Shown: positions 1-64,000 of the stretch, in pieces
Numbering within the stretch: the stretch's first letter is position 1
Layout of the letters: each line of letters begins with the position of its first letter
Virus record (IMG/VR): IMGVR_UViG_3300037541_000696
Location: 1-64,000 of that record
DNA from: a virus
Reading direction: 5' to 3' (one strand)
Length of the DNA: 64,000 nucleotides
The notes under the pieces: model-generated
The model's database searches: none
Told to the model about the DNA's origin: nothing
What the model saw: the letters and a program-made list of their open reading frames with translations, nothing else
Position numbers and translations under genes: made by a program

Positions 1-3
1 GTC

Positions 4-1476
4 TTGAATGACTTAGATCTAGTTTATGACTGTTGGGAGCAACTGCGCTTTCCTGAACAACAGAGGCGACACCTGATAAAAGAACAGGCCGAGCCAGATT
101 TAGCATACCGAGGCAGGCTTCAACGTGCATCATATCCGTCATATTTTAGGGATGGTATTGATGCGTTTGCTGGAGCATTAAGTAGATTTGAGTTGCGAAA
201 TGCGCCAAAAAGTTTAATTGCAAATCAGAATGATATTGACGGCAAGGGCACAAGCTTAAAAGCTTGGTTTATGGCTGCCGATGCGATGGTGATGCGTGAT
301 AATGGATGCCTGCTTATGGTAGATACTGGAAGAAGTGATAATGTAACACGTTATGATGACATCCGCAATGGCAATAGGCCATTCTTTTCCTATGCTGAGC
401 GCCGCAATGTTCTCAACTGGAGAACAGCAAAGCAAAATGGTAAGGAAGTTATATCGGCTGTTACTATACTTGAGTGGCACGAAGAGGAAGATGGCGAATA
501 CGGAATCAAGCTGGTGCCTATGTATAGAGTAATGAAAGGCGGTGAGTGGAAGCTGCTTAAGATTAAAGAAGATTCCACCAATGAAGACAAGCTAGGCAAT
601 TCAACAGATTTATCTAGCAGAATTGAGCAGGTAGGCGAAGGCGAATTTACTGGATATGGCAAAAGAAAGCTGCTTTATCCACCTGTCAGATGGTATAACC
701 ACGCAAGGGATGGTATAGGCGAAGGCGCACCGATGCTGTTAGGTGTTGCAAAATTAACACTTGATTGGTATCGAAGCAATAGCAGCATGAAGGAATTGTT
801 GCACAAATGTGCAATGCCAATACCTGTGCTGAAAGATCGTAATCGTCCAATGTCGCCAGGTCCCGATGGTAATCCCGTGCCAATACCTATTGCATTAGGG
901 CCAAATCATATCATGCAAATTTTTGATGAAAATGGAAATTTTTCTTTTGCAGAACCAAGCGGAAGTAGCTTAGATAAACATATTCAAGTAATCAAAGAAA
1001 TTGAAACAAATATAGATCGAAGCTTGATGAATTTTGTTTTTGGCGGCAGCACTAATCGCACCGCAACTGAAGTTGAATTACAAAGCGCAAGCATTCAAGC
1101 AAACCTAACAAGCCTGTCAGAATCCAAGGAATCAGCGATGCAATCACTTTATGAATTATGGTGCATATTTACCGGCGAAATGCTATCTAATGATGCTGGA
1201 ATTGACATGCTAGCATCTATTACTCAAAAGGAGGTTGATAATGAAACGTTAACAATGTGCAGTTCGCTTTATGATAAAGGCTTAATGATGCGCGAAACAT
1301 TCCTTGCGCTTGCTCAGCGCCGTGGGTTACTGAGACCCAAGATTGACGCAAAGAAAGAATCCGCGTTGCTTGCGGAGGAAGACGAAAAAAATAACGCACT
1401 ATTGAATCCGCCTGCGCCGTCGCCTAATGATTTGGCAGGTGATGATGTGGATGAACAGGGATTGCCTGTTCAATAG
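4..1476 (+). CDS. Phage portal-like protein (DUF4055 type)
   Basis: A 490-residue protein with the layout of the DUF4055 portal-like family. An N-terminal stretch with YxxYLxRASYP-like spacing (around residues 35-50) is followed by a conserved block around residues 78-110 (GKGTSLKAW...NGCLLMVD) and a helical, acidic, proline-rich tail. A portal forms the dodecameric ring through which DNA enters the capsid. The reading frame is open to the left edge. The only start visible is TTG at position 4, so the true start may lie upstream of the window. It heads the structural gene block. Family assignment is from recalled sequence style, not a search. Confidence 0.7.
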   Translation: MNDLDLVYDCWEQLRFPEQQRRHLIKEQAEPDLAYRGRLQRASYPSYFRDGIDAFAGALSRFELRNAPKSLIANQNDIDGKGTSLKAWFMAADAMVMRDNGCLLMVDTGRSDNVTRYDDIRNGNRPFFSYAERRNVLNWRTAKQNGKEVISAVTILEWHEEEDGEYGIKLVPMYRVMKGGEWKLLKIKEDSTNEDKLGNSTDLSSRIEQVGEGEFTGYGKRKLLYPPVRWYNHARDGIGEGAPMLLGVAKLTLDWYRSNSSMKELLHKCAMPIPVLKDRNRPMSPGPDGNPVPIPIALGPNHIMQIFDENGNFSFAEPSGSSLDKHIQVIKEIETNIDRSLMNFVFGGSTNRTATEVELQSASIQANLTSLSESKESAMQSLYELWCIFTGEMLSNDAGIDMLASITQKEVDNETLTMCSSLYDKGLMMRETFLALAQRRGLLRPKIDAKKESALLAEEDEKNNALLNPPAPSPNDLAGDDVDEQGLPVQ

Positions 1477-1479
1477 GCG

Positions 1480-1489
1480 CGGGAAAAAT
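1480..1489 (+). promoter_or_regulatory. Late-gene box, degenerate copy (CGGGAAAAAT)
   Basis: Lies 3 nt after the portal stop and 25 nt before the next ATG. It matches 8 of 10 bases of the repeated box CGGGAAAACT found between structural genes. Confidence 0.5.
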
Positions 1490-1514
1490 ATAGTGATCAT
1501 AAGCTAAGATTGTG

Positions 1515-2786
1515 ATGGCTCGCGGTGGCAGGGCTGGAAAGAAGCGCACGCAATATGTTAGAGATAATTCCGGTCGTTTTGCGTCAACACCAGGCGGTGG
1601 GCCATCCAAGGCTACGCCAGCTTCAGTGCGCAAGGCTGCCAAGGCTGCTGCTATCAAGGGCGGCACGTTGCAGTTCAGGACAAGTCTCAGGCGATCCAAG
1701 GCCAAGCTGGCAGTCGTCGACAAGGCAGATGAGACACTGAAGACAGCACTGAGCAGGAGGGCTCAGAAGGGCGCCGTAACTCGTGGAAAGAAAAAGCTTG
1801 CTCAAGCGATTAAGTCTAGTCAAGCCAGGCTCAGCGTTGCGCCTAAGTCAAGCATCGTAAAGAAGAAGCGGAAGACGCCGCAGCCTGTGTTGCAGTCTGT
1901 TAAGGATGTGGCGCCAAGGGTGAGCGGAGGGAGGGGAGAGGGTAGGATTAAGGGGTCAGCAAAGCCCAAGGTGGTGACCCAAAAAGCAATTGCAAACAGT
2001 AAAAAAACAGACATAAAATCAATTGACAATGCCAGTAAGCAGCAAAAACTTAGACTGCCAAGAAAACCAACGCCGAACGGAGTTATTCGTAAATCCGATT
2101 TTGACAAGATAAAATCAGATCGGCAAAAGGGGATTGGCACTCCTTTCAGCAGGGCTGGGCAACGCGCCATTGACAGAAGCGCTAGGGAGGCTGTACTGGT
2201 CAGGCGTCAATCATTAGATCGAGCAAAAAGAAGCGGTGCAACAGGGCTTGGCAAGGGTCCATTGATGAACGAAAGCGCAATTAAGAGCCGTGACTTTGCG
2301 TGGAATCGAAACGAACAACCTGCTACCGTAAGCGAAAGGTTGACAATGTGGCGGAGAAGCGAAAGGCGTATTCGCAGAGCATTCGCTAATCTTGGTGCAT
2401 CAAAAAGTTATTATGGTGAACTTCGCGCTAGCAGAAGGGCTGAAGATCTTGTGAAAACTAACAGCAGGCTTGGCGACTTACCAACCACGCGAAAAATGGC
2501 GGATCAACCAAGAGAGCGAAGAAAAGATAGAATTAGCAAAAACGAAACACAGGGCAAGCTAGCCAGCTACGAAGCTAATAAGTCTATTCTTCCCCAGATA
2601 CAAAAGCTAGAAAATATAGTCAAGCAACGTGTTGCGGAAGGGAAAAAGGTGACGCCCGCCCAACGCGAAAAGCACCGCAAGTTGGTTGACCAATACAATA
2701 AACTAACCAGAAAGCTTCGCGTGTCTCAAGCTGCCAAATCTTATATGGACAATCCGTGGGGATTCAATCCTAAAAGCATGAAATAG
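1515..2786 (+). CDS. Lys/Arg-rich protein, paralog A
   Basis: About 423 residues, strongly basic and Ala/Ser-rich. The N-terminal module (about residues 1-110) reads RTQYVRDNSGRF, PGGG, then AVRKAAKAA-like helices, KGG.L..RTSL and QKGAVTRG. It recurs in the genes at 2841 and 8963, while the C-terminal parts diverge. ATG 1515 is preferred over GTG 1512. The gene follows a degenerate late box and sits between portal and MuF genes, so a virion-internal or DNA-condensing role is possible, but no function can be assigned. The basic composition alone would fit nucleic-acid binding. Confidence 0.75.
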   Translation: MARGGRAGKKRTQYVRDNSGRFASTPGGGPSKATPASVRKAAKAAAIKGGTLQFRTSLRRSKAKLAVVDKADETLKTALSRRAQKGAVTRGKKKLAQAIKSSQARLSVAPKSSIVKKKRKTPQPVLQSVKDVAPRVSGGRGEGRIKGSAKPKVVTQKAIANSKKTDIKSIDNASKQQKLRLPRKPTPNGVIRKSDFDKIKSDRQKGIGTPFSRAGQRAIDRSAREAVLVRRQSLDRAKRSGATGLGKGPLMNESAIKSRDFAWNRNEQPATVSERLTMWRRSERRIRRAFANLGASKSYYGELRASRRAEDLVKTNSRLGDLPTTRKMADQPRERRKDRISKNETQGKLASYEANKSILPQIQKLENIVKQRVAEGKKVTPAQREKHRKLVDQYNKLTRKLRVSQAAKSYMDNPWGFNPKSMK

Positions 2787-2807
2787 CGCCATCCCTTGCA
2801 ACAGAAA

Positions 2808-2817
2808 GGGGAAAACT
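2808..2817 (+). promoter_or_regulatory. Late-gene box (GGGGAAAACT, 9/10)
   Basis: Between the stop at 2786 and the ATG at 2841. One mismatch to CGGGAAAACT; 23 nt separate the box from the start codon. Confidence 0.6.
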
Positions 2818-2840
2818 AAACCAAATTCATAATCAATCCC

Positions 2841-4274
2841 ATGGCTCGCGGCGGCAGACCAGGCAAAAAGCGTACGCAATACGTCCGAGATGCACAGGGG
2901 CAGTTTGCCTCAGCACCAGGAGGTGGCAAAAAAGCCACGCCTAGCGCCGTCAGGAAGGCTGCCAGGGCTGCTGCGCTGAAGGGCGGCACCTTGGCCGCGC
3001 GAACCTCGCTGAAGAAGTCCAGATCTAAGCTCGCGGGCATTGATAAGGCCGATCAAACCCTTCAGACTTCGCTATCAAAGCGTGCACAGAAAGGTGCCGT
3101 AACTCGTGGCAGCAAAAATCTAACCAAGGCGATTAAGTCAAGCCGAACAAGACTAATTGGTGCCAAGCCTAACGCAAATACAATCAAGAAAAAGCGGCCA
3201 GTTTCGATGGCTTATGTCTTGAAAGATGTGACTCGTTCAATGTCATCAGATGATGCACAACGTATACTAGGGAAGAAGCCACTTGCAAAGCGGAAAATCA
3301 GTGCTCCATCTAAAGCAAACACAATTAAGAAAAAGCGCAGCCCTATTCTTGAGGCTAAACCCCTACAGAAGCCAGCCTCTCAGCGCCCGGGTTCGATGAC
3401 CGCTACCCTGCGCGGTGCGCTAAAATCATTGGCGCAAGCTGATGCGCAACGCATTAGAGAAATTGAGTCAATCACTGGGCAAAAGCTTAAGCCAATTAAG
3501 GAGCGTGCTGTTGCCGCTGGCGCTAAAGAGCGCGTCCGCAGCACAGCCAAGGGTGGCAAAATCTCTGACACTTTGAGGGCTGGGCTCCGTGAGTTAGCGC
3601 AGTCTGATGCTCGAACCATGCGGGGCATGGCGGAGATCGTGCGAGACGCGACGCCGAAGGTGAGCGGAGGGAAAAGCGGGAAGGCGAAGAAGGCGTTGAC
3701 ACCTGCCAAGCCCACGGCTCCCAAGCGCACCCGCGCATCCCGCCCAGCTGGCACTGTTGCCAAACCTCGGGGACTGAAGCCAGGGGCGCTGGCGGCGCGG
3801 AGGGCGGCGAAAGCGGCCAAGAAGCAACCGCAGCGGACATCTAAGAAGCCTGTAAACAAGGCGCAGCGGATATATCTCAACGCCAGAAGCAACGCACGCG
3901 ACCGCAACAGGGACCTTCGAGGGGCCGACGTAGTCTCAAGGCGCATGGCCAACTCGGCGGCGGCCGTGCTCAGGAATATGGAGCGCAGGCGGTCCACTGC
4001 GGTGCCTAAGGCACCTGCTGATTCGCCTCGCGCCAGGCAGCAGCAAAGGCAGCTTGCAAGAATGCAGCGAGCAATCCGCAATGAACGGGCCGCGTGGATC
4101 CGGGAAGCCGATGGCCCCGGCAGCAAGGCTAGTCGCAGCGCGACCGTCGCTAGGCGTGCCCAGCAGATTTACGCCGGGAAGGTTGATCCCAAGGTCAAGA
4201 CGAAATCAAGGCTGACCAGGGTCAACGACCCAGACAGGCGCAGAAGTAAAACAAACCGCAAAAAGCCCGGCTAA
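2841..4274 (+). CDS. Lys/Arg-rich protein, paralog B
   Basis: 477 residues, highly basic. The N-terminal 100 residues closely match paralog A (RTQYVRDAQGQFASAPGGG, then DKADQTLQTSLSKRAQKGAVTRG). The middle contains internally repeated segments: ANTIKKKR occurs twice, and the unit MT/SDTLR.GL.ELAQ.DA occurs three times around residues 120-270. The C-terminus is Arg-rich. It ends inside a minus-strand terminator hairpin. The function is unknown. A structural, capsid-internal or DNA-binding role is inferred from position and composition only. Confidence 0.75.
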   Translation: MARGGRPGKKRTQYVRDAQGQFASAPGGGKKATPSAVRKAARAAALKGGTLAARTSLKKSRSKLAGIDKADQTLQTSLSKRAQKGAVTRGSKNLTKAIKSSRTRLIGAKPNANTIKKKRPVSMAYVLKDVTRSMSSDDAQRILGKKPLAKRKISAPSKANTIKKKRSPILEAKPLQKPASQRPGSMTATLRGALKSLAQADAQRIREIESITGQKLKPIKERAVAAGAKERVRSTAKGGKISDTLRAGLRELAQSDARTMRGMAEIVRDATPKVSGGKSGKAKKALTPAKPTAPKRTRASRPAGTVAKPRGLKPGALAARRAAKAAKKQPQRTSKKPVNKAQRIYLNARSNARDRNRDLRGADVVSRRMANSAAAVLRNMERRRSTAVPKAPADSPRARQQQRQLARMQRAIRNERAAWIREADGPGSKASRSATVARRAQQIYAGKVDPKVKTKSRLTRVNDPDRRRSKTNRKKPG

Positions 4275-4282
4275 TCCGGGCC
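4260..4282 (-). terminator. Rho-independent terminator for the minus-strand gene
   Basis: Six-bp GC stem GCCCGG/CCGGGC (4266-4271 and 4277-4282). On the minus strand it is followed by a run of six T (4265-4260). It lies in the last codons of the plus-strand gene, so the two share DNA. Confidence 0.75.
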
Positions 4283-4309
4283 ATTGCTGTTAATTAGGTC
4301 TGGCGATAA

Positions 4310-4537
4310 TCAATCTTCATCCGCCAAGTCAACTCCCACAACTCTAAGATTATCGCGACTCATGCCGATATTTTCCATCTCGTGAAGCGCGCGCAGAGCG
4401 GATTGGTAGCTATCAAACAGCAAATCATTAGGGCTAAACGCTTGAAAGTATTCAGTTGCTCCTGAATTGCGATCTAGCCATATGCCATTATGCTGATATT
4501 GCAGTTCAAAGCGCTCTTTGGGTTGAATGGTTGTCAT
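4310..4537 (-). CDS. Hypothetical 75-aa protein, minus-strand island
   Basis: Encodes a compact soluble-looking protein that starts MTTIQPKERFELQY and ends DLADED. Start 4537 is chosen over the upstream 4549 because it lies 19 nt from a GGG-GAAA-CCC hairpin and downstream of a matching early-type promoter. A terminator follows the gene. It is therefore an autonomous one-gene unit inserted against the direction of the late operon, a moron-like arrangement. The family is not recognised. Confidence 0.7.
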   Translation of the reverse strand: MTTIQPKERFELQYQHNGIWLDRNSGATEYFQAFSPNDLLFDSYQSALRALHEMENIGMSRDNLRVVGVDLADED

Positions 4538-4574
4538 TGGGTTTAGCACGATGGATGGGTTTCCCCGTGACCAA

Positions 4575-4625
4575 ATACTATCCCATCACCTAAAGCTCCC
4601 GAAAAAATGAAACAACCTGTAACAT
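4575..4625 (-). promoter_or_regulatory. Early-type promoter (two 10-bp repeats, -10 TAGTAT)
   Basis: Read on the minus strand: ATGTTACAGG then TTGTTTCATT (4625-4606), 25 nt, then TAGTAT (4580-4575). The repeat pair and spacing match the other early promoters of this window. Downstream lies a GGG-GAAA-CCC hairpin (4566-4557), 19 nt before the ATG at 4537. Confidence 0.55.
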
Positions 4626-4648
4626 AGGCAAATCAGCATCAGGCGATC

Positions 4649-5716
4649 ATGGCAACCATTGGAGATCAGCAGCTAACACTAGCCGATGATTATGCCGAAG
4701 CATTGGATATGCTAAGCGATCGTGCCGTAGAAAATACTAAAGCGGCATTAGTTCGAGCGCTAAGACGTACTTTGAAAGATCTGCGCCGATATTATTCTGA
4801 CTTCATTGATCCTGAACTTAAAAAATATCGCTCTGCTGATGGCAAGATGCGTAGGCCAATGTCATATTCTATTGCTGATAGCAATGCAAAATTCACTGCG
4901 CTAATGCAAATCGCGCAATCATATTTCCCAGAAGAAGAATTGAATCGTGTCACAATGCAATATAAAAAAGACTTTACAGAAGCCGTGCAGCTTGGCAGTA
5001 ATTTAGGTAAAGAATTGGCGCAACTTATTGATTCAAATAACAAAGGCAATGGAATGTTTGTTGGTGCCAGCAAGGAAGCCGTGATTGGCGCTGCTAATAC
5101 AGCATCGGCTTATATCCGCCGTGAAGTGGAAACCTTTCGTGATGATATTGCACGCATTGTGCAAGATGGTATCGGACGCGGAAAAGGATCTAAAACATTA
5201 GAAAAAGATATAAGGATTGCATTGCTCGGAGCGAAGGATCCTGACGGTATTACGCAACGCCTAGGGATGCTCCGACGGGCTGAATTGATTGCTAGATCTG
5301 AACTCGCTAATGCTTATGTTAATGCGCAAAAAGCAGCAGCAGGTAGGAATGAGTATAAGTATGGGCGGTTTATTGCAACACAAGATGAAAGAACCTGTCC
5401 CTATTGCGCTTCTAGGCATGGTAAGATATATTTATTAAGCGAAATGGTCGGTACGCAGCATCCGCGTTGCCGATGTAGTATTTCACCAGTTTCTGATCTT
5501 GCAGTAGAAGAAACTGATCCAGAATTGCGCCGTGAATTATTGCGAGAGGATTTTTGGGAACAGGAGCGCAATAATGTTTGGCAAAAATTTGCTGATACCA
5601 AAGGATGGCCCTTTGAAAAGGCGTCTAAAGTGCTAGAGGATCACCTAAAAAAACCATCAGCCAGTGAGAAACGGCTTTATCCTGACATCAAAGTAGCGCC
5701 GCAGCCTATGGTTTAA
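4649..5716 (+). CDS. MuF-type head morphogenesis protein (SPP1 gp7 / Mu gpF family)
   Basis: 355 residues. The C-terminal third has the MuF signature: RAELIARSELANAYVNAQ (about 210-227), then YGRFIATQDERTCPYCASRHGK with the CxxC pair at about 250-253, then QHPRCRCSISPVS (about 270-282). MuF proteins are minor capsid proteins made next to the portal and packaged in the head. The N-terminal two thirds is helical, as usual. No toxin domain follows the MuF domain, so this is the plain structural form. Confidence 0.88.
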   Translation: MATIGDQQLTLADDYAEALDMLSDRAVENTKAALVRALRRTLKDLRRYYSDFIDPELKKYRSADGKMRRPMSYSIADSNAKFTALMQIAQSYFPEEELNRVTMQYKKDFTEAVQLGSNLGKELAQLIDSNNKGNGMFVGASKEAVIGAANTASAYIRREVETFRDDIARIVQDGIGRGKGSKTLEKDIRIALLGAKDPDGITQRLGMLRRAELIARSELANAYVNAQKAAAGRNEYKYGRFIATQDERTCPYCASRHGKIYLLSEMVGTQHPRCRCSISPVSDLAVEETDPELRRELLREDFWEQERNNVWQKFADTKGWPFEKASKVLEDHLKKPSASEKRLYPDIKVAPQPMV

Positions 5717-5768
5717 TTGTTACGGATTATTACGGAAGTCCACTGGCAAGCCGCTAGGCCTGTAGGAT
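5717..5768 (+). promoter_or_regulatory. Early-type promoter (-10 TAGGAT)
   Basis: Two direct repeats, TTGTTACGGA and TTATTACGGA (5717-5736), then 26 nt, then TAGGAT (5763-5768). A stem-loop CTAGGGC/GCGCTAG (5776-5795, one mismatch) would sit at the 5' end of the RNA. It ends 20 nt before the ATG at 5816. Confidence 0.65.
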
Positions 5769-5815
5769 GTAATCACTAGGGCAATTCAGCGCTAGTATTA
5801 ACTCCCTCAGGTGAA

Positions 5816-6142
5816 ATGAGCAACGCAACACCAGATCGCATCGCAGTCGGAGATGTAGACTTTATTCGCGCTGATCTCTGTCAGCAGGTTGAAACCGGCA
5901 ATCGCCAAGTGATCGTAGTTGATCGCGGGTGGATTTTTGCCGGTGACGCAACCCAAACAGACACAGAAATCACGCTTTCGCGTGTTGTGCATGTGTTTAA
6001 GTGGGAAAGCATTGGATTTAATGGAATGATTGCCAATCCAAAATCTGACAAGGTGGATCTTCGCAAGATGACAAATCAGGTCAAAATACCACGTGCGTCC
6101 GTGATTTTCGCTATCCCCGTTAGCGAAAACTGGGGACTCTAA
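5816..6142 (+). CDS. Small hypothetical phage protein
   Basis: 108 residues, beta-rich in appearance, with a central RGWIFAGDATQ segment and C-terminal IPRASVIFAIPV. The pattern faintly resembles small phage proteins that carry a GW.F.G motif (DUF6948-like), but this is not firm. It stands alone between an early-type promoter and a strong terminator, so it is a monocistronic unit on the plus strand. Confidence 0.7.
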   Translation: MSNATPDRIAVGDVDFIRADLCQQVETGNRQVIVVDRGWIFAGDATQTDTEITLSRVVHVFKWESIGFNGMIANPKSDKVDLRKMTNQVKIPRASVIFAIPVSENWGL

Positions 6143-6153
6143 TTGTTTCGTGT

Positions 6154-6190
6154 CTCAAGGCGCACGAACTTGTGCGCTTTGAGATTTTTT
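6154..6190 (+). terminator. Strong rho-independent terminator
   Basis: Twelve-bp stem from CTCAAGGCGCAC (6154-6165) and GTGCGCTTTGAG (6172-6183) with one G-T pair, followed by a T-rich run. It closes the 5816-6142 gene. Confidence 0.85.
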
Positions 6191-6206
6191 ACTTTTTAGA
6201 GGTTTT

Positions 6207-6419
6207 ATGTTTGATTCTGCATTCTTACCTGTTGGCTATGGCTATGGCAATGGCTACGGCACCGGCAATGGCGATGGCAATGGCAATGGCGATGGCAATG
6301 GCTACGGCTATGGCTATGGCAATGGCTACGGCACCGGCAATGGCACCGGCAATGGCGATGGCTTCGGCATCGGCGATGGCTGCGGCTATGGCACCCCTTC
6401 AATTAGGAGCAGAAAATGA
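6207..6419 (+). CDS. Gly-X repeat protein 1
   Basis: 70 residues. After a short head (FLPVGYG) nearly the whole protein is alternating Gly-X with X = Tyr, Asn, Asp or Thr. It ends CGYGTPSIRSRK. Gly is always GGC and X is mostly TAT/TAC/AAT/GAT/ACC, so the DNA is a 6-bp-period repeat. Its stop overlaps the ATG of a paralog (ATGA at 6416). The function is unknown. A flexible adhesive or structural peptide is conceivable, but nothing in the sequence proves it. Confidence 0.65.
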   Translation: MFDSAFLPVGYGYGNGYGTGNGDGNGNGDGNGYGYGYGNGYGTGNGTGNGDGFGIGDGCGYGTPSIRSRK

Positions 6420-6642
6420 TGACTAATTCTACATTCTTACCTGTTGGCTATGGCGATGGCGCCGGCGATGGCAATGGCGATGGCTACGGCTACGACTGCG
6501 GCTATGGCTATGGCGATGGCACCGGCTATGGCAATGGCACCGGCTACGGCACCGGCTACGGCACCGGCTATGGCGATGGCAATGGCCATGGCGCCGGCGA
6601 TGGCGATGGCGATGGCCACGGCTACGACTGCGGCTATGGCAC
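6228..6642 (+). repeat. Two arrays of a 6-bp-period coding repeat (GGCNNN)
   Basis: Arrays at about 6228-6393 and 6447-6642, separated by the gene junction. Every second codon is GGC. Such tracts expand and contract readily, which could explain the different lengths of the two paralogs. Confidence 0.8.
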
Positions 6643-6667
6643 CCCCTCGATTCGGCCTAGAAAATGA
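6416..6667 (+). CDS. Gly-X repeat protein 2 (paralog)
   Basis: 83 residues with the same head (NSTFLPVGYG) and tail (CGYGTPSIRPRK) as the preceding gene. The Gly-X core is expanded and contains a YDCGYG unit twice. It starts ATG ATG at 6416, overlapping the previous stop, and its own stop overlaps the next ATG at 6664, so the three genes are probably translationally coupled. Confidence 0.65.
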   Translation: MMTNSTFLPVGYGDGAGDGNGDGYGYDCGYGYGDGTGYGNGTGYGTGYGTGYGDGNGHGAGDGDGDGHGYDCGYGTPSIRPRK

Positions 6668-6900
6668 CGGTCAAGGAGCTTGTCGGGTGGCTGACAGCGT
6701 TTGAAGATCAAGACGCAGAAGTCAAGGTGATTAAACACGTATGTGGCTCAAGCTACTACGATCAAGGCGGCACAGTAGAAGTTGTGTCACTGGAGCCTGA
6801 TGTTATGAACTATACTGATCTCCGAAGCAATCCATTTATCAAGGAAGATTGTTTGTGCCACGAATCACATACACTGCTACTAGGCGAGCTAAACGCCTAA
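6664..6900 (+). CDS. Hypothetical 78-aa protein
   Basis: Begins MTVKELVGWLTAFEDQDAEVKV, a head style common to small phage proteins with a short helix followed by a strand. It contains two Cys in EDCLCHES near the C-terminus. It is coupled to the upstream gene by an ATGA overlap. No function is assigned. Confidence 0.7.
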   Translation: MTVKELVGWLTAFEDQDAEVKVIKHVCGSSYYDQGGTVEVVSLEPDVMNYTDLRSNPFIKEDCLCHESHTLLLGELNA

Positions 6901-6928
6901 AACTAAACTCATCGCACTGAACATTGTC

Positions 6929-7105
6929 ATGACTGCATTCACGGACAGAGAAAAAGCAATCATAAAAATGTATGGGGAAAGGGTACCGATTGGTGGCAGA
7001 CTTGCAGGTCTTGCGATTGGAATAGTTGCTTTTTTTGCACCAGGCCTTACCGCATACATGATCGCAAAGACAATAAGGGAGAATCCTGAGCACTTTCCTT
7101 GGTAG
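6929..7105 (+). CDS. Small single-pass membrane protein, 58 aa
   Basis: Short charged head (MTAFTDREKAIIKMYGER), one hydrophobic segment (about residues 23-45, LAGLAIGIVAFFAPGLTAYM) and a charged tail ending HFPW. It sits 28 nt after the previous stop and 13 nt before a degenerate late box. It could be a holin-like or other membrane miniprotein; its role is unknown. Confidence 0.6.
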   Translation: MTAFTDREKAIIKMYGERVPIGGRLAGLAIGIVAFFAPGLTAYMIAKTIRENPEHFPW

Positions 7106-7118
7106 GGAATTGATTGTC

Positions 7119-7128
7119 GGGGAAAAAT
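7119..7128 (+). promoter_or_regulatory. Late-gene box, degenerate (GGGGAAAAAT)
   Basis: Seven of ten bases match CGGGAAAACT. It is placed 22 nt before the ATG at 7151, the usual geometry of the box. Confidence 0.4.
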
Positions 7129-7150
7129 AATAACAGCATCTCCTGGTGCA

Positions 7151-7330
7151 ATGGCAAAATCCAAAAAAACGAAAGCCGCCAAAAAAGTCTCCTCTGTAAT
7201 GCACGAATGGAAGACCGGCACGCTTCATAGCGGCAAGGGTGGCCCTGTGGTGACCGGTCGTCAGCAGGCTATCGCAATTGCACTGGCTCAAGGTCGCAAG
7301 GCTGCTACAAGGGGAAGACGGAGAAAATAG
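7151..7330 (+). CDS. DUF6496-like small basic protein
   Basis: 59 residues: a Lys-rich head (MAKSKKTKAAKK), then VSSVMHEWKTGTLHSGKGG, then GRQQAIAIALAQGRKA and a basic tail. The SSVMHE(W/F)K.G.LHSG...V..R.QA(I/V)AIAL pattern is that of the DUF6496 family, found widely in phages and bacteria. The family's function is not known. It ends exactly where the next late box begins. Confidence 0.75.
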   Translation: MAKSKKTKAAKKVSSVMHEWKTGTLHSGKGGPVVTGRQQAIAIALAQGRKAATRGRRRK

Positions 7331-7340
7331 CGGGAAAACT
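7331..7340 (+). promoter_or_regulatory. Late-gene box (CGGGAAAACT)
   Basis: Exact copy, immediately after the TAG at 7328-7330 and 24 nt before the ATG at 7365. Confidence 0.7.
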
Positions 7341-7364
7341 GAGCCAGTGCAGCTCCCGCATCAC

Positions 7365-7541
7365 ATGATGTACGCCAAAAAGCCCGTAAAGCCTAGCAAA
7401 AAAGGCGGTGGCAAGCCCAAAGGCGGTGGCAAGCCCAAAGGCGGCGGCAAGCCCAAAGGCGGCGGCAAAAAAGGACCTTCCAAGCCAAAGAAGCCAGGCG
7501 GTGGCATGTTTCCTGACTATAGTTCCGTCAAGAATGCTTGA
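7365..7541 (+). CDS. Gly/Lys repeat protein, 58 aa
   Basis: Contains four KGGGKP-type units in tandem (about residues 12-36), then a basic Pro-rich stretch and a tail GGGMFPDYSSVKNA. The start is ATG ATG at 7365/7368. An in-frame upstream extension to 7278 would cross the late box and overlap the previous gene, so it is rejected. The composition suggests a disordered, nucleic-acid-binding or virion peptide; the function is unknown. Confidence 0.65.
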   Translation: MMYAKKPVKPSKKGGGKPKGGGKPKGGGKPKGGGKKGPSKPKKPGGGMFPDYSSVKNA

Positions 7542-7543
7542 CC

Positions 7544-7768
7544 ATGATCAGGACTCCGAGCCTTAGGATTATTCAGGCGATTGCGGTTTGTGTTTGCAGT
7601 CGCAACAAAGAAGGAGCACTGCAAGGGTTAAGGATTCTGTTGGATCTTCCTGATGCAGAAGATGCGGAGCGCATGATTAGATTGCTATTGAATGAACTAA
7701 GTCCAGGCGATCGCTTTTGGCTTGGTACAATCAATGGTGAACGAAAAAATGCTGTTATGATGACTTAA
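7544..7768 (+). CDS. Hypothetical 74-aa protein
   Basis: MIRTPSLRIIQAIAVCVCSR head, then an amphipathic region ERMIRLLLNELSPGDRFWLG. Two nucleotides separate the previous TGA from this ATG. The alternative TTG start at 7538 overlaps the upstream gene. Unknown function. Confidence 0.6.
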   Translation: MIRTPSLRIIQAIAVCVCSRNKEGALQGLRILLDLPDAEDAERMIRLLLNELSPGDRFWLGTINGERKNAVMMT

Positions 7769-7769
7769 A

Positions 7770-8276
7770 ATGGTCGTTCAACTTCCTGACTTAGATGTTT
7801 CTTGGCGGCAAACTAGTGCGATCAATGATCGTGAATTGATCAGGACATACCTGAATTATCCTGCCTCAGAATCGAGCTTAACGCTAATCATTCAGCAGAT
7901 GAATAGCGTAGCTTCGGTGTCGCCAGAAACTGTTGAGCGCATTCAGGATTGGCTAGATGAAATTATCGAACTTGAAGAAATTCAAGCTGATGCGGTTATT
8001 GATGGGACTGCACATCTTGGTAGTGTAACAGAATATGAAGGCGTAATTCCTGGCACATCACCAACTAGGGATCAGCAGCTCAGCCAGGCCGATACGCTGT
8101 CATGGGATACGAGTGTATTAAAGGCGCGATATTCGTTTGATGGCAGCACTCGAAGCACCGCTCAGGGTCAGCGAGACGAGCGCAGGGGATCCCTCGTGTC
8201 ACGCATTTCTCAAGCCATAGGGATTCCCTATAATTCAAACAATGGCTACGGCGGTGCAACACTGATTAGGGGATGA
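7770..8276 (+). CDS. Hypothetical protein, possible head-tail connector
   Basis: 168 residues. The N-terminal part is predicted helical with acidic segments (WLDEIIELEEIQ). The C-terminal part is looped and ends RISQAIGIPYNSNNGYGG. It starts one base after the previous stop. Position after portal, MuF and small head genes would suit an adaptor protein, but no motif proves it. The last 11 bases overlap the end of a minus-strand gene. Confidence 0.55.
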   Translation: MVVQLPDLDVSWRQTSAINDRELIRTYLNYPASESSLTLIIQQMNSVASVSPETVERIQDWLDEIIELEEIQADAVIDGTAHLGSVTEYEGVIPGTSPTRDQQLSQADTLSWDTSVLKARYSFDGSTRSTAQGQRDERRGSLVSRISQAIGIPYNSNNGYGGATLIRG

Positions 8277-8607
8277 TTTTTCCTCCTGCTGCAACAATGA
8301 CGGCTTTCAGTTCTTCAGCCTTATCCTTACTAATATCCACTACAAGCGTGATATATTTTTGTGCTTTGCGCCATGCTCTAAGTTGAGCATCTAACGATCG
8401 AATGTATTCACCAGTGTTAAGATCTACGATGTCGCCACTGACTGTTATTTTTGTGCTAAGCGGCAGATCCTGAAATTCTTCGCTTTCCTCCTCTATTTCA
8501 ATACCATCAACGCTCATGACTACATCATCTATGTAGCGACCGATCCATGCATCATTGTCGCTTTCGTCGTTATTAAAATCAAGCCATTCTTTTTTGGTTA
8601 GTTTCAT
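8266..8607 (-). CDS. Hypothetical 113-aa acidic protein
   Basis: MKLTKKEWLDFNNDESDNDAW head, acidic middle (VDGIEIEEESEEFQDLP) and C-terminal helix (DKAEELKAVIVAAGGKIIP). It is transcribed against the late operon, together with the next gene (ATGA overlap at 8604-8607). Its end overlaps the plus-strand gene by 11 bases. Unknown function. Confidence 0.65.
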   Translation of the reverse strand: MKLTKKEWLDFNNDESDNDAWIGRYIDDVVMSVDGIEIEEESEEFQDLPLSTKITVSGDIVDLNTGEYIRSLDAQLRAWRKAQKYITLVVDISKDKAEELKAVIVAAGGKIIP

Positions 8608-8918
8608 AATTCAAGCGGGAGCAGCGACATGTTAACACAATTGGCGGCTACTGGCTGGATGGACACCTTTAATCTGTCATAACAAATTCCATCAATCACC
8701 ACATATTCAATCGACCTAATCTCTATCGACTTTCCATCTTTGCCGACTGAAACCTCAAACATTGTGTGATCACCAACAACAAACCTGACATCTTTGATGC
8801 CAACAAGAACTTGCGTATCTTTTGTGATTGAGTGACCGGTTTCGATGTGCATTGGCACCCTTAAGTGAACGATCTTAACTGTAGCGCATACTGCTTTGAT
8901 TACTCCATGATGCAACAA
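8604..8918 (-). CDS. Hypothetical protein, about 104 aa
   Basis: Beta-rich sequence with VRFVVGDHTMFEVSVGKDG and a C-terminal MSLLPLEL. The only upstream start is TTG at 8918. The internal ATG at 8852 would give an 82-aa protein. It is the first gene of a two-gene minus island. No convincing early-type promoter was found upstream. Confidence 0.55.
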   Translation of the reverse strand: MLHHGVIKAVCATVKIVHLRVPMHIETGHSITKDTQVLVGIKDVRFVVGDHTMFEVSVGKDGKSIEIRSIEYVVIDGICYDRLKVSIQPVAANCVNMSLLPLEL

Positions 8919-8929
8919 ATTGAAACAAT

Positions 8930-8939
8930 CGGGAAAACT
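8930..8939 (+). promoter_or_regulatory. Late-gene box (CGGGAAAACT)
   Basis: Exact copy, 23 nt before the ATG at 8963. No Shine-Dalgarno sequence lies between box and start. Confidence 0.7.
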
Positions 8940-8962
8940 TAAACAAATTACAATATCTTGTC

Positions 8963-10072
8963 ATGCCACGCGGCCGCCGCACACAATACGTCCGGGACAA
9001 CTCAGGCCGGTTCTCCTCGACTCCCGGAGGTGGGCCGTCCAAGTCGTCTCCTGCGGCCGTTCGCAAGGCCGCCAAGGCCGCTTCGACAAAAGGCGGAAGC
9101 CTTGCTGCGCGAACCTCGCTGAAAAAATCTAAAGCGAAACTAATAACTTCTCCTAGTCCACAACAAAAAGGTGCCGTCACCCGTGGGCAGAAAGCAGCTC
9201 GCGCCGCAATCAAGGCCAGTAAAACTAAGATTGCTTCGACAGTGGGATCAAGGCTTAGAAAATCAACAGCAGGCAAACTTTCGGATTTAATCGCAAAACG
9301 AAAAGATAGCAACACACCTGCAACAGGAATAAAACAAACAAGCAATCAGAGCACGGCAGACAAGATCAAATCCACAATCAAAAAGGGGCCTATTACATCT
9401 AGGTCAAAAACCGTGCCGCCTCCTCCGCCTAGTCCAAAGCGATCTAAAACCAAAGAAACCAAAAGGGTTAATCTAGCCGCTGAGCGTGCAAAAAAGATGG
9501 TAACAAGAACAGGCGTGATCTCTGGCAGCAAGTTTGAAAGCGGACAATCTGTTAAGACCATGAGTCTCAAGGAGATGCGTAGTGCTGTAATCAAGGCGGT
9601 GAAAGGATCGGGTAAATTTGGGATGGCAACTATTGCAAATGAGGCTGGTACGGGAACGGGAATGGCAGAGATACGGTCCGGGCGGATGCCCAGAACACGT
9701 GGAGAGTGGGAAAAGGCTTATCGAGCACTTGTGCAAGTGCCAATGAGTGAACGCGGAAGAAAAGAGCGTCCAGGTATTGTCAACGGGATTGATATTCACA
9801 AAAACTTTAGGCCATGGGCTGTGTTTAAGTTAAACCCTAAAACAGCAACAAAGCAGGATGTTGAGGCAGCATTTAGAAGTGTTGCCAAAAAAGTGCATCC
9901 TGATGTTGGCGGTCGAAGAAAGGATTTTGAGCGGATTAAAAAGATGCGCGACTCTGCAATAGCACTGATGAAGCCAGTGCCGACAAAGGCTGGCGCGAAA
10001 AAATCGAAACCATCCAAAAAGACCACTGCAAAATCAAGTGGTCCTAAGCTTCTTCCCGCAACAAGATCCTGA
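8963..10072 (+). CDS. Basic paralog C fused to a C-terminal J-domain
   Basis: 369 residues. The first 75 or so match the basic module of the genes at 1515 and 2841 (RTQYVRDNSGRFSSTPGGG, AVRKAAKAA, KGAVTRG). A disordered basic middle carries a poly-Pro tract. Residues about 285-340 form a J-domain-like unit: FRPWAVFKLNPKTATKQDVE, then AFRSVAKKVHPDVGG with the HPD triad at 312-314, and a following Lys-rich helix. J-domains stimulate Hsp70 ATPase through HPD. This suggests recruitment of host DnaK to a virion or assembly component. Its stop overlaps the next ATG. Confidence 0.8.
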   Translation: MPRGRRTQYVRDNSGRFSSTPGGGPSKSSPAAVRKAAKAASTKGGSLAARTSLKKSKAKLITSPSPQQKGAVTRGQKAARAAIKASKTKIASTVGSRLRKSTAGKLSDLIAKRKDSNTPATGIKQTSNQSTADKIKSTIKKGPITSRSKTVPPPPPSPKRSKTKETKRVNLAAERAKKMVTRTGVISGSKFESGQSVKTMSLKEMRSAVIKAVKGSGKFGMATIANEAGTGTGMAEIRSGRMPRTRGEWEKAYRALVQVPMSERGRKERPGIVNGIDIHKNFRPWAVFKLNPKTATKQDVEAAFRSVAKKVHPDVGGRRKDFERIKKMRDSAIALMKPVPTKAGAKKSKPSKKTTAKSSGPKLLPATRS

Positions 10073-10542
10073 TGGCCACAGCTTTCGCTCAGTTTCCAGG
10101 AATGCGCATGATGTGGCGCAGGCCGATATCAGCGCCAACTAACCTGAGGGAGGGTGTTGCAGCAACTACTGATAGTGTTGTGATTGAGGCCTATGTTGTT
10201 ACAAATGGTCCAAATGATGAGCAATCGCTTGGCGGCCAAAGTTTTGGTGCCGCTAATATAAGAGGAAATGTAACCCGATGGGCAGTGCTTCCAAGTGGCG
10301 CAAATTGGCTAGATATTGGATCGTCTTGGTCATGGGATGATTCTGGACTGAAGCCAACTGGGCTGCCGAGAGGTGAAAAGATGAAGGCATTTTTAGGTGC
10401 AACAACAAATTTGCCATCCCTTGGTGATGGAGAAGTCGGATGGTTAACTATTGCAACAATGTCAAGCGAAGGCGGGATTGATGGTATTGTAAGACAATTT
10501 GCCGGCGATAAGTTTACGGGAACATTTGCTGCGGGAAGATGA
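10072..10542 (+). CDS. Putative neck/head-completion protein
   Basis: 156 residues, beta-rich, Gly-rich and Trp-rich (GANWLDIGSSWSWDDSG). It overlaps the previous stop and the next start (ATGA at 10539), forming a tightly coupled run to the tail chaperone. Head-closure function is inferred only from order. Confidence 0.5.
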   Translation: MATAFAQFPGMRMMWRRPISAPTNLREGVAATTDSVVIEAYVVTNGPNDEQSLGGQSFGAANIRGNVTRWAVLPSGANWLDIGSSWSWDDSGLKPTGLPRGEKMKAFLGATTNLPSLGDGEVGWLTIATMSSEGGIDGIVRQFAGDKFTGTFAAGR

Positions 10543-11039
10543 AAGCAACCGCTAGAGTAAAAGGTGTTAAATTAAGGGCTGATTTTAATGCAAGGGTTAA
10601 TCTTGCGGCTGAACGCGCGGCTGGAGTTGTGTTTCCCGAGCTGAATTCAGCTTTCATGGCGGCAATCGGAGCTGAGGTTTGGAAGTGGCCGCGTCAAACA
10701 GTGCGGAGCGGAAGTTACAGAAAAGATGGGACAAGAACAGAGGGAATTATTGTTGGAAGTCCGCGCAATATCGTAGATCTTGGAACGTTAAGAGCATCTG
10801 GATATTATACTGTATCTGGCACGCTAGGTACATTCAAATGGCCTGTAAGCTACGCTACTGCCGTACATTATGGCGCAAGAATTCACCCATGGGGAAACAA
10901 GCGAGCAAAGCTAGTTGATTTACCGGCAAGACCATGGACGTCTGCTGTGCTGGGAACAATCAAAGTTCCCGGCATTGAACCATTTCCGTATGGTAGACTA
11001 TTCAAGCTAGCTTTTATTTCTGAGTACAGAAAACTATGA
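10539..11039 (+). CDS. Putative tail completion protein (HK97 gp10-like)
   Basis: 166 residues. The middle and C-terminal pattern IVDLGTLRASGYYTV...YATAVHYGARIHPWG...LPARPWTSAVL matches the order seen in HK97-gp10-like proteins: a TG.LR.S-type strand, a Y...V..GA turn, then ARP(F/W). Such proteins join the tail to the head. The neighbouring frameshifted chaperone supports this. Confidence 0.6.
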   Translation: MKATARVKGVKLRADFNARVNLAAERAAGVVFPELNSAFMAAIGAEVWKWPRQTVRSGSYRKDGTRTEGIIVGSPRNIVDLGTLRASGYYTVSGTLGTFKWPVSYATAVHYGARIHPWGNKRAKLVDLPARPWTSAVLGTIKVPGIEPFPYGRLFKLAFISEYRKL

Positions 11040-11761
11040 GCGCACTTGATTTTATTCCATGGGAAGTTGCACCCCAAGCCGAGCAGATTGAGCCGGCTTT
11101 GATTGCATGGAAAGGCGGAAGCTTCACTATTCCGAGGCTGGGATATTTGACAACTCACGAATTGCAGCGCATTCGTGAAGTTGACCCCAAAAATAGTATC
11201 TATAGACTTTCTATAGATGCAACGAATAAAATTTATGGCGCAATGGAATCTGATGGGGTTGAAGATATTCCAACAAGGGAGCAAATCTTTATGATTTTGA
11301 ATGTTCTCAACACAGAAGGCATGGGAGCAGTAAATATCGACTTTGGATTTAATCCAGTAAAAGAATTGGTCGAAAGCTACACGGGCATTATTCAACCCTT
11401 TGTTGAAAACTGCAAGGTTATTTTTGATGCTCTTGTGATTCGCGGAGCAACCGTAATGATGCAAAGAATAAAGCCGGATTGGACTGATGAAAAAACGATA
11501 GAACTACCGGAAGGATTGCGCCACAAGTTATATAGCATTCAACAGGAGGAAGACTATGCTGGGCGCGACACAGATCAGGAATCACAACGCAAAGCGATTG
11601 AGGAAGATCTAAAAAAGCTTCGAGAGGCGATGCAGTCTATTGCGATAGACCGAACTTCGCTAAATTATACTGGGAAGCAGCTAAGATCTGGCCCGGAAGG
11701 GAAGAATTTAGCAGGCGATGGTTCGGCCATCTTCCTGGATGGTACGTCATCAAATCAATAG
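11036..11761 (+). CDS. Tail assembly chaperone, G-type product
   Basis: 241 residues read in the zero frame, starting by ATGA overlap. The core (KGGSFTIPRLGYLTTHELQRIRE...) is mostly helical and acidic. The last 50 residues after EEDLKK are low in structure and Ser/Gly-rich. A slippery heptamer A AAA AAG occurs at 11611-11617, and the -1 frame is open from 11602 onward. The gene therefore most likely gives G and a longer G-T fusion, as in lambda-type phages. It lies upstream of the major tail gene rather than downstream, which is unusual. Confidence 0.7.
   Translation: MSALDFIPWEVAPQAEQIEPALIAWKGGSFTIPRLGYLTTHELQRIREVDPKNSIYRLSIDATNKIYGAMESDGVEDIPTREQIFMILNVLNTEGMGAVNIDFGFNPVKELVESYTGIIQPFVENCKVIFDALVIRGATVMMQRIKPDWTDEKTIELPEGLRHKLYSIQQEEDYAGRDTDQESQRKAIEEDLKKLREAMQSIAIDRTSLNYTGKQLRSGPEGKNLAGDGSAIFLDGTSSNQ
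11611..11617 (+). other. Predicted -1 ribosomal frameshift site (A AAA AAG)
   Basis: Zero-frame codons are CTA AAA AAG. The -1 frame has a stop at 11599-11601 just upstream and is then open to 12309. A 6-bp hairpin GTCTAT-TGCG-ATAGAC lies at 11635-11650, 17 nt downstream, farther than the usual stimulator distance. Confidence 0.75.
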
Positions 11762-12309
11762 AAGTCGGATACAGGTTAGAGCGCGAAAGGTTGCATCGAG
11801 AAGAGTTGACCACGGCACAGCTTGCGTTAATTCAAGCAGAATCAAATCGTAATAAAGAAACAAAGCCTGAGCCATTTAAGCTACAAGATTTTTGTTTCTT
11901 TGCTGATACGACTGAAACCCCTAAGCCGCCAAGTGCGGCTGGTGCAGCCATGCTTGCGCTTTTAGAACAAGATTTATTCCCACATTGGGCAATCAATGGC
12001 CCTTGGCTGGAAGACTTGGAGCGGGAAGGGAAGGGCGTTGATCCGCCCCATAGGCTGTGCTGGGCAGCCGAGGATGCAATCCTATTGGCTCCGTGGCGCC
12101 ATGATTCGAGCCACTGGAGCGGGATGCTAATTGCCATGGCAAGCGCCGTCGGGCAAGTGCGGCATTTTTATGATGAAAAGGGAGAGTCTATCATTTTAGA
12201 AGTTCCTGTAAATGCAGTGCCAAAAAATGCCTTTTCTGGCGGAATGGCTGATGCAGTGTTAGAAATAAAATACGGGAAAACTAGCACAGAAAGCACCATT
12301 CTCCGATGA
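11617..12309 (+). CDS. Tail assembly chaperone, T-frame extension (made by -1 frameshift)
   Basis: This frame has no good start codon (only TTG 11791), but it is open and protein-like from 11617. It reads CDRPNFAKLYWEAAKIW, then FSRRWFGHLPGWYVIKS, across the region where the zero frame also codes. Fused to the G product at the slippery site it gives a protein of about 424 residues. The distal part contains conserved-looking WFGHLPGWY and FPHWAINGPWLEDLE segments. In the model, G-T binds the tape measure during tail assembly. Confidence 0.7.
   Translation, partial: ASRGDAVYCDRPNFAKLYWEAAKIWPGREEFSRRWFGHLPGWYVIKSIEVGYRLERERLHREELTTAQLALIQAESNRNKETKPEPFKLQDFCFFADTTETPKPPSAAGAAMLALLEQDLFPHWAINGPWLEDLEREGKGVDPPHRLCWAAEDAILLAPWRHDSSHWSGMLIAMASAVGQVRHFYDEKGESIILEVPVNAVPKNAFSGGMADAVLEIKYGKTSTESTILR
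12273..12282 (+). promoter_or_regulatory. Late-gene box (CGGGAAAACT)
   Basis: Exact copy, placed inside the last codons of the upstream gene, 23 nt before the ATG at 12306. Location inside coding sequence argues that position relative to the start matters. Confidence 0.7.
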
Positions 12310-13166
12310 CCACCACAGTCGCTTACACGCCTATTCTGAATCGTCAGCACTATATCGTGCCAATGCGGATGAGTAGTATTGTGCTGGAGGATGCTGCTAC
12401 TGCCGCCGCGAGCAATGGCTCTGCGTTGAGCGCATGGCTTGATGCTGCTGATGCCATGAGTGGCGTAAAAACTGTCACCACATCTGGCAGTGGATCCACC
12501 TTTGAAATCCTGATCGGATCTGAAACGTTTACGATTACAAACGTTGCACGATCAACTGGTGTTGTAACGCTTACGTTTAGTGCTAACCCAACAGGGAAGG
12601 TTGCTGTTGGTGACTTCATTAAAGTTGCTGCAGTGACAAATACTGGTGTCAATGGCACTTTTGAGGTGAAAAGTGTTACAACAACGGGCGTAACCTACGA
12701 TCAATCTGGAACCAATATCACGGCCGGCGTTGATACAGGAACTGCAATCAGTGGCGTATATCCACTAAATGGATTGGGTAGGCCAATTCTGCTCAACAAT
12801 ATCACTGGTGCTCCGCTTTCTAGTAATACAAATACAGAAAGTGTAATCACTGATGATGCTGTAACGCTTGGATCTACGGTTACGGTTGCACTAAGCGATT
12901 CGCGCAGTGCTGCCGTGAAAGGCATGACTGTTCATCGCAGTCTTGATCACAAGATAATGCAAATCTTTGACACATTTGGAACCGCTGAGCAACTCGCATT
13001 CAAGTATTTGCGAGTTGGGCCAGGTGGCACCACAGAAAAGAAACTGTGCTATGCACAATTTTCTTCAATCTCCGAAGAAGGCGATAGCGGAACTCTCGCT
13101 AAGTTCAATACAACGATGACAGTCTTGGGTCGTGTTTATACAATCTTTGACAATACTGCAGCCTAA
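12306..13166 (+). CDS. Major tail protein (tail tube)
   Basis: 286 residues, rich in Thr, Val, Gly and Ser with alternating strands, and an inserted Ig-like stretch around residues 55-150 (VGDFIKVAAVTNTGVNGTFEV). The C-terminal half (KYLRVGPGGTTEKKLCYAQFSS) resembles tail-tube folds. The size, the late box, the chaperone upstream and the terminator directly downstream all fit an abundant structural protein. Assignment is by context and composition. Confidence 0.65.
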   Translation: MTTTVAYTPILNRQHYIVPMRMSSIVLEDAATAAASNGSALSAWLDAADAMSGVKTVTTSGSGSTFEILIGSETFTITNVARSTGVVTLTFSANPTGKVAVGDFIKVAAVTNTGVNGTFEVKSVTTTGVTYDQSGTNITAGVDTGTAISGVYPLNGLGRPILLNNITGAPLSSNTNTESVITDDAVTLGSTVTVALSDSRSAAVKGMTVHRSLDHKIMQIFDTFGTAEQLAFKYLRVGPGGTTEKKLCYAQFSSISEEGDSGTLAKFNTTMTVLGRVYTIFDNTAA

Positions 13167-13178
13167 TTGCTGTGGAAC

Positions 13179-13208
13179 AAAAACCCCGACTATTAAGCCG
13201 GGGTTTTT
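13179..13208. terminator. Bidirectional rho-independent terminator
   Basis: AAAAACCCCG (13179-13188) and CGGGGTTTTT (13199-13208) form a 10-bp stem with T-runs in both directions. It separates the tail gene from the convergent sliding clamp gene. Confidence 0.9.
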
Positions 13209-13220
13209 GTGCCCAGTAAT

Positions 13221-14306
13221 CTACTGCTGCCTAATCTGAACTGGCATAATCAAAAATAGATCATCACTTTCTCCGTCTGTTAAAACTGCAGGAGTGGTCT
13301 CCGTATTCATGCTTAATATAATTTTTTCACTATTCAATCCCTTAAGCGCGTCGGTCAGGTATCGCGCATTAAAGGCGATCACTATATCGTCTCCGCCAAA
13401 TTCAACCGGCAAGGACTCTGATGCCTTGCTGCCTTCGGCATCGGCGTTGATCCTGAGCAGCTGATCACTGCTGCTAAAAGATAGTCTAACCATGTTATTT
13501 GTGATAGCAGCAACAGTAGATACTCTACTGACTGCCGCAATTAACGATTTGCGATCAATTGTCGCAGTCCTTTTAAAATTTGGCGGAATTAACTGTTCGT
13601 AGTCTGGAAATGTTGACGCAAATGTGCTTGTTACGATTTGAATGTTTCCGGTCTCAATAAGTAACTGAGTCTTGGCTTGAGTCAACGCAATATCTTCTGC
13701 AGATAGTTTGATGGCTTCAGCCAGGGATGCGGCTGGAATAGTTAAGTCAATATCATGCCCTGCCGCATCGAATGCTGCCACACCTAGCCTATGGCCATCT
13801 GTTGCGGCGCACTTAATTGTGTTGCCTTTTCCTCTGATATTGACACCCATTAGTTGCTGCTTAGCTTCGTCAAGTGAAGCGCAAGTGCTGACGGCTTTCG
13901 CAGCGCGTGCAAAACTTGATGGTAGCACTGTGCTAGTGCCACTAATTGTAGGAAAATCAGGAAAATCTTCTGGATTTGCTGTGCTCAACTCATAACTTCC
14001 TGATGTAGATGTGATAATCATCGTTTCACCGACGACATTTAGTGATAATGGACCATCGGAGGGTAGCTTGGACGTTATCTCAGTGAGGATTCGATAGGGT
14101 GTTGCGGTGATTCCTGTTGTCGCAACTGAAGCAGGAATTGTCACTCTAATTCCAAGTGACAAATCATACCCCGTGACGCGAACTGAGTTATCAAACGCCT
14201 CCACAAGGACGTTAATCATGATCGGGTGAGCCGGGCGATTTGGCACGGCTTTGGCGATGGAATGCAACGCCTGAGCGAACTCAGACTGAGAGAGAACGAC
14301 TTCCAT
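13221..14306 (-). CDS. dnaN: DNA polymerase III beta subunit (sliding clamp)
   Basis: 361 residues, the normal length of a bacterial beta clamp. The N-terminal domain starts EVVLSQSEFAQALHSIAKAV. The middle has AATDGHRLGVAAFDA-type sequence, and the C-terminus has FNARYLTDALKGLNSEKIILSM and ends FLIMPVQI. It forms a dimeric ring that tethers the polymerase. It lies on the minus strand inside the structural region, with a terminator at its end. Two inverted repeats lie upstream. No phage polymerase is visible here, so it may serve one outside the window or the host enzyme. Confidence 0.92.
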   Translation of the reverse strand: MEVVLSQSEFAQALHSIAKAVPNRPAHPIMINVLVEAFDNSVRVTGYDLSLGIRVTIPASVATTGITATPYRILTEITSKLPSDGPLSLNVVGETMIITSTSGSYELSTANPEDFPDFPTISGTSTVLPSSFARAAKAVSTCASLDEAKQQLMGVNIRGKGNTIKCAATDGHRLGVAAFDAAGHDIDLTIPAASLAEAIKLSAEDIALTQAKTQLLIETGNIQIVTSTFASTFPDYEQLIPPNFKRTATIDRKSLIAAVSRVSTVAAITNNMVRLSFSSSDQLLRINADAEGSKASESLPVEFGGDDIVIAFNARYLTDALKGLNSEKIILSMNTETTPAVLTDGESDDLFLIMPVQIRQQ

Positions 14307-14336
14307 GATGAAAAAAGCAAAGAGCTAGAGGTGATC

Positions 14337-14387
14337 AATATCAAGAAAAATCTTGATATTGTCTTGATTGGCATGGATCACCCATGC
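14337..14387. promoter_or_regulatory. Two inverted repeats upstream of dnaN
   Basis: A 10-bp perfect inverted repeat AATATCAAGA/TCTTGATATT with a 4-nt loop (14337-14360), and a 6-bp one GCATGG/CCATGC (14371-14387). Both lie in the leader or promoter of dnaN. They could be an operator or RNA hairpins. Confidence 0.5.
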
Positions 14388-14482
14388 CGAAACAGGAACA
14401 ACAACCAACAGAAAACCTAGCAAGACTTGCCAGTGAATTAGTGGTTGCTTTTGGCGTAATCGCCTTAAGCGGCGTGACTTAA
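14384..14482 (+). CDS. Possible 32-aa membrane peptide
   Basis: MPKQEQQPTENLARLASEL followed by a hydrophobic end VVAFGVIALSGVT. It lies in the gap between two minus-strand genes. No ribosome binding site is seen. It may be noise. Confidence 0.25.
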   Translation: MPKQEQQPTENLARLASELVVAFGVIALSGVT

Positions 14483-14485
14483 ATG

Positions 14486-14842
14486 TCATGACCGACTAAG
14501 GCACTCATTCAAGTGTTTGATTTGACTGTCGTGAATCATTCCTCTCTGCACTTCAATCAAGGCATTTATTACCGTTGTTTTTACTAGATTGACAAATGCT
14601 TTTGGCATTTTATCTAGCGCTAAAAAGCCACCTTGACATGAAACTTCAGTTAGCAAAATATCATTAGGCTTAAACTTTAACCACGGATAAAAGGGGTCAA
14701 ATCCAAAAGCGCCTTGAACATAAAACTTGTGCATCCATGGATCTGAGTCATTGCTAATTTGTATATTCCAATGAAATTCAGGTGACCTATTGCGCCACCA
14801 AAATGACCCGATACAGCCGCCTTCAGAGTTAATGTTGATCAT
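14486..14842 (-). CDS. Hypothetical 118-aa protein
   Basis: Trp/Phe-rich N-terminal half (GCIGSFWWRNRSPEFHWN) and a helical C-terminus. It overlaps the upstream gene by 14 bases, so it is in an operon with the DNA-binding protein and the C39 peptidase. Unknown function. Confidence 0.6.
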   Translation of the reverse strand: MININSEGGCIGSFWWRNRSPEFHWNIQISNDSDPWMHKFYVQGAFGFDPFYPWLKFKPNDILLTEVSCQGGFLALDKMPKAFVNLVKTTVINALIEVQRGMIHDSQIKHLNECLSRS

Positions 14843-15497
14843 CTTTGTTGCAGGGGTGCTGTTTGATTTTACCGAGAACCGGTCGGATCCGCTCGAATGT
14901 TAAGTTAAGACATGCTACAGTTCTTTTTTGCTCTACGGAGCGCTGTATTGTATGATGGCTTACATTAAAGTGCCTGGCGGCGATTGGAGCACTATCCCAT
15001 TCCTCACCTGTCTCTACGCACCTAATGGTGTAAGGTGATTTTTTCGCAAGAGAAAGACTGCTTCTTATCGCGTTGATTGTATCCATGTCTTCTATCACTA
15101 AATAAAGCTTGTCGCATGAAATGCCATGAAACAATTCTGGATGCAACAATGCTAATCGCGCGAGTTTTTTTCTCTCAACATACCAAAAATACTCCTTAAA
15201 AGGTTTAAGAATACAACTTAACTCAGGATTCTGGATTAGCTGTTTACAAAAAAGTTCGCTCCACCCAAGCATTCGTCTTACGTCCACCAATTTAATAATA
15301 GACGAATCTGACACTGCCCATGAAAGCTTTAGATGTTCGCATTTCCATTTAATAGAATGCCATGTTCTTTTTGGCCAGCCACGATTCAGCGCAGTCTGAT
15401 TATATCGCCTTATGACAGAGGCGAATGGATATTCACCTACGTTTGATCGCAAAAAATCAACCTCTTCTTGTGACCACTTATGTTTTTCCATAATCAA
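14829..15497 (-). CDS. Predicted DNA-binding protein (SANT-like plus NUMOD1-like HTH)
   Basis: 222 residues. The N-terminus (KHKWSQEEVDFLRSNVGEY, then RTWHSIKWKCEHLKLS) has the spacing of a Myb/SANT-type DNA-binding unit. Residues about 165-205 (IRCVETGEEWDSAPIAARHF, then NVSHHTIQRSVEQKR) match the NUMOD1 helix-turn-helix found in homing endonucleases. No HNH or GIY-YIG catalytic motif is present. It may be a transcription factor or a remnant of an endonuclease. Its start overlaps the C39 gene end. Confidence 0.6.
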   Translation of the reverse strand: MIMEKHKWSQEEVDFLRSNVGEYPFASVIRRYNQTALNRGWPKRTWHSIKWKCEHLKLSWAVSDSSIIKLVDVRRMLGWSELFCKQLIQNPELSCILKPFKEYFWYVERKKLARLALLHPELFHGISCDKLYLVIEDMDTINAIRSSLSLAKKSPYTIRCVETGEEWDSAPIAARHFNVSHHTIQRSVEQKRTVACLNLTFERIRPVLGKIKQHPCNKDDQH

Positions 15498-16246
15498 TCA
15501 AACAACCATGCCCAACCTTTGAATGGCCCACCTACAAGCCATCGCGGATTAAAGTTTTTGTAACTGTATTTTTGGTTCATTCCATGTATTCCTCCGACTT
15601 TGACAAAGCCGCCATTCACTAGATCCTGTTCACCATAAGGATCATGCACAATCCATCCGCTGCTGTCATACCCAATGATAACAACGTAGTGCCCTCCTCC
15701 TGATGGGGCTGTTGCTGGCCCATGATGCAACATCCCGACCGCTAGCGGGCGACCAGCGTCAATCTCCTGTTTTGCCTGCCCTTCAGAGCAGTCAGTAACA
15801 AACCGATACTTAATCTTAAGCGAGGCAAGAGCTTTTGACACGCTGGCTTGATTTGTTACATCACCATAGCTCTTGACGAGCTTTACAAATCCATTGTCAT
15901 CTATAATTCCTGGCCCGAAGGGATCTTTGACGCGCAAAAAGTTTAAGCACATTGCAACCGATGTAGGCTGGCATTCTCGCCACCCTTCAGGGCCATTATC
16001 GCCTTGCGCAAAATAATGAACTGTCAAGGGATTTTTCTTGACAATCACAGGTGAAAATGTTTTGGCCCATTGAGCATTTTCGCTTAAGATCTGATCAGCC
16101 GGGACACCGCTTTGAATAGCTTCATATAGCCGCTTAACACCATCTTTTTGGTGTTTAATTGCGGGATTATAAGCCTTGAAGCGGTCTTCAAACCGCTCAA
16201 ATGTCATCAGAGTCATTAGAGTTGCCAGGAAGAAATGGTCTCCCAT
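15494..16246 (-). CDS. C39-like cysteine peptidase, probable endolysin
   Basis: 250 residues. Catalytic-type motifs of the peptidase C39_2 fold are present: ECQPTSVAM with Cys92, GGGHYVVIIGYD with His186 and IVHDPYG with Asp202. The flanking GPEGWRECQPTS and FNPRWLVGGPFKGWAW segments are typical of phage lysis proteins. There is no signal peptide, so it would need a holin. The 34.0-34.5 kb membrane proteins could serve. Internal ATGs near the start leave the exact N-terminus open. Confidence 0.7.
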   Translation of the reverse strand: MGDHFFLATLMTLMTFERFEDRFKAYNPAIKHQKDGVKRLYEAIQSGVPADQILSENAQWAKTFSPVIVKKNPLTVHYFAQGDNGPEGWRECQPTSVAMCLNFLRVKDPFGPGIIDDNGFVKLVKSYGDVTNQASVSKALASLKIKYRFVTDCSEGQAKQEIDAGRPLAVGMLHHGPATAPSGGGHYVVIIGYDSSGWIVHDPYGEQDLVNGGFVKVGGIHGMNQKYSYKNFNPRWLVGGPFKGWAWLFD

Positions 16247-16297
16247 CCGAGGGAGTGAAGGCGATTCAGAGTAGTCAGCTCAAGATCTGGTGAAACA

Positions 16298-16582
16298 TCA
16301 TAGACCACAGGCATCCCGATCGCTAGAGGGGGAGGATCCGATGGTTCCTCGCAGATCAATCGGATTTGGTTGTGCATTAGCAAGAGTCTCTCTCATAAAG
16401 AATATCGTAGCAGCCTTCTGAGTGTGCCACGCTTCAACCAGTTGCTTGCACAGCCCTCGGAGTTTCTCGATATCGCGTTCTTCGCCGATAATACGCAATT
16501 GCCGTTCAAGTTCAAATTTTTGTTGTAGTGATAAATTCATTGATGATGGCTGATCTGATGGGTTTGGCTGTAAAGTGGCCAT
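16298..16582 (-). CDS. NblA-like small helical protein (tentative)
   Basis: 94 residues from the ATG at 16582. That start is chosen because it lies just downstream of an early-type promoter; MNLSL at 16540 is the alternative. The core LSLQQKFELERQLRIIGEE, then LRGLCKQLVEAW, resembles the LSLEQxF...LV.LY pattern of cyanobacterial NblA, the adaptor that triggers phycobilisome degradation. Freshwater cyanophages do carry nblA. The tail of the motif differs from typical NblA, so this is tentative. Confidence 0.4.
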   Translation of the reverse strand: MATLQPNPSDQPSSMNLSLQQKFELERQLRIIGEERDIEKLRGLCKQLVEAWHTQKAATIFFMRETLANAQPNPIDLRGTIGSSPSSDRDACGL

Positions 16583-16606
16583 TTCAGCGGAATGAATCGC
16601 GAGCAC

Positions 16607-16657
16607 ACTGTAGGTCAAAAAATGATAGGATGCACGTACTGTAACAATACGTCATGG
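16607..16657 (-). promoter_or_regulatory. Early-type promoter (weaker; -10 TACAGT)
   Basis: Minus strand: CCATGACGTA and TTGTTACAGT (16657-16638), 25 nt, then TACAGT (16612-16607). Only the second repeat is strong. It overlaps the start of the divergent gene at 16654. Confidence 0.4.
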
Positions 16658-17085
16658 CGTTGCCGATCAATTCGTATCAAATCTTCGACCTGCTGGCGGC
16701 CGACTCAACGCTGACGGCACTTCTAGGCGTGCATCGTCTCAGGGATGGCACCACAAGGCCCGCACTGGCGCACCTATGGCCCAACGAGGCGATAGAGGCG
16801 ACATCAGAATCCGCAGGGGTGGAGGTCATAGTCTACCGGTCTCCCATGGGATCCGCAACGCAGCTTGCGGAGACCGGGCAGATCGTGCCAAATTTAACAT
16901 TCAAGCTTGCCGTGACGCAATGGAAGCCAATATCTGGTGCATATAATCAATCTGCTGTTATTAACAGGCTGCTTCAATTGCTGCCAGGCGCAAACGCATC
17001 GGACGTAACAATAGATAATTTAACAGCCGGATTGCAACAACATATCATTACATGGCAATGTGTGGCCGCTGTGATTTTGCCATAA
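16654..17085 (+). CDS. Putative tail terminator protein
   Basis: 143 residues beginning MALPINSYQIFDLLAADSTLTALLG, a helix-then-strand pattern seen in gpU-like tail terminators, and ending in a beta strand. It ends exactly at a late box before the tape measure gene. Assignment rests on size, pattern and neighbours. Confidence 0.5.
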   Translation: MALPINSYQIFDLLAADSTLTALLGVHRLRDGTTRPALAHLWPNEAIEATSESAGVEVIVYRSPMGSATQLAETGQIVPNLTFKLAVTQWKPISGAYNQSAVINRLLQLLPGANASDVTIDNLTAGLQQHIITWQCVAAVILP

Positions 17086-17095
17086 CGGGAAAACT
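17086..17095 (+). promoter_or_regulatory. Late-gene box (CGGGAAAACT)
   Basis: Exact copy, directly after the TAA at 17083-17085 and 22 nt before the GTG at 17118. Confidence 0.7.
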
Positions 17096-17117
17096 ACAAG
17101 CAGAATAGTTTAATTGC

Positions 17118-20100
17118 GTGGCAGATCTTCAGGTAACGCTTGCCTTTTTGCTTGAAAACCAAGCAGAAGTTGCGCGTGAACTTGAAAGGACTGGTGGGAT
17201 CGCTGGGGCGGATTTTGGGAAGGGGCTGTCAGCAGGAGCAAAAAAATCTTTAGATGATTTAATTGATCAAGCCACAAAAGCGGCCAAGCAGGTTGGACTT
17301 GTTTTTAATAAGCAAAAATTTCAATTTGAAACTATTCGCGGTGAGATTGTTCCGCCTGAAGCGCTTAAAAATCTTGCTCAGGTAAGCAAAGAATTTAAGA
17401 CGGCACAAAATGCTGTACAAGCTTTTAAGGCAGCATTGTCACAAGCATCTAGGCAATCTGTTCAAGACTTTAGCCTTATTGAGGCCGCAATAACAGGCGT
17501 TGCCATATCACTCAGCAATCGACTAACCGACGCATCTCTGTCGGCACTAGGTTCAATTCGCGGTCTTATCGGAGGTTTTATAGAGCTAGATAGCGAGCTG
17601 CGCCTAGCATCTGCGGCCGCAGGCGAACAAGGTGGTTATCAACGATTATCAACGGTTGTAAGCAAGGTCGGCATCGAAGCAGCAGGCACCACAAAAGAAG
17701 TCGCACAGCTTACTACATCACTTGTGCAGGCTGGATTTAGTGTCAAAGAAGTTGAAGCAGCGCTGCCCGGAATTGTTCGCGGCGCTGAGGCAACTGGAAC
17801 AGGATTCCAAGAATTTGGAAGGATTATTGCTGATACTTTAAGATCATTTGGGCTAGAAGCTTCTGAAACAGGGCGTGTTGTTGATGTGATGGCAAAAACT
17901 GTGAATAGCAGTAGTGCCCAAATGGAAGACTTAAGTTATACACTTAAGTCTTCTGCCTTAACTGCTAAGGCTGTTGGCATCTCCATGGAAGAGTTGGCCG
18001 CTGCGACTGGCTTGCTGGCTAATGTAGGTATTCGCAGTAGTGTTGCTGGTACAGGGTTGCGCACAATGATTGAGCGACTGGGAAGGGCATCCGGTGGCGC
18101 ATCTCAAGATGTTTTAGATCTGGCATGGGGGCAAGAGCGCCTTGCCAAGGCCATGGTAAAGGTTGGCGCCAGTGTAATTGATGCAAACGGAAATATGCTG
18201 CCTTTAGAGGATCAGTTAATTAAGCTCAAAGATGGGTTTAATGATTTTAGTCAAGCAGACCAAATTCAGCTTTCTAATATCTTATTTGGCGATGAAGCCG
18301 GTAATAAATTTCTGTCAATTATCAATCAAAGCACATCATCTATTCGAGATATGTTTGCTGAGATTAGAGACAGCAAAGGATCAACGGATGAGGCACGAAA
18401 AGAAATGGCTGGCTTCGGGCTTGAATTAAAGCAACTTGAAGGAACTCTTGGTAGTATTGGAAATGATATTGGCCAGGTTGTTGTTGCTGTATTGCGTCCA
18501 TTGCTGGGCATCGCAAATCAACTTGCCGGCACTGTATCGGGATTGCCGACACCAATTAAAGCTACTGCTATTGTGCTAACCGCACTTGGCGCCGCTGGAT
18601 TAGCAGCAAGTATAGGCATTGCGGCAATAGGACTTGCCGTAAAAAATATAGGTGGTTTTTCTGTATTGCGCGATCAGATTGCATTAGTAACTAGCACAAT
18701 TACTGGCCCATTTGCTGCGTCAACTGTTGTTTTTCTTGGTGTTGCCGCTGCTGTTGGGTTGATGACAGGTCAGTTTAGAAATATGGATGCTGTAACAAAA
18801 CAAGTTGTCATAACAATGATTTCATTAAGTGCAGCCATTGGCACTGCAATGGTACTTGCAAATGCACAAGTAATTGCCTCTTCGATTGCTGGATGGTCTG
18901 CTGTATTACTGCCAGTAGTTACATCATATAGGTCGTTGATTGCATTAACAAAAGGATTAACAATATCTCAAATTGCGTTAAATGTTGTCCAGGCTCCATT
19001 GGCTGGAATTGCGGCTGTAATCGCTGGTATTACAAATGCCTATGCTGCACTAAGAAGAGGCATAGGACTTGTGGCGGCAGCAACCGCTTTTTTGCAGTCG
19101 CTAACATCTCCAGGAATGGGCGCCGCCAAGGTTGCCGCCGCTGCAATAGTTGGTGTTGCGGCCTATGGTGCGCTTAATCTTATGATTAAAGAGGCATCTA
19201 AGGAGACGTCTCAACTATCAGAAGAGCAGCGAGCTTTGCAAAGCGAAATAGAAGAAACACGTAAGCTAATTAGTGAGCAAAGAGAAATGGGATTAAATAC
19301 AGGATATGCGCAAAAAAGACTTGCTCAACTTGAGGTGAAAAAATCAGCTATTGCAGAACCGCTTGAATTTAATCTTGACATCGACCAAGCAGAAAAGAAG
19401 ATTGAATTACTCAAAAAGAAACTAGAAGAATCAAAAGATGACACAACAAAAATAGCATCTGAAGCGCAAATTGAAGCGACTAGCCAATGGAAGCGATTTT
19501 TAGAGATATTGAAAAATAACGAAGATTTGAGCAAGCTTCCTGCGCCATTAAGAGAATATGCCGAAAAACTTAAGAAAGCAAACGATGATATACAAAAATT
19601 ACAAGAAAAAAGGCTAACTATTCCGATTGATGCGACTGCAGACAATGCGGAGATAAATAGGCGCGTAAGTGAACTTCAAGAATACATTAACGATTTGACT
19701 GTTAATGTACGCATTTCAATTGAAAAATCAACAATACAAGATCAATTAAAGCGCGTTCAGCAAGAATTAAACAAAATGCCAAGCGGTGAAAACAAGGAAA
19801 AAACAAAGCTTGAAAAAGAGCGTGACCGTTTAAATGTAATGCTTAGCAAAAACAAGAATGAAGAAATTGATCGCGGCCAAAAAACAGTAGCTGTTGCAAA
19901 AGAAATAACAGCAACAAATGAAGCAAGAATTGCTTTAATTAAAACACAACAGGCAGAAGAAGAATCTTTATTGGCGCAACAGCAGATCACTGGAAAGATC
20001 ACTGAGTCGCAGCTAAGTAGAGAAACGTCAATGATTAGACTAAAAGCGATTGAATTAGAAAAAGAAATTAAACTTAAGCAGCTTAGTGCGTCAATTCAAG

Positions 20101-21659
20101 ATGGCGGCAGAGAAAGTCCTTCCGCTATAACGCTACGAAAAGAAGTGGCGGATCTTAATGCTGAAAAAGCGCGAATACGAACAGATATGATCAAACAAGA
20201 CCGAGAATCTACGATTGCGAGAGAAACAGCCGCAATTCAATTGCAAAAATCTAGCTATCAGTCGCTAATGAGTCAGCGGCTGGCTGATGGAGAAATAAGT
20301 AAAGAAGCTTATGATAATGAATTAAGATACCTTGAAAAGATTACGCTAGAAAGAGAACGTGCGTCAAAAGTTTATCAACTTAATAATCCTGGCCTGTCTG
20401 CGCAAGATGATTTAGGCATTAGGCGCGAGATTGCTGATATTGATAAGTCATTAGCCGAAAACAAACTTGCCACGGCCGAGGCCTCAAGAGCAAAGCTTGA
20501 GAAGGAGCTTGATTTGCATTCAAGAATTTTAGATCTTTCTTCGCAAAATGCACAGACCGTAACAGATACAGCAAAAAATGGTTATGCGCTGCAGTTGCAA
20601 TACCTAGAAGCAATTATGGAGAATTCAAGAGCACGGCAAGAGCTGTCAAGATCAGAATTCGATGTAGCGCTTGCATTTCAAAATCGCGCTATCGCAGGCG
20701 CCGAGGCTCAACTTGCGGGCATGAGAGAATCATTAAGCAGCAAGCCTGAGGGAAGGGTATCAAAGAAAAAAGAAGAAGAAGCAAGGCTGCTAAAACTTGA
20801 TGCAATCGCCAGGAAAGAAGCAGAAATTGCTGGGATGAAAGAAAGGGCGTCTCAATTAGCTATACAAGCAAAAAGGGCTGAACTTGAAGGTCTTAATGAA
20901 CAAGAGCGCATGGAATGGTTGTCATTGGATCTCAAGCAACGCATGGCAGTGATTGATCAAGAAGCGAGATACGCTCAATCCAGGTTTCTTAATTATCAAC
21001 AAGCACTAGAATGGAGAAGATCTATGGCCAAGGCACGCGAGCCAGGCCTATCAGAAGAAGAAAGAAAGCAATATGAAGAAATCGCAAAAATACAAGGAGA
21101 TGCTCTTAACTTAAGCAAAAAAGACGTTGATTTTCAATATGAAAAACTAGGGTTGATTAAAGAAATGAACAAAGTTGAACGTGACACTTTAGCGATGAAT
21201 CAAAAATCAAGGAGAAATAAGGTCTATTCTGAACTCATATCACTTGGCGGTGCTCGTTTTGCTGGTGGTGATGTAATTCCAAGCAAAGATTATGTTATCA
21301 ACGAGATTGGAAGAGAGAGCTTCTTGTCTGATTCTGGACAGCTTTCATGGATCAATCGCCCAGCCAATGCGCTGTGGCGGCCCCCTTCTCGGGGCATGGT
21401 TCTCCCGGCAGACGTATCGGCTCAGCTAGCAGGCGCTGGTCTTCTGCCAGGAGGTCGCTCAGGTACACCTGGAGGGCGCATTGAGCGCGTAGTTGAGGCG
21501 GCTGGCATGGCTGGCGGTGCAATGGCGTTGATTGCCGGCCATTCTGTCGCAATAGGAAAACTACAGAAGAGTATTGACCGGCTAGTTGCTAAGGATTGGA
21601 ATGTTACTGTGCCAGTAGCAAGCAGTGCTAGATTACTGAAAACTGTTAGTGCATTCTAA
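17118..21659 (+). CDS. Tail tape measure protein
   Basis: 1513 residues with a GTG start. Residues about 150-330 match the TP901-type tape measure core (STVVSKVGIEAAGTTKEVAQ, then MAKTVNSSSAQMEDLSYTLK and GIRSSVAGTGLRTMIERLG). Residues about 455-690 contain several hydrophobic segments. Residues about 700-1380 are long coiled coil. By the usual rule of about 1.5 Angstrom per residue, the tail would be roughly 220 nm. The last 120 residues are Gly-rich and compact. It is the largest gene of the window. Confidence 0.9.
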   Translation: MADLQVTLAFLLENQAEVARELERTGGIAGADFGKGLSAGAKKSLDDLIDQATKAAKQVGLVFNKQKFQFETIRGEIVPPEALKNLAQVSKEFKTAQNAVQAFKAALSQASRQSVQDFSLIEAAITGVAISLSNRLTDASLSALGSIRGLIGGFIELDSELRLASAAAGEQGGYQRLSTVVSKVGIEAAGTTKEVAQLTTSLVQAGFSVKEVEAALPGIVRGAEATGTGFQEFGRIIADTLRSFGLEASETGRVVDVMAKTVNSSSAQMEDLSYTLKSSALTAKAVGISMEELAAATGLLANVGIRSSVAGTGLRTMIERLGRASGGASQDVLDLAWGQERLAKAMVKVGASVIDANGNMLPLEDQLIKLKDGFNDFSQADQIQLSNILFGDEAGNKFLSIINQSTSSIRDMFAEIRDSKGSTDEARKEMAGFGLELKQLEGTLGSIGNDIGQVVVAVLRPLLGIANQLAGTVSGLPTPIKATAIVLTALGAAGLAASIGIAAIGLAVKNIGGFSVLRDQIALVTSTITGPFAASTVVFLGVAAAVGLMTGQFRNMDAVTKQVVITMISLSAAIGTAMVLANAQVIASSIAGWSAVLLPVVTSYRSLIALTKGLTISQIALNVVQAPLAGIAAVIAGITNAYAALRRGIGLVAAATAFLQSLTSPGMGAAKVAAAAIVGVAAYGALNLMIKEASKETSQLSEEQRALQSEIEETRKLISEQREMGLNTGYAQKRLAQLEVKKSAIAEPLEFNLDIDQAEKKIELLKKKLEESKDDTTKIASEAQIEATSQWKRFLEILKNNEDLSKLPAPLREYAEKLKKANDDIQKLQEKRLTIPIDATADNAEINRRVSELQEYINDLTVNVRISIEKSTIQDQLKRVQQELNKMPSGENKEKTKLEKERDRLNVMLSKNKNEEIDRGQKTVAVAKEITATNEARIALIKTQQAEEESLLAQQQITGKITESQLSRETSMIRLKAIELEKEIKLKQLSASIQDGGRESPSAITLRKEVADLNAEKARIRTDMIKQDRESTIARETAAIQLQKSSYQSLMSQRLADGEISKEAYDNELRYLEKITLERERASKVYQLNNPGLSAQDDLGIRREIADIDKSLAENKLATAEASRAKLEKELDLHSRILDLSSQNAQTVTDTAKNGYALQLQYLEAIMENSRARQELSRSEFDVALAFQNRAIAGAEAQLAGMRESLSSKPEGRVSKKKEEEARLLKLDAIARKEAEIAGMKERASQLAIQAKRAELEGLNEQERMEWLSLDLKQRMAVIDQEARYAQSRFLNYQQALEWRRSMAKAREPGLSEEERKQYEEIAKIQGDALNLSKKDVDFQYEKLGLIKEMNKVERDTLAMNQKSRRNKVYSELISLGGARFAGGDVIPSKDYVINEIGRESFLSDSGQLSWINRPANALWRPPSRGMVLPADVSAQLAGAGLLPGGRSGTPGGRIERVVEAAGMAGGAMALIAGHSVAIGKLQKSIDRLVAKDWNVTVPVASSARLLKTVSAF

Positions 21660-22399
21660 TGGCAATTACAATCTCTTATTCCGGCTCAACAGTTACCATT
21701 CCAGATAGGCTTGTGAAGTCTCCGTTTGGATTTAACGAGGTCAATACAAGGCGTGGAAGAACAGCAGAAATGATCTCAATAGATGGGCTGCTTCTTAGGT
21801 CTGAAGCTGCAGCACTTGTCGCACTATTTAAGTCATATCGTGATGTAAAAATTACAGAAGAAGATCCACAAAAAACAGGTGTTACTGGAGCAACTGTTGC
21901 AATTACTGGATCTGGTGTTGGTTTTTCATGGAACAATAGGGCATGTTGGGTAGACAAGGCTCCATCGGTTGAATATAGGGGCGCATTTGTTAAGGTTACG
22001 GCTGATTTTGTAGATGCAACACAAGCGCTGCAGATCTTGCTAGAGGAGCGTGATGATAGCGATGAAGACGGGATTAACCTTGGCACAATCACCCTTGGAT
22101 CTGCCGTGATTAACCTTTTGTCGTATCCATTGACCTATGAAGAACTACCGCAACCGAGCCGCAATCCTGCTGGCGTGCATGTTTTTACTGGCCAGCTTAC
22201 GCTTCAGGAAGCCAAAGAGGTGGAGGGATGGGTGACCGAAGTAAACAAAAACAATCTTGAATCATGGTTGACAACCGTTACCGCAACAACACCTGCGCCT
22301 AATACGTGGTATCCGGTTTCGTATCAACGTCCAGTAGCCAAGACAAGATTTGGAGCACTGACGTATGATGTAGGTCTTAAAATCATTAAAATACGATAA
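21659..22399 (+). CDS. Putative distal tail protein
   Basis: 246 residues, beta-rich, starting by overlap with the tape measure stop (TAATG). The head (ISYSGSTVTIPDRL..SPFGFNEVNTRRGRTAEMISI) resembles Dit-like N-terminal domains. Its place directly between tape measure and tail-tip hub supports this. Confidence 0.55.
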   Translation: MAITISYSGSTVTIPDRLVKSPFGFNEVNTRRGRTAEMISIDGLLLRSEAAALVALFKSYRDVKITEEDPQKTGVTGATVAITGSGVGFSWNNRACWVDKAPSVEYRGAFVKVTADFVDATQALQILLEERDDSDEDGINLGTITLGSAVINLLSYPLTYEELPQPSRNPAGVHVFTGQLTLQEAKEVEGWVTEVNKNNLESWLTTVTATTPAPNTWYPVSYQRPVAKTRFGALTYDVGLKIIKIR

Positions 22400-25260
22400 T
22401 GGCTGTTGATACTAGGAGTTGGTCGTGGTGCAACCTAGGGAAGTTGTCTCCAGACGCTACAACACTGTCTGAGACGCACCTACAAGGCTCGGGAGGAGGT
22501 GTCATCAAGGTCACCGGCACGATCAACCTATCTGGAATCTATCGCCCGTCAGTGGGCACAGAAGTGTTCCTGGCGGCAAGTGACGGGCAAAGATGGATAT
22601 GCAGAATTCCTCGTAAGTTACGCGTAATTGATAGCTTTGCGGATCCATTGCGCAAGATCACTACCGTATCAGTTGGGTGCAAGTTTGCTTATTTTGAAAA
22701 TAGAAAAGCTCCTGTGCTTTTGCGTTCGGTAACAGAAGAAGAAGCCAACCCATTTGTCACGCAATTGGAGCGTGAACTTAGGACGCAGACAATATCATCA
22801 AAATTTGTAGCAGAAAAGATATTGCAGGAGCTTGGTCTTACAGCAGCAAGCTCCATCCCGTTTACGAGCCATCGCATCATGAGCGAATGGGACCTATCTG
22901 GCGGTTATGTTCAAGAATTAGCAAAGATAGCAGAAGCTGAATGCTATCGCTGCAGGTTAAACGAGTATGAACAGGTAGAATTTATTAACCTACTGAATCA
23001 AGGTGTTAGTGCTGCACCATTGCTCACCGAAAATCAGCTAGTAGATATTTCCCCTCAAACTGTTGGCGATCTACCGGCAGAAGCCGTCTATGCGTCATAT
23101 TCGTATAATGTACTCAGGCCTCAACCTAAAGAAACGGATACGTTAAAGCGTCACTGGGAACGAGATGAAAGCACATCGGTTGAGCAGTATATTCACAACG
23201 GCCCAGATGAAATAGAAAGCGGAACATTTGTTTCGTCTAGGAGAACAGAAACTGAATATGATACAAAAGATAGAGTTAAAAGGAGAGTCGAAACATCGGC
23301 AAACTTAACAGGTACAACAATTGCAATCACTGAATATACCTATGAAGCTCCAGCGCCGCAGCGAAATGAAGACGGCACGCTGCCGCCACCAGATGAATTT
23401 AATGATTATACGGTTGTTCAAAAAGAAGAATACAGGCAAACATCCCCGATTGCCGATATTGCTGGAAGTTGTGGATTTGAAGGTTCGTTAGGTGAATTAC
23501 GAGCGCTTGGCACCTATCTAAGCGCAAAGCGAACAACTGAATATGATAGAGATAAAGTTTCTGGAATTACAAAGCAAGTAACGCGTAATTGGGTGCCTTT
23601 TGGTAGCACACCATTTGGATCAGATGCCGTGCAAAAAAGTGCATTTGATATGTCAGTAGGTGATTTAATTGCTAGCGCAAGCGCATTGGTTGAATATGGA
23701 AGTGAAGTTAGCATAAGAACAGAGCGTGAATATGGATTACGCAAAAGGCCAAGTCAGCAGGAGCGTAATTTATCATCTGATCGGCTGTATCCAAATTTTG
23801 CCCAAAGAAGTGATTTTGCGTGGACAACTGGATCGGCAACATCACAAACAAGCATTGAGCTTTCGCCTCCATTTGTGTCTGATGATCGAATGGAAAAAAG
23901 CACCGTCAATGGTGTAGTGACGTGGACATATCAACCGTCAGACGCCTATAGGCAAGCATTGAATTATGCACGCACAGAAAACAAGCTACTTTTAGGGAAT
24001 CGCTCTGGCGCTGGCATTCAGATCAGGTTAATTGATGCCCCAGCAAGGCCTTTTGATTTGTTTTATCTTCGCATGAATAATTGCACAGCGGCATATAGGT
24101 CAAATGGCATGACGTGGACTATAAAAGGGGATGGAATCATTGTATCAGTCGATGCTTTATTTATGGGCGCAATAGATGGCAATATCAATGACGCATGGTT
24201 TCCTCTTCCTAGTGGAATCACATCACTTCCAAGCCTATACGCCATTGCAACAAATTCTAACCCATTGCCATCAAACGCAATAAACATACCATCAAATTTT
24301 GATCCAACAAATGTTGATCTAACTGCGCTATTTGCATCACTCCCGAGTGGTCAGGCGCCAGTTCCTGCAGCCACGTTGAATCCGTCTGCGATAGTATTGC
24401 CGTATCAAGAAACATTGCCAATACATGCTGGGATTCAAGTGGGACTTAGTGTTGAAATTGTTGAACCAGACCTGCCGGCTCAATCATTGGTGGCCGGAGT
24501 AGACGTTGCTGCGTTGATCACTGCGATGCCAGCACAGGTTAGCTTGATTGCAGGAGTCGAAGTTGGATTGTCTTATACTGAAGAATCTACTGCAAGTGAT
24601 GTTGTATTTCAGCTTCAAATGTCTGGCTCAAATGGAAGCACTACATTTACAGATTTAAGCCCTAATGCAATAGCTGTAACAACAGGCGGAGGAGCGCAAG
24701 TCAATGGTAACGAACTTTTGTTAGATGGAGATGATGATTATTTGTATGCCGAAAACTCGGCTCTTGTGTTGACATCCGATCAGCCGTGGACAGTCGAGAT
24801 GTTTGTAACTCCGCTAGATATTCCTTTTTATTCTTTCATTGGTATAATGACATTTTTCAATGATTCGCAAGTTGATCAAAACGGATCGCCTATTATTCAA
24901 TCAGGAATCACCCTTGGCATTATGGCAGGGTACTGGGCGTTTGGTGATGCAAATATGACTACAGATTTTGAGCTAGAAGCACAAGTAAATACAAAAGTTC
25001 ATGTTGCAATTGTGGCATCAGGTGATGGCACCTTTAGGCTTGCAATTGCGGGAACATTTATTGCGACTAGAACTTTCTATGGCGTATATCAAGAAGGAGC
25101 CAACAAGCTTTATATTGGCAAAATTGAAGATCCAAATATAAATGCAGGCACTCCATATGATCTTGATTTTAATGGTAAGATAGGACCGTTCCGAATCACA
25201 TCCGCAGAACTTTATACTGGAGCAACATTTACACCACCCACATCATTCCCTAATCCATAA
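22399..25260 (+). CDS. Tail tip/hub protein with C-terminal LamG-like domain
   Basis: 953 residues. The first 550 or so look like a baseplate-hub or tail-associated protein (SWCNLGKLSPDATTLSET, KILQELGL, YSYNVLRP). Residues about 735-950 form a concanavalin/LamG-type jelly roll: FQLQMSGSNGSTTFTDLSPN, LLLDGDDDYLYAENS, WTVEMFV, KLYIGK and GKIGPFRI. That fold binds sugars, so the tip may carry a receptor-binding module. It starts by overlap with the previous stop (TAATG). Confidence 0.7.
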   Translation: MAVDTRSWSWCNLGKLSPDATTLSETHLQGSGGGVIKVTGTINLSGIYRPSVGTEVFLAASDGQRWICRIPRKLRVIDSFADPLRKITTVSVGCKFAYFENRKAPVLLRSVTEEEANPFVTQLERELRTQTISSKFVAEKILQELGLTAASSIPFTSHRIMSEWDLSGGYVQELAKIAEAECYRCRLNEYEQVEFINLLNQGVSAAPLLTENQLVDISPQTVGDLPAEAVYASYSYNVLRPQPKETDTLKRHWERDESTSVEQYIHNGPDEIESGTFVSSRRTETEYDTKDRVKRRVETSANLTGTTIAITEYTYEAPAPQRNEDGTLPPPDEFNDYTVVQKEEYRQTSPIADIAGSCGFEGSLGELRALGTYLSAKRTTEYDRDKVSGITKQVTRNWVPFGSTPFGSDAVQKSAFDMSVGDLIASASALVEYGSEVSIRTEREYGLRKRPSQQERNLSSDRLYPNFAQRSDFAWTTGSATSQTSIELSPPFVSDDRMEKSTVNGVVTWTYQPSDAYRQALNYARTENKLLLGNRSGAGIQIRLIDAPARPFDLFYLRMNNCTAAYRSNGMTWTIKGDGIIVSVDALFMGAIDGNINDAWFPLPSGITSLPSLYAIATNSNPLPSNAINIPSNFDPTNVDLTALFASLPSGQAPVPAATLNPSAIVLPYQETLPIHAGIQVGLSVEIVEPDLPAQSLVAGVDVAALITAMPAQVSLIAGVEVGLSYTEESTASDVVFQLQMSGSNGSTTFTDLSPNAIAVTTGGGAQVNGNELLLDGDDDYLYAENSALVLTSDQPWTVEMFVTPLDIPFYSFIGIMTFFNDSQVDQNGSPIIQSGITLGIMAGYWAFGDANMTTDFELEAQVNTKVHVAIVASGDGTFRLAIAGTFIATRTFYGVYQEGANKLYIGKIEDPNINAGTPYDLDFNGKIGPFRITSAELYTGATFTPPTSFPNP

Positions 25261-25270
25261 CGGGAAAACT
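25261..25270 (+). promoter_or_regulatory. Late-gene box (CGGGAAAACT)
   Basis: Exact copy, beginning the base after the TAA at 25260 and 19 nt before the ATG at 25290. Confidence 0.7.
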
Positions 25271-25289
25271 ATCACAACTCATTAGTCCT

Positions 25290-25733
25290 ATGGCGTCAGT
25301 TTTTCAGGTCAGTACAAGCGAACTTCTTAGGGTGCATTCTTCATCCTACGAGGGCAAGGTGGTCAGGTTTTGCCTTGCTTTTAACTCTGTATTAACAGTT
25401 GAATCAACTACTGCGCAATGGGATGCGGTTGAGCTAGCTAGCACCAATGGTTATGCGCGATCTGTTATTACAATTCCTTCCGCGAGTTATGATGGTACAA
25501 TTGGAATGGCTAAAACTGCAGAATTAACGGCTACATTTACTGCGTCTGGTGCTGGATTTACCTTTAATCGCGTGTATGGCGTCATTGGAACTGTGTCCGG
25601 TGGTGTTACAACATGGAACACAAATATCAGTTATTTATGGGCTGAAACTGAATCTATTGGATTGTCACCTGGCGTTTCAAGGCCATATAAGGTAGTATTT
25701 TTGTCAGATAACAAAACATCTAGCCCATTGTGA
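25290..25733 (+). CDS. Hypothetical tail-region protein, 147 aa
   Basis: Thr/Ser/Val-rich beta protein (MASVFQVSTSELLRVHSSSY; SPGVSRPYKVVFLSDNKT). It is coupled to the next gene by a GTGA overlap at 25730. It is probably a tail tip or fibre accessory, inferred from position only. Confidence 0.55.
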   Translation: MASVFQVSTSELLRVHSSSYEGKVVRFCLAFNSVLTVESTTAQWDAVELASTNGYARSVITIPSASYDGTIGMAKTAELTATFTASGAGFTFNRVYGVIGTVSGGVTTWNTNISYLWAETESIGLSPGVSRPYKVVFLSDNKTSSPL

Positions 25734-26905
25734 CGACACGCATTTCTGTTGATTTGCCGGCTGACTTGCTAGAAGCAGCTAATTTGAATCAATATAGAAA
25801 TAGGACTAGATTAGCAACAAGAGAAAATGGAAGCAAATTTAAGCAAGATGCGTTAAAACAGGTTGAGTTGCTGCCGGCAAAAGACAAGAAAGATTTGTAC
25901 AAAGGTGCTGTTCCTGAATACAGGCAAAGCATTGCATTATCAAAGACAAGTAACATTGATTTTGGATGGCTTATTGTTGAAGAATCTTGCAAAAACCTTA
26001 CATATTCAAATACTGTTGACGCGTGTCAACAGACAAGATTTAATGGAAGAAACATTGATTACGATTATTCGTTTGCTGCTGGAACACGAGTATCAAGCGG
26101 CTCAAGATATTTCAAAGACTCGCAAATATCATACATGCGAGGGGTTGACTATTCTCATGAAGGCACAAGCGGGCCGGGTTTTCCTTTGCCACCGCCCATT
26201 CCAGACTCGGAAAAAATTAAACTTAACAGGGCCAATTTTAGTGGACTTGGAGTATCAACTTCAACAGCTTTGAATAATATAGATAGAGCAAGATTTGTTG
26301 AATTTACAATTTCTAAACAACTGAAAAACATCAAAAGCAATATCTTTACCGGATTTGTTAATTGCCCTGGAGGCATAGTGATAGATACGTCTAATAGCTT
26401 TCAAGATTTTGATCATTATATGCTAAACCTATATTTTTCTATTGCCAAGACCAACGGAGCAGGTTTTTTGTATGTCGTATGGAAAACAACTGGCAACGAA
26501 AGTTCTGGAAACGGATTTGACAATGGGCTGAGAATTTTAGAAAGAGATGGTGTGAGCTTAAATGGATATGGAAGAAGACTTGCTGTAACTTGGTGGACCA
26601 AGAATGGCGAATTTGCTGGTGGAATGCCTTTTGTTGGAGCAACAAGAAAACAATCGTATCAAGACTATCGAGTATTCTCAGAGGAATTGTTGCCAGAAAA
26701 TCTTCGTGGATTCATGACTGCAATTTTTGAAATAAACCCAAATATCGTCAGCAACCCATATCAACTTATTCCAAAATTGACTTTTTTTGCAAAGCCAGAA
26801 GCGCAGTTGAATTCTAACAGTCCATACGGATCAGAGACTGCTACAATATCACTTAATGAAAAGTTTTTAATTGCTATTTCAGGAAGAAATTATGCAGCAA
26901 CCTAA
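25730..26905 (+). CDS. Hypothetical tail-region protein, 391 aa
   Basis: Starts with GTG overlapping the previous TGA. It shows an N-terminal amphipathic helix (DLPADLLEAANLNQYRNR), then a large beta-type region with many aromatic residues. It contains short Gly/Ser loops but no recognised domain. It lies between the tail-tip hub and the scaffold gene, so a virion role is likely. Confidence 0.6.
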   Translation: MTTRISVDLPADLLEAANLNQYRNRTRLATRENGSKFKQDALKQVELLPAKDKKDLYKGAVPEYRQSIALSKTSNIDFGWLIVEESCKNLTYSNTVDACQQTRFNGRNIDYDYSFAAGTRVSSGSRYFKDSQISYMRGVDYSHEGTSGPGFPLPPPIPDSEKIKLNRANFSGLGVSTSTALNNIDRARFVEFTISKQLKNIKSNIFTGFVNCPGGIVIDTSNSFQDFDHYMLNLYFSIAKTNGAGFLYVVWKTTGNESSGNGFDNGLRILERDGVSLNGYGRRLAVTWWTKNGEFAGGMPFVGATRKQSYQDYRVFSEELLPENLRGFMTAIFEINPNIVSNPYQLIPKLTFFAKPEAQLNSNSPYGSETATISLNEKFLIAISGRNYAAT

Positions 26906-27032
26906 TCAATCGCAATCTGAAGAATCAGCAGAAATTTCTTCTTTGCTTGCATTAAGCAATCGCGCAAAGTTGCAAGCTCGCGAACGAGACAATAGAACAC
27001 TTGCGGAAGTAATGAGGCAAGCTAAGGAATAG
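26892..27032 (+). CDS. Small hydrophilic protein, 46 aa
   Basis: MQQPNQSQSEESAEISSLLA followed by a charged helix ending EVMRQAKE. It is preceded by AGGAAG at suitable spacing, and overlaps the upstream gene by 14 bases. It ends 4 nt before a late box. Unknown function. Confidence 0.5.
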   Translation: MQQPNQSQSEESAEISSLLALSNRAKLQARERDNRTLAEVMRQAKE

Positions 27033-27036
27033 TAAT

Positions 27037-27046
27037 CGGGAAAACT
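27037..27046 (+). promoter_or_regulatory. Late-gene box (CGGGAAAACT)
   Basis: Exact copy. The next long gene starts 45 nt further on (27092). A short ATG frame of 11 codons begins at 27060, nearer the usual distance. Confidence 0.65.
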
Positions 27047-27091
27047 TAACCTGCAACTTATGCCGGCTGAGCGATTCACCGGTCATAATCC

Positions 27092-27916
27092 ATGAAAAAA
27101 ATCTGGCTCAACAAGCTCCCCTTTGCCAGTGATTTCCCAATCCCCACCGTTGATGATGCGCCTGAAGGTGATCAAGTCGGAGGGGGTTCCGCTGATGACT
27201 CTATCGGCGAATTAGACCATTCTGATGATGATAGCGAGCCCCTTGGAGAAGAGGGCAGGAAAGCGCTGACAAGAGAACGGCAGGCTCGAAAAGAGCGTGA
27301 GCGCGAATTGTCACAATTGAGGGAGCAGCTCAAGGCTGTTGCTGAAATCAACCCGGATTTGTATAAAAAAACACTTGAGCGAGCGGAAGAACTTAAGCGC
27401 ACGCTTGAGGAAAAGGAGCGTGAGACCACTGAGGCGACAAGGCGCATTCGCGAAAAAGCTGACTCCGAGGTTCGAGCGGCAAGGCAGGCCGCTGATGCCG
27501 CTGAGCGGGCGCGAATTGATCTGCTGACCAAGACTGCAGGGCAGCAGATTTTTAGGTTGAATAAGGGGCTGGATGAAGTTGATGAAGTGCTCGGTCAAAC
27601 ATCATTCGATGCGTGGTGGAGACTTCATGGAAGCCAACACCTTAAATGGGACAACAAATTGAATAACGTTGTTGTTGTTGACAAGGATGGGGATCCGATC
27701 ACTGAAGATGGCAAGCCGGTTGATCCTGTCAAGTGGCTAGACGAAGTTGCCGATAAGTCACCAATGGTGGCTCAATACTTCAGATCAAAATCTGGTGAGG
27801 GATCTGGTGGTCTTCAGGGTGCACGAAATGTGCGCACTGTGACAAGTAGAAACAAACAAGATCTAGCAAAACTTAGTCCCGACAAGCTGCTTGAGGAGCA
27901 TTACAGCAACAAATAA
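27092..27916 (+). CDS. Capsid scaffolding protein (probable)
   Basis: 274 residues. An acidic disordered head (DDSIGELDHSDDDSEPLGEE) precedes a long charged coiled coil (about residues 55-150, rich in E, R, K and Q), then a compact C-terminal part ending LSPDKLLEEHYSNK. This architecture and its place directly before the major capsid gene are typical of scaffolds. Confidence 0.75.
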   Translation: MKKIWLNKLPFASDFPIPTVDDAPEGDQVGGGSADDSIGELDHSDDDSEPLGEEGRKALTRERQARKERERELSQLREQLKAVAEINPDLYKKTLERAEELKRTLEEKERETTEATRRIREKADSEVRAARQAADAAERARIDLLTKTAGQQIFRLNKGLDEVDEVLGQTSFDAWWRLHGSQHLKWDNKLNNVVVVDKDGDPITEDGKPVDPVKWLDEVADKSPMVAQYFRSKSGEGSGGLQGARNVRTVTSRNKQDLAKLSPDKLLEEHYSNK

Positions 27917-27927
27917 GAATTGTTGAC

Positions 27928-27937
27928 CGGGAAAACT
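27928..27937 (+). promoter_or_regulatory. Late-gene box (CGGGAAAACT)
   Basis: Exact copy, 11 nt after the scaffold stop. The capsid ATG is 139 nt downstream, an unusually long leader. A seven-codon ATG frame begins at 27956. Confidence 0.6.
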
Positions 27938-28076
27938 GCGGATAGGTGAGGCGCGATGCCAAATCTATCCGCTTTTTGATGCGACATCAAAAAGCTTTTT
28001 GCGATTGCTGTATTCAATGGCGCGATGCCAATGAAAGCGCAACTTTCAAAACTGGCAACCCTTCTCATTACAGGTA

Positions 28077-29033
28077 ATGTCTTCCACTACACTTTGGTCT
28101 CATTTTGAGGCTCGCGCCGAACTTGGCGCTCCTGCCCTAGAGCTTGCTGCCCTTCAAATCCTGCGAAATGGTCCCCTAGCTGGCCTTATTCCGTGGGTAG
28201 ATATTGTAGGAATGACCTACAACTTCGCCCTTCAAGATGAGCTGCCCAAGGTTAAAGCTCGTCTATTTGATGAGGCAAGCGAGCGCGGACAGGGCACCAC
28301 CATGAAAGGTGCGCAAAATGTGCACATTTACAGCTATGATGTTCGCACTGATTCATCAAAGCTGGCGCTGCTTGGTCAGGGTACGCACAATCGGCAGGTA
28401 AAAGCCGCCATTCAATCGTTGCGGTTGGCAATCGAAAACGACTTCCTGAATGGGAACGATGCGCTTAGCGGCGGCCGCGAAATGGATGGAGTTCGCAAAC
28501 AAATCCCCGTGTCGCAACAGGTGGTCAATGCCAGCGGCGGCGCCGGGCTTAAATTGTCAAAACTCGATGAATTGATCGCCGAGGTAGATGGCCCCAACGA
28601 AGAGAAGGTACTCGTTCTTCCCAAAAAGCTGAAGACCAAATTTGGCGCGGCGGTGCGCAACATTGGGGTGTCCGGTCTTTACATTCAAGGGATTGACCAG
28701 CTTGGTCGATCCGCTCAGATGTACGACGGCGTTCCCCTGATTGAGACTGATGTTCGGGATGACAACACCCCGATTCAACCCTTCACTGAATCAAACAGTA
28801 CAACGACTATCTACTGTATGCGGCTCGGCGAAGGATTTACCAGTGGGATCCAATCTCCCGCATATAACGAAGCCGGTGAATTGACTCAAGGGCTTGTAAT
28901 TTACGACCTTAATGAGTCATTTACCACGGCAACACGCGCTACGCGATTCACTTGGCACTGCGGCGCTGTTGTAGAGGATCCGAACTCAATCGCTTCCCTC
29001 TCTGGCATCACACTTGCGGACATCACCGCTTGA
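28077..29033 (+). CDS. Major capsid protein (probable HK97 fold)
   Basis: 318 residues. The N-terminus is helical (ALELAALQILRNGPLAGLIP). The middle has the beta-rich E-loop and P-domain pattern (RQVKAAIQSLRLAIENDFLNG, VLVLPKKLKTKFGAAVRN). The C-terminus has RLGEGFTSGIQSP and VIYDLNESF strands. Size, the scaffold upstream and the decoration-like gene downstream agree. The head gene pair sits 22 kb from the portal and MuF genes. Confidence 0.8.
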   Translation: MSSTTLWSHFEARAELGAPALELAALQILRNGPLAGLIPWVDIVGMTYNFALQDELPKVKARLFDEASERGQGTTMKGAQNVHIYSYDVRTDSSKLALLGQGTHNRQVKAAIQSLRLAIENDFLNGNDALSGGREMDGVRKQIPVSQQVVNASGGAGLKLSKLDELIAEVDGPNEEKVLVLPKKLKTKFGAAVRNIGVSGLYIQGIDQLGRSAQMYDGVPLIETDVRDDNTPIQPFTESNSTTTIYCMRLGEGFTSGIQSPAYNEAGELTQGLVIYDLNESFTTATRATRFTWHCGAVVEDPNSIASLSGITLADITA

Positions 29034-29071
29034 TTTTGATCATCAAACCATTCAACCACTGAGGTCACTCA

Positions 29072-29566
29072 ATGTCTCGCCCTACAGGTATCTTTCTCCA
29101 ACGTCCCTATCTCCGCAGCCGCGAAAATGTTCTTTTTGGAGCCGTTCGTGATGGCGAAGGTGTAGCAGCCGAAACGCGCACTGGCGCTGCACGGCTGCTG
29201 CCGGATAAGCTCAATGGCCAATCCAATGCGCTGATTGTTGCTGTCGGAGCACTGTCTAATGCGTCCGGTGGCTACTGGATTGAAGTTGCGCATGTGCCGA
29301 TCGGTGGCACAATTTCTGATGCTAACCCTTCGGGATATGTCCGCATCGGCAGCATCTCTTTTGATGGGATGAATCCTACCGAAGCGATCTTCTCCAAGGT
29401 TCAACTGGAAAGTTTGATTAAGGCCAATGCCTCGCCAGCCCTGACAGTTGATCCGCGTGTTGTCGCCATCCGCCTTGTGGCTGGCACAGGCACGGGCAGC
29501 GGCCAAAATGGCCTTGCCGTTCCCACAAACGCCACTGGAGCTGTGATTCATTATCAGCCCACCTGA
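29072..29566 (+). CDS. Putative capsid decoration or head protein
   Basis: 164 residues, Gly/Ala/Thr-rich and beta-type (SRPTGIFLQRPYLRSRENVL; VRLVAGTGTGSG-like C-terminus). It lies 38 nt after the capsid gene and ends at a terminator. The role is inferred from position. Confidence 0.55.
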   Translation: MSRPTGIFLQRPYLRSRENVLFGAVRDGEGVAAETRTGAARLLPDKLNGQSNALIVAVGALSNASGGYWIEVAHVPIGGTISDANPSGYVRIGSISFDGMNPTEAIFSKVQLESLIKANASPALTVDPRVVAIRLVAGTGTGSGQNGLAVPTNATGAVIHYQPT

Positions 29567-29590
29567 TCTTGATTGCACATCTGATACAAT

Positions 29591-29613
29591 GGGAGGGTCA
29601 ATCCTCCCTTTTT
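29591..29613 (+). terminator. Rho-independent terminator after the capsid operon
   Basis: GGGAGG (29591-29596) and CCTCCC (29603-29608) form the stem, followed by TTTTT. Confidence 0.8.
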
Positions 29614-29629
29614 CTTTACCATAAAAATC

Positions 29630-29899
29630 ATGCTTGAATGTCAATCAAGTTTTTCACTTGCCACGAGCTGTGAAAAGATTGACTTTTGCTCACTGCAAAG
29701 AAAGCAATGGGAAAATGAAATTCACGCTGATCCCGTTCGTGTTAATTACGGCAATGGGTATGGCACAATGTTCCTTGAAGAACACACTTATTCAGATATG
29801 TTGCGTCACCTTATCAGTGATTGCGGATGGGATGAATTAAATATGATATTGCAAGGATTGAAAAACTACGATTCTAGTCAACTCCAAGAAATCACTTAG
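29630..29899 (+). CDS. Hypothetical 89-aa protein
   Basis: MLECQSSFSLATSCEKIDFC head, then a region ending LKNYDSSQLQEIT. It starts just after the capsid terminator. No motif is recognised. Confidence 0.6.
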   Translation: MLECQSSFSLATSCEKIDFCSLQRKQWENEIHADPVRVNYGNGYGTMFLEEHTYSDMLRHLISDCGWDELNMILQGLKNYDSSQLQEIT

Positions 29900-29922
29900 C
29901 ACATCATCACTCTAAAATCATC

Positions 29923-30147
29923 ATGACTTTTGCATTTAATCCTCACGCCAGTCAAGAAGCTAACGAAAACTTTGTTAGATCTTTAGGGCAAGAAAGTGAG
30001 CAAGAATCGCCACCTATTGAGGCGGCGGAGCCAAATCTTAAGCCAGTGCTTAATCTAAAGCCCAAGCGCCAACGCGCACGCGTTGAAGACGGCAAGTTTG
30101 CTGGCGACAATCCAGAGACACCACAAAATGAAGCATGGAAAGAATAA
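29923..30147 (+). CDS. Small disordered protein, 74 aa
   Basis: Rich in Glu, Pro and Lys. It contains a basic centre (LKPKRQRARVEDGKFAGDNP) and ends ENAWKE-like (QNEAWKE). The DGKFxGDNPxTPxNEAW tail looks conserved in style, but its function is unknown. It ends 2 nt before a late box. Confidence 0.6.
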   Translation: MTFAFNPHASQEANENFVRSLGQESEQESPPIEAAEPNLKPVLNLKPKRQRARVEDGKFAGDNPETPQNEAWKE

Positions 30148-30149
30148 TG

Positions 30150-30159
30150 CGGGAAAACT
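30150..30159 (+). promoter_or_regulatory. Late-gene box (CGGGAAAACT)
   Basis: Exact copy between the stop at 30147 and the ATG at 30180 (20 nt). It heads the fibre gene block. Confidence 0.7.
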
Positions 30160-30179
30160 AGGTCAACAAGTGTAACGCC

Positions 30180-30536
30180 ATGGCTTGGGTTACAAAAACT
30201 TGGGAAATGGAGCAAGGCAAAGATGCTTTGCTTCCTTTTAGATTTTGGCAAGATTCTGCCAAAACACAGCCATGGCCATTTATTGGATGGGATGTAAATG
30301 CAACTGTTAGCGATACAAGAGGGCGTAATGTATGGCCAGTTACAATAAGGGCAACACCTGAGAGCGGTCTGCTAGACTTGATTTTTCCTGAGAGTTTAGT
30401 AAATGCGCTTAAGGCTGGTAGGACTTATCGTTATGATTGCGGCGGCTGGCCCCCTGGGGCAACCGCAGCGGATGATCACTTCCTGGCCACAGGTCCCGTC
30501 ACGGTGGCGCTACGAACCTCTCGGAGGGATCCATGA
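30180..30536 (+). CDS. Tail fibre-associated beta-domain protein
   Basis: 118 residues (MAWVTKTWEMEQGKDALLPF, then WDVNATVSDTRG, then LLDLIFPESLVNALKAG). The pattern resembles small Ig-like N-terminal domains of baseplate or fibre proteins. It overlaps the next start by 4 bases. Confidence 0.55.
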   Translation: MAWVTKTWEMEQGKDALLPFRFWQDSAKTQPWPFIGWDVNATVSDTRGRNVWPVTIRATPESGLLDLIFPESLVNALKAGRTYRYDCGGWPPGATAADDHFLATGPVTVALRTSRRDP

Positions 30537-32749
30537 CCTGTCCGGCGGTAGTCGATGTAATCACTCCTGGCCCCCCCGGAATAGGGCTTCCGTCCGGAGT
30601 TGGATTCGCGGAGTATGCGATAGTCAAGGACGGGAATACACCTTATTTATATAAGCTAGTAAGCCTTGAGCAGGTAGGACTTCCTCAGGCTCTTGGTATA
30701 ACAGCCTCGCCTACATTTACTGGAATAACACTATCGGGATTTACCTCTGCCTCTGTTGGAATTGTAACATCCGGCGCCAATGGTCAACTTGCCAGGGTTT
30801 CAATTGGCAGTGGATTGTCTATCGTAAATGGTGCGCTAGTTGCTTCTGGAAGTGCAGGCACCAACCTATCTTATGATCCTGCTACAAGAATTCTCGCCAG
30901 TAGCACTGGAGACGATGTAACGCTACCGTTAGCCACAACACTAGCAGCAGGCCTGCAATCTGCAGCCGATAAAACCAAGCTTGATGCTATTACTGTAGAT
31001 ACAGCGATAAGAACTATAGAACGCGTCAGGAATACAACTGGAGCTGAAATTCCAAGGGGATCTGTTGTTCGTATTCCATCGCCTGGATCATCGGGAACTA
31101 CGCTGCTAGTTGCGCTAGCTGATGCATCCGAGGAGTCAACAGCAGCAAATACCTATGGTATTGCAGAAAATGCAATTCCGCATAATTCAGATGGTATTGT
31201 CGTAACATCAGGTGAACTTACTGGATTAAATACAGATCATCTTGTAGAAGGTGGATTGGTTTATTTATCTGAAATTGCAGGGCAAACAACTAGCACGAGG
31301 CCAACGCAGCCTGCGCATGGCGTTATTCTTGGATGGTGCATTAAAAAAGGGCCTGGCACAAGCGGCATTCTTGCTGTAAAGATTGCTAACGGCCAGGAAC
31401 TAAATGAGTTGCACGATGTTTTAATCAATAATCCAACAGAAGATCAATTTTTGCGCAGATCTGGTGATTTGTGGATCAACGAAACTGTTGATTTGTATTC
31501 AACTTTTGCTGCCCCACTTGGCTTTACCGTAACAGGATCTGATACTGCTTCAATCTCCCTGGCATTTTCCACTGGATATAGCCTTCCAACAACCGCCAAG
31601 CAAGGCGAATGGGACACGGCTTATTCTGAGCGCAATAGGTGGGATGGTGGATCTACAGGGCTCAATCAGGCCACTGGCAGATCAAGCCTAGGCCTTGGAT
31701 CTGCCGCGACGCGAGACGCAGGATCAACGCCAGGAAACGTTCCGATCCTAGATAGCAATGCCTTAATTCCTAGCATATTGCTGCCAGGATTTGTAGATGA
31801 CGTATTAGAATTTGCAAATCTTGCCGCATTTCCTACATTAGGAGAAAGTGGCAAACTTTATATAAGCCTAGCAACAAACAGACAATATAGATGGTCTGGC
31901 TCTGTTTATGTTGAAATCAATCCGTCACCAGGTAGCACAGATAGCGTACCCGAAGGTTCTATAAATTTATATTTTACGAGCGCAAGAGCCTCCGCCGCTG
32001 CGCCTGTTCAATCCGTAGCCGGCAAACAAGGCAGTGTCACACTTAGTGTTGATGATATTGCTAATGCTGTTTCAACGTCTGATTTACGTCTAACAGATTC
32101 GCGAGAATGGTCCGCTGAGACCATAGGACAGGCAGAGGCGGAGGCTGGAACTGCAACCACCCGTCGGGCGTGGACTTCAGAGCGCGTGCGCCAGGCAGTT
32201 CTAGGCTGGTGGAATTCGATCACTTCCAGCCTAGGCCGATCACTTGTGGGCGCCGCGACCCAGGTGGACGCCCGCAGTGTGATTGGCGCTGGCACTTCCA
32301 GCTTGGTCCTGGGAACCGCCGCCCCCCTTGGGCTGGCGGGCACGGCCGCAGCGGGCACGGCGAGCACTGCTTCCCCGAGTGATCACCAGCACCAGCGCGA
32401 CGCGACAACATTTATAGTCCCACTGTCATTTACGACAGCCCCGGCTGGGAATAGTGCCAACATTATAGCTAGGCTCTCTCTTCCATTCTCGTTCGACATT
32501 CTTTCAGTCACGCTCGAATGTGAATCGGCCGTTACAACAAACCCAATCATCGCCAATATCACTCTTGGTGGCACGACTATTTTTAGCACAAAACCACAGA
32601 TAAATGTAGGAGGAACGACTACTGGCAACACCCCAGTATTTTCTATTACAACCGGAGCCTCAGGAAGTATTTTGAGGTTCTACATTGACCAGGCAGCCGG
32701 TGGCGGTCTATTTTTAAACGCAAACGTTACGATCAGGAGGACCAATTAA
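30533..32749 (+). CDS. Tail fibre protein
   Basis: 738 residues, rich in Gly, Ser, Thr and Ala, with repeated short beta motifs. A GPPGIGLPSG collagen-like turn lies near the start, and SPTFTGITLSG repeats follow. A helix-turn region QGEWDTAYSERNRW precedes VQSVAGKQGSVTLSVDDIAN. That last segment is a standard phage fibre motif. The C-terminal domain is a beta sandwich. It is probably the main side or tip fibre that contacts the host. Confidence 0.8.
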   Translation: MTCPAVVDVITPGPPGIGLPSGVGFAEYAIVKDGNTPYLYKLVSLEQVGLPQALGITASPTFTGITLSGFTSASVGIVTSGANGQLARVSIGSGLSIVNGALVASGSAGTNLSYDPATRILASSTGDDVTLPLATTLAAGLQSAADKTKLDAITVDTAIRTIERVRNTTGAEIPRGSVVRIPSPGSSGTTLLVALADASEESTAANTYGIAENAIPHNSDGIVVTSGELTGLNTDHLVEGGLVYLSEIAGQTTSTRPTQPAHGVILGWCIKKGPGTSGILAVKIANGQELNELHDVLINNPTEDQFLRRSGDLWINETVDLYSTFAAPLGFTVTGSDTASISLAFSTGYSLPTTAKQGEWDTAYSERNRWDGGSTGLNQATGRSSLGLGSAATRDAGSTPGNVPILDSNALIPSILLPGFVDDVLEFANLAAFPTLGESGKLYISLATNRQYRWSGSVYVEINPSPGSTDSVPEGSINLYFTSARASAAAPVQSVAGKQGSVTLSVDDIANAVSTSDLRLTDSREWSAETIGQAEAEAGTATTRRAWTSERVRQAVLGWWNSITSSLGRSLVGAATQVDARSVIGAGTSSLVLGTAAPLGLAGTAAAGTASTASPSDHQHQRDATTFIVPLSFTTAPAGNSANIIARLSLPFSFDILSVTLECESAVTTNPIIANITLGGTTIFSTKPQINVGGTTTGNTPVFSITTGASGSILRFYIDQAAGGGLFLNANVTIRRTN

Positions 32750-32750
32750 G

Positions 32751-33266
32751 ATGAGCGAATATATCATTGCCAACAGTGAAACAGGAGAAGAAAAGGCTTG
32801 GCCGAGGAGGGCGGGAGAGGCTGTAATCGGCCTTCAGGAGCCCCCCTGGCACGTGCTGGAAGTGATTCGCGAGCCGACGCCTGAGGTGGCACCTGGACAG
32901 GTTGCCGTTCCGTCGAAAACGCAGGATTTCCAGAATGGCAGGCTGGTTTATGGCTGGCAAATGGAAGACCTACCCCCGCCAGGCCCCAAATACCAGGAAT
33001 TCTATGATGGCTTGATTGCCAGCAATGTTTATGCCAATGTGGTCTCGACTCCTGGGAAAACAGGAGACCAAGCGGCGGCAATGACTGTTTTTCTGGGAGC
33101 AATCTCAGAGGCAAAATCAGGCCGGGAAAATCGGCCGGCGCTGCAGTCTGCCATCTGGCGGTTGCTGGGCCAGATGGCGTTGACGGAGGCTGGCCTTGCG
33201 GAGTTGCAGGGCCTGATGAACGAAAACCACTTGGCTGGGATTTATCAACTGGAGCCACCGGGATGA
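32751..33266 (+). CDS. Possible tail fibre chaperone/accessory protein
   Basis: 171 residues starting 1 nt after the fibre stop. The N-terminus is mixed beta (EYIIANSETGEEKAWPRRAG) and the C-terminus helical (LQSAIWRLLGQMALTEAGLA). Position after a fibre gene suits an assembly factor, but the family is not recognised. Confidence 0.5.
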   Translation: MSEYIIANSETGEEKAWPRRAGEAVIGLQEPPWHVLEVIREPTPEVAPGQVAVPSKTQDFQNGRLVYGWQMEDLPPPGPKYQEFYDGLIASNVYANVVSTPGKTGDQAAAMTVFLGAISEAKSGRENRPALQSAIWRLLGQMALTEAGLAELQGLMNENHLAGIYQLEPPG

Positions 33267-34006
33267 ATATAATTTATGTAGCAAATCGCCCTTTGTTTTC
33301 AAATATTATTCTTCCTTCAGAAATCACAACCGCTTTTTGGGGTGACGCTTCAGATGCGTCTACTGTAATAACATCTGGTGGGTTTTTGTCGCAATGGAAC
33401 GACAAAAGTGGTAATGCGAGACACGCCACGCAAGCGGTCGGATCTAGTCAGCCAGCCTATACCTTAAACGGGCAAAATAATTTGAACTGTCTAACGCTTG
33501 ACGGTTCCAATGATTGGCTTGCGCTTCCTAATTCAGTAGCTCCGACAGGACCCCATGCGGTTTTTGCTGTATGCAGACCTAACCATTCATCTTTGTCGAG
33601 TGGAATAATTATCAGCAGATCCTATAATTGGGGATCCTTTTATCTAAATTCCGCCACATTTGGCACATCTGCGTTTCATAACATAGGTGTCAATGGAGTC
33701 AGTGAAGCAAAAGCAACAGTAACAGGTTTGCAGAATAATACACTAAAAATGTTCACCGCAATTTATGATAATACAGCCGTCAGGCTTTCAGTGAACAAGG
33801 GACCATTCATAAGCACGCCATACACCCCAAATCTGACTTACCATGCAAACGATCAGGCTACAATAGGTGCACTGCGCGAAGGCACCGCAAACGTTTCCGC
33901 CTTGTTTAGGGGCGCTATGTGCGAGCTAATTGTTACACATTACGTTCCAACTTCTGAAGTGATCACAGGCATTCAGAACCATCTTGATAGGTGGTTTCCG
34001 ACGTAA
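33263..34006 (+). CDS. LamG/concanavalin-like fibre or receptor-binding protein
   Basis: 247 residues. TTAFWGDASDAST, then QWNDKSGNARHATQ, then LTLDGSNDWLALPNS and a closing GAMCELIVT strand follow the pattern of LamG-type jelly rolls. It overlaps the previous gene by 4 bases. It is the second such domain in the window, after the tail-tip hub. It is likely a host glycan-binding component. Confidence 0.65.
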   Translation: MNIIYVANRPLFSNIILPSEITTAFWGDASDASTVITSGGFLSQWNDKSGNARHATQAVGSSQPAYTLNGQNNLNCLTLDGSNDWLALPNSVAPTGPHAVFAVCRPNHSSLSSGIIISRSYNWGSFYLNSATFGTSAFHNIGVNGVSEAKATVTGLQNNTLKMFTAIYDNTAVRLSVNKGPFISTPYTPNLTYHANDQATIGALREGTANVSALFRGAMCELIVTHYVPTSEVITGIQNHLDRWFPT

Positions 34007-34013
34007 TCAACAA

Positions 34014-34023
34014 CGGGAAAACT
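34014..34023 (+). promoter_or_regulatory. Late-gene box (CGGGAAAACT)
   Basis: Exact copy, 7 nt after the stop at 34006 and 20 nt before the ATG at 34044. It heads the probable lysis pair. Confidence 0.7.
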
Positions 34024-34043
34024 TAATCAACCCTGCTAGGATC

Positions 34044-34307
34044 ATGGCGCCTTCTCCTCAGCAAGACAATCAACTATGGCGTTTCATGAATCAGCCTCTT
34101 ACGGCTGGCGTAATACTATTTCTTTTGAGCGTAATTTGTGCTGGATTGCTTAGAATTTCTAATCAACTAAACGAGCTGAGCGATGGTCAAAAATTAGGAC
34201 TAATTGAAATTGGCACTTTAAAAGAAAAAACTAATGAACTTGAAGCTAGCGATAGAAGACAAGACAAAGACATTGTGCTTTTGCAATACCAAGTTAGGCA
34301 GAGATGA
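34044..34307 (+). CDS. Membrane protein with C-terminal coiled coil (lysis accessory?)
   Basis: 87 residues from the ATG at 34044, chosen by the late-box distance. One transmembrane helix (about 20-38, AGVILFLLSVICAGLL) is followed by a charged coiled coil (LNELSDGQKLGLIEIG...). This N-in layout resembles inner-membrane spanins or XhlA-like proteins. It overlaps the next gene by 4 bases. Confidence 0.55.
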   Translation: MAPSPQQDNQLWRFMNQPLTAGVILFLLSVICAGLLRISNQLNELSDGQKLGLIEIGTLKEKTNELEASDRRQDKDIVLLQYQVRQR

Positions 34308-34492
34308 GCAAGACATATATAGAGAAAGCATTTTGTGCGTGTGTGCTAATTAGTTGTATTGGTGGATTTGGTCGTGCTTTTTGTGGAACCACGCAATGCG
34401 CAGACGCATGGGGACAGGCGGCAGCAGGGGCACTATCCGCCGCAGGAGTGCTAGGAACTTATCTGGCTACCCCCCCATCAGGAGGACCCTGA
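34304..34492 (+). CDS. Small membrane protein, holin candidate
   Basis: 62 residues with two weakly hydrophobic stretches (CACVLISCIGGFGRAF and AAAGALSAAGVLGTYLA) and four Cys. It follows the coiled-coil membrane protein and is the last plus-strand gene of the structural half. A holin role is only a guess from place and size. Confidence 0.45.
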   Translation: MSKTYIEKAFCACVLISCIGGFGRAFCGTTQCADAWGQAAAGALSAAGVLGTYLATPPSGGP

Positions 34493-34503
34493 TCACTCCT
34501 CCT
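34480..34503. terminator. Hairpin at convergent gene junction
   Basis: AGGAGGA (34480-34486) and TCCTCCT (34497-34503), a 7-bp perfect stem spanning the point where the plus and minus operons meet. There is no T-run, so terminator activity is uncertain. Confidence 0.45.
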
Positions 34504-35548
34504 CCAGGCGTCTGATCTGCTCCTGAATGACGCGCTTATACCATCCAGGCAGGACAGCGGGTTTAGCGGCCGTGTCATATCCAGGCCAATAATCAATCGC
34601 ATGGCTCCTGTGAATCTTATCAATTGCTAAGCGATATAAGCGCCGTCCATCACTTAACTGCTCTTCGGTCATATAATATCGGCCTATAAATTCAGGCATC
34701 GACATTTGTTTCTCGATTGCAACCCATTCAAATACAATAGGAAGAATGATCAAGCATCCATCCGTAAGGCCTAAAACCTGCTCAAGCGCTGCGCGACAAT
34801 ACCATATAGCATCATGATAAAATGCCGATTGAATAATATAAGCAAAACTAGCGATCGACTTACCGAAATGATCAGCACCTTCGCCAGCATCAAGAGCTGT
34901 TTTTATATCGCCAACCCAAATATGATCACTAAAAATCCTAATAGAATCAAGCCTTGCCTTGATTCGTCTTTTTGTTACAGGGTCAATATATGTAAACGTA
35001 ATTTCATTTAATATCCTATGCTCTTCTGTTTTTGCATACCTATACTTTAATACAGGATGACTCAAAAGGGCATTAGCGCAAGATACGCCCTTGTCATAAT
35101 TGGCTTGCGATACTACTTCCACACCTGGATTATCCTTTTCCCATTGCAGCCACTGGTCGTTAATCGCCTTATACTCCTTCCAATTTTCATGTGCCTTTGC
35201 CGGCTTGCCGCCCTTGGTAAGGGATGGCGGCTCTTCTAGTTGCTTGCTAGTTGGACGCGGCGGAAGATCTGGTCCTAATGAATATCGCGCATCAAATTCA
35301 TCCCATTCAAGCACCAAGGCATGTGCGATGTTGCCTTGAATAAAAGTATCCTTGTCTTCCCTAGGTGGTCTATTTGGGTCAATGTACTTGCGATAAGCAT
35401 GAGCCAGTGTGCCCCCTACAACTTCCTTGATTAAGGAAGAGTTGTCTCCCGGCAGGTCATCATAGGCTTCTCGCGGAAGCTTGCAAAAAACTTGAGGAGA
35501 ATCAAGTAGTTTGATTCCCCATTTTTGTTGCCAATCAACTTCATTCAT
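34493..35548 (-). CDS. RecE-like PD-(D/E)XK exonuclease (DUF3799 type)
   Basis: 351 residues. The family pattern is GGTLAHAYRKY near 45, FIQGNIAHALVLEWDEF (69-85), then catalytic-type RIKARLDSIR with Asp201 and WVGDIKTA with Asp214-x-Lys216. Such exonucleases resect DNA ends for annealing-type recombination. It lies downstream of a probable annealing protein on the same strand, as in phage recombination modules. Confidence 0.72.
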   Translation of the reverse strand: MNEVDWQQKWGIKLLDSPQVFCKLPREAYDDLPGDNSSLIKEVVGGTLAHAYRKYIDPNRPPREDKDTFIQGNIAHALVLEWDEFDARYSLGPDLPPRPTSKQLEEPPSLTKGGKPAKAHENWKEYKAINDQWLQWEKDNPGVEVVSQANYDKGVSCANALLSHPVLKYRYAKTEEHRILNEITFTYIDPVTKRRIKARLDSIRIFSDHIWVGDIKTALDAGEGADHFGKSIASFAYIIQSAFYHDAIWYCRAALEQVLGLTDGCLIILPIVFEWVAIEKQMSMPEFIGRYYMTEEQLSDGRRLYRLAIDKIHRSHAIDYWPGYDTAAKPAVLPGWYKRVIQEQIRRLEEE

Positions 35549-35690
35549 GACGATTCCTTAAAGTTGTTGCAATCGTCTCTAACGTGCACACTAATCTTTG
35601 TAGTCTGTCTGGATCTTTTGCTTTTTGAGCCTGAATCAAGGCTTCGATGCCTTGCTCAATAAGATCATTAGTTGTTGTTGTTTTGTGCAT
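35541..35690 (-). CDS. Small helical protein, 49 aa
   Basis: MHKTTTTNDLIEQGIEALIQ then DRLQRLVCTLETIATTLRN. The start at 35690 is chosen because the in-frame upstream part is the shifted reading of the next gene. It overlaps both neighbours. Unknown. Confidence 0.5.
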   Translation of the reverse strand: MHKTTTTNDLIEQGIEALIQAQKAKDPDRLQRLVCTLETIATTLRNRHE

Positions 35691-35898
35691 TGAGTTTGCG
35701 AAGTAAATTTTCAAGATAATTAATACGTCTGTTTTTTTGATGAAGCAATTCAGATAATTGATGAAGCAGTTCAGATAACTTATTAAAGCGATAAGCATAC
35801 CTGCGCTCATCTAATGAAGGCCGGAAAAAATATCCGGCCACAAATCCAAATCCTCCTCCCGTGATCAGGAGGAGTAGGATCACTGTTTTAGCCTCCAT
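35668..35898 (-). CDS. Membrane protein with heptad-like tail, 76 aa
   Basis: Starts MEAKTVILLLLITGGGFGF with one transmembrane helix, then a cytosolic helix containing LSELLHQ twice in tandem. The start at 35898 overlaps the end of the upstream gene. Unknown role. Confidence 0.55.
   Translation of the reverse strand: MEAKTVILLLLITGGGFGFVAGYFFRPSLDERRYAYRFNKLSELLHQLSELLHQKNRRINYLENLLRKLNAQNNNN
35737..35778 (-). repeat. 21-bp tandem duplication
   Basis: Two adjacent 21-bp units differing at one base, encoding the duplicated LSELLHQ of the membrane protein. Confidence 0.75.
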
Positions 35899-36115
35899 CG
35901 GGATCGTCAGGCTTGAAACTGCCGCTAAAATCGGACACGGCAAGCTGATAGCCATAGCACATTCCTAAATAAATCGCCTCTCGCCAAGCGGCGAGGTTTT
36001 TGACATTAGACTCGGGCACTTCCGGGTCCATCATAAGCGCAACTTGTGCCATGATGAACTCCTGTACTTCATGAGTAACCTGAAGATCCTTCAGTGGAAT
36101 AATTTGAAGCGCCAT
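35888..36115 (-). CDS. Hypothetical 75-aa protein
   Basis: MALQIIPLKDLQVTHEVQEF then AAWREAIYLGMCYGYQLAVS. Its ATG overlaps the stop of the annealing-protein gene (36115), so it is translationally coupled. Unknown. Confidence 0.6.
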   Translation of the reverse strand: MALQIIPLKDLQVTHEVQEFIMAQVALMMDPEVPESNVKNLAAWREAIYLGMCYGYQLAVSDFSGSFKPDDPDGG

Positions 36116-37221
36116 CAAACAAGTTCTCCTTGAACTTCATCATCATTGGATTCAGCTTGAGGCTGAAGATCGGCGATCTCTTCATGGCTTAAGATCTGCT
36201 CACCAGATCCAGACGCGCATCCGTTATTCCAGCGCTCTACCGACACTGAATTAGCAAGGCCGCTAATCACCGCCTTAAACTGATCGGCTGGTAGATCATC
36301 CAGGCGTTCCACCCCAAAACACGCGCATACATCCGCCTCGAACGCGCGAGCGCCAAGACCTGACAGTTGCTTGCTCATAGCCGCGTCTAATCGCGTGCGT
36401 TGTTCTTCAGACAGGGTAGCGGTCTCCTGAGTGGCGCCAGGGGATGCGGATTGAGCCCGCTGATAGGTTCCGGCAGGATCCACCTGAGCCATGAGGGGCG
36501 TCAGCGGAGGCGTTGAGCCCGTAATGGGTTGAGACTGAGGTTCAGACGAGTCCCCATCCGAAATGACCTTGCCGGTCATTTGCTGATAACAGCGAGACAA
36601 AAACTTTCTCGTGGCCTTGCCAATCAACTGATCTGCCGTGCTGTATGAATCGGCCTTAACCGGAATCGTCGCGCTAAACTCGCGAATTTTTCCACCTTGA
36701 TTCCATGTTGCTGAACATTCGACAACAGCGTTATTTTGCGCTATTGTGGGCACCCCTATCCTGATCTGCAAATCAGCAATTGGGGCCATTCTGATTAGAT
36801 GCTCAAAGCCTTCTTTGGTGCAATAACACCTTCCGGCAATGATATTAAATTGATTCCCGACCAGCTGCAACCCGCGAAGCAGCGCTTCAATAGCCGCCTC
36901 TTTTACGACTTCATAAGGGTAAGCAGTGTTTGGGACATAACTACCGTCTCTATTTTTCTTTTTTATTGCCGGATCTTTGTCCGTCCTAAATCCTAACGGA
37001 GTATCCCGTAGTGCAATTATAGCGTCTTTAATTCCTGGATCATCAAAGTATTGCCGCAATGCGTTCATAGCGGCTGCAGCCTGAATAGCTGCAACAATGC
37101 TGCCTTTTTCAGCTTCTGCATAAACAGAAATAGCAGAATTAGCAGCAGACTGCAAGCCAATTAGCGTATTTTCCGGAATTTCTAGCGCAGAAGACTTTCT
37201 TGGTGTGATTGCTGAATTCAT
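36115..37221 (-). CDS. Probable single-strand annealing (RecT-like) protein
   Basis: 368 residues. The central block GLQLVGNQFNIIAGRCYCTK, then EGFEHLIRMAP, and a C-terminal KATRKFLSRCYQQMTGK resemble phage recombination proteins that pair with RecE-like nucleases. The N-terminal 80 residues and the C-terminal 140 (Pro/Gln/Ser-rich) look less ordered. It shares a transcription unit with the RecE-like gene. Confidence in the exact family is modest. Confidence 0.5.
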   Translation of the reverse strand: MNSAITPRKSSALEIPENTLIGLQSAANSAISVYAEAEKGSIVAAIQAAAAMNALRQYFDDPGIKDAIIALRDTPLGFRTDKDPAIKKKNRDGSYVPNTAYPYEVVKEAAIEALLRGLQLVGNQFNIIAGRCYCTKEGFEHLIRMAPIADLQIRIGVPTIAQNNAVVECSATWNQGGKIREFSATIPVKADSYSTADQLIGKATRKFLSRCYQQMTGKVISDGDSSEPQSQPITGSTPPLTPLMAQVDPAGTYQRAQSASPGATQETATLSEEQRTRLDAAMSKQLSGLGARAFEADVCACFGVERLDDLPADQFKAVISGLANSVSVERWNNGCASGSGEQILSHEEIADLQPQAESNDDEVQGELV

Positions 37222-37239
37222 AAAGACGGATCGTGCGGG

Positions 37240-37308
37240 CCCTTTCGGGTAATCTTACTCTACCTAACGTGACCATTGTAATGGCAATGTCTTAACAATG
37301 CTTAACCA
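37240..37308 (-). promoter_or_regulatory. Early-type promoter (-10 TAGAGT) with leader hairpin
   Basis: Minus strand: TGGTTAAGCA and TTGTTAAGAC (37308-37289), 26 nt, then TAGAGT (37262-37257). A CCC-GAAA-GGG hairpin (37249-37240) ends 18 nt before the ATG at 37221. Confidence 0.6.
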
Positions 37309-37310
37309 AT

Positions 37311-37331
37311 AAAAAAGGGGGCCATGCCCCC
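37311..37331 (-). terminator. Rho-independent terminator of the cyAbrB gene
   Basis: GGGGGC (37317-37322) pairs with GCCCCC (37326-37331). On the minus strand a run of six T follows. Confidence 0.85.
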
Positions 37332-37358
37332 AGTGATCTGTTCTCTACCGATAAGGTA

Positions 37359-37838
37359 TCAGGATTCAACTTCTTCCAATGGCGTGGTTTCGGAATCCAC
37401 ACCATTCGTGAGAGCGACGTCTTCATCATCATCAGGAAAATCCGGCTGATCTTCACTCGTTGAACATGCACCATCAGGGCATTGACCGGAAGGTTGTGTC
37501 GGCTTCAATGTAAACCCCTTTCGATTTACGCCGATCTGAAACTCATCACCAGGATTAAAGCCTGCCTGCTTAGTATAGGCAGAGCCAATCATCAAGTTGC
37601 CGTTAAACTGCACCCTGGTTCGGAATGTCAGCTTTCGCCCTGGCGATCCAGATCCCTCCAAAATAACGCCTTTTGCCGCCAATAGGGCTTCAAAAAAGGC
37701 AGATCGGTCGATCTTCTCACTGCCATCCTTTTTGATGGAGACATAGCCAGTCTGTCGAGCAAGTTCGTTCTTGCCGCAGCCTTCGGCCTCAAGTTGTTTG
37801 ACCTTGGCCAGCAGTTCAGATCCAGTCAGTGCGCTCAT
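37359..37838 (-). CDS. cyAbrB-family transcriptional regulator
   Basis: 159 residues from the ATG at 37838. It shows the cyanobacterial AbrB pattern: ELLAKVKQLEAEGCGKNELA, TGYVSIKKDG, FFEALLAAKGV, then GRKLTFRTRVQFNGNLMIG and GFNPGDEFQIGVNRKGF. The C-terminal 45 residues are acidic and Pro-rich. Host cyAbrBs regulate carbon and nitrogen metabolism and many other genes. A phage copy may compete with or replace them. It has a TATAAT-type -10 (about 37863-37868) and its own terminator. Confidence 0.85.
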   Translation of the reverse strand: MSALTGSELLAKVKQLEAEGCGKNELARQTGYVSIKKDGSEKIDRSAFFEALLAAKGVILEGSGSPGRKLTFRTRVQFNGNLMIGSAYTKQAGFNPGDEFQIGVNRKGFTLKPTQPSGQCPDGACSTSEDQPDFPDDDEDVALTNGVDSETTPLEEVES

Positions 37839-37888
37839 AAAAAAGTGGGAGCAGGCCATAGAATTATAGTGCTTGCCGTGCCATAGTG

Positions 37889-38023
37889 CTATTGTTTGGC
37901 GCCATCTATATCTGATAAGCATTGCTGATCCGAGTCTTCTGCGGCCATGGCTTCAATTCGCTCTATTTCTTTTAAGAGTGGCAGCAGTTCCTCTACAAAG
38001 CACCATAGATCTAAGCTGATCAT
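37889..38023 (-). CDS. Small acidic helical protein, 44 aa
   Basis: MISLDLWCFVEELLPLLKEI followed by an acidic tail ending DIDGAKQ. It lies between the methyltransferase and cyAbrB genes. No ribosome binding site is obvious. Confidence 0.45.
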   Translation of the reverse strand: MISLDLWCFVEELLPLLKEIERIEAMAAEDSDQQCLSDIDGAKQ

Positions 38024-38048
38024 TGCTTTTTGTGGCAACAATCAGCTT

Positions 38049-38068
38049 AACTTAAAAAGTTTTAAGTT
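38049..38068. other. Inverted repeat
   Basis: AACTTAAA (38049-38056) and TTTAAGTT (38061-38068), just after the methyltransferase stop on the minus strand. It may be a weak terminator or a binding site. Confidence 0.4.
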
Positions 38069-38074
38069 GCGGCG

Positions 38075-39493
38075 CTATTTGGCTTGATTTTGACGTTTTT
38101 TCTGTGGTTTTATCTTTTCAGGTAGTGTTAATCCTTTAATTTTTGCCACCCTAGCATTTAACTTTGCCCAATCTTCAAGATCACGAAACCTAAAGTGAGC
38201 GGTGCCCTTTTTGTAAAGGCAAAACTCAAAGAATCCCCACTCATGCCATGCGCCAGATCCAAGGCGATCAAACCCGAATTCAGGTTTTTCGACTTCTTCA
38301 TATTTTTTGCCTGTGACATAGCAAAGTGCTTTAATTAGATCATCAACCTGCCTTCCCCTGTCACTCCAGCGGTCAAATGTAAGACCAGCCGGAAAGCAAG
38401 GTTTCGCTGCATAGGGCACAATGAACTTTTGGCCAAACAGGTATTGCTCATTCGTTTTCCATCCATCCACGTTCCACCTGTTTTCGTGGGTGTACTTAGT
38501 AAACGCATCAAACACCGCTTCAATCGCGCGGTCCATTCGCTGTTCTGTTGTGCCCGCAATAATTTGCAGCATTCGGAACAAGTTTCGCTCTGTGAATGGC
38601 ACTTGACTTTGTTGCTCCACGAATATGTTAATATCACCTTGCAGCTGACTGGTGGCCATATCACGAGGAAGCATTTCTGCAATCACAGATGCCCAAAAAT
38701 CTTTTTGCAATTCTTTGCGAAACTGTGAGCGCGTAGGCGTGCATCTTTCCATGGTAATTTGAATGCCCAGATCGCCTTTGTAAATACCATTTAAGGTGGC
38801 TTGCAATCGCACACCTGCCTCTAGCTGCTCATCAAAAATACGACACGCCTCAATGTAACGATTTACCAAATCACGAGATCGACGATAAGGAATGATTCCT
38901 TCGCCTTGGGCTTCAATATCATCCGGGCCAAGAAAAAAACCGCTAAATTCGTCTACATCGGGCCTACTGCCTGGCTTGGTAAGTCGCACCAATCCAATCT
39001 CGCAATCAGTTGTGCGCTCAGCATCTTCAAACACAGAGCCAAGATTTAGCCTTCCTCCATAGGAATCAATTAGCGTGCGCAGCTCTCGACTAGCACGAAA
39101 ACCATAACGACTGTTATCAACAGTACTCCAATTACATAGACTTACAATGTTACATCCTGGCGGTGCAATCTTCCATGCGTGCAAAATGTGATGTTCATCC
39201 GCTGAGAAAGGTGGATTCATTACAATTACATCTGCGTGAGCAATCTGTTCTGCGGCAACAGAAAGCCAATCACTGCCGATTAACATGCAGCCAGAAATGC
39301 TAGCCAAAATAGCTCGCAACTTGGGCTCAACTTCCACTGCAAGCACTTCCGTGGCTTCCCTTTCTAGTGCTGCACGCACCAGGTTGCCACTACCAGCCGA
39401 GGGTTCTACCACCACCCGACCACGCAGGTCTAGTGGATCTAGCATGGTGGCAGCCACTTCGGGCGGCGTAGGATAAAAATCAGGGTTGAACAC
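38075..39493 (-). CDS. Predicted N6-adenine DNA methyltransferase with DUF4942-like C-terminus
   Basis: 472 residues. SAM-binding motif I is VEPSAGSGNLVRAA (29-41), and the catalytic motif NPPFS starts at residue 92. The N-terminal FYPTPPEVAATML is the usual opening of this class. The C-terminal half (NRWNVDGWKTNEQYLFGQKF, GSGAWHEWGFFEFCLYKKGT) fits the DUF4942 domain often fused to such enzymes. It probably modifies phage DNA against host restriction. It is the last gene of a coupled five-gene minus operon. Confidence 0.8.
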   Translation of the reverse strand: MFNPDFYPTPPEVAATMLDPLDLRGRVVVEPSAGSGNLVRAALEREATEVLAVEVEPKLRAILASISGCMLIGSDWLSVAAEQIAHADVIVMNPPFSADEHHILHAWKIAPPGCNIVSLCNWSTVDNSRYGFRASRELRTLIDSYGGRLNLGSVFEDAERTTDCEIGLVRLTKPGSRPDVDEFSGFFLGPDDIEAQGEGIIPYRRSRDLVNRYIEACRIFDEQLEAGVRLQATLNGIYKGDLGIQITMERCTPTRSQFRKELQKDFWASVIAEMLPRDMATSQLQGDINIFVEQQSQVPFTERNLFRMLQIIAGTTEQRMDRAIEAVFDAFTKYTHENRWNVDGWKTNEQYLFGQKFIVPYAAKPCFPAGLTFDRWSDRGRQVDDLIKALCYVTGKKYEEVEKPEFGFDRLGSGAWHEWGFFEFCLYKKGTAHFRFRDLEDWAKLNARVAKIKGLTLPEKIKPQKKRQNQAK

Positions 39494-39877
39494 TCAGTCC
39501 TCCCACCAAAGCTGACCCCATGTCTCGTTATCTGAGTTGGACCAACACAGACGGCCAATGTTGCCTTGGCGCAGTCTATCTCCTGGATAAAGATAAGCCG
39601 TGGTATCCTCCACTATTTCAAAAGGCCACCAGGCAGTAGCTATTTCAGCAATAGAAATAAATATCTTTTCATTATCATCATCCTTTTTAGTGTTGTTGCC
39701 CCTTGAAGAAAACGGCGGATTGTTAAGCATAAAGCCGCCACTACCAGCAACAGCAGGATAATACCATATTCCTGAGACAAAACAACAATCTTTAGCGTTA
39801 GCTGGGTTAACAGGTGATAATTTTTTGCTAAAAACTTGCATCACCCAATGCAATAAAAAAGCCATTAAGCGTGCCAT
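39494..39877 (-). CDS. Hypothetical 127-aa protein
   Basis: Hydrophobic N-terminal helix (MARLMAFLLHWVMQVFSKK) then a soluble part rich in Trp near the end (WGQLWWED). Its start overlaps the stop of the upstream oxygenase-like gene, and its stop abuts the methyltransferase. Unknown. Confidence 0.6.
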   Translation of the reverse strand: MARLMAFLLHWVMQVFSKKLSPVNPANAKDCCFVSGIWYYPAVAGSGGFMLNNPPFSSRGNNTKKDDDNEKIFISIAEIATAWWPFEIVEDTTAYLYPGDRLRQGNIGRLCWSNSDNETWGQLWWED

Positions 39878-40383
39878 CAGCGATTCCTCCTCAGCTTAAC
39901 CGATTGCGACGCAATCAGCCACCTGTAATTTGCTATCCAAGCATGATCAAAATTACCGTTAAACACAAAAACATGTCCTACTTTAATATCTATTGATCTT
40001 CCTTGTGCAATCAATTGACAGCTATCATCAAAACAATTAAGAGATCTGGAAAAACTTTGCAATGCAACAAGAACATTTACAGTTAAACCCATGTCAACAT
40101 CTTTATGTAACATTACTGATCCAGCTCCGAAAGTGTAATCGCAAGTTAAATAACCATTGCGGCTAATGCTGTTGACTACAAAACCATGCAACTCGCACGC
40201 TTTTTGCAAACTAATCAGAATTGGATCATTTTTTTCAATTTCTGCAGTATTTACACTGCCCAATGAATCGCACTTGGTTGACCTTCTTAAAAAATCTCTA
40301 TGTTGACTTGTTTGATCTATTAACAAATCGCCAAGAATGCGCGGCTTGCGACTTATAGAGTGGCTTAACTTGACGTAGTTCAT
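39877..40383 (-). CDS. 2OG-Fe(II) oxygenase-like protein, copy 2
   Basis: 168 residues, paralogous to the next gene. The candidate iron site is His93-x-Asp95 (GAGSVMLHKD) and His147 (FDHAWIA), with Arg154 as possible 2-oxoglutarate ligand. A GHVFVF strand precedes the distal His, as in double-stranded beta-helix enzymes. The substrate is unknown. It is coupled to both neighbours by one-base overlaps. Confidence 0.55.
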   Translation of the reverse strand: MNYVKLSHSISRKPRILGDLLIDQTSQHRDFLRRSTKCDSLGSVNTAEIEKNDPILISLQKACELHGFVVNSISRNGYLTCDYTFGAGSVMLHKDVDMGLTVNVLVALQSFSRSLNCFDDSCQLIAQGRSIDIKVGHVFVFNGNFDHAWIANYRWLIASQSVKLRRNR

Positions 40384-40889
40384 TAACGGACTCTCTTTAA
40401 TTTAACCGATTGCGTCGCAATCAGCCACCTGCAATTAGCCATCCAAGCGTGCTCAGCATCACTATCAAATAAAAAAACTTCTCCCACCGTGATTGACAGG
40501 ATCTTGCCTTTTGTAAAGAGAAAACATTCCTCGCCATCACTTTCTAACGACTTAGAGAGTGGTCGTGTTGCAACAAGCACTCCCACTGCAAAACCAAAGC
40601 CTGAATCTTTGTGTGGAGAAACGGATCCCGCTCCATATACATAATCGCTAAAATAATATAAATCACTGTTATCCTTAAACGCAAAACCATGTAGCGAGCA
40701 AGCTTTACGCAAATCACCTAAGGTCGGATCACTGCTGTTAGGATAAGCTGTGTGAACGGATCCTAGCCAGTACCTTGAAGCTTGCCTTAAAAGCGTATCA
40801 TGAAAGCTATTTTTTTTAACTTTCATGCGGCCTAGAATGCGCGGTTGCCGCGATGTTGCAAGCGAGTAATCTTCCCTTGTGTAAAACAT
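40383..40889 (-). CDS. 2OG-Fe(II) oxygenase-like protein, copy 1
   Basis: 168 residues from the ATG at 40889, chosen because it overlaps the previous stop (TGATG). The longer frame to 40937 is unneeded. HKD at 93-95, GEVFLFDSDAEHAW with His147, and Arg154 fall at exactly the same residue numbers as in its neighbour. GAGSVxPHKD...G and WLIATQSVKLKR are shared. Phages use such enzymes on proteins, nucleotides or DNA bases; the target here is not known. Confidence 0.58.
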   Translation of the reverse strand: MFYTREDYSLATSRQPRILGRMKVKKNSFHDTLLRQASRYWLGSVHTAYPNSSDPTLGDLRKACSLHGFAFKDNSDLYYFSDYVYGAGSVSPHKDSGFGFAVGVLVATRPLSKSLESDGEECFLFTKGKILSITVGEVFLFDSDAEHAWMANCRWLIATQSVKLKRVR

Positions 40890-41110
40890 CAACACTGATC
40901 TAAGGATTCCAGGAAGCGACGCGATTCCTCGTCGCAATGCCCGCCCTCCGTGTTTTCTATTACGATTGCATAGGCTTCGTAAGCTGACATAAGCAGATCA
41001 CCACAAAAGCCATATTTCTTTGATAAAAAGATGGCGAGTTGTCGCGCTTTTTCAGGTGTTTGATTTACTGGCATTACAGCCAGTTGATCAACTCTATCTG
41101 ATGTTTTCAT
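40889..41110 (-). CDS. Hypothetical 73-aa protein
   Basis: First gene of the operon that leads to the methyltransferase. Mostly helical (TPEKARQLAIFLSKKYGFCG; EESRRFLESLDQC). No promoter of the repeat type was found upstream. Unknown. Confidence 0.6.
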   Translation of the reverse strand: MKTSDRVDQLAVMPVNQTPEKARQLAIFLSKKYGFCGDLLMSAYEAYAIVIENTEGGHCDEESRRFLESLDQC

Positions 41111-41173
41111 TGAAGAACAATCAAAATGGGTTTAACAAAATTTCCAAGATGCAAACTTACTGATGATCTCTAG

Positions 41174-41206
41174 TGATCTCCTAATCTATTTCAAATTAGG
41201 AGATCA
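41174..41206. other. Strong 12-bp inverted repeat
   Basis: TGATCTCCTAAT (41174-41185) and ATTAGGAGATCA (41195-41206), loop of 9. It sits between two minus-strand genes. It could be a terminator without T-run, a processing site or an operator. Confidence 0.6.
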
Positions 41207-41226
41207 CAGGATCGTTGGTTGCGGCA

Positions 41227-41628
41227 CTAGGCCGCTACAGCCTCCAACGCGGTCTTACGTGCTCGCTTGGCGGGACGTGGGCGCTTCGGCGCCGGCGCAG
41301 CGGGGGGAGCGGGCGGGGCAGCAACAGCAGCTTTTTTCGTGCGAGGCTTGCGGGTGGGAGTGATCACGATAGGCTCAGGAGTGATGGCAGGAATGATAGC
41401 TGAGATGGTGGCTGGCGCCGGGGCAGGGGCAAGTGAGAGACCCAAGACTGCGACCCACCATGCCGCGAGCTGATCGTTGCGCTCGTCAAGCGCAAGCCTA
41501 AGCTCGCGTCCGAGCCAGTAGGTCAGCTCAGCAGTAGTGATCGCCAGCGCAATCAATGGAGTGATGACGCGGGCGGCAACTTGAATGTTGCGGCCGATGT
41601 TGCTGGAAGAAAAATCAGACGGTTTCAT
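41227..41628 (-). CDS. Membrane protein with Ala/Pro/Lys tail
   Basis: 133 residues from ATG 41628 (MKPSDFSSSNIGRN). Two hydrophobic segments (ITPLIALAITTAELTYWLG; WWVAVLGLSLA) precede a long Pro/Ala-rich basic tail. It has its own early-type promoter and leader hairpin. Unknown role. Confidence 0.6.
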   Translation of the reverse strand: MKPSDFSSSNIGRNIQVAARVITPLIALAITTAELTYWLGRELRLALDERNDQLAAWWVAVLGLSLAPAPAPATISAIIPAITPEPIVITPTRKPRTKKAAVAAPPAPPAAPAPKRPRPAKRARKTALEAVAA

Positions 41629-41685
41629 GGTGAAAAAGGGGTGTGGGTGGATGATTGCCGGGGCCATCTCAGGGCCTCGCCGGCT

Positions 41686-41767
41686 TGAGGCTTTCTCTGC
41701 CGCCTCATGTGCCAATCATAGATCACACTGCCTGGCGATGGCTTGGATCTGTAACAATCTGTTGTAA
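41686..41767 (-). promoter_or_regulatory. Early-type promoter (-10 TATGAT) with leader hairpin
   Basis: Minus strand: TTACAACAGA and TTGTTACAGA (41767-41748), 27 nt, TATGAT (41720-41715). A TGAGGC/GCCTCA hairpin follows (41707-41686). Confidence 0.68.
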
Positions 41768-41781
41768 TTAGATCAAGGCAC

Positions 41782-41806
41782 AAAAAAGCCCCGGTTTGAC
41801 CGGGGC
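41782..41806 (-). terminator. Rho-independent terminator
   Basis: GCCCCGG (41788-41794) and CCGGGGC (41800-41806). On the minus strand it is followed by six T. It ends the gene at 41814. Confidence 0.85.
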
Positions 41807-41813
41807 AATTTTG

Positions 41814-42026
41814 TTAGCCACGACATGACGCACGCCGCCTAGACAACTCTTGGCTATAAGTGCAACCTTCGTCTGTATAACGACCGGCAACAACAGAATC
41901 AATCTTGTCAAAATTTCTTGCGGATTGAAAAGCATCACGAGCGCTATAAATCAACGCATAATCTGTCATAGATTTTGCCTTTTCCATCCATTTTGCAAAA
42001 TCTTCTGCTGTTGCGTGTTGAGACAT
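41814..42026 (-). CDS. Hypothetical 70-aa protein
   Basis: MSQHATAEDFAKWMEKAKSM then ARDAFQSARNFDKIDSVVAG, helical. It has its own promoter, GNRA-type leader hairpin and terminator, so it is a complete single-gene unit. Unknown. Confidence 0.65.
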   Translation of the reverse strand: MSQHATAEDFAKWMEKAKSMTDYALIYSARDAFQSARNFDKIDSVVAGRYTDEGCTYSQELSRRRASCRG

Positions 42027-42043
42027 GGTTTAGAGGGGGTTGA

Positions 42044-42123
42044 GGAAGCATCTCTGCCTCCGATGCGCTCATCATAAGGCGCAAGGCCAGCGTGCAATAT
42101 CAACCCGTCGCAATCTGTCACAA
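42044..42123 (-). promoter_or_regulatory. Early-type promoter (-10 TATGAT) with GAGA-loop hairpin
   Basis: Minus strand: TTGTGACAGA and TTGCGACGGG (42123-42104), 27 nt, TATGAT (42076-42071), 9 nt, then hairpin GGAGGCA-GAGA-TGCTTCC (42061-42044), 17 nt before the ATG at 42026. Confidence 0.75.
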
Positions 42124-42174
42124 ATGTTCCGGTCAAACCGGAGCATTTGCAACGTGTCACGCCAGGAGATTATC

Positions 42175-42444
42175 CTAAGAACTGGCGTGGCGATGATCAC
42201 TTGCACGCTCTTCCCATGCCTCAGCGTACTCGGACACCCGCTGCAGCATTCGCAGCGCTTCATCGCGCTCAATACGAGCCTGCTGCCATGTGTCGGAACC
42301 TTGGGGATAAAAATCCCGTTGATTGCAAGTTGCCGCAACCAAAAGCTCACGAGCAGCGTTGACTGCCTTGCGCACTGCGCGATACTCTTCAAACAAATTA
42401 TCAGCGCTGGTTCCATTAAGGTGGATTGTCGGAAGAGTGGTCAT
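42175..42444 (-). CDS. Hypothetical 89-aa protein
   Basis: Starts MTTLPTIHLNGTSADNLFEE at 42444. The pattern HLNGTS..LFEEY..A..A...A.......RDFYPQG...A..ERDEAL.ML..V is common in small phage proteins of unknown function. The start is fixed by the leader hairpin 19 nt upstream. Confidence 0.7.
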   Translation of the reverse strand: MTTLPTIHLNGTSADNLFEEYRAVRKAVNAARELLVAATCNQRDFYPQGSDTWQQARIERDEALRMLQRVSEYAEAWEERASDHRHASS

Positions 42445-42463
42445 AAACCAGATGAGGAAATAA

Positions 42464-42542
42464 GGGGACATCCCTGCCCCCAGTGAGTTGATCCTATCGC
42501 TCTTGACCTTGAACTCCTGAATCCCGTCGCAATCTGTCACAA
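42464..42542 (-). promoter_or_regulatory. Early-type promoter (-10 TAGGAT) with GGGA-loop hairpin
   Basis: Minus strand: TTGTGACAGA and TTGCGACGGG (42542-42523), 26 nt, TAGGAT (42496-42491), 9 nt, hairpin GGGGGCA-GGGA-TGTCCCC (42481-42464), 19 nt before the ATG. On the plus strand TAGACT (42560-42565) lies 16 nt from the same repeats and may serve the divergent gene at 42589. Confidence 0.75.
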
Positions 42543-42588
42543 AGCCCCCAGTGATGGCCTAGACTGCTCATGCCGATACAAACTGGCC

Positions 42589-42876
42589 ATGATCGACTCC
42601 CAACCCACAGCAGACACTACCGACGATCGCGTATCTGACGCGCTGGCTCAATTGGAGGAAGCAGGATTTTCCATTGGCGAATATCATCGCCTCGCGCAAA
42701 CAATTCTGCGAATGCTTGCCACCAGTCATGAAGACATGATTGATGAAGACACTTCAACAGAAGAAGCGTGCGCCTTGACATTCCTGTCAACAATTTATGC
42801 AAATGCTGAGCAATTGCTTAGTGTTGGCGAGGAAGACGATGACGGCATGAATGAAGACGAAGATGATATTGAATGA
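42589..42876 (+). CDS. Acidic hypothetical protein, 95 aa
   Basis: Helical (DRVSDALAQLEEAGFSIGEY; LTFLSTIYANAEQLLSVGEE) with a very acidic end (EDDDGMNEDEDDIE). It is a lone plus-strand gene among minus-strand ones, followed by a plus-strand terminator. Unknown. Confidence 0.6.
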   Translation: MIDSQPTADTTDDRVSDALAQLEEAGFSIGEYHRLAQTILRMLATSHEDMIDEDTSTEEACALTFLSTIYANAEQLLSVGEEDDDGMNEDEDDIE

Positions 42877-42903
42877 CGCTTGCAAGTTTTAAGATGCCTT
42901 TTC

Positions 42904-42930
42904 AAAGCTGAGGTTACTCAGCTTTTTTTA
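42904..42930 (+). terminator. Rho-independent terminator
   Basis: AAAGCTGAG (42904-42912) and CTCAGCTTT (42917-42925) with following T-run. It overlaps the end of the convergent minus-strand gene. Confidence 0.85.
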
Positions 42931-43286
42931 TCTAAGTATAGATAAAGCTCTTGAATAAGTGGCACTAACTCATTATCTGAGAGTTGCTCAACTGCATTAC
43001 TAACTTGCTGCAACAAAAATCGAGCTTGCGTCTTTAGTTTTTTTGTTTTTATACTATTTGCAATTTCTTGTTTTTCTTCTTCTGTTGGAATCCATGTTCT
43101 TGGGTAGATCCATTCACTGCTTCTTCCTCTTGCATCACCACTGGATTTATTAAATACAGTTTTTCCAGCAGTAAAAGTTGTCTTTGTTACTTTTATGACC
43201 TTAAGTAAAGACATTTTGTCATAACCATGGTCGGTACAAGCAACAATATCACCAATTTTAAGATCTTCAAAATTCCTATTTTTCAT
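42918..43286 (-). CDS. Hypothetical 122-aa protein
   Basis: Beta-type N-terminus (FEDLKIGDIVACTDHGYDKM; LLKVIKVTKTTFTAGKTVF) and helical Glu/Lys-rich C-terminus. The first half looks like a small SH3-like or Tudor-like barrel, but this is only an impression. Its start overlaps the upstream stop. Confidence 0.6.
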   Translation of the reverse strand: MKNRNFEDLKIGDIVACTDHGYDKMSLLKVIKVTKTTFTAGKTVFNKSSGDARGRSSEWIYPRTWIPTEEEKQEIANSIKTKKLKTQARFLLQQVSNAVEQLSDNELVPLIQELYLYLDKKS

Positions 43287-43525
43287 TACTCAGCCTCGCA
43301 GACTTCAATTTCATTTTGCACACCACAAAAGGTGTTTCCTCTTGTGATCTGTGTGTGCGCTTCAAATTCATGAATTTCCACATTTACAGTATTGTCACAT
43401 CCTTTTGTATCTACTTTAATTCCCCATGATGCATCAAGAGCCAGTTGCTTAGCTTCTTCTTCGCTTTCTGCGTCTACTGTTACGCAGATAGACGCAGTGC
43501 AAGGGACGAACACGTTGAATTTCAT
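43286..43525 (-). CDS. Small beta-alpha protein, 79 aa
   Basis: MKFNVFVPCTASICVTVDAE then SEEEAKQLALDASWGI: a strand-strand-helix pattern common in small phage proteins. The start 43525 lies downstream of the repeated CCGGGAGCCTATCCC leader element. Unknown. Confidence 0.6.
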   Translation of the reverse strand: MKFNVFVPCTASICVTVDAESEEEAKQLALDASWGIKVDTKGCDNTVNVEIHEFEAHTQITRGNTFCGVQNEIEVCEAE

Positions 43526-43558
43526 GGTGGTGATTGAATAAATAAATGAACAGATGTT

Positions 43559-43842
43559 GGGATAGGCTCCCGGTAAGTTACAGATTGCTATCAGCACATT
43601 CTAGCAACCTAGTAGCCCTTGCGGCAGAGACAACGCCTGATTCAGGGCCATTCTCAAGAATGGCTAGTGCCAATCGTTGAGCTTGTAAATCACTTAGCGC
43701 TGAATGTTGCGCAATAAAGCTGCTAAGGCAAGAGACGGTTTCTGTTAATTCTTGACGGTCTTGCTGTTGATCAAACCAGTCGCGAGTGATTGTGTCGAGC
43801 ATAAAAGATGTTTTGATGTGATTGCCGGGATAGGCTCCCGGC
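43559..43842 (-). repeat. Repeated leader element CCGGGAGCCTATCCC
   Basis: The 15-bp element occurs at 43573-43559 and at 43841-43827, each upstream of a small minus-strand gene. The second copy lies in a 7-bp hairpin GCCGGGA-GCCTA-TCCCGGC (43842-43824). Confidence 0.65.
43578..43802 (-). CDS. Hypothetical 74-aa protein
   Basis: Helical (MLDTITRDWFDQQQDRQELT; DLQAQRLALAILENGPESG). A perfect 7-bp hairpin lies 21 nt upstream of the ATG. Unknown. Confidence 0.6.
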   Translation of the reverse strand: MLDTITRDWFDQQQDRQELTETVSCLSSFIAQHSALSDLQAQRLALAILENGPESGVVSAARATRLLECADSNL

Positions 43843-43856
43843 TGGCCATAAAGTCT

Positions 43857-44837
43857 TTAGTTCACTCCACAAAGTTGGAGGGCGCTTTCCCTGGCTCGAT
43901 CTACCACGCGGGATCCTTGGCCCCAGGTGGCGGACTGAAACCGCGTGGAAAGTGTGCCATCACGCAGGCTTGTCTCCACCTCTGTAACAGCATTGTAGCC
44001 GCCCCAAACGGTGCCTGACACGCCATCAATATGCGCACCATATCCGCCAACGTAGGCGTTACGAAGTTTCTCCCATTTCCGAGGGGAATCTTCAATTGTG
44101 CCGTGGCGAATGCCTTCAGGGGTTGTCACAGAAGGCATGTTGTAGAGATGACCAAGCCAGATCTTGTAACCTTCAAAATCCATAGGCGTTTCTGCCATGC
44201 GCTTGTACTCTTCAACGTGCTTTCCAAATGTTTGGCGGGCAACGTCTATATTTTTCAGAATTTCATCAATCTGCGCAATGCCGATTTTAGTATGATTGAT
44301 TGAAAATTGTTTACCTGTGCGGGCGCCATCTTTTTGGGCAAAACCTAGAGTATTCATACAGACAACACGAATGTCTGTATAAATACCTCCAAAACTTGTC
44401 ATGCCATCATGGCCAAGATAGCCGACAAAATTACGATGGATTTTATCACCTTCAACGATACTTGCATCAGTACCAAGAATCTTACCTGTAAATGCAACTT
44501 TGGCACCTTTCTTGAGCACAACAACCGTATCCATGATAATGTCATCACGAAGCATTTCTGCGAGTTGACATAAAATTTCGTTCTGGATCAATTCGTACTG
44601 CGGAGAAACGGTGCCAAGAACAACACCATTATCAGAGCGACAAACAGCAACGCGTTGATCAATTTGCTGATAGTCGTCTTCATTTTTGACAAACAGCGGG
44701 CGCTTTTCGACTTCAAACAATGCGCCAGCACGAGTGAAGGCCTCGCGAGCCGGCAACGTGCCTTCGATGACTTCGCCGAGGCTGTGCCAGGCACGTTTGC
44801 CGTTCATCATGATGCCAGAGTGAAAGTTGTGAGCCAT
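43857..44837 (-). CDS. DUF932 domain protein
   Basis: 326 residues. Typical family features: AWHSLGEVIEGTLPAREAF near residue 16, then RPLFVKNEDDYQ, VSPQYELIQNEILCQLAEML, YTDIRVVCMNTLGFA and a closing GTVWGGYNAVTEVE. DUF932 proteins are common on phages and plasmids. Their biochemical role is not settled. It has a full early promoter and leader hairpin and is long and well conserved in style. Confidence 0.85.
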   Translation of the reverse strand: MAHNFHSGIMMNGKRAWHSLGEVIEGTLPAREAFTRAGALFEVEKRPLFVKNEDDYQQIDQRVAVCRSDNGVVLGTVSPQYELIQNEILCQLAEMLRDDIIMDTVVVLKKGAKVAFTGKILGTDASIVEGDKIHRNFVGYLGHDGMTSFGGIYTDIRVVCMNTLGFAQKDGARTGKQFSINHTKIGIAQIDEILKNIDVARQTFGKHVEEYKRMAETPMDFEGYKIWLGHLYNMPSVTTPEGIRHGTIEDSPRKWEKLRNAYVGGYGAHIDGVSGTVWGGYNAVTEVETSLRDGTLSTRFQSATWGQGSRVVDRARESALQLCGVN

Positions 44838-44858
44838 GACAGTGGAAGCAGGGTTTAT

Positions 44859-44938
44859 GTCAGGCTTTGTCCGCCTGACTCCCTTATCCTATGCGCAGGA
44901 GGCTTTGAGGCGGATGGTGTTGTCACAATCTGTCGCAA
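44859..44938 (-). promoter_or_regulatory. Early-type promoter (-10 TAGGAT) with 7-bp leader hairpin
   Basis: Minus strand: TTGCGACAGA and TTGTGACAAC (44938-44919), 27 nt, TAGGAT (44891-44886), 6 nt, hairpin GTCAGGC/GCCTGAC (44879-44859), 21 nt before the ATG at 44837. Confidence 0.75.
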
Positions 44939-45120
44939 TTGCGCTGACGCTCCCTGGCGCCGAAGGCGCGGCGCCTGCGGCTGATGTCCTGGCGGCGCAA
45001 GAAATTGCGGTACCAGTGCTCCCGGCGCTGCTCCCGGCGCCAGGCCAGGGCCAGCATTCCAAGCAGCTGGGCCATGATTACCGAGCACATTCCAGCGGCA
45101 AACCAGTCGAGTGGGGTCAT
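44923..45120 (-). CDS. Small membrane protein, 65 aa
   Basis: MTPLDWFAAGMCSVIMAQLL gives one transmembrane helix, followed by a long Arg-rich tail. Its ATG overlaps the stop of the ASCH gene (ATGA), and its last codons lie inside the promoter repeats of the DUF932 gene. Unknown. Confidence 0.55.
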   Translation of the reverse strand: MTPLDWFAAGMCSVIMAQLLGMLALAWRREQRREHWYRNFLRRQDISRRRRAFGARERQRNCDRL

Positions 45121-45542
45121 GACACCTCAAGCAGCGCTTCCCTGGTCTCAGCCGGCAACCCCCCCACTGGCACATCAAAGAATCCCAGTTGACCGCGCCA
45201 TGGCGTAAACGGCAGTGGCCTTGGTTTTCTCAAGAGAAAACCATAGCTGCCTATGAACCACTCGCTGCAAGATGTAGTAACGCAATCGTAAATCTCAACG
45301 CTTCCAATTATTCCCCCGCGTTGGATGTTTTCGCGGGTGACACCGGCTTCCATGCCCTTGAGGCCTGCGCCAGCGCCTTGAGCAAGGTCCCATGCGTGGG
45401 TCCACTCCGTTGGGGTCATTGTTTTTGCCGCATGAATTAGAATTCGACCGCGCACCGTGGTGGGCCAATCGCGGTTTTCGACGTTCTTGCCACCGTAGAT
45501 GATCATCCACGCCCATGGTTGGCGGATGCTTAGGGCGAGCAT
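45117..45542 (-). CDS. ASCH domain protein
   Basis: 141 residues. The N-terminal motif MLALSIRQPWAWMIIYGGKN, then VENRDWPTTVRGRILIHAAK is the hallmark of ASCH domains, an RNA-binding PUA-related fold. A GIIGSVEIYDCV strand follows, and the C-terminus has FTPWRGQLGFFDV. Phage ASCH proteins are thought to bind RNA or modified bases. Their exact role is unknown. Its start overlaps the upstream gene by 13 bases. Confidence 0.88.
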   Translation of the reverse strand: MLALSIRQPWAWMIIYGGKNVENRDWPTTVRGRILIHAAKTMTPTEWTHAWDLAQGAGAGLKGMEAGVTRENIQRGGIIGSVEIYDCVTTSCSEWFIGSYGFLLRKPRPLPFTPWRGQLGFFDVPVGGLPAETREALLEVS

Positions 45543-46083
45543 GGTTGCCCCTCCAGCTCAGCCCTTTTCGTGGCGTCAGGAGAATGGTTGCCTGGCACTG
45601 GGAAATGATAATGCGGCAGAAAATACTTATCAGCGTGGTATGGCACGCGTAAGTGCCAGGAAGCTGGGACATCCCGCTCCCCGTCAGCACTCTCAAAGCA
45701 CCAGCATTCGCCATCCTCGTTGTAGAAAGGACTGCTCTTCAGGATTGACCTATTGCCCTTTCTGACTGGCTCAAGCGCAGGGCCAGCCTTCATCACGGCT
45801 TCCATGTGATCCCGCGCCAGCCCCCGCAGCATTTCCCGGCGCTCCTTCACGGCCAGAATCTGCTTGATATCTGTCGCCAGTTCCGCTGCCATGTGGTTCA
45901 CCATGCGCTCGGTCAGCTCACTGATGAAATTCAGCACCGCCTTTTCGGCGGCGGTCTTCACTTGCGTCTCAAAATCCGTCATGTGGTTCTCCGGGTTTTG
46001 TGGTGTGTGGTCTAACCCTGCAATGAAGGCGGCGAACCTGGTGCGGGTTGCGGACGCTTAGGGCGAGCATGGTTGCCCCTCCC
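45523..46083 (-). repeat. Duplicated ASCH start segment (about 32 bp, two copies)
   Basis: Copies at 45523-45554 and 46051-46082 differ at one base. Both contain the ATGCTCGCCCTAAGC start context on the minus strand. Only the first is followed by a full ASCH gene. Confidence 0.75.
45530..45982 (-). CDS. Hypothetical 150-aa protein
   Basis: Helical N-terminal half (TAAEKAVLNFISELTERMVN; VKERREMLRGLARDHM) and a His/Trp/Pro-rich C-terminal half (ECWCFESADGERDVPASWHL, YHADKYFLPHYHFPVPGNHS). The His/Cys richness suggests a metal site, unproven. It overlaps both neighbours by 13-14 bases. Confidence 0.6.
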   Translation of the reverse strand: MTDFETQVKTAAEKAVLNFISELTERMVNHMAAELATDIKQILAVKERREMLRGLARDHMEAVMKAGPALEPVRKGNRSILKSSPFYNEDGECWCFESADGERDVPASWHLRVPYHADKYFLPHYHFPVPGNHSPDATKRAELEGQPCSP

Positions 46084-46238
46084 ACCGCCGCCCACCACTC
46101 CCGGGAAGACTTAGCCTCCCAGCACTCCTGGCAGATGATGGCGCCATTGTCGTCGGGCCATTCCTCGGCTGGATCCGGGATGGTGTTGTTGCAGGTGTTG
46201 CAGGTGGTCAATGGCAAGCGGGTGGTAGTGTTACTCAT
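45969..46238 (-). CDS. Zinc-ribbon protein with an ASCH-like N-terminal remnant at its end
   Basis: 89 residues. CNTCNNTIPDPAEEWPDDNG, then IICQECW, gives two CxxC knuckles for one zinc. From residue 56 the frame runs into MLALSVRNPHQVRRL, which copies the first residues of the ASCH protein 0.5 kb away. The underlying DNA is repeated too. The original C-terminus was probably replaced by this duplicated segment. Confidence 0.65.
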   Translation of the reverse strand: MSNTTTRLPLTTCNTCNNTIPDPAEEWPDDNGAIICQECWEAKSSREWWAAVGGATMLALSVRNPHQVRRLHCRVRPHTTKPGEPHDGF

Positions 46239-46301
46239 GAGCGGTAGGTGGTGGAGCGAAGGTAATGCGAGAAGGCCCCCGGCGAAGCGTAAATGATTAT
46301 A

Positions 46302-46697
46302 CTAGATTCTTTGCCAGCACCTTTGAGTGAAAGCATTGGCCTGCTCAAATTGATGGTCCAGCGCTCGACCCACCGTGCCATGATATAGCAACAAGACCCA
46401 CTCATATCCAATTTTTTCTATTTCTTCCTTCGATAAAATTACTCCTTCGGGAGTTCTGTCTTTCAGCTTAAAACAGAGAAGGCGGTCTCCCGGCTTAGGG
46501 ATCACTTGAATGCGGGAGACGGGAATCGTTCTTCCCAAAAGCCCGCCCATAAGGGCCGCTGTAGAATGATGACCAACAGCAGACTCCCACTCGAACTCTT
46601 GAAGATTGAGCTTTGCCGATTCCAAGTGGATAGCAATCGCTTCCCAGATGCCGTCACATCCTGAAGGGATAACGGTTGTATTCATTACGTAAAGCAT
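46302..46697 (-). CDS. Predicted AcrIII-1 ring nuclease (DUF1874), anti-CRISPR candidate
   Basis: 131 residues, the usual family length. The start MLYVMNTTVIPSG matches the N-terminal strand of DUF1874. The core is AVGHHSTAALMGGLLG, then VSRIQVIPKPGDRLLCFKLK and RTPEGVILSKEEI. His43 falls where the catalytic His47 of SIRV1 gp29 lies, and Arg81 near its Arg85. AcrIII-1 enzymes cleave cyclic tetra-adenylate and so switch off type III CRISPR effectors. Activity of this member is inferred from these residues, not shown. Confidence 0.82.
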   Translation of the reverse strand: MLYVMNTTVIPSGCDGIWEAIAIHLESAKLNLQEFEWESAVGHHSTAALMGGLLGRTIPVSRIQVIPKPGDRLLCFKLKDRTPEGVILSKEEIEKIGYEWVLLLYHGTVGRALDHQFEQANAFTQRCWQRI

Positions 46698-46740
46698 GGC
46701 GAAAATGGTTAATGAGTGTGGTTAAGAGTTGGAGATTAAA

Positions 46741-46914
46741 TTAGCGCCGGTTTCGGTTGTATTCAGGATAAGTGCCTTTGCGCTTTTCTTTCTCTGCAAC
46801 GCGTTGATCTTGGGTAAGGTAAAGACCCAAGCTAATCACAAAGTATAACCAATAGACCACGGCAAAAATAGCCAGTGCGCCTACAACTGCAAGAAAATTA
46901 AGCAAAATGGTCAT
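46741..46914 (-). CDS. Small membrane protein, 57 aa
   Basis: MTILLNFLAVVGALAIFAVV continues into a second hydrophobic stretch (WLYFVISLGLYL), then a charged tail ending YPEYNRNRR. It lies between two minus-strand genes with about 43-nt gaps on each side. Unknown. Confidence 0.6.
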   Translation of the reverse strand: MTILLNFLAVVGALAIFAVVYWLYFVISLGLYLTQDQRVAEKEKRKGTYPEYNRNRR

Positions 46915-46956
46915 GGGTCTGTGGCGAGGTGTGGATGATGGGATGTGGTGCGCTAC

Positions 46957-47184
46957 TCAGGCAACAAGGGTGTAGTTGTCAATGTCTTCAATGGGCACAA
47001 CGCGCCATTCCTCTCCGGGATTGGTGCCGATGCCACATTCACGCAACTCTCGCGCTACGACCTCAGCATCCTCAACCGTGGGCCATTCGTTAACGGCAAC
47101 TCGATAGACAATGGCATCAGCGTTAACGCCATTACCAAGGGGGTCGGTCCAACCGTCATGAGTGAAAAGTAGCAGGGCGAACAT
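46957..47184 (-). CDS. Hypothetical 75-aa protein
   Basis: Starts MFALLLFTHDGWTDPLGNGV at 47184. The middle (NEWPTVEDAEVVARELRECG) looks like a helix, and the end (EEWRVVPIEDID) like a strand. The longer frame to 47325 would run through the leader hairpins, so it is rejected. First gene of the operon that contains the AcrIII-1-like gene. Confidence 0.6.
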   Translation of the reverse strand: MFALLLFTHDGWTDPLGNGVNADAIVYRVAVNEWPTVEDAEVVARELRECGIGTNPGEEWRVVPIEDIDNYTLVA

Positions 47185-47266
47185 GATCAAAACGCAAGGG
47201 AAAATGGTGTGCAGAGATTGCCGACTGCTTGGCAGGCTCCCTGCGGGCCAGGGGCTGAGCCCCGGA

Positions 47267-47346
47267 GGAGGCCCGTTGGCCTCCCGATGGACACACCATA
47301 CCCACCGCACACCCCAACCACTCACTTCTGTTGTAAACCGTCACAA
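47267..47346 (-). promoter_or_regulatory. Early-type promoter (-10 TATGGT) with AACG-loop hairpin
   Basis: Minus strand: TTGTGACGGT and TTACAACAGA (47346-47327), 26 nt, TATGGT (47300-47295), then hairpin GGAGGCC-AACG-GGCCTCC (47284-47267). The leader to the ATG at 47184 is longer than usual (82 nt after the hairpin) and has further hairpin potential. Confidence 0.7.
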
Positions 47347-47400
47347 ACCTCGATAACCGTATCACTGTGCTACACTTCCGCAAAGATCACATCATAGTTT

Positions 47401-47580
47401 ATGGATGAAAAGTTTTTGCGTGAATTTAAGAAGGTTTCGCGCAATCTTTATGGCGCCGCTTGGCGTGTTGCAAATGGGACGCATATTACAAGAAAAGAAA
47501 TAGATGAAGACATGGCTGGGCTTAGAGCAGCAGTGACCGCGTACGGTAATCTGGTGCATTCTGAAGCTAAGCCTCAATAG
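47401..47580 (+). CDS. Hypothetical 59-aa protein
   Basis: MDEKFLREFKKVSRNLYGAA then ITRKEIDEDMAGLRAAVTAY, fully helical. It is a plus-strand gene between the divergent early promoter and the thyX leader. Unknown. Confidence 0.6.
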   Translation: MDEKFLREFKKVSRNLYGAAWRVANGTHITRKEIDEDMAGLRAAVTAYGNLVHSEAKPQ

Positions 47581-47586
47581 GCGTGA

Positions 47587-47592
47587 TATAAT
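47587..47592 (+). promoter_or_regulatory. TATAAT -10 box for thyX
   Basis: Perfect consensus, 6 nt before the first paired base of the structured leader. The upstream repeats of the early class were not recognised here. Confidence 0.55.
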
Positions 47593-47598
47593 GAAGTG

Positions 47599-47702
47599 GT
47601 GGGACGGAGTGCGAATCCCCGACGGTCGCCCTAGGCCGGCGAATGAGAGGTTCGACTCCTCGCGGTCCACTGCGGGTCGCACGACTGGCGCTTTCGTCCC
47701 AC
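47599..47702 (+). ncRNA. Structured 5' leader of thyX (candidate cis-regulatory RNA)
   Basis: An 11-bp closing helix joins 47599-47609 to 47692-47702 (GTGGGAC with GTCCCAC plus four more pairs, two G-T). Inside are a TCGCC/GGCGA hairpin (47622-47641), a GAGG/CCTC hairpin with a tRNA-T-loop-like TTCGACT loop, and further pairing potential. It ends 19 nt before the ATG. It is not a standard tRNA and not recognised as a known riboswitch. Confidence 0.5.
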
Positions 47703-47721
47703 AAACATTATCACTTCCAGT

Positions 47722-49440
47722 ATGGATCCACTTTTTCGCGTTGAAGTCATCGCGCAAACGCCTAATCCTCAGCAATGCATGTACGCTGCAATGCATCAGG
47801 ATTACAGTGAAGGTTTTGTGTATGATGAGCGTGATAAATGGCCGGATGAAACTAAAGCTGGGGAGATCTGTGTAAATAGACTATTGAAAGGAGAACGTGG
47901 GCACTATGGGTGCTATTCAAGTGATACTGAAGTTTTAACTTCTGAGGGTTGGCTCGATTGGCCTAGTGTTACCGCGTCATCTATGCTTGCAGCAGTCGAT
48001 ATTCATACTAATCTAATTTCATTTGAAAAACCTACAGCGCTTCAAAAAGTACAACTTAATGCGGGCGACAAGCTTTATAGTCTTGTTAGTCAAAAGCTAG
48101 ATATATTAGTAACACTTGATCACCGTATGGTAATAACTACAAAAAAACAAGGAAACAATTGGACTGAGCCGTTTTTTGCTTCCGCCAGTGAGGTGGCGGG
48201 CAGGGCTGTTCGCTATAGGCTTGCTGGTAAACTAAAAACACGACATGTTCCTTCGCATTGCCCAAGCGGAGTTGACTTGGTTTCATTGTTTAAGCTTGCA
48301 GGGTTTTTCTATGGTGACGGATGCAGGTCTAACAATATAAATCCAGGATGTCTTCGCTTTCGCCTCAGAAGGGCGAGAAAAATAGCTTATCTCAAAAGTC
48401 TAGGCTTTCATATTGATCAAATGCAGTCTGATAGATTCACGTTAAGAGAAAAAGAAGTGTCTCAATGGGTGCATAAATACTTTACTCATGAAAACGGTAA
48501 GGCGATACCTTCATTTATCATGCATTTACCTAGCGGTCTTTTTGATGCTTTTGCAGATGGATTAAAAAACAGCGATGGGACACTATCAAATGATACATGG
48601 TGTTTTGATTCAAAAGAAAAAAAATCTCTTGATATTTTGCAAGCCGCTTTTCATCTTAATGATAAGCTTGCGTCTTTTTCTTTAAATAATCCAAACGAAG
48701 GAGTTGGGCATGAAAATCATGCTCCTTGCTGGAGGATATATATTTCATCACGCGAGCCATACGCCAGAAGCGAAGTTAATCAAAAAGGAAGAACCCGTGG
48801 ATCAGAGCAGTTAATAAATTATCAAGGGTATGTTTACTGTGCAACTATTTCCACAGGCGCTTTACTCGTAAGGCGAAACAATAAGCCATTTATTTCTGGA
48901 AACTGTTTAGAACATCCACAAATTATCCTTAACTGCGGACACTTTCCGCACTCCGTGATGCAACAAGCTCGGACACACAGAGTAGGCGTGAGTATGGATT
49001 GTCAGTCAATGCGCTATACCGGTGATCGCATTTGCAAAGCCGCCAACGGTGAATTGCCTCTTGAAGAAGTATTCTACTTGCGTCCATTAGGTCATTATAC
49101 CGACCGTCAAGGCAAAAAATATGAATACACCAGTAATCATCGCGCAAAAGATCTTTGGCTTTGCAAATTTGCCGCTGAACGCTATCGCGATCTTCTGTCG
49201 CAAGGTTTTGCTGAAGAACACGCACGCGGAATCCTTCCTTTTGATTATAGGCAACATTTTGTAGTCAGCTTTAACGCAAGGTCATTTATGCACTTCCTAG
49301 ACCTACGCGCAAAGCTTGATGCTCAGCTAGAGATCCGTCAGCTATGTGACTTAATGTGGCCGCACTTTAAGGCTTGGGTGCCGCAGATTGCGGAATGGTA
49401 TGAACAGGCCAGGCTGCATAAGGCACGGTTGGCGCCATAG
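47722..49440 (+). CDS. thyX: Flavin-dependent thymidylate synthase with intein
   Basis: 572 codons. The mature enzyme is residues 1-63 plus 395-572 (241 aa). ThyX makes dTMP from dUMP using methylene-tetrahydrofolate and FAD. Its signature is split as GERGHYG before the intein and, after it, QQARTHRVGVSMDCQSMRYT. The intein interrupts the conserved GH..(L)EH substrate-binding segment, a site where a precise splice is essential. It is upstream of no other metabolic gene, but Tmk and NrdJ occur later, giving a dTTP pathway. Confidence 0.9.
   Translation: MDPLFRVEVIAQTPNPQQCMYAAMHQDYSEGFVYDERDKWPDETKAGEICVNRLLKGERGHYGCYSSDTEVLTSEGWLDWPSVTASSMLAAVDIHTNLISFEKPTALQKVQLNAGDKLYSLVSQKLDILVTLDHRMVITTKKQGNNWTEPFFASASEVAGRAVRYRLAGKLKTRHVPSHCPSGVDLVSLFKLAGFFYGDGCRSNNINPGCLRFRLRRARKIAYLKSLGFHIDQMQSDRFTLREKEVSQWVHKYFTHENGKAIPSFIMHLPSGLFDAFADGLKNSDGTLSNDTWCFDSKEKKSLDILQAAFHLNDKLASFSLNNPNEGVGHENHAPCWRIYISSREPYARSEVNQKGRTRGSEQLINYQGYVYCATISTGALLVRRNNKPFISGNCLEHPQIILNCGHFPHSVMQQARTHRVGVSMDCQSMRYTGDRICKAANGELPLEEVFYLRPLGHYTDRQGKKYEYTSNHRAKDLWLCKFAAERYRDLLSQGFAEEHARGILPFDYRQHFVVSFNARSFMHFLDLRAKLDAQLEIRQLCDLMWPHFKAWVPQIAEWYEQARLHKARLAP
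47911..48903 (+). other. Intein with LAGLIDADG homing endonuclease (331 aa)
   Basis: Begins at Cys64 (CYSSDTEVLTSEGW, block A). Block B contains TLDH. The two LAGLIDADG-type motifs are LFKLAGFFYGDG and LFDAFADGLKNSDG. Block F is VYCATISTGALLVRRNNKPF and the end is FISGN, followed by Cys+1. The penultimate residue is Gly, not the usual His. Both endonuclease acidic residues are present. Confidence 0.9.
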
Positions 49441-49443
49441 GAA

Positions 49444-49495
49444 TTGTTTCGTTATGTAACCAATCAGCGGAATAACTGCCTAACCAAGCTACGCT
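49444..49495 (+). promoter_or_regulatory. Early-type promoter (weaker; -10 TACGCT)
   Basis: TTGTTTCGTT and ATGTAACCAA (49444-49463), exactly 26 nt, then TACGCT (49490-49495). The repeats are degenerate but the spacing fits. It is placed upstream of the gene at 49541. Confidence 0.4.
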
Positions 49496-49540
49496 TTGCA
49501 ATAGAAGGCGACACTTTTCAACCGCTTTCAAAATACAACA

Positions 49541-49915
49541 ATGAATTACAATTTCACCATCAGCGACGTCATGAATTTTGCTGAGTCTAAATCTAGTATT
49601 TTAGGCTGGAAAGCGTTTGGATGGGAAAAAGTTGGTGATGATTCAATCGTCACAGGATCAGTTCCAACCGGCACCTATCGCTCAGGGCCACGCAAAGGTA
49701 GGCCAAAATTTGCCGGCCCGGAATCCAAGGTCATAGTTACAAGAGCTGAGCTTGAAGCCCATGCAGCCGCCCACGAATCAAACACTGGCAAGTGCTGGGA
49801 TTGCAAAGGATCGGGCCAGACGATTGCTGGATGGAGCAAAGACAATGGCACTCGATATGAGACGTGTTCACGATGCAAGGGAACAGGCATCGTTTCAATA
49901 TCAGACGCAAGTTAA
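49541..49915 (+). CDS. Zinc-binding protein with two CxxCxGxG motifs
   Basis: 124 residues. The C-terminus has CWDCKGSGQT and CSRCKGTG, the DnaJ-type zinc knuckle pair. The N-terminal 90 residues have no recognised fold (GTYRSGPRKGRPKFAGPESK). It is a single-gene unit between an early-type promoter and a strong terminator. A nucleic-acid or chaperone-related role is possible. Confidence 0.7.
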   Translation: MNYNFTISDVMNFAESKSSILGWKAFGWEKVGDDSIVTGSVPTGTYRSGPRKGRPKFAGPESKVIVTRAELEAHAAAHESNTGKCWDCKGSGQTIAGWSKDNGTRYETCSRCKGTGIVSISDAS

Positions 49916-49917
49916 AT

Positions 49918-49947
49918 AAAAAAGGGGGCGTAATTGCCCCCTTTTTT
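49918..49947. terminator. Bidirectional rho-independent terminator
   Basis: GGGGGC (49924-49929) and GCCCCC (49936-49941) flanked by A-run and T-run. Confidence 0.9.
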
Positions 49948-50012
49948 ATTTGAGAAAGCAGTAATCAGTGCTCATTTTTGTGAATCAGCGAGTTCAGTGA
50001 TTTAATCTGGTG

Positions 50013-50447
50013 TCATGATTGCACGGGCATCAATCCAACCTTAGCATTTATGGCGGAATTCCTAAGCAGTGCATTAAATGTTTTGAATTGACCGGTTGAC
50101 CATGCTTGGTGGTCGGGTCTTGGTTTAAACTCAAACACGGAAACAATAGATTGGTCAATATTAAGCTCAATTCTAAGTCCTATCATGTGATCTGCAATGC
50201 AATCACAGTGATATCCACGAACAACATTCATTCCGTCGTTATTACTAGCAAAAAATGAACTACAGTAACTAAGCACGGTATTTATAGAAATATCTGCACT
50301 TACCTGAGATTTCAAGCCTGATTCTTGATAAGCAAGAAAAAAATAATGTTGCGCAAGAGTATCAAACTTGTCGGCGTTGATCTTGTACCTAATCGCGTAA
50401 GCCATAATACTTTTGTGGAAACTCAGTGCTTCCAATAGTTGCATCAT
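50013..50447 (-). CDS. Hypothetical protein, about 144 aa
   Basis: MMQLLEALSFHKSIMAYAIR then KINADKFDTLAQHYFFLAYQ. The C-terminal half is mixed strand and helix (VVSVFEFK-like; QFKTFNALLRNSAINAKVGL). Start 50447 or the internal 50405 are both possible. Last gene of the replication-region minus operon. Unknown. Confidence 0.55.
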   Translation of the reverse strand: MMQLLEALSFHKSIMAYAIRYKINADKFDTLAQHYFFLAYQESGLKSQVSADISINTVLSYCSSFFASNNDGMNVVRGYHCDCIADHMIGLRIELNIDQSIVSVFEFKPRPDHQAWSTGQFKTFNALLRNSAINAKVGLMPVQS

Positions 50448-50477
50448 AAGCAATGCGGCGACAGGTGAAACGCGTTG

Positions 50478-50870
50478 TTACAAAACTTGATCAGGACGCT
50501 GCAGCTGAGATTCCATCCGCGATACGGCCAAGGAGAGCCTCTGCTCTCTCTGCTCGCCTTTCTGCCTCCTCTCTTCCCTCTCTTGCTTCATTGATTGCAG
50601 CAATAAGGAGAGTTTTTTGTTCTGTGAGGAGATCTTTTTGTTCTGCGATTCTATTTTCTGCCTTAATTCTGTCTCTGTTGTTACTGCTGATTGCATTCTT
50701 GAAATAGCCAAATCGGTATCATTTGACTCAATAATTGCAGCCATGTCTTCATTAAATTTTTTCTTTCTCTCCGCAGCCTCTTTGTCGTACTTTATTTGTC
50801 TAATCACAAGAATAGGTGGCACGATGACAAGACATGCGCAAGCGATGATAAAGTCAGGTGAAATGCTCAT
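50478..50870 (-). CDS. Membrane protein with long coiled coil, 130 aa
   Basis: Starts MSISPDFIIACACLVIVPPI at 50870 with one transmembrane helix. Then comes a charged coiled coil of about 95 residues, rich in Gln, Lys, Ser and Glu. Layout resembles an i-spanin or membrane tether. Unknown. Confidence 0.6.
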   Translation of the reverse strand: MSISPDFIIACACLVIVPPILVIRQIKYDKEAAERKKKFNEDMAAIIESNDTDLAISRMQSAVTTETELRQKIESQNKKISSQNKKLSLLLQSMKQEREERRQKGEQREQRLSLAVSRMESQLQRPDQVL

Positions 50871-50930
50871 AGTTGCTAAAGCAAAGGACAAAAGTGCAAG
50901 ATGCGACAAAAGAATAATAGCACAAATCAA

Positions 50931-51374
50931 TCAAAACGGCTCTAATGGAATCAACGTAATCAACACCCCCGGCAGCTCGTTCTCTACGCAATAACGCTTA
51001 CTTGTGTTGCCATCCACAATATAGCTATCATCACGATAAAGAACACCGGTCAAAGCGTCACCTATGGCACGCAACAGCTTATCCCTATCTGGGCGTGCTG
51101 TCATGTATTTAGGCGCATTAGACCTTAAGCCTTTCTTGTTGAAATGTGACTTAGGCCTTTGAAACATAAAAACAACGCTCATTGATACAGCACCTTCTAT
51201 CATTTGTGCGTCAAGATCTATTGCAACGCTGGCTACAAGATCACGCCATTCCTTTAGCTGCTTGCATGTTTCAATTAAAACAGCTCTTCCATCATGACCT
51301 TTGCCGACATATTTCTTTGAGCCTTGCGGCATGGGATTCATTCCGCGCACTTGAAAAGTGATTGATTCAGGCAT
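50931..51374 (-). CDS. rusA: RusA-family Holliday junction resolvase
   Basis: 147 residues. N-terminal QVRGMNPMPQGSKKYV, then the catalytic region RPDRDKLLRAIGDALTG with Asp96, Asp98 and Asp106, and VLYRDDSYIV with Asp115/116. The lengths and acidic residues match RusA enzymes, which cut four-way junctions during phage replication and recombination. It is oriented with other replication-type genes. Confidence 0.88.
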   Translation of the reverse strand: MPESITFQVRGMNPMPQGSKKYVGKGHDGRAVLIETCKQLKEWRDLVASVAIDLDAQMIEGAVSMSVVFMFQRPKSHFNKKGLRSNAPKYMTARPDRDKLLRAIGDALTGVLYRDDSYIVDGNTSKRYCVENELPGVLITLIPLEPF

Positions 51375-51399
51375 AAAGATCAGCGCTTTAATCTTAACA

Positions 51400-51774
51400 T
51401 TATAGCCATATTATAGGCTCAGGCCGCATCCGCAATCGACTGTTTTCTTCAGTTAATGCCGTCAATTGCGATTTAAGACTTGCGTTGTCTTGCTTCAGTG
51501 TTAAATTAGCAAGCACTAATCTTTTGGCTGCTTTGTTGTATTCTCTACCTTTAAGCGCCAGACTTTTTAAACAGGCTACATACAGTTTATTCATGATATG
51601 CACAATATCGCCTTTGAACTGAGGATATTCATTCTTTAGCTTGCCTGCAAAATCTCTCATCATGCAATCTTCTATCCATCCGTGCTTTTCAAACAAATCA
51701 TGATCTTCTATGATTTGCCATAGATCGGCTTCCAGTAGTGCATTTTTAGCGATGAAATCATCAAACAAGGTCAT
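51400..51774 (-). CDS. Hypothetical 124-aa helical protein
   Basis: All-helical; the last 40 residues form a coiled coil (LANLTLKQDNASLKSQLTAL TEENSRL). It overlaps the upstream membrane gene by 14 bases. Unknown. Confidence 0.6.
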   Translation of the reverse strand: MTLFDDFIAKNALLEADLWQIIEDHDLFEKHGWIEDCMMRDFAGKLKNEYPQFKGDIVHIMNKLYVACLKSLALKGREYNKAAKRLVLANLTLKQDNASLKSQLTALTEENSRLRMRPEPIIWL

Positions 51775-51943
51775 TTGCTTTGTTGCGAAGTTTTGTTATG
51801 TTTTTAACAATATGTCTAACCGTGCGCTTGTTTAGCTTGCCAGGTTTTGCGAAGCTTTTGATTGTTCGTGATTGATTGATCAGCGACAATAAAACAGCAA
51901 ACAAACACCAAATACAAATCAAAGCAAAAAATATCGTCGTCAT
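51761..51943 (-). CDS. Small membrane protein, 60 aa
   Basis: N-terminal transmembrane helix (MTTIFFALICIWCLFAVLLS) and a basic tail (KPGKLNKRTVRHIVKNITKL). It overlaps both neighbours. Unknown. Confidence 0.6.
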   Translation of the reverse strand: MTTIFFALICIWCLFAVLLSLINQSRTIKSFAKPGKLNKRTVRHIVKNITKLRNKANDLV

Positions 51944-52815
51944 AATTGTGTACCAAAAGTAAACTTTACATTGCGCTTACGATTGACAATATCTAGCATA
52001 CCTTCCGCCCAAATGTTCTCACCGCCCTTGCCTGCGCGGTAGGACGCCTTGTGCGCCTCGCCGACTAACGCCCTTGCGCCAATTTCTTTTAATCTTTTAT
52101 ACAACCTTTCGTCTGACAGCCCAACGTCAATCTTTCGATTCAATACAGCCAAGCCAAGAAGCAATATATGATGCAAACTTACATCATCAAGAGATGCCAA
52201 TTCACATGCAACTTTAAAAATCTCCCTGAATTTACCTGGATTTTGATTATAGACTCGCTGGCACGCGGCAATGCAAGTTATAGTTCTTGTTGACCCTGTA
52301 TCAGGCCTGATCACAAAACCATTTTCTTGTGCAGCATCTGCAATTTGCCGTGCCGTACTGTCGCCAGCAATCAATAATGCTTTGAATTTAGTGTAAGCAG
52401 ACACTGCTTTTCGATTTGTATTTATTTCTACAAATGCCGTTGCTTCGTGATGGATGCCTTGTGATTCAAATATCATGCAAGGAAGATGAGTAATATCCGA
52501 CCTTTTCCATGCCGCTAATGTTCTATTTTGACCGTCAACAACTACATATTTACCATTCTGTCGCTCCATAACACTAATCGCTCCGCATGATTCCCAGTTC
52601 CATTCCGCTGCAATGCTTAAAATTTTGCTTGAAACAACATCACGCTGATATGACCTATCAACAAACAAAGATCCCTTTGGGATCCACTTGAATGATCCAG
52701 TGTCGCCAAGCGGGCGCCATTTGTATGTTGTTACCTTGTCAAGTAAGGTATTTCCAAATGCAATTGTTTGTTCAAAACTTGAGTCAAACGAAACAATCTC
52801 AGAAGAAATGCTCAT
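51940..52815 (-). CDS. ParB-like nuclease-domain protein
   Basis: 291 residues from 52815 (MSISSEIVSFDSSFEQTIAF). Residues about 45-130 show the ParB/Srx-type pattern: WIPKGSLFVDRSYQRDVVSS, then GAISVMERQNGKYVVVDGQN and RTLAAWKRSDITHLPCMIF. In phages this fold occurs in DNA-binding or nucleotide-hydrolysing proteins. The long C-terminal helical part is specific to this subfamily. It overlaps both neighbours by 4 bases. Confidence 0.68.
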   Translation of the reverse strand: MSISSEIVSFDSSFEQTIAFGNTLLDKVTTYKWRPLGDTGSFKWIPKGSLFVDRSYQRDVVSSKILSIAAEWNWESCGAISVMERQNGKYVVVDGQNRTLAAWKRSDITHLPCMIFESQGIHHEATAFVEINTNRKAVSAYTKFKALLIAGDSTARQIADAAQENGFVIRPDTGSTRTITCIAACQRVYNQNPGKFREIFKVACELASLDDVSLHHILLLGLAVLNRKIDVGLSDERLYKRLKEIGARALVGEAHKASYRAGKGGENIWAEGMLDIVNRKRNVKFTFGTQL

Positions 52816-53411
52816 GGAGCTGTGGCCATGTGTTTCCAAGCCATCCTAGCCAAATTCAACGCGTCAACCCAAGTCTGTAACACTTCGTCACCATTGTGTA
52901 ATTCAACACGGATCTTTTCAGATCCAACCCAAATCACGCTGCACACATCAATCATCACGCCACGATCTGCCAGGGTTGCTACAGCGCCCCCTAGCTCCGC
53001 CCATGGCGCTTCTGGATGGATCCTGGCACCATCAGGCCAAATCGCAAGCAAGCCCAGTCCTTTGCTACCTAAATTTGCTGCAATATCTATTGTAACAGCA
53101 GCTTCATGTTGTGGAATTATTAGATGTATCATTGCGCCTAAAATTTCCATCCTTTCCCATAGCTGATGACTTAACAATGTATCTATCATTGGTCTAACAG
53201 AATTAAATTTAGCGGATGGCTTCCAATTCTTATTTTTTGCGTAATTTATTGCCGCTGCACGTAATAGCTTATTTCTGCCAGAAAAAGACTGATCAATGCC
53301 GTAGCCATCATGAATGATGTTTATTACAGGTTTTAAGACTTTTTCTCCTGCAAGATACAAACCCTCTTCTGGCACGGGTTTTACATCATCGCCATTAAGC
53401 CAATTTACCAT
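52812..53411 (-). CDS. Hypothetical 199-aa protein, replication region
   Basis: MVNWLNGDDVKPVPEEGLYL, then a helical middle (NKLLRAAAINYAKNKNWKPS) and a mixed C-terminus (TIDIAANLGSKGLGLLAIWP). Part of the run of overlapping genes downstream of the replication initiator. No family is recognised. Confidence 0.6.
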   Translation of the reverse strand: MVNWLNGDDVKPVPEEGLYLAGEKVLKPVINIIHDGYGIDQSFSGRNKLLRAAAINYAKNKNWKPSAKFNSVRPMIDTLLSHQLWERMEILGAMIHLIIPQHEAAVTIDIAANLGSKGLGLLAIWPDGARIHPEAPWAELGGAVATLADRGVMIDVCSVIWVGSEKIRVELHNGDEVLQTWVDALNLARMAWKHMATAP

Positions 53412-54097
53412 GGCACTTCATCTCCTTCTGTTGTATTAACCTGGGAAAATCCTGTCTTTTCCGTAATAGCTTGTTCTAGCATTTCTTGCGCTAGCTTTTT
53501 GTTGCGTGCAATCCAGTTATGCGCAACTTTACCAGTGTCAACATTAAGCAGCCAAAATCCGCCTAATGATTGTTCATAGAATTTTTTGCCCTGCAAAAGT
53601 TGCTCTAGTGTCATCGGCTCTATTACACTATCATTTACAAGCGATACTTGCACTTGAAGTGTTCTAAAATGCCTTTGCCATTGCTCTGTTGTCATCTTGC
53701 TCGGATGCCAATATGCACTAGGCGGAAGGCGAAATTCATCATGATTTGGGGCCATAAATTCCTCGCGTTGTGGTGATGGATCATGAAAAATATCTGGATT
53801 GGATATTCGCTCTCTTAAGTCATCTCTAAAGCCACGACTCAGTACAGCGGCGCCATTTTGTAATGGATAAACATATCTAAATAGTTGCATGTGAAAAGCT
53901 ATCTTATCCGGTGGATCAGGATCTAACATTCGTTGTTTGATTGCATATTGCAAAACAACCGGACTTAATTCCTTGATCACCTTATCCGGCAATTGCATAT
54001 ACATTTGCGCTAATGTTACCGTAGATAACTGCCGCATCATTGGCAGCATTTCTAGGGCGCACGCGATTGAACCTGTGAAGTCTTCTTCGCTTATCAT
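53405..54097 (-). CDS. Hypothetical 230-aa protein, replication region
   Basis: Helical N-terminus (GSIACALEMLPMMRQLSTVT) and a second part with FRLPPSAYWHPSKMTTEQWQ and FWLLNVDTGKVAHNWIARNK. It lies between the initiator-type gene and a hypothetical gene with 4-40-base spacing. It could be a helicase loader or annealing-type partner by place, but no motif supports that. Confidence 0.6.
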   Translation of the reverse strand: MISEEDFTGSIACALEMLPMMRQLSTVTLAQMYMQLPDKVIKELSPVVLQYAIKQRMLDPDPPDKIAFHMQLFRYVYPLQNGAAVLSRGFRDDLRERISNPDIFHDPSPQREEFMAPNHDEFRLPPSAYWHPSKMTTEQWQRHFRTLQVQVSLVNDSVIEPMTLEQLLQGKKFYEQSLGGFWLLNVDTGKVAHNWIARNKKLAQEMLEQAITEKTGFSQVNTTEGDEVPW

Positions 54098-54136
54098 ATT
54101 GAAAATTGTTGCAAAATTTGACCATCAAAAAGCACC

Positions 54137-55327
54137 TTAAGAAGGCAACGCGCCACCTAGCGTAGCAAAAAACTCAGCCTCCTCGCGCTTTTGGCGTTCT
54201 TTAAGAAATTTTACCATTTGTGAAGCTTCGTGTGCTTTTTCTAAAACATCTTGACGGCCGTATCTTTGGCGTGCTTTAGGTTGTGATCCACCGCCCATCT
54301 TGATAAAATTGTTTAGAGTAATAGACATCCAACCTTTGCCGTTAATTTTTGCTTTTATTCCAAGGTCACATTGCTCTGATACTGCATCTAAACCACCATT
54401 CACAAAGTCGTTAATTTTTGTTAGTTCTGTGACCAAAAGCTCCCATGCTTGAGGTGTCTTTTTGCCTGCTTTGTGTTGCCAGAATGCTATAATTTTTTCA
54501 GAAACCGGACCAAGCGCCGCAGGAACGTCATCGTTATTAGGGCAAAAAACGGTCGTCCTGGCTTGTGAGGCTCGCTTTTTGACGGGAGCATCAGAAGGGC
54601 CTTCTAGGGGCCTTGGCTGCCCCCATGGTGGTATGGGCTGCTGAGGCTGCTTTTGAACGCCTACAGGGGCTTCCAGGGGCCTCTCAGGAGCTTGTGGCTC
54701 CAGAAATGATGGGTTGCTGATCAGGAAGGTGTTCAAAACGAGGTTTTCCACAGGGTTTTCCACAGGTTGGGGAGAAGGGGCGGTTTTTGGCAGGTCGGGC
54801 GGTGTGTCGCTGACCGCAGGTCGGCGGGGTTGCGCCGAGCCGTGGGGGGGTGTCAAAGGGGGGTTCTGGCTTTCAAGTTTTGTTCTTGTTAAAGGCTTCT
54901 TGTTAGTGTCCCCCCCCATTTGGGGGAGGGGTGGGGTACCCCGTTTGGGGGATCCCCCATTTGGGGGAGGGGTACCCCATTTGGGGGAGGGGTCTACCCG
55001 TGGCCTAATGCGCTCCGCTCTGACGTGGTAAACCGTTGCGGCGCCAGGCCTCTCGTGCCTTTCGATCCATCCCTGATCCACCAAGAACCGCAAGGATCGG
55101 CGAATGTCGTCACCCTTCATGCCGCATTCCTGTTCAAGGGTGGCGATCGTTGGGAACGCCGTATCAGTGGCGCCGGCGTGATGCCAGAGCCATGCGTAGA
55201 CGAAGACCAGCCCCTTTTTGTCCCTTGCGACCGTCAGTAAGTCCAGAGGCACTTGCACAAATGCCGACCGTGCCAACCTGTCGCGAAGACTGCCGTGGTC
55301 GGCTGGCGACGGTTTTGATCGTTTCAT
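54137..55327 (-). CDS. Replication initiator-like protein with winged HTH
   Basis: 396 residues. Residues about 20-110 form a helix-turn-helix_36-type domain: LVFVYAWLWHHAGATDTAFP, then TIATLEQECGMKGDDIRRSL and FLVDQGWIERH. A long Pro-rich linker (about 115-250) is encoded over tandem G/C repeats. The C-terminal part (FWQHKAGKKTPQAWELLVTE, KINGKGWMSITLNNFIKMGG) resembles phage O-like initiators. It has its own promoter and a leader with a short upstream frame. Confidence 0.72.
   Translation of the reverse strand: MKRSKPSPADHGSLRDRLARSAFVQVPLDLLTVARDKKGLVFVYAWLWHHAGATDTAFPTIATLEQECGMKGDDIRRSLRFLVDQGWIERHERPGAATVYHVRAERIRPRVDPSPKWGTPPPNGGSPKRGTPPLPQMGGDTNKKPLTRTKLESQNPPLTPPHGSAQPRRPAVSDTPPDLPKTAPSPQPVENPVENLVLNTFLISNPSFLEPQAPERPLEAPVGVQKQPQQPIPPWGQPRPLEGPSDAPVKKRASQARTTVFCPNNDDVPAALGPVSEKIIAFWQHKAGKKTPQAWELLVTELTKINDFVNGGLDAVSEQCDLGIKAKINGKGWMSITLNNFIKMGGGSQPKARQRYGRQDVLEKAHEASQMVKFLKERQKREEAEFFATLGGALPS
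54914..54993 (-). repeat. Iteron-like repeats in the initiator gene (candidate origin)
   Basis: Four copies of a 19-bp unit: CCCCATTTGGGGGAGGGGT at 54914-54932, 54955-54973 and 54975-54993, and a shorter CCCCGTTTGGGGGAT at 54939-54953. Each contains a CCCC-TTT-GGGG palindrome-like core. They encode only the Pro/Gly linker. The arrangement recalls the lambda origin inside gene O. Confidence 0.65.
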
Positions 55328-55334
55328 GGTAGAA

Positions 55335-55355
55335 TCACCTTAGTTCTGTTTTCAT
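55335..55355 (-). CDS. Possible leader peptide MKTELR
   Basis: A six-codon frame with a good Shine-Dalgarno (AAGGAG, 5-6 nt upstream). It ends 7 nt before the initiator start codon. It would couple ribosome loading to the downstream gene. Confidence 0.4.
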   Translation of the reverse strand: MKTELR

Positions 55356-55398
55356 GCAAGCTCCTTTCAGTCGGCAAAACTGAATCGGGAGCATCCAA

Positions 55399-55477
55399 GC
55401 CCACGGCGCAAACCGTGGGCTTTTTACTCTAGCAGCTTTTTGAGATGCACGTAACAATTTGTGACAAGTCGCGCAAG
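55399..55477 (-). promoter_or_regulatory. Early-type promoter (-10 TAGAGT) with 5' hairpin
   Basis: Minus strand: CTTGCGCGAC, TTGTCACAAA and TTGTTACGTG in tandem (55477-55448), then TAGAGT (55431-55426), 26 nt after the middle repeat. The RNA would begin at a GCCCACGG/CCGTGGGC hairpin (55420-55399). On the plus strand that hairpin is followed by TTTTT and could act as a terminator. Confidence 0.6.
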
Positions 55478-55499
55478 GCGTTGTCCGTGATGCTATGGT
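55449..55499 (+). promoter_or_regulatory. Divergent early-type promoter (-10 TATGGT)
   Basis: Plus strand: ACGTAACAAT and TTGTGACAAG (55449-55468), 25 nt, TATGGT (55494-55499). It uses the same DNA as the minus promoter of the initiator gene. Confidence 0.55.
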
Positions 55500-55524
55500 T
55501 TTGGTTGAGTTGATCTTTTTTATG

Positions 55525-55710
55525 TTAAACCGACTTCAAATTCTTGCCGGAATTCTTGTGTTGTTAATTTTATTTTCACTTCCTTTAATTGGTGCTTTCA
55601 ATAAAGCATCCGCATTTAATAAATTTACAACAGGACGAAAAGCTACTGTTTGGGATGCCTTGTTTGTTGAGTTGCGCGTAGAATCACAATGCAATAATCA
55701 AAAATCTTGA
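55525..55710 (+). CDS. Small membrane protein, 61 aa
   Basis: MLNRLQILAGILVLLILFSL gives one transmembrane helix, then a polar tail. The start 55525 is preferred over 55495, because the latter lies in the -10 box. First gene of a run of tiny membrane proteins. Confidence 0.55.
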   Translation, partial: LNRLQILAGILVLLILFSLPLIGAFNKASAFNKFTTGRKATVWDALFVELRVESQCNNQKS

Positions 55711-55711
55711 A

Positions 55712-55822
55712 ATGGAAAGTTTTGTAAACTTAATCCCCGCCACTTCTAACGATGCACTATGGTGGCTTTTGTTCCTTTCAGCTTTGCTAAACCTTTCGCT
55801 GAGTTCTGTTTATGACGACTGA
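55712..55822 (+). CDS. Micro-membrane protein, 36 aa
   Basis: MESFVNLIPATSNDALWWLL then FLSALLNLSLSSVYDD: a single hydrophobic helix. It starts 1 nt after the previous stop and overlaps the next gene by 11 bases. Confidence 0.5.
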   Translation: MESFVNLIPATSNDALWWLLFLSALLNLSLSSVYDD

Positions 55823-56054
55823 GGATGACTGGATCCCGATCTCAAAAGAATTTCCGCCACCTGATCAGTGGCTTTTTGTGGTGTATAAGTGTGCTGGTGG
55901 TGGGTTTCGTAGGTTTGGACGCACAGGTGGTCAACATGTTACTACGGCGCATACTTTTTACGAACACAATGGAAAGCCGTTGATTTCTCTTCTTCCTGAA
56001 CTTAGCTGTACCGTGACTCATTGGATGATTCAACCACCCTTACCGAAAAGATGA
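55812..56054 (+). CDS. DUF551-type protein
   Basis: 80 residues with the family pattern DDWIPISKEFPPPDQWLFVV near the start and VTHWMIQPPLPKR at the end. DUF551 proteins are common in phages and of unknown role. It overlaps both neighbours. Confidence 0.75.
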   Translation: MTTEDDWIPISKEFPPPDQWLFVVYKCAGGGFRRFGRTGGQHVTTAHTFYEHNGKPLISLLPELSCTVTHWMIQPPLPKR

Positions 56055-56131
56055 CGATGCTTGATTTGTATTTTGTTTTCATCAGGTTTAGTTGTTGTTG
56101 CTTTTCATTGCTGGGCTTAATCAATAAGTAA
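56051..56131 (+). CDS. Micro-membrane protein, 26 aa (tentative)
   Basis: MTMLDLYFVFIRFSCCCFSL then LGLINK. It starts at an ATGA overlap with the DUF551 gene. It may be real, as its neighbours include several similar tiny frames. Confidence 0.35.
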   Translation: MTMLDLYFVFIRFSCCCFSLLGLINK

Positions 56132-56148
56132 TGAACTATAGTAATCAC

Positions 56149-56230
56149 GAGAGCATGGCGGAATTGGTAGACGCGCTGGGTTTAGGTTCCAGTGACTTCG
56201 ATCGTGGGGGTTCAAGTCCCCCTGCTCTCA
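56149..56230 (+). tRNA. tRNA-Leu (anticodon TAG)
   Basis: Acceptor GAGAGCA (56149-56155) pairs with TGCTCTC (56223-56229), with discriminator A. The D-loop has AATTGGTAGAC. The anticodon loop TTTAGGT gives TAG. There is a type II variable arm and a T-loop GGTTCAAGTCC. CCA is not encoded. It reads CUN-type Leu codons. Confidence 0.9.
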
Positions 56231-56234
56231 TTTT

Positions 56235-56307
56235 GGTGGCCTAGCAATCTGGAGAATGCAGTGGCCTCATAAGCCGCCGAAGATGGGTTCGATCCCCATG
56301 GCCATCA
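56235..56307 (+). tRNA. tRNA with CAT anticodon (Met or Ile2)
   Basis: Acceptor GGTGGCC (56235-56241) pairs with GGCCATC (56300-56306), discriminator A. The anticodon loop CTCATAA gives CAT. T-stem ATGGG/CCCAT. Only 4 nt separate it from the tRNA-Leu. Whether it is Met or lysidine-modified Ile cannot be told from the sequence. Confidence 0.85.
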
Positions 56308-56472
56308 TCACAAGCCCATGACAAGGGCAAAAAGCTTGCAGCGCAACGGGTTTCAAGATTTTGTGCAGCTGATCCCATGACGATTTTTGCCCCTTGGATT
56401 TCGGTTTTTATGCCATACAGCTTGCAGATCGTTTCATTTTGTGCCAAAATCATAGAAATTTTATGACGTGGC
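56308..56472. other. Non-coding gap with long inverted repeat
   Basis: No gene is seen. GGGCAAAAA (56325-56333) and TTTTTGCCC (56384-56392) are complementary, with about 50 nt between. The role is unknown. Confidence 0.4.
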
Positions 56473-57192
56473 ATGAAAAAAGAAACCAAAAGTAATGTTT
56501 GGGATATAAACTGTGGTCACTCCTCACGCAATAAAGAAAGCAAAGAAGCCTATCGGCGCTTTAGAATTTACCTAGAAATGGGTCCATCACGCAACATAAG
56601 TAAGCTGTCTTCGATATTAAAAATCCCAAGACAAAATCTTTATGTTCAAGCAAAAACATACAATTGGAATGATCGTGTTGATGCTTATGATGACTACATA
56701 GAGAAAGTTAATAAAATAGATAATATGGATCAGAAGATGGATAAGTTATCGCCAGTGCCGGAAGTTAATGTTTTGACGCCTGATGAAGATATAATCAGGC
56801 CTGATATTGTTGATCTAGCGGCAAGGCCTAGTCGTCACACGCAAGAAATTAACATTTATCAACGTCAATTTCAAGGCATTGGTCAAAAATTAGCCAATGA
56901 AGCACTTGCTACGTTAGAGCTTGCTAGAGAATGTAGGGAATCAATTCAAGAAGATGCAGAGCGCTATAGAAAAGCTGTTGAGGAAAATCAGCATGACCGT
57001 GCATTAAGTATTACAAAGCGATTATCTGAGCGCATTAAGCAATATACTTTACTTGGTAGCATGGCCGTGAATTGCGGGAACAGTAGCCGAACACTGTGGG
57101 GTGATGCGATCGGCATAAACACATTATTGCAACATTTCTATACAATGCAACAAAATATGAAGCCAGTAGCAAAGGAGGGGAAGAGGAAGTAA
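56473..57192 (+). CDS. HTH protein, terminase small subunit-like
   Basis: 239 residues. Residues about 25-75 (AYRRFRIYLEMGPSRNISKL, then SSILKIPRQNLYVQAKTYNW, then NDRVDAYDDYIE) match the helix-turn-helix with a closing W.(E/D)R..AYD segment found in phage terminase-small-like proteins. The rest is a charged helical region. The large terminase is not in the window. It could instead be a regulator of that fold. Confidence 0.6.
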   Translation: MKKETKSNVWDINCGHSSRNKESKEAYRRFRIYLEMGPSRNISKLSSILKIPRQNLYVQAKTYNWNDRVDAYDDYIEKVNKIDNMDQKMDKLSPVPEVNVLTPDEDIIRPDIVDLAARPSRHTQEINIYQRQFQGIGQKLANEALATLELARECRESIQEDAERYRKAVEENQHDRALSITKRLSERIKQYTLLGSMAVNCGNSSRTLWGDAIGINTLLQHFYTMQQNMKPVAKEGKRK

Positions 57193-57215
57193 GATGTGAA
57201 GGTTGTTTCTTTTGA
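57121..57215 (+). repeat. 95-bp perfect direct repeat, copy 1
   Basis: Identical to 57461-57555. It covers the last 24 codons of the HTH gene and the following spacer. Confidence 0.9.
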
Positions 57216-57246
57216 TGACCTTCGCTATTCTTTACTACATCTCATC

Positions 57247-57555
57247 ATGATCAACTTTCATAGCGGCTGCCACGGCTGCACTCAGCAATACAAACACGGC
57301 ATAGATTTTTGCTTTGATTGCTGCTACTTTCAGGCAGACTGGAGCAAGCCTGGCCTCAATAACGAGCCGTCCAGTCCGGCAGACTGGAGCAAGCCTGGCC
57401 TCAATAACGAGCCGTCCAGTCCGGCCGATCTTGCGCGCCAGCGTGTGATCGACCGTCGCAACATTATTGCAACATTTCTATACAATGCAACAAAATATGA
57501 AGCCAGTAGCAAAGGAGGGGAAGAGGAAGTAAGATGTGAAGGTTGTTTCTTTTGA
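57247..57555 (+). CDS. Cys-rich protein with chimeric C-terminus
   Basis: 102 residues from the ATG at 57247. The head MINFHSGCHGCTQQYKHGID, then FCFDCCYFQADWSKPG, has clustered Cys suggestive of a metal site. ADWSKPGLNNEPSSP is then repeated in tandem, followed by ADLARQRVIDRR. The last 32 residues are an out-of-frame reading of the 95-bp repeat, so the natural C-terminus has been replaced. A GTG at 57196 would extend it. Confidence 0.6.
   Translation: MINFHSGCHGCTQQYKHGIDFCFDCCYFQADWSKPGLNNEPSSPADWSKPGLNNEPSSPADLARQRVIDRRNIIATFLYNATKYEASSKGGEEEVRCEGCFF
57333..57422 (+). repeat. 45-bp tandem repeat (two units)
   Basis: 57333-57377 and 57378-57422 are identical, encoding the duplicated 15-residue unit of the Cys-rich protein. 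Confidence 0.85.
57461..57555 (+). repeat. 95-bp perfect direct repeat, copy 2
   Basis: Second copy, 340 bp from the first. Read here in a different frame, as the end of the Cys-rich gene. Confidence 0.9.
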
Positions 57556-57564
57556 GGTTTGGTT

Positions 57565-57759
57565 TTGACTGGCTTAATTCTTAATCGGTTGCGAGACTCA
57601 ATTATTTTTACACACATCAAAAAATCAGGTGTTTTTGTTGTTATTTTTAAGGGAGAAAAGTTTTATAGCGAAACTTTGTCAATTGATCAAGTAATGCAGT
57701 TCAGTCAAGAGATTGCTAATTTGGCTCAAAAAGCAAAGCAAGAAGAGGGGGCGGAGTGA
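57565..57759 (+). CDS. Small protein, paralog of the next gene
   Basis: 64 residues with a TTG start (57565, or 57559). ILNRLRDSIIFTHIKKSGVF then SIDQVMQFSQEIANLAQKAK parallels the next protein in order and length of strand and helix. It overlaps the next ATG. Unknown. Confidence 0.5.
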   Translation: MTGLILNRLRDSIIFTHIKKSGVFVVIFKGEKFYSETLSIDQVMQFSQEIANLAQKAKQEEGAE

Positions 57760-58013
57760 TGCCTGATTCAATTCTTGATCGCTTGGAAGGCATTTTTTCA
57801 GTGTGGCTTAACACTACACAAAATTTTTCAGTGCAAGCTGAGCATTATGGAAATTCAGTTGCAGTGGAAATCTTGACACCAGAAGAAATGCGCCAGCTTG
57901 GCCATGAGCTGATCGCAATGGCTGATGAAGCTCAGCCGGATCCATCCGAAGCCGAAATGCACGATTGGAGAACACATCCTGCGCTAACATCAGAACAGCG
58001 GAATGGCGTGTGA
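57759..58013 (+). CDS. Small acidic protein, paralog of the previous gene
   Basis: 84 residues: PDSILDRLEGIFSVWLNTTQ, VEILTPEEMRQLGHELIAMA, acidic tail. It shares the ILDRL...strand...EEMRQLGHELIA layout with its neighbour. The start overlaps the previous stop. Unknown. Confidence 0.6.
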   Translation: MPDSILDRLEGIFSVWLNTTQNFSVQAEHYGNSVAVEILTPEEMRQLGHELIAMADEAQPDPSEAEMHDWRTHPALTSEQRNGV

Positions 58014-58141
58014 TGGTAGAATGCTTTTACATCGCAATCACGATAGTGCTGCTGCCAATGATTATGGTTGCACTTGTCGCATTTGTTCGTGATAAATTTA
58101 ACAAAAATGGTCATAGACCGAAAAGCATTCCTGGATGTTGA
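58013..58141 (+). CDS. Small membrane protein, 42 aa
   Basis: MVECFYIAITIVLLPMIMVA then LVAFVRDKFNKNGHRPKSIP. One transmembrane helix and a basic tail. Its ATG overlaps the previous TGA. Confidence 0.55.
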   Translation: MVECFYIAITIVLLPMIMVALVAFVRDKFNKNGHRPKSIPGC

Positions 58142-58192
58142 TGTTTCAATTTGTTAAAGCGGCTAGTCATTCATTTGTGTTAGCCTTATCGT
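58141..58192 (+). promoter_or_regulatory. Early-type promoter (-10 TATCGT)
   Basis: ATGTTTCAAT and TTGTTAAAGC (58141-58160), 26 nt, TATCGT (58187-58192). The leader to the ATG at 58215 is short and lacks a strong hairpin. Confidence 0.55.
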
Positions 58193-58214
58193 AAGAGAGT
58201 CCACTTGAAAGACC

Positions 58215-58454
58215 ATGGCCACACTCAAACCTCCTCCAGTCCGCACCCCTGTGCGCCCCGCTCCTCAACCCGCCCGGCCTTTTGATAGGCCAACTCGTCC
58301 TTTTACGGTTGAATCGGCGCATCGTTTGGCGACGCTGATCACTACCCTGATCGTGGTGTCACTGGGCTCCTGCACGGTGGCGCCGCTTATTGGCGCATTG
58401 GAAGGGGCCAGGATGCAAGCTCCCGCTCAAAACACAACTGCAATGGTGGCGTGA
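58215..58454 (+). CDS. Small membrane protein with Pro/Arg-rich head, 79 aa
   Basis: MATLKPPPVRTPVRPAPQPA then one transmembrane segment (LATLITTLIVVSLGSCTVAP). It overlaps the next start by 4 bases. Unknown. Confidence 0.6.
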   Translation: MATLKPPPVRTPVRPAPQPARPFDRPTRPFTVESAHRLATLITTLIVVSLGSCTVAPLIGALEGARMQAPAQNTTAMVA

Positions 58455-58825
58455 TGAATCTTGTTTCGCAAATTGTTGACTTTCTTGAGTCCGAAGGATT
58501 TGGTAATGCTGCCAAGTTTCTTCGTAAGTATAGAACAAATAAAAAGCCGTATGAAGATATGGCGATCACAGAGATCCTAAGTGATCCTGATGTTTCTCCA
58601 GCCATTAAAATCATGATTCTGGCCAATGAAGTTGTGCCAGAAACTCCTGAACCAAACATGAACGCAGGCTATCCACAGGGGATAGAAAACAACCTGCAAG
58701 ACATTGCGTGGACGCAATGGAAAACACAGCAAGATGTGCGTAAAGCTATGAACGACATAGCAAAAGCACTAAATGCGCATTATTTTGGCGCGGTTCCAAT
58801 TGAAAAGCTTAATCATGAATCATGA
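58451..58825 (+). CDS. Hypothetical 124-aa protein
   Basis: Helical (MMNLVSQIVDFLESEGFGNA; VSPAIKIMILANEVVPETPE), with a C-terminal helix DVRKAMNDIAKALNAH. It overlaps the next gene by 11 bases. Unknown. Confidence 0.6.
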   Translation: MMNLVSQIVDFLESEGFGNAAKFLRKYRTNKKPYEDMAITEILSDPDVSPAIKIMILANEVVPETPEPNMNAGYPQGIENNLQDIAWTQWKTQQDVRKAMNDIAKALNAHYFGAVPIEKLNHES

Positions 58826-59162
58826 TGAAGAACAAGTCCTGCTTTGTGCTGGACGCATCGCAGATCTTTCACTGCGTCTTGTTGGCGGGCGTGGATTGAA
58901 TGGTTACATTACTGCAGTAGGAATTGATGGCTTTTCGGATGTAGCTACAGAGTTGAAAGCAGAGTTGCTGAATTATGCTAGCTTTATACTAGCTCTTGAT
59001 TGCAGCGATTTAAACTGCCATGTATACAAAATGGCTCATTGTGCTACAATTTTTTGCGCACAAAAAATGCCATTGGAAAGTTTTTCGCAATTAGCAAAAA
59101 AATTAAGATTAGCCACAGAAGCGTATAATGTTTATATTCTTCAACAAAGCACAAACCAATGA
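58815..59162 (+). CDS. Hypothetical 115-aa protein
   Basis: Starts MNHDEEQVLLCAGRIADLSL at 58815. Mostly helical with several Cys. It overlaps tmk by 4 bases. Unknown. Confidence 0.6.
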   Translation: MNHDEEQVLLCAGRIADLSLRLVGGRGLNGYITAVGIDGFSDVATELKAELLNYASFILALDCSDLNCHVYKMAHCATIFCAQKMPLESFSQLAKKLRLATEAYNVYILQQSTNQ

Positions 59163-59833
59163 AAGGATTTTTCATCGCCTTAGAAGGCATTGATGGCTGT
59201 GGTAAGACCACTCAGCTCACGGCATTAGCTGAGTGGTTGCCCATGAGTGGCCTGATGCTAGATGGCGCCAATCTAGTCACCACTCAAGAGCCAGGCGGCA
59301 CGGCATTTGGTGCAGGTGTGCGCAACATGTTGTTGGCTCCAGAAGCTGGCAAAGAGCCGTGCCCCAGAGCTGAGTTGCTGTTGTATATGGCCGATCGTGC
59401 GCAGCATGTTGAAACTGTAATCATGCCAGCGCTAAATAATGGTCACTGGGTATTGTGTGATCGCTTTAACGCTTCAACTGTTGCGTATCAAGGTTATGGC
59501 CGTGGATGGCCACGGTGCGATATTCAAATGCTAAACTATTATGCGTCCACAGGCCTTAGGCCAGATCTAATCCTTTGGATTGATATTCCAGTAGATGAAG
59601 CATTACGGCGAATAAGGAATAAACAGCTAGATCGAATTGAAGCTGAAGGAAAAGAATTTTTAAGACGTGTGCATCAAGGATACGAAGAGCATTATTATGC
59701 ATATACAAACAATGTAACTTCTTCTCGAAGAAAGACTTTATTCATGAGAATTAACGGATTAGACGCTGCAGAATTAGTAACACAAAAGTGCAAGAATGTG
59801 ATTAGTGATCGTGTTGCATGGCTGCAATCATGA
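59159..59833 (+). CDS. tmk: Thymidylate kinase
   Basis: 224 residues. P-loop EGIDGCGKTTQ (9-19), TTQEPGGTAFG (41-51), the DRF motif at 101-103 in WVLCDRFNASTVAYQGYGRG, and IDIPVDEALRRI. It phosphorylates dTMP to dTDP, following ThyX. It is coupled to both neighbours by ATGA overlaps. Confidence 0.93.
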   Translation: MKGFFIALEGIDGCGKTTQLTALAEWLPMSGLMLDGANLVTTQEPGGTAFGAGVRNMLLAPEAGKEPCPRAELLLYMADRAQHVETVIMPALNNGHWVLCDRFNASTVAYQGYGRGWPRCDIQMLNYYASTGLRPDLILWIDIPVDEALRRIRNKQLDRIEAEGKEFLRRVHQGYEEHYYAYTNNVTSSRRKTLFMRINGLDAAELVTQKCKNVISDRVAWLQS

Positions 59834-59970
59834 AACCAGACAGCTATCACATCAGCGGCCCCATGGATGACCTATGCAAGTCTCATGGCCTATGGATTGG
59901 TGACGGAAATGGTTTGAGCCCATTGATATACTTCAAAAAGCCCGCTTGGATTAAAGATGAAGAAATGTGA
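59830..59970 (+). CDS. Small protein, 46 aa
   Basis: MKPDSYHISGPMDDLCKSHG then PLIYFKKPAWIKDEEM. Its ATG overlaps the tmk stop (ATGA). Unknown. A further 15-codon GTG frame (MASVRITLPSGVEIQ) lies at 59980-60027. Confidence 0.5.
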   Translation: MKPDSYHISGPMDDLCKSHGLWIGDGNGLSPLIYFKKPAWIKDEEM

Positions 59971-60023
59971 AGACAAATCGTGGCGTCTGTTAGGATTACG
60001 CTTCCTTCTGGAGTTGAAATTCA

Positions 60024-60296
60024 ATGAATGACTCTGATCAGGACACTAAAGCCAAGGAGCCTACATGGTTTCTTTTATATGAAGACACTAGCTGTGATGG
60101 AAAAGGACCCGCGAAATATATTGGACGAACTACTGATAAAACTGTCGCATTTAATCATTGCAAAAAGCGACAAAATCATAGTAATCTTTATGTGCATTAC
60201 GGAACTCGCCATGTAATGGCAATTACGGATACGAAAGAGATCATAATGGATGTCACATGCCCTTCTGTTTGTGGATGCACATGGGAAGAATTGTGA
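60024..60296 (+). CDS. Hypothetical 90-aa protein
   Basis: MNDSDQDTKAKEPTWFLLYE then DKTVAFNHCKKRQNHSNLYV, ending with a Cys cluster (TCPSVCGCTWEEL). Unknown. Confidence 0.6.
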   Translation: MNDSDQDTKAKEPTWFLLYEDTSCDGKGPAKYIGRTTDKTVAFNHCKKRQNHSNLYVHYGTRHVMAITDTKEIIMDVTCPSVCGCTWEEL

Positions 60297-60334
60297 TTTT
60301 TTAATTTATCAACACTACCGCAATACAAAACACC

Positions 60335-61075
60335 ATGACCAACCAACCTAATTTTTCTTGCTGGGAAGCCCTTCAAAACCTTCGTGATCTTGGCGCAGGC
60401 GCACCATTTGTTGATTGCTTGTTTGATTTGCACGACATGCTTATGGCGCAAGAAAATAATGCTGAAATGCGGCGTAAGCAAGTTACAGAAAAAGACAAAG
60501 ATATTGAATCAGTGAAAAGTGATAGATTGCGATCCGAAAAAGTCAGCGATGCTATATGCGAGCTTGATGATTTGTTTAATATAAGTTTTCCTGAGTCACT
60601 AGAAAGCGCAGTTGCTTGCGACTTCGCTGGTGATGGCTCAAATTGGCGGCAAGACAGAGCAGAGTTGTTTACAGGAAAAATTGAACGCGTGATGCGCCAC
60701 TTGCAAGAAGTTAAAAACAGATTACAAGGTATGCCGGTTGCAACTAAAGAGCACAACAATGATCTTGAACATACAATTACTATTGATGGCGTTGTTTATT
60801 ATAGCGCTAAGCATCATAAGCCTAAGGACGGCGAAGCGGTTACTGGGTACGCAAAAGGAAATGATTGGATCAGTTATTCATGTTTGGGTCCTGTGACGTC
60901 CGATCCTGTTTGGCGACCAGTTCCTTTTACTGTTTGGTATGAACACGATAAATCGTGTTGGTATACTTACGATTACCTTAGACAGAGTGATTGTAAAATC
61001 AACGTAATTGCATGGACACATCTTCCTCACCCAAAAAGCGCTGAAGAATTTCAAGATTTTTGCAATAGCTTGTAA
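60335..61075 (+). CDS. Two-part hypothetical protein, 246 aa
   Basis: N-terminal 130 residues are helical and charged. The C-terminal part (VTSDPVWRPVPFTVWYEHDK, then VIAWTHLPHPKSAEE) resembles the DUF551 type of ending. A 38-nt gap precedes it, and 2 nt separate it from the next gene. Unknown. Confidence 0.6.
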   Translation: MTNQPNFSCWEALQNLRDLGAGAPFVDCLFDLHDMLMAQENNAEMRRKQVTEKDKDIESVKSDRLRSEKVSDAICELDDLFNISFPESLESAVACDFAGDGSNWRQDRAELFTGKIERVMRHLQEVKNRLQGMPVATKEHNNDLEHTITIDGVVYYSAKHHKPKDGEAVTGYAKGNDWISYSCLGPVTSDPVWRPVPFTVWYEHDKSCWYTYDYLRQSDCKINVIAWTHLPHPKSAEEFQDFCNSL

Positions 61076-61077
61076 TC

Positions 61078-61476
61078 ATGGGACTTGATCTTTCTATCGA
61101 CGTTTTTTCAGGTGGTTATGTTGCGTTCGACCGGCTGCGTGCGTTCATTTGTGAGGCTACTGGCGGTAGCTGGCCGCCTCATTCTGATCAAACATTAGAT
61201 CCTGAGATTTGGTATATTGATGATGCGTTTAGCAAAAGTACTCATCCTGGGCTTTGGGAGCTTTTGTCACATTCAGATAGCATGGGTGAAATTAGTCCAT
61301 CGCTATGTGCATCATTAGCAAAGGATCTGGAAGAATTGCTGCCGGCCATGATTAAAATGGACTCAATTGGTCAGGGTCATATTGCAAACAATGGAGGATA
61401 TGTTCCGATTGTGAAAAAATTGATTATTGGATGCAAGGCTGCTGCTGATATGGGTGAGCCTTTGTGTTTTAGGTGA
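61078..61476 (+). CDS. Hypothetical 132-aa protein
   Basis: MGLDLSIDVFSGGYVAFDRL then GEISPSLCASLAKDLEELLP and GGYVPIVKKLIIGCKAAADM. The opening MGLDL and the spacing resemble a small family seen in phages and bacteria; the function is unknown. Confidence 0.65.
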   Translation: MGLDLSIDVFSGGYVAFDRLRAFICEATGGSWPPHSDQTLDPEIWYIDDAFSKSTHPGLWELLSHSDSMGEISPSLCASLAKDLEELLPAMIKMDSIGQGHIANNGGYVPIVKKLIIGCKAAADMGEPLCFR

Positions 61477-61556
61477 TTGCGACAGTTTGTTACGGATCTT
61501 GGCTGTTGGCAGGATGCGTGCCTTAGGATCAGTGCATCGGGCGGAAAAATCTGCTC
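61477..61556 (+). promoter_or_regulatory. Early-type promoter (-10 TAGGAT) with AAAA-loop hairpin
   Basis: TTGCGACAGT and TTGTTACGGA (61477-61496), 27 nt, TAGGAT (61524-61529), 9 nt, hairpin GGGCGGA-AAAA-TCTGCTC (61539-61556), 22 nt before the ATG at 61579. Confidence 0.72.
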
Positions 61557-61578
61557 GGCATTCCTTGCGTCTTAATTC

Positions 61579-61818
61579 ATGGTTACTACCGCCCCTTTGC
61601 TTTCTGTTGGCACGTTTGGGGTTCATTTAATTAAGTCTTCTACTGGTTTTTCTTTTGTTGGTGCTGTACCTACTGGCATCAAAGTTGGTGGCTATAGCAG
61701 CATTGAAGATGGAATCGCGGCATTTGTTCGTTGGTTCAAATCACAAGATGCTTCTTTCCAGCGTGAGCATGTTGGCAATCTTCGCAATGATGTATTTGTG
61801 ATGATGTTTGCTTCTTGA
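61579..61818 (+). CDS. Hypothetical 79-aa protein
   Basis: MVTTAPLLSVGTFGVHLIKS, then AVPTGIKVGGYSSIEDGIAA and a helix. First gene of an operon leading towards nrdJ. Unknown. Confidence 0.6.
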   Translation: MVTTAPLLSVGTFGVHLIKSSTGFSFVGAVPTGIKVGGYSSIEDGIAAFVRWFKSQDASFQREHVGNLRNDVFVMMFAS

Positions 61819-61873
61819 TTAGCCTCGTGCATTGCCTCAATCCTTTTCTGGCACCATCTACCCCTTCTGCATC

Positions 61874-62173
61874 ATGATTTTTGAAGCGCAGCGCCTTCGC
61901 AATCTGACAACCGAAAGATTGCACACTAAGATGGATGATATTTATACGGATATTTGCTTGGTAATGGGTCTACCTTCAATTATGACTCATTCTCTTCCTG
62001 CTGCAAACAAAGCAATTGCTCCGTGGCTGCACAAGCACGTTAAAGAGCCATCTTTTTGGGATGGCAGCTACAATCCTGGGTTAAAAGGTATCGTTTACTT
62101 GCCAGATCCAACACCCGAAGAACAACAAGAAATGAAAACACTTTGGATAGCTGAATTAAATGACATTTCCTGA
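61874..62173 (+). CDS. Hypothetical 99-aa protein
   Basis: Starts MIFEAQRLRNLTTERLHTKM at 61874; the upstream in-frame ATG at 61832 gives 14 more residues. Ends EQQEMKTLWIAELNDIS. Unknown. Confidence 0.6.
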   Translation: MIFEAQRLRNLTTERLHTKMDDIYTDICLVMGLPSIMTHSLPAANKAIAPWLHKHVKEPSFWDGSYNPGLKGIVYLPDPTPEEQQEMKTLWIAELNDIS

Positions 62174-62249
62174 CCTAGCCTTCATCATATTTAGCTTTCT
62201 GCCTGCCGGAGCTTTTCCTGTATCATTTCCCTCGCTCGAATCATCATGA
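62160..62249 (+). CDS. Micro-membrane protein, 29 aa
   Basis: MTFPDLAFIIFSFLPAGAFP then VSFPSLESS. It overlaps the previous gene by 14 bases and the next by 4. Its opening MT.xDLxFI is shared with the peptide at 62478. Confidence 0.45.
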   Translation: MTFPDLAFIIFSFLPAGAFPVSFPSLESS

Positions 62250-62476
62250 CCACTTCTGTCAAATACGGCTTTTATTCTGAAATTGCGGCAAAACAGTTTG
62301 GAACTTTTATTTACCTTGATACAAACAACAAAGAAGTGGAAGTAACAAACATATCCTTAGATCAATTATGTAGCGGGTATCACTTTGCCGATAAGGTTTG
62401 CCTAGGGCAGGTGACGACTTTTGTTCGCAAAGGGCGAAGAGGCAACGATAGCTGGCTTAAAACTTTTGTGACATAA
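62246..62476 (+). CDS. Hypothetical 76-aa protein
   Basis: MTTSVKYGFYSEIAAKQFGT, then strands (FIYLDTNNKEVEVTNISLDQ) and VTTFVRKGRRG. Unknown. Confidence 0.6.
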   Translation: MTTSVKYGFYSEIAAKQFGTFIYLDTNNKEVEVTNISLDQLCSGYHFADKVCLGQVTTFVRKGRRGNDSWLKTFVT

Positions 62477-62477
62477 A

Positions 62478-62576
62478 ATGACACTCTCCGATCTAGTTTT
62501 CATTCTGGCCCTTCACTGCTCACTCATTCCAATCATTATCGCCACCAATGTCATCCTCTCCAAGGAAAACGTTTAA
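62478..62576 (+). CDS. Micro-membrane protein, 32 aa
   Basis: MTLSDLVFILALHCSLIPII then IATNVILSKENV, a single hydrophobic helix. It starts 1 nt after the previous stop and overlaps the next gene by 29 bases. Confidence 0.5.
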   Translation: MTLSDLVFILALHCSLIPIIIATNVILSKENV

Positions 62577-62736
62577 TGATGTTTCAAAGTGTGTTGGTTT
62601 TGAACTGACGAAAAGAGTGCTCCATCAAGATTGCCTTGATTGCCAACTTAGGCAAGGTCATTCATTAGAACATCAAAATCTTTTTGCTATTGACAGGAAA
62701 GAATTTTTGAACAATCGTTGCCCTTACAGGGTCTGA
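62548..62736 (+). CDS. Small Cys-containing protein, 62 aa
   Basis: MSSSPRKTFNDVSKCVGFEL, then HQDCLDCQLRQGHSLEHQNL. The CLDC pair with a later Cys may hold a metal. Unknown. Confidence 0.55.
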   Translation: MSSSPRKTFNDVSKCVGFELTKRVLHQDCLDCQLRQGHSLEHQNLFAIDRKEFLNNRCPYRV

Positions 62737-62786
62737 TCACAATGCTTAATTTGATCTGCTAGGATTAGCAAAATCACTCAAGCACT

Positions 62787-64000
62787 GTGTCTGATTTTCC
62801 AGCGTCCGCACCTGCTGCTAATCCAGTCTTCTATCGCACTTACAGTCGAAAGGGTGCGCACGGTCGTGAAAGTTGGCAGCAGGTTGTAGATCGCAATCTG
62901 AGCGGGCTGGCGAAGGTTGGCAGACTCACGGATGACCAGGTTGCCTTGCTGCGCAGGATGCAACTGGAGCAAAAAGCATTGCCGTCCGGTCGCTGGCTTT
63001 GGGTTGGTGGTACAGAATGGATCGAAAAACCAGAAAATGTAAGCGGTGCATATAATTGCACATCAACCGATCTAGTTGATTGGCGTGCATTTGCTCTGAT
63101 GATGGATCTAGCGATGATGGGTAGTGGAACTGGTGCCATCATTGAACCACGCATGGTTGATATGTTGCCAGTGATTCGGAATAGGTTGAATGTAACAGTT
63201 ATTGGGGAATTTGGGGACAAGCCTTCTGATCCTGATACAACGTTTAAGCTTGATGCTACTAATGAATCGCTGCAAAATTGGTTTTTGGAGCCAGTTTTGG
63301 GACTTGGTCGCAGTGCGTCGATTCCTGCTGTAGCAATCGAAGTTGGCGATAGCCGCAAGGGATGGGTTGATGCCTATTGGAAAATGTTTGACCTGGCCAG
63401 CAATCCTTTTGATGTGTACCGGGGGGCAGGTAACACCGAAATTTGCGTAACAGTTGATGTTTCAAAAGTCCGCCCATCTGGTGAGCCTTTGAAAGGTTTT
63501 GGCGGCACAGCAAATCCAGTGAGGCTAAAGGATTTGTTTGTTAAAATGGCTGCGATTTTTAACAAAGCTCAAGGTAGGAAGCTTACATCAGTTGAATGTT
63601 GTTTGCTTATAGATGAAGCGGCGTTAGTTGTAGTTGCCGGTAACGTACGTCGCTCAGCCGGAATACGTCAATTCAGCGCAAATGATATTGAAGCAAGTAT
63701 AGCAAAAGACAGCCTATGGCAGCAAGATGAAGATGGTAATTGGCGCATTGATCCTGAGCGTGATGCTTTGCGCATGGCGAATCATACCTTAGTTTATCAT
63801 CATTATCCGACAAAAGAAGAAATTGTAGATTCTGTGCGGAGGCAATTCCTATCAGGCGAAGGTGCAATTATGTTTGCTCCTGAAGCTATTGCGCGTGCAA
63901 ATCGAGACATCTTGCCTGATCGGCAGTTGCAGAGTGATTTTATCTCAGCTTATTGCGACCATAAGCAAAGTGGTGCTGAGATGCTTAAAAGATTGGATCC
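62787..64000 (+). CDS. nrdJ: Class II (B12-dependent) ribonucleotide reductase, 3'-truncated by window end
   Basis: GTG start; at least 404 codons are visible and the frame is open at the window edge. Family segments: LPSGRWLWVGG (about 66-76), NVSGAYNCTSTD with the N-terminal Cys (about 86-97), MGSGTGAIIEPRMVD, VCVTVDVS-type strand, KGFGGTANP, and VAGNVRRSAGIRQFSAND (about 277-294). NrdJ converts ribonucleotides to deoxyribonucleotides using adenosylcobalamin, feeding the ThyX/Tmk pathway. Confidence 0.9.
   Translation, partial: MSDFPASAPAANPVFYRTYSRKGAHGRESWQQVVDRNLSGLAKVGRLTDDQVALLRRMQLEQKALPSGRWLWVGGTEWIEKPENVSGAYNCTSTDLVDWRAFALMMDLAMMGSGTGAIIEPRMVDMLPVIRNRLNVTVIGEFGDKPSDPDTTFKLDATNESLQNWFLEPVLGLGRSASIPAVAIEVGDSRKGWVDAYWKMFDLASNPFDVYRGAGNTEICVTVDVSKVRPSGEPLKGFGGTANPVRLKDLFVKMAAIFNKAQGRKLTSVECCLLIDEAALVVVAGNVRRSAGIRQFSANDIEASIAKDSLWQQDEDGNWRIDPERDALRMANHTLVYHHYPTKEEIVDSVRRQFLSGEGAIMFAPEAIARANRDILPDRQLQSDFISAYCDHKQSGAEMLKRLD

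Follow-up and report, generated by a model that had tools for sequence, protein, structure and literature searches.

A large structured leader in front of a viral thyX gene, with a possible role in protecting the 5' end of an early mRNA

The thyX gene of the virus studied here is preceded by a 104-nt element (positions 47,599 to 47,702), which could well be a 5'-terminal structure that protects or tunes an early mRNA in the manner of bacterial 5' stem-loops. Weighing all of the evidence, we hold this reading tentatively, at somewhat less than an even chance; for such a structure, the leader is unusually large. The best clue to its function is given by the hairpins which occupy the same slot at other early genes.

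All positions refer to the window, a stretch of 64,000 nt that is part of a 78,499-base IMG/VR virus record, unless another sequence is named. The ThyX protein of the window is 60-90% identical to that of many viral contigs and about 80% identical to ThyX of freshwater Synechococcus and Cyanobium, and the closest named phages are Synechococcus phages; from these similarities we infer that the virus is a phage of picocyanobacteria. It has many proteins in common with three related phages (G001, G002, G003) and with the more distant G004; the former three are nearer to the window by ThyX identity (88-90%). The gene thyX (Thy1, PF02511; 47722..49440, plus strand) contains an in-frame, intein-like insert at about residues 64-395 (47911-48904), which begins at GHYG/CYSSDTEV, finishes at ISGN/C, contains the string LFKLAGFFYGDG similar to a homing-endonuclease motif, and is missing from host and phage ThyX homologues, those of G002-G004 included. 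The same phage encodes a thymidylate kinase and a class II (B12-dependent) ribonucleotide reductase. The latter (62787-66179 in G000) is about 1 kb longer than the versions of G002 and G004 and aligns to them in two pieces, which is why its extra segment is probably a second intein. Further genes of the window, all on the minus strand, are those of a DNA polymerase III beta clamp (13221-14306), a ParB-like protein (51940-52839), and a DUF932 protein (43857-44837).

Promoter and predicted fold of the leader

The placement given in the original prediction was confirmed: TATAAT (47587-47592) is followed by six bases, the element, 19 bases, and the ATG at 47722. The -10 element is of the extended type (TGATATAAT, 47584..47592, plus strand); therefore, the predicted +1 falls exactly on 47599, the first paired base of the closing helix, this start being predicted and not mapped. 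An extended -10 is also found upstream of thyX in G004 (TGCTACAAT) and in G001-G003 (TGTTACAAT). A TTGTTAC box is not clear in front of the window gene, neither a Shine-Dalgarno sequence before the ATG nor a terminator is visible, and the 19-nt stretch ahead of the ATG is unpaired in the predicted fold.

For 47599-47702, a fold of -46.5 kcal/mol was predicted, in which the proposed 11-bp closing helix is present with a pair probability of about 1.0, as are the inner hairpins. The helix is formed by the strands GUGGGACGGAG (47599..47609) and UUUCGUCCCAC (47692..47702), both listed, like all segments below, for the plus strand. The total stability is ordinary: the z-value is -1.26, a stability reached or exceeded by 28 of 200 shuffles, and -1.43 if the leader is extended to the ATG. 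A helix of 11 bp from the first base onwards occurred in only 0.3% of dinucleotide shuffles (3 in 1000), and the 5'-terminal helix is the sole part of the fold beyond chance.

Between the closing strands lie segment T1 (GGAGTGCGAATCC, 47606..47618), inner hairpin A (47620..47641, core CGGUC-GCCCUA-GGCCG), segment T2 (GGTTCGACTCC, 47649..47659), a 7-bp hairpin 2 (47662..47680, GCGGUCC-ACUGC-GGGUCGC), and a conserved box (GCACGACTGGCGCT, 47679..47692). Two inner arrangements compete. In the minimum-energy fold (-46.5), T1 pairs with the box (47681-47692) and T2 forms a T-arm-like hairpin (47647-47661); in the alternative (-42.7), T2 is the 3' strand of a long T1:T2 helix. The two folds are predicted to follow one another as transcription proceeds. 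Concerning the T-loop-like feature proposed earlier, the sequence TTCGACT is indeed present, but the probability of its hairpin is only 0.17; these bases have an alternative partner in 47606-47618 (11 pairs with two bulges), which makes the T-loop doubtful. A tandem duplication of the T-loop unit was considered and rejected, since T1 fits the reverse complement of T2 (11/13) better than T2 itself.

A shorter homologue and its covariation

Among 80 thyX loci of viral contigs, one further leader is alike: G004 carries a shorter homologue in the corresponding position. There, TACAAT is followed by six bases, a 60-base element, a short stretch, and ATGGAT. Identical between the two phages are GGTTCGACTCC (11 bases) and GCACGACTGGCGCT (14 bases), and the 7-bp hairpin between them is kept; T1 and hairpin A are absent from G004, so that the window leader has about 45 extra bases. 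Hairpin 2 of G004 shows one double change from G-C to A-U, one one-sided change, and a broken top pair; the T2 hairpin shows one double change. For the closing helix, a structure-guided alignment gave two double changes, one single pair-keeping change, and one broken pair. Altogether, 13 changes leave 17 of 19 pairs intact, with four pairs altered on both sides, which has a P of about 0.001 if the same number of changes is placed randomly; this value refers to a sample of two sequences, whose closing helices were aligned manually in view of the structure. The covariation in homologous phages named in the original prediction as a check was thus found to some extent, with one phage, and these compensatory changes lend support to the structure without proving it. 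A conserved reading frame through the leader was discarded, since the distance from one conserved string to the other differs by two bases in the two copies, so that the frame is not kept.

The identical strings raise the question of a protein-binding site for feedback, where ThyX or another phage protein would recognize GGUUCGACUCC and GCACGACUGGCGCU and block or free translation. Both strings are invariant, unlike the stems and flanks, and thyX and a thymidylate kinase occur in the same phage. Moreover, human thymidylate synthase, an enzyme of the ThyA type without relation to ThyX, binds to its own mRNA, where it stabilizes a hairpin sequestering the start codon (PMC4274661). However, ThyX is unrelated to ThyA, the predicted structure stops 19 nt before the ATG and masks no Shine-Dalgarno sequence, and relatives with 88-90% identical ThyX lack the element. 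Taken together, we consider such a site unlikely, albeit with a chance worth keeping in mind.

The same weight is given to a leader without any function of its own, that is, a GC-rich stretch with a chance fold kept by descent in two related phages. The z-values (-1.3 to -1.4 in the window, near 0 in G004), the number of only two sequences, and the phages G001-G003 without the element are in line with this unlikely case; on the other hand, the flanks have strongly diverged between the two phages while strings and pairs were kept, the first base of the helix coincides with the predicted +1, and this slot often carries hairpins.

In the phages G001-G003, an extended -10 precedes thyX at the corresponding place, but no such structure follows it. 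Because these closer relatives keep thyX behind a similar promoter without the element, the latter appears to be dispensable for thyX expression in general; judged by its distribution, it is probably old in the group and was lost in G001-G003, or it was exchanged. No third copy was found by pattern scans of viral contigs and bacterial genomes, by a two-sequence covariance model (R1), or by BLAST. R1 recovered only the two known copies from the loci, 40 picocyanobacterial host genomes, and 50 phage records; its best other match (31 bits, in G016) lies on the strand opposite a conserved coding motif of hydroxylase-like type. Of the exact and gapped pattern matches in viral contigs beyond G004, those read in context fell into tRNA genes, into coding sequence, or into unrelated places where the element is absent. 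A strict pattern scan of genome contigs gave no match, BLAST against phages and plasmids nothing useful, and host thyX leaders have no comparable structure.

Comparison with RNA families and tRNAs

The leader had been described as no recognizable riboswitch, and this assessment stands: none of the Rfam 15 covariance models scored above its gathering cut-off, and searches of the window, of 701 bases, and of the leaders alone gave chance matches only, both with the gathering threshold and with E values up to 10. A new riboswitch, in which a nucleotide, a folate, a flavin, or another ligand selects between the closing-helix and the T1:T2 fold, would profit from the small difference of 4 kcal/mol between two successive folds that both use the T1 and T2 strands, from the conserved junction sequences, and from the precedent of structured RNAs before metabolic genes in cyanophages (PMC2864571). 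Yet the homologue has no T1, which means that the switch is not conserved; with no Rfam match, only two members, and no visible expression platform, we regard this as improbable. Marginally better, though still quite unlikely, is a combined model: a riboswitch or protein-sensing leader for thymidylate synthesis in which GGUUCGACUCC and GCACGACUGGCGCU would constitute a binding junction at the 5' end, and the switching arm (T1 and hairpin A) would have been gained in the window.

A cobalamin riboswitch (RF00174) was suspected because the string GTGCGAATCC (47609-47618) is reminiscent of its L4 loop and the phage carries a B12-dependent reductase; host genomes carry cobalamin riboswitches. The candidate was rejected, as RF00174, searched at E values up to 10, matched none of 18 phage records, and the leader has none of the core strings GGGGAAAG, CTGTCCCGCAGCTGTGA, and AGTCAGAACGCCCGCC that the host copies contain.

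The idea of a tRNA mimic or a decayed tRNA gene, caught between promoter and thyX, was not supported. It can point to the T-arm-like GGTTCGACTCC, to a 5' strand pairing at 7 of 8 positions with CGGUCCAC (47663-47670), and to the best Rfam match, which is tRNA-Sec over 47599-47670 (E 1.9). But the score of this match, 14.1 bits, is far below the cut-off of 47. Neither ARAGORN at default settings nor RF00005 recognized a complete cloverleaf, and ARAGORN's default search found no tRNA in the leader; a 'tRNA-Ala' reported at the 80% threshold is one of 122 such matches in the window, which is the background rate. Furthermore, the homologue in G004 does not resemble a tRNA and lacks the 5' half, the covarying hairpin after T2 is no acceptor stem, and the conserved box belongs to no part of a tRNA. 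A tRNA origin or mimicry is consequently hardly probable; among the papers searched, none dealt with tRNA-like phage leaders. Elsewhere, in two tRNA-rich viral contigs (L105, 1357-1420; L129, 6576-6640), a tRNA is followed by GCACGACTGG..GGGTTGATATGTCC as a shared trailer.

The order of GGTTCGACTCC and an acceptor-like strand would also fit an attachment site (attP) containing the 3' end of a host tRNA. In 40 picocyanobacterial genomes, however, matches with at most two mismatches were as frequent as for the reversed control, none of the tRNAs among the matches listed ends with the leader sequence, and the acceptor-like part differs between the two phages, which makes an attP very improbable.

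Hairpins at early genes and the proposed role

In agreement with the claim that small hairpins occupy the same slot at other early genes, 14 of 24 candidate promoters with a TTGTTAC box are followed by one, compared to 6.4% of random positions. The candidates were collected from G000, G002, G003, and G004 by searching for a TTGTTAC/T box, then a -10 and an open frame, and a hairpin was accepted if it had at least 6 bp and began within 16 bases after the -10; as relatives and repeats among the 24 are not independent, no P value is given. Many of these hairpins have the core GCAGAGATGC, in which GCA/TGC closes a GAGA tetraloop, and their outer stem bases vary and stay paired nevertheless (GGGGCAGAGATGCCCC, GGAGGCAGAGATGCCTCC, GAAGGCAGAGATGCTTTC, CGAGGCAGAGATGCCTCG). 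Such hairpins were located in the window (42061-42044, minus strand), in G000 (72413-72428 and 72738-72753, locus L089), in G002 (36542, 36899, 45019, 45763, 46173), and in G004 (63261, 64794, 67293, and, on the minus strand, 44065 and 41108), mostly about 9 bases past the -10 and often with CARATTGTTACR upstream. They represent a repeated promoter-leader cassette of early genes; the cassette has no Rfam family. A separate leader, consisting of a 9- to 11-bp hairpin and a second arm, precedes the replication gene at 55327 and is kept in four phages. In the window, this replication-initiator leader (55430-55360, minus strand) has its hairpin directly after TGCTAGAGT, plus GGATGCTCCCGATTCAGTTTTGCCGACTGAAAGGAGC; in G002, the loop reads CGCAAA in place of its reverse complement TTTGCG, which gives the impression of an inverted hairpin.

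In other bacteria, RNase E and RppH require single-stranded 5' ends, hence 5' structures stabilize mRNA (PMC3997798), and a cyanophage is reported to increase the expression of RNase E in its host in the course of infection (PMC9692554). If transcription of thyX begins at 47599, as predicted, the first bases would be tied at once into the closing helix, which should hinder enzymes in need of a single-stranded 5' end, i.e. an RppH-like pyrophosphohydrolase and RNase E. The early message might thus last longer, and translation would proceed from the unpaired 19-nt stretch ahead of the ATG. The two conserved strings may have a role beyond pairing.

We favour this protective role since the helix begins at the predicted +1 and alone exceeds chance, since the G004 homologue retains its pairs at the same slot despite the changes, since start-proximal hairpins with differing yet paired stems are frequent in the phage group, the replication gene of four phages being a case in point, and since there is no Shine-Dalgarno sequence to hide and no visible terminator. 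Against it stands that a cap needs only one helix, such that the 11 and 14 identical bases amid diverged surroundings hint at binding. In addition, G004 has a weak closing helix (7 of 8 positions paired, a result equalled by 34% of shuffles), thyX of G001-G003 does without the structure, and the TTGTTAC box is not clear before the window gene.

To our knowledge, early-gene leaders of cyanophages have been little studied at the RNA level. If start-proximal structures protect messages, they would be a simple answer of phages to RNase E in cyanobacteria, with the thyX leader as its most elaborate example. Should a ligand or a protein bind to the invariant strings, they would constitute a new control point of phage DNA-precursor supply.

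With respect to known systems, the leader shares its T-arm-like sequence with tRNAs and tRNA-like structures, whereas the G004 homologue lacks a D arm, an anticodon arm, and a CCA end, and the scores are far too low. The cyanophage cis-regulatory RNAs manA, wcaG, and PhotoRC-II (PMC2864571) are similar in being structured RNAs before phage metabolic genes, but their covariance models do not match the thyX leader. The hairpins with the GCAGAGATGC core have in common with it the slot after a phage promoter, the early genes, and covarying stems; the thyX leader is several times longer and is devoid of this core. Compared to stem-loops of the ompA/papA type, the leader is larger and branched, contains two invariant strings, and belongs to a phage of a picocyanobacterial host; what it shares with them is a stem within a few bases of the predicted start and an unpaired stretch before the start codon, and perhaps also pairing that is kept over sequence.
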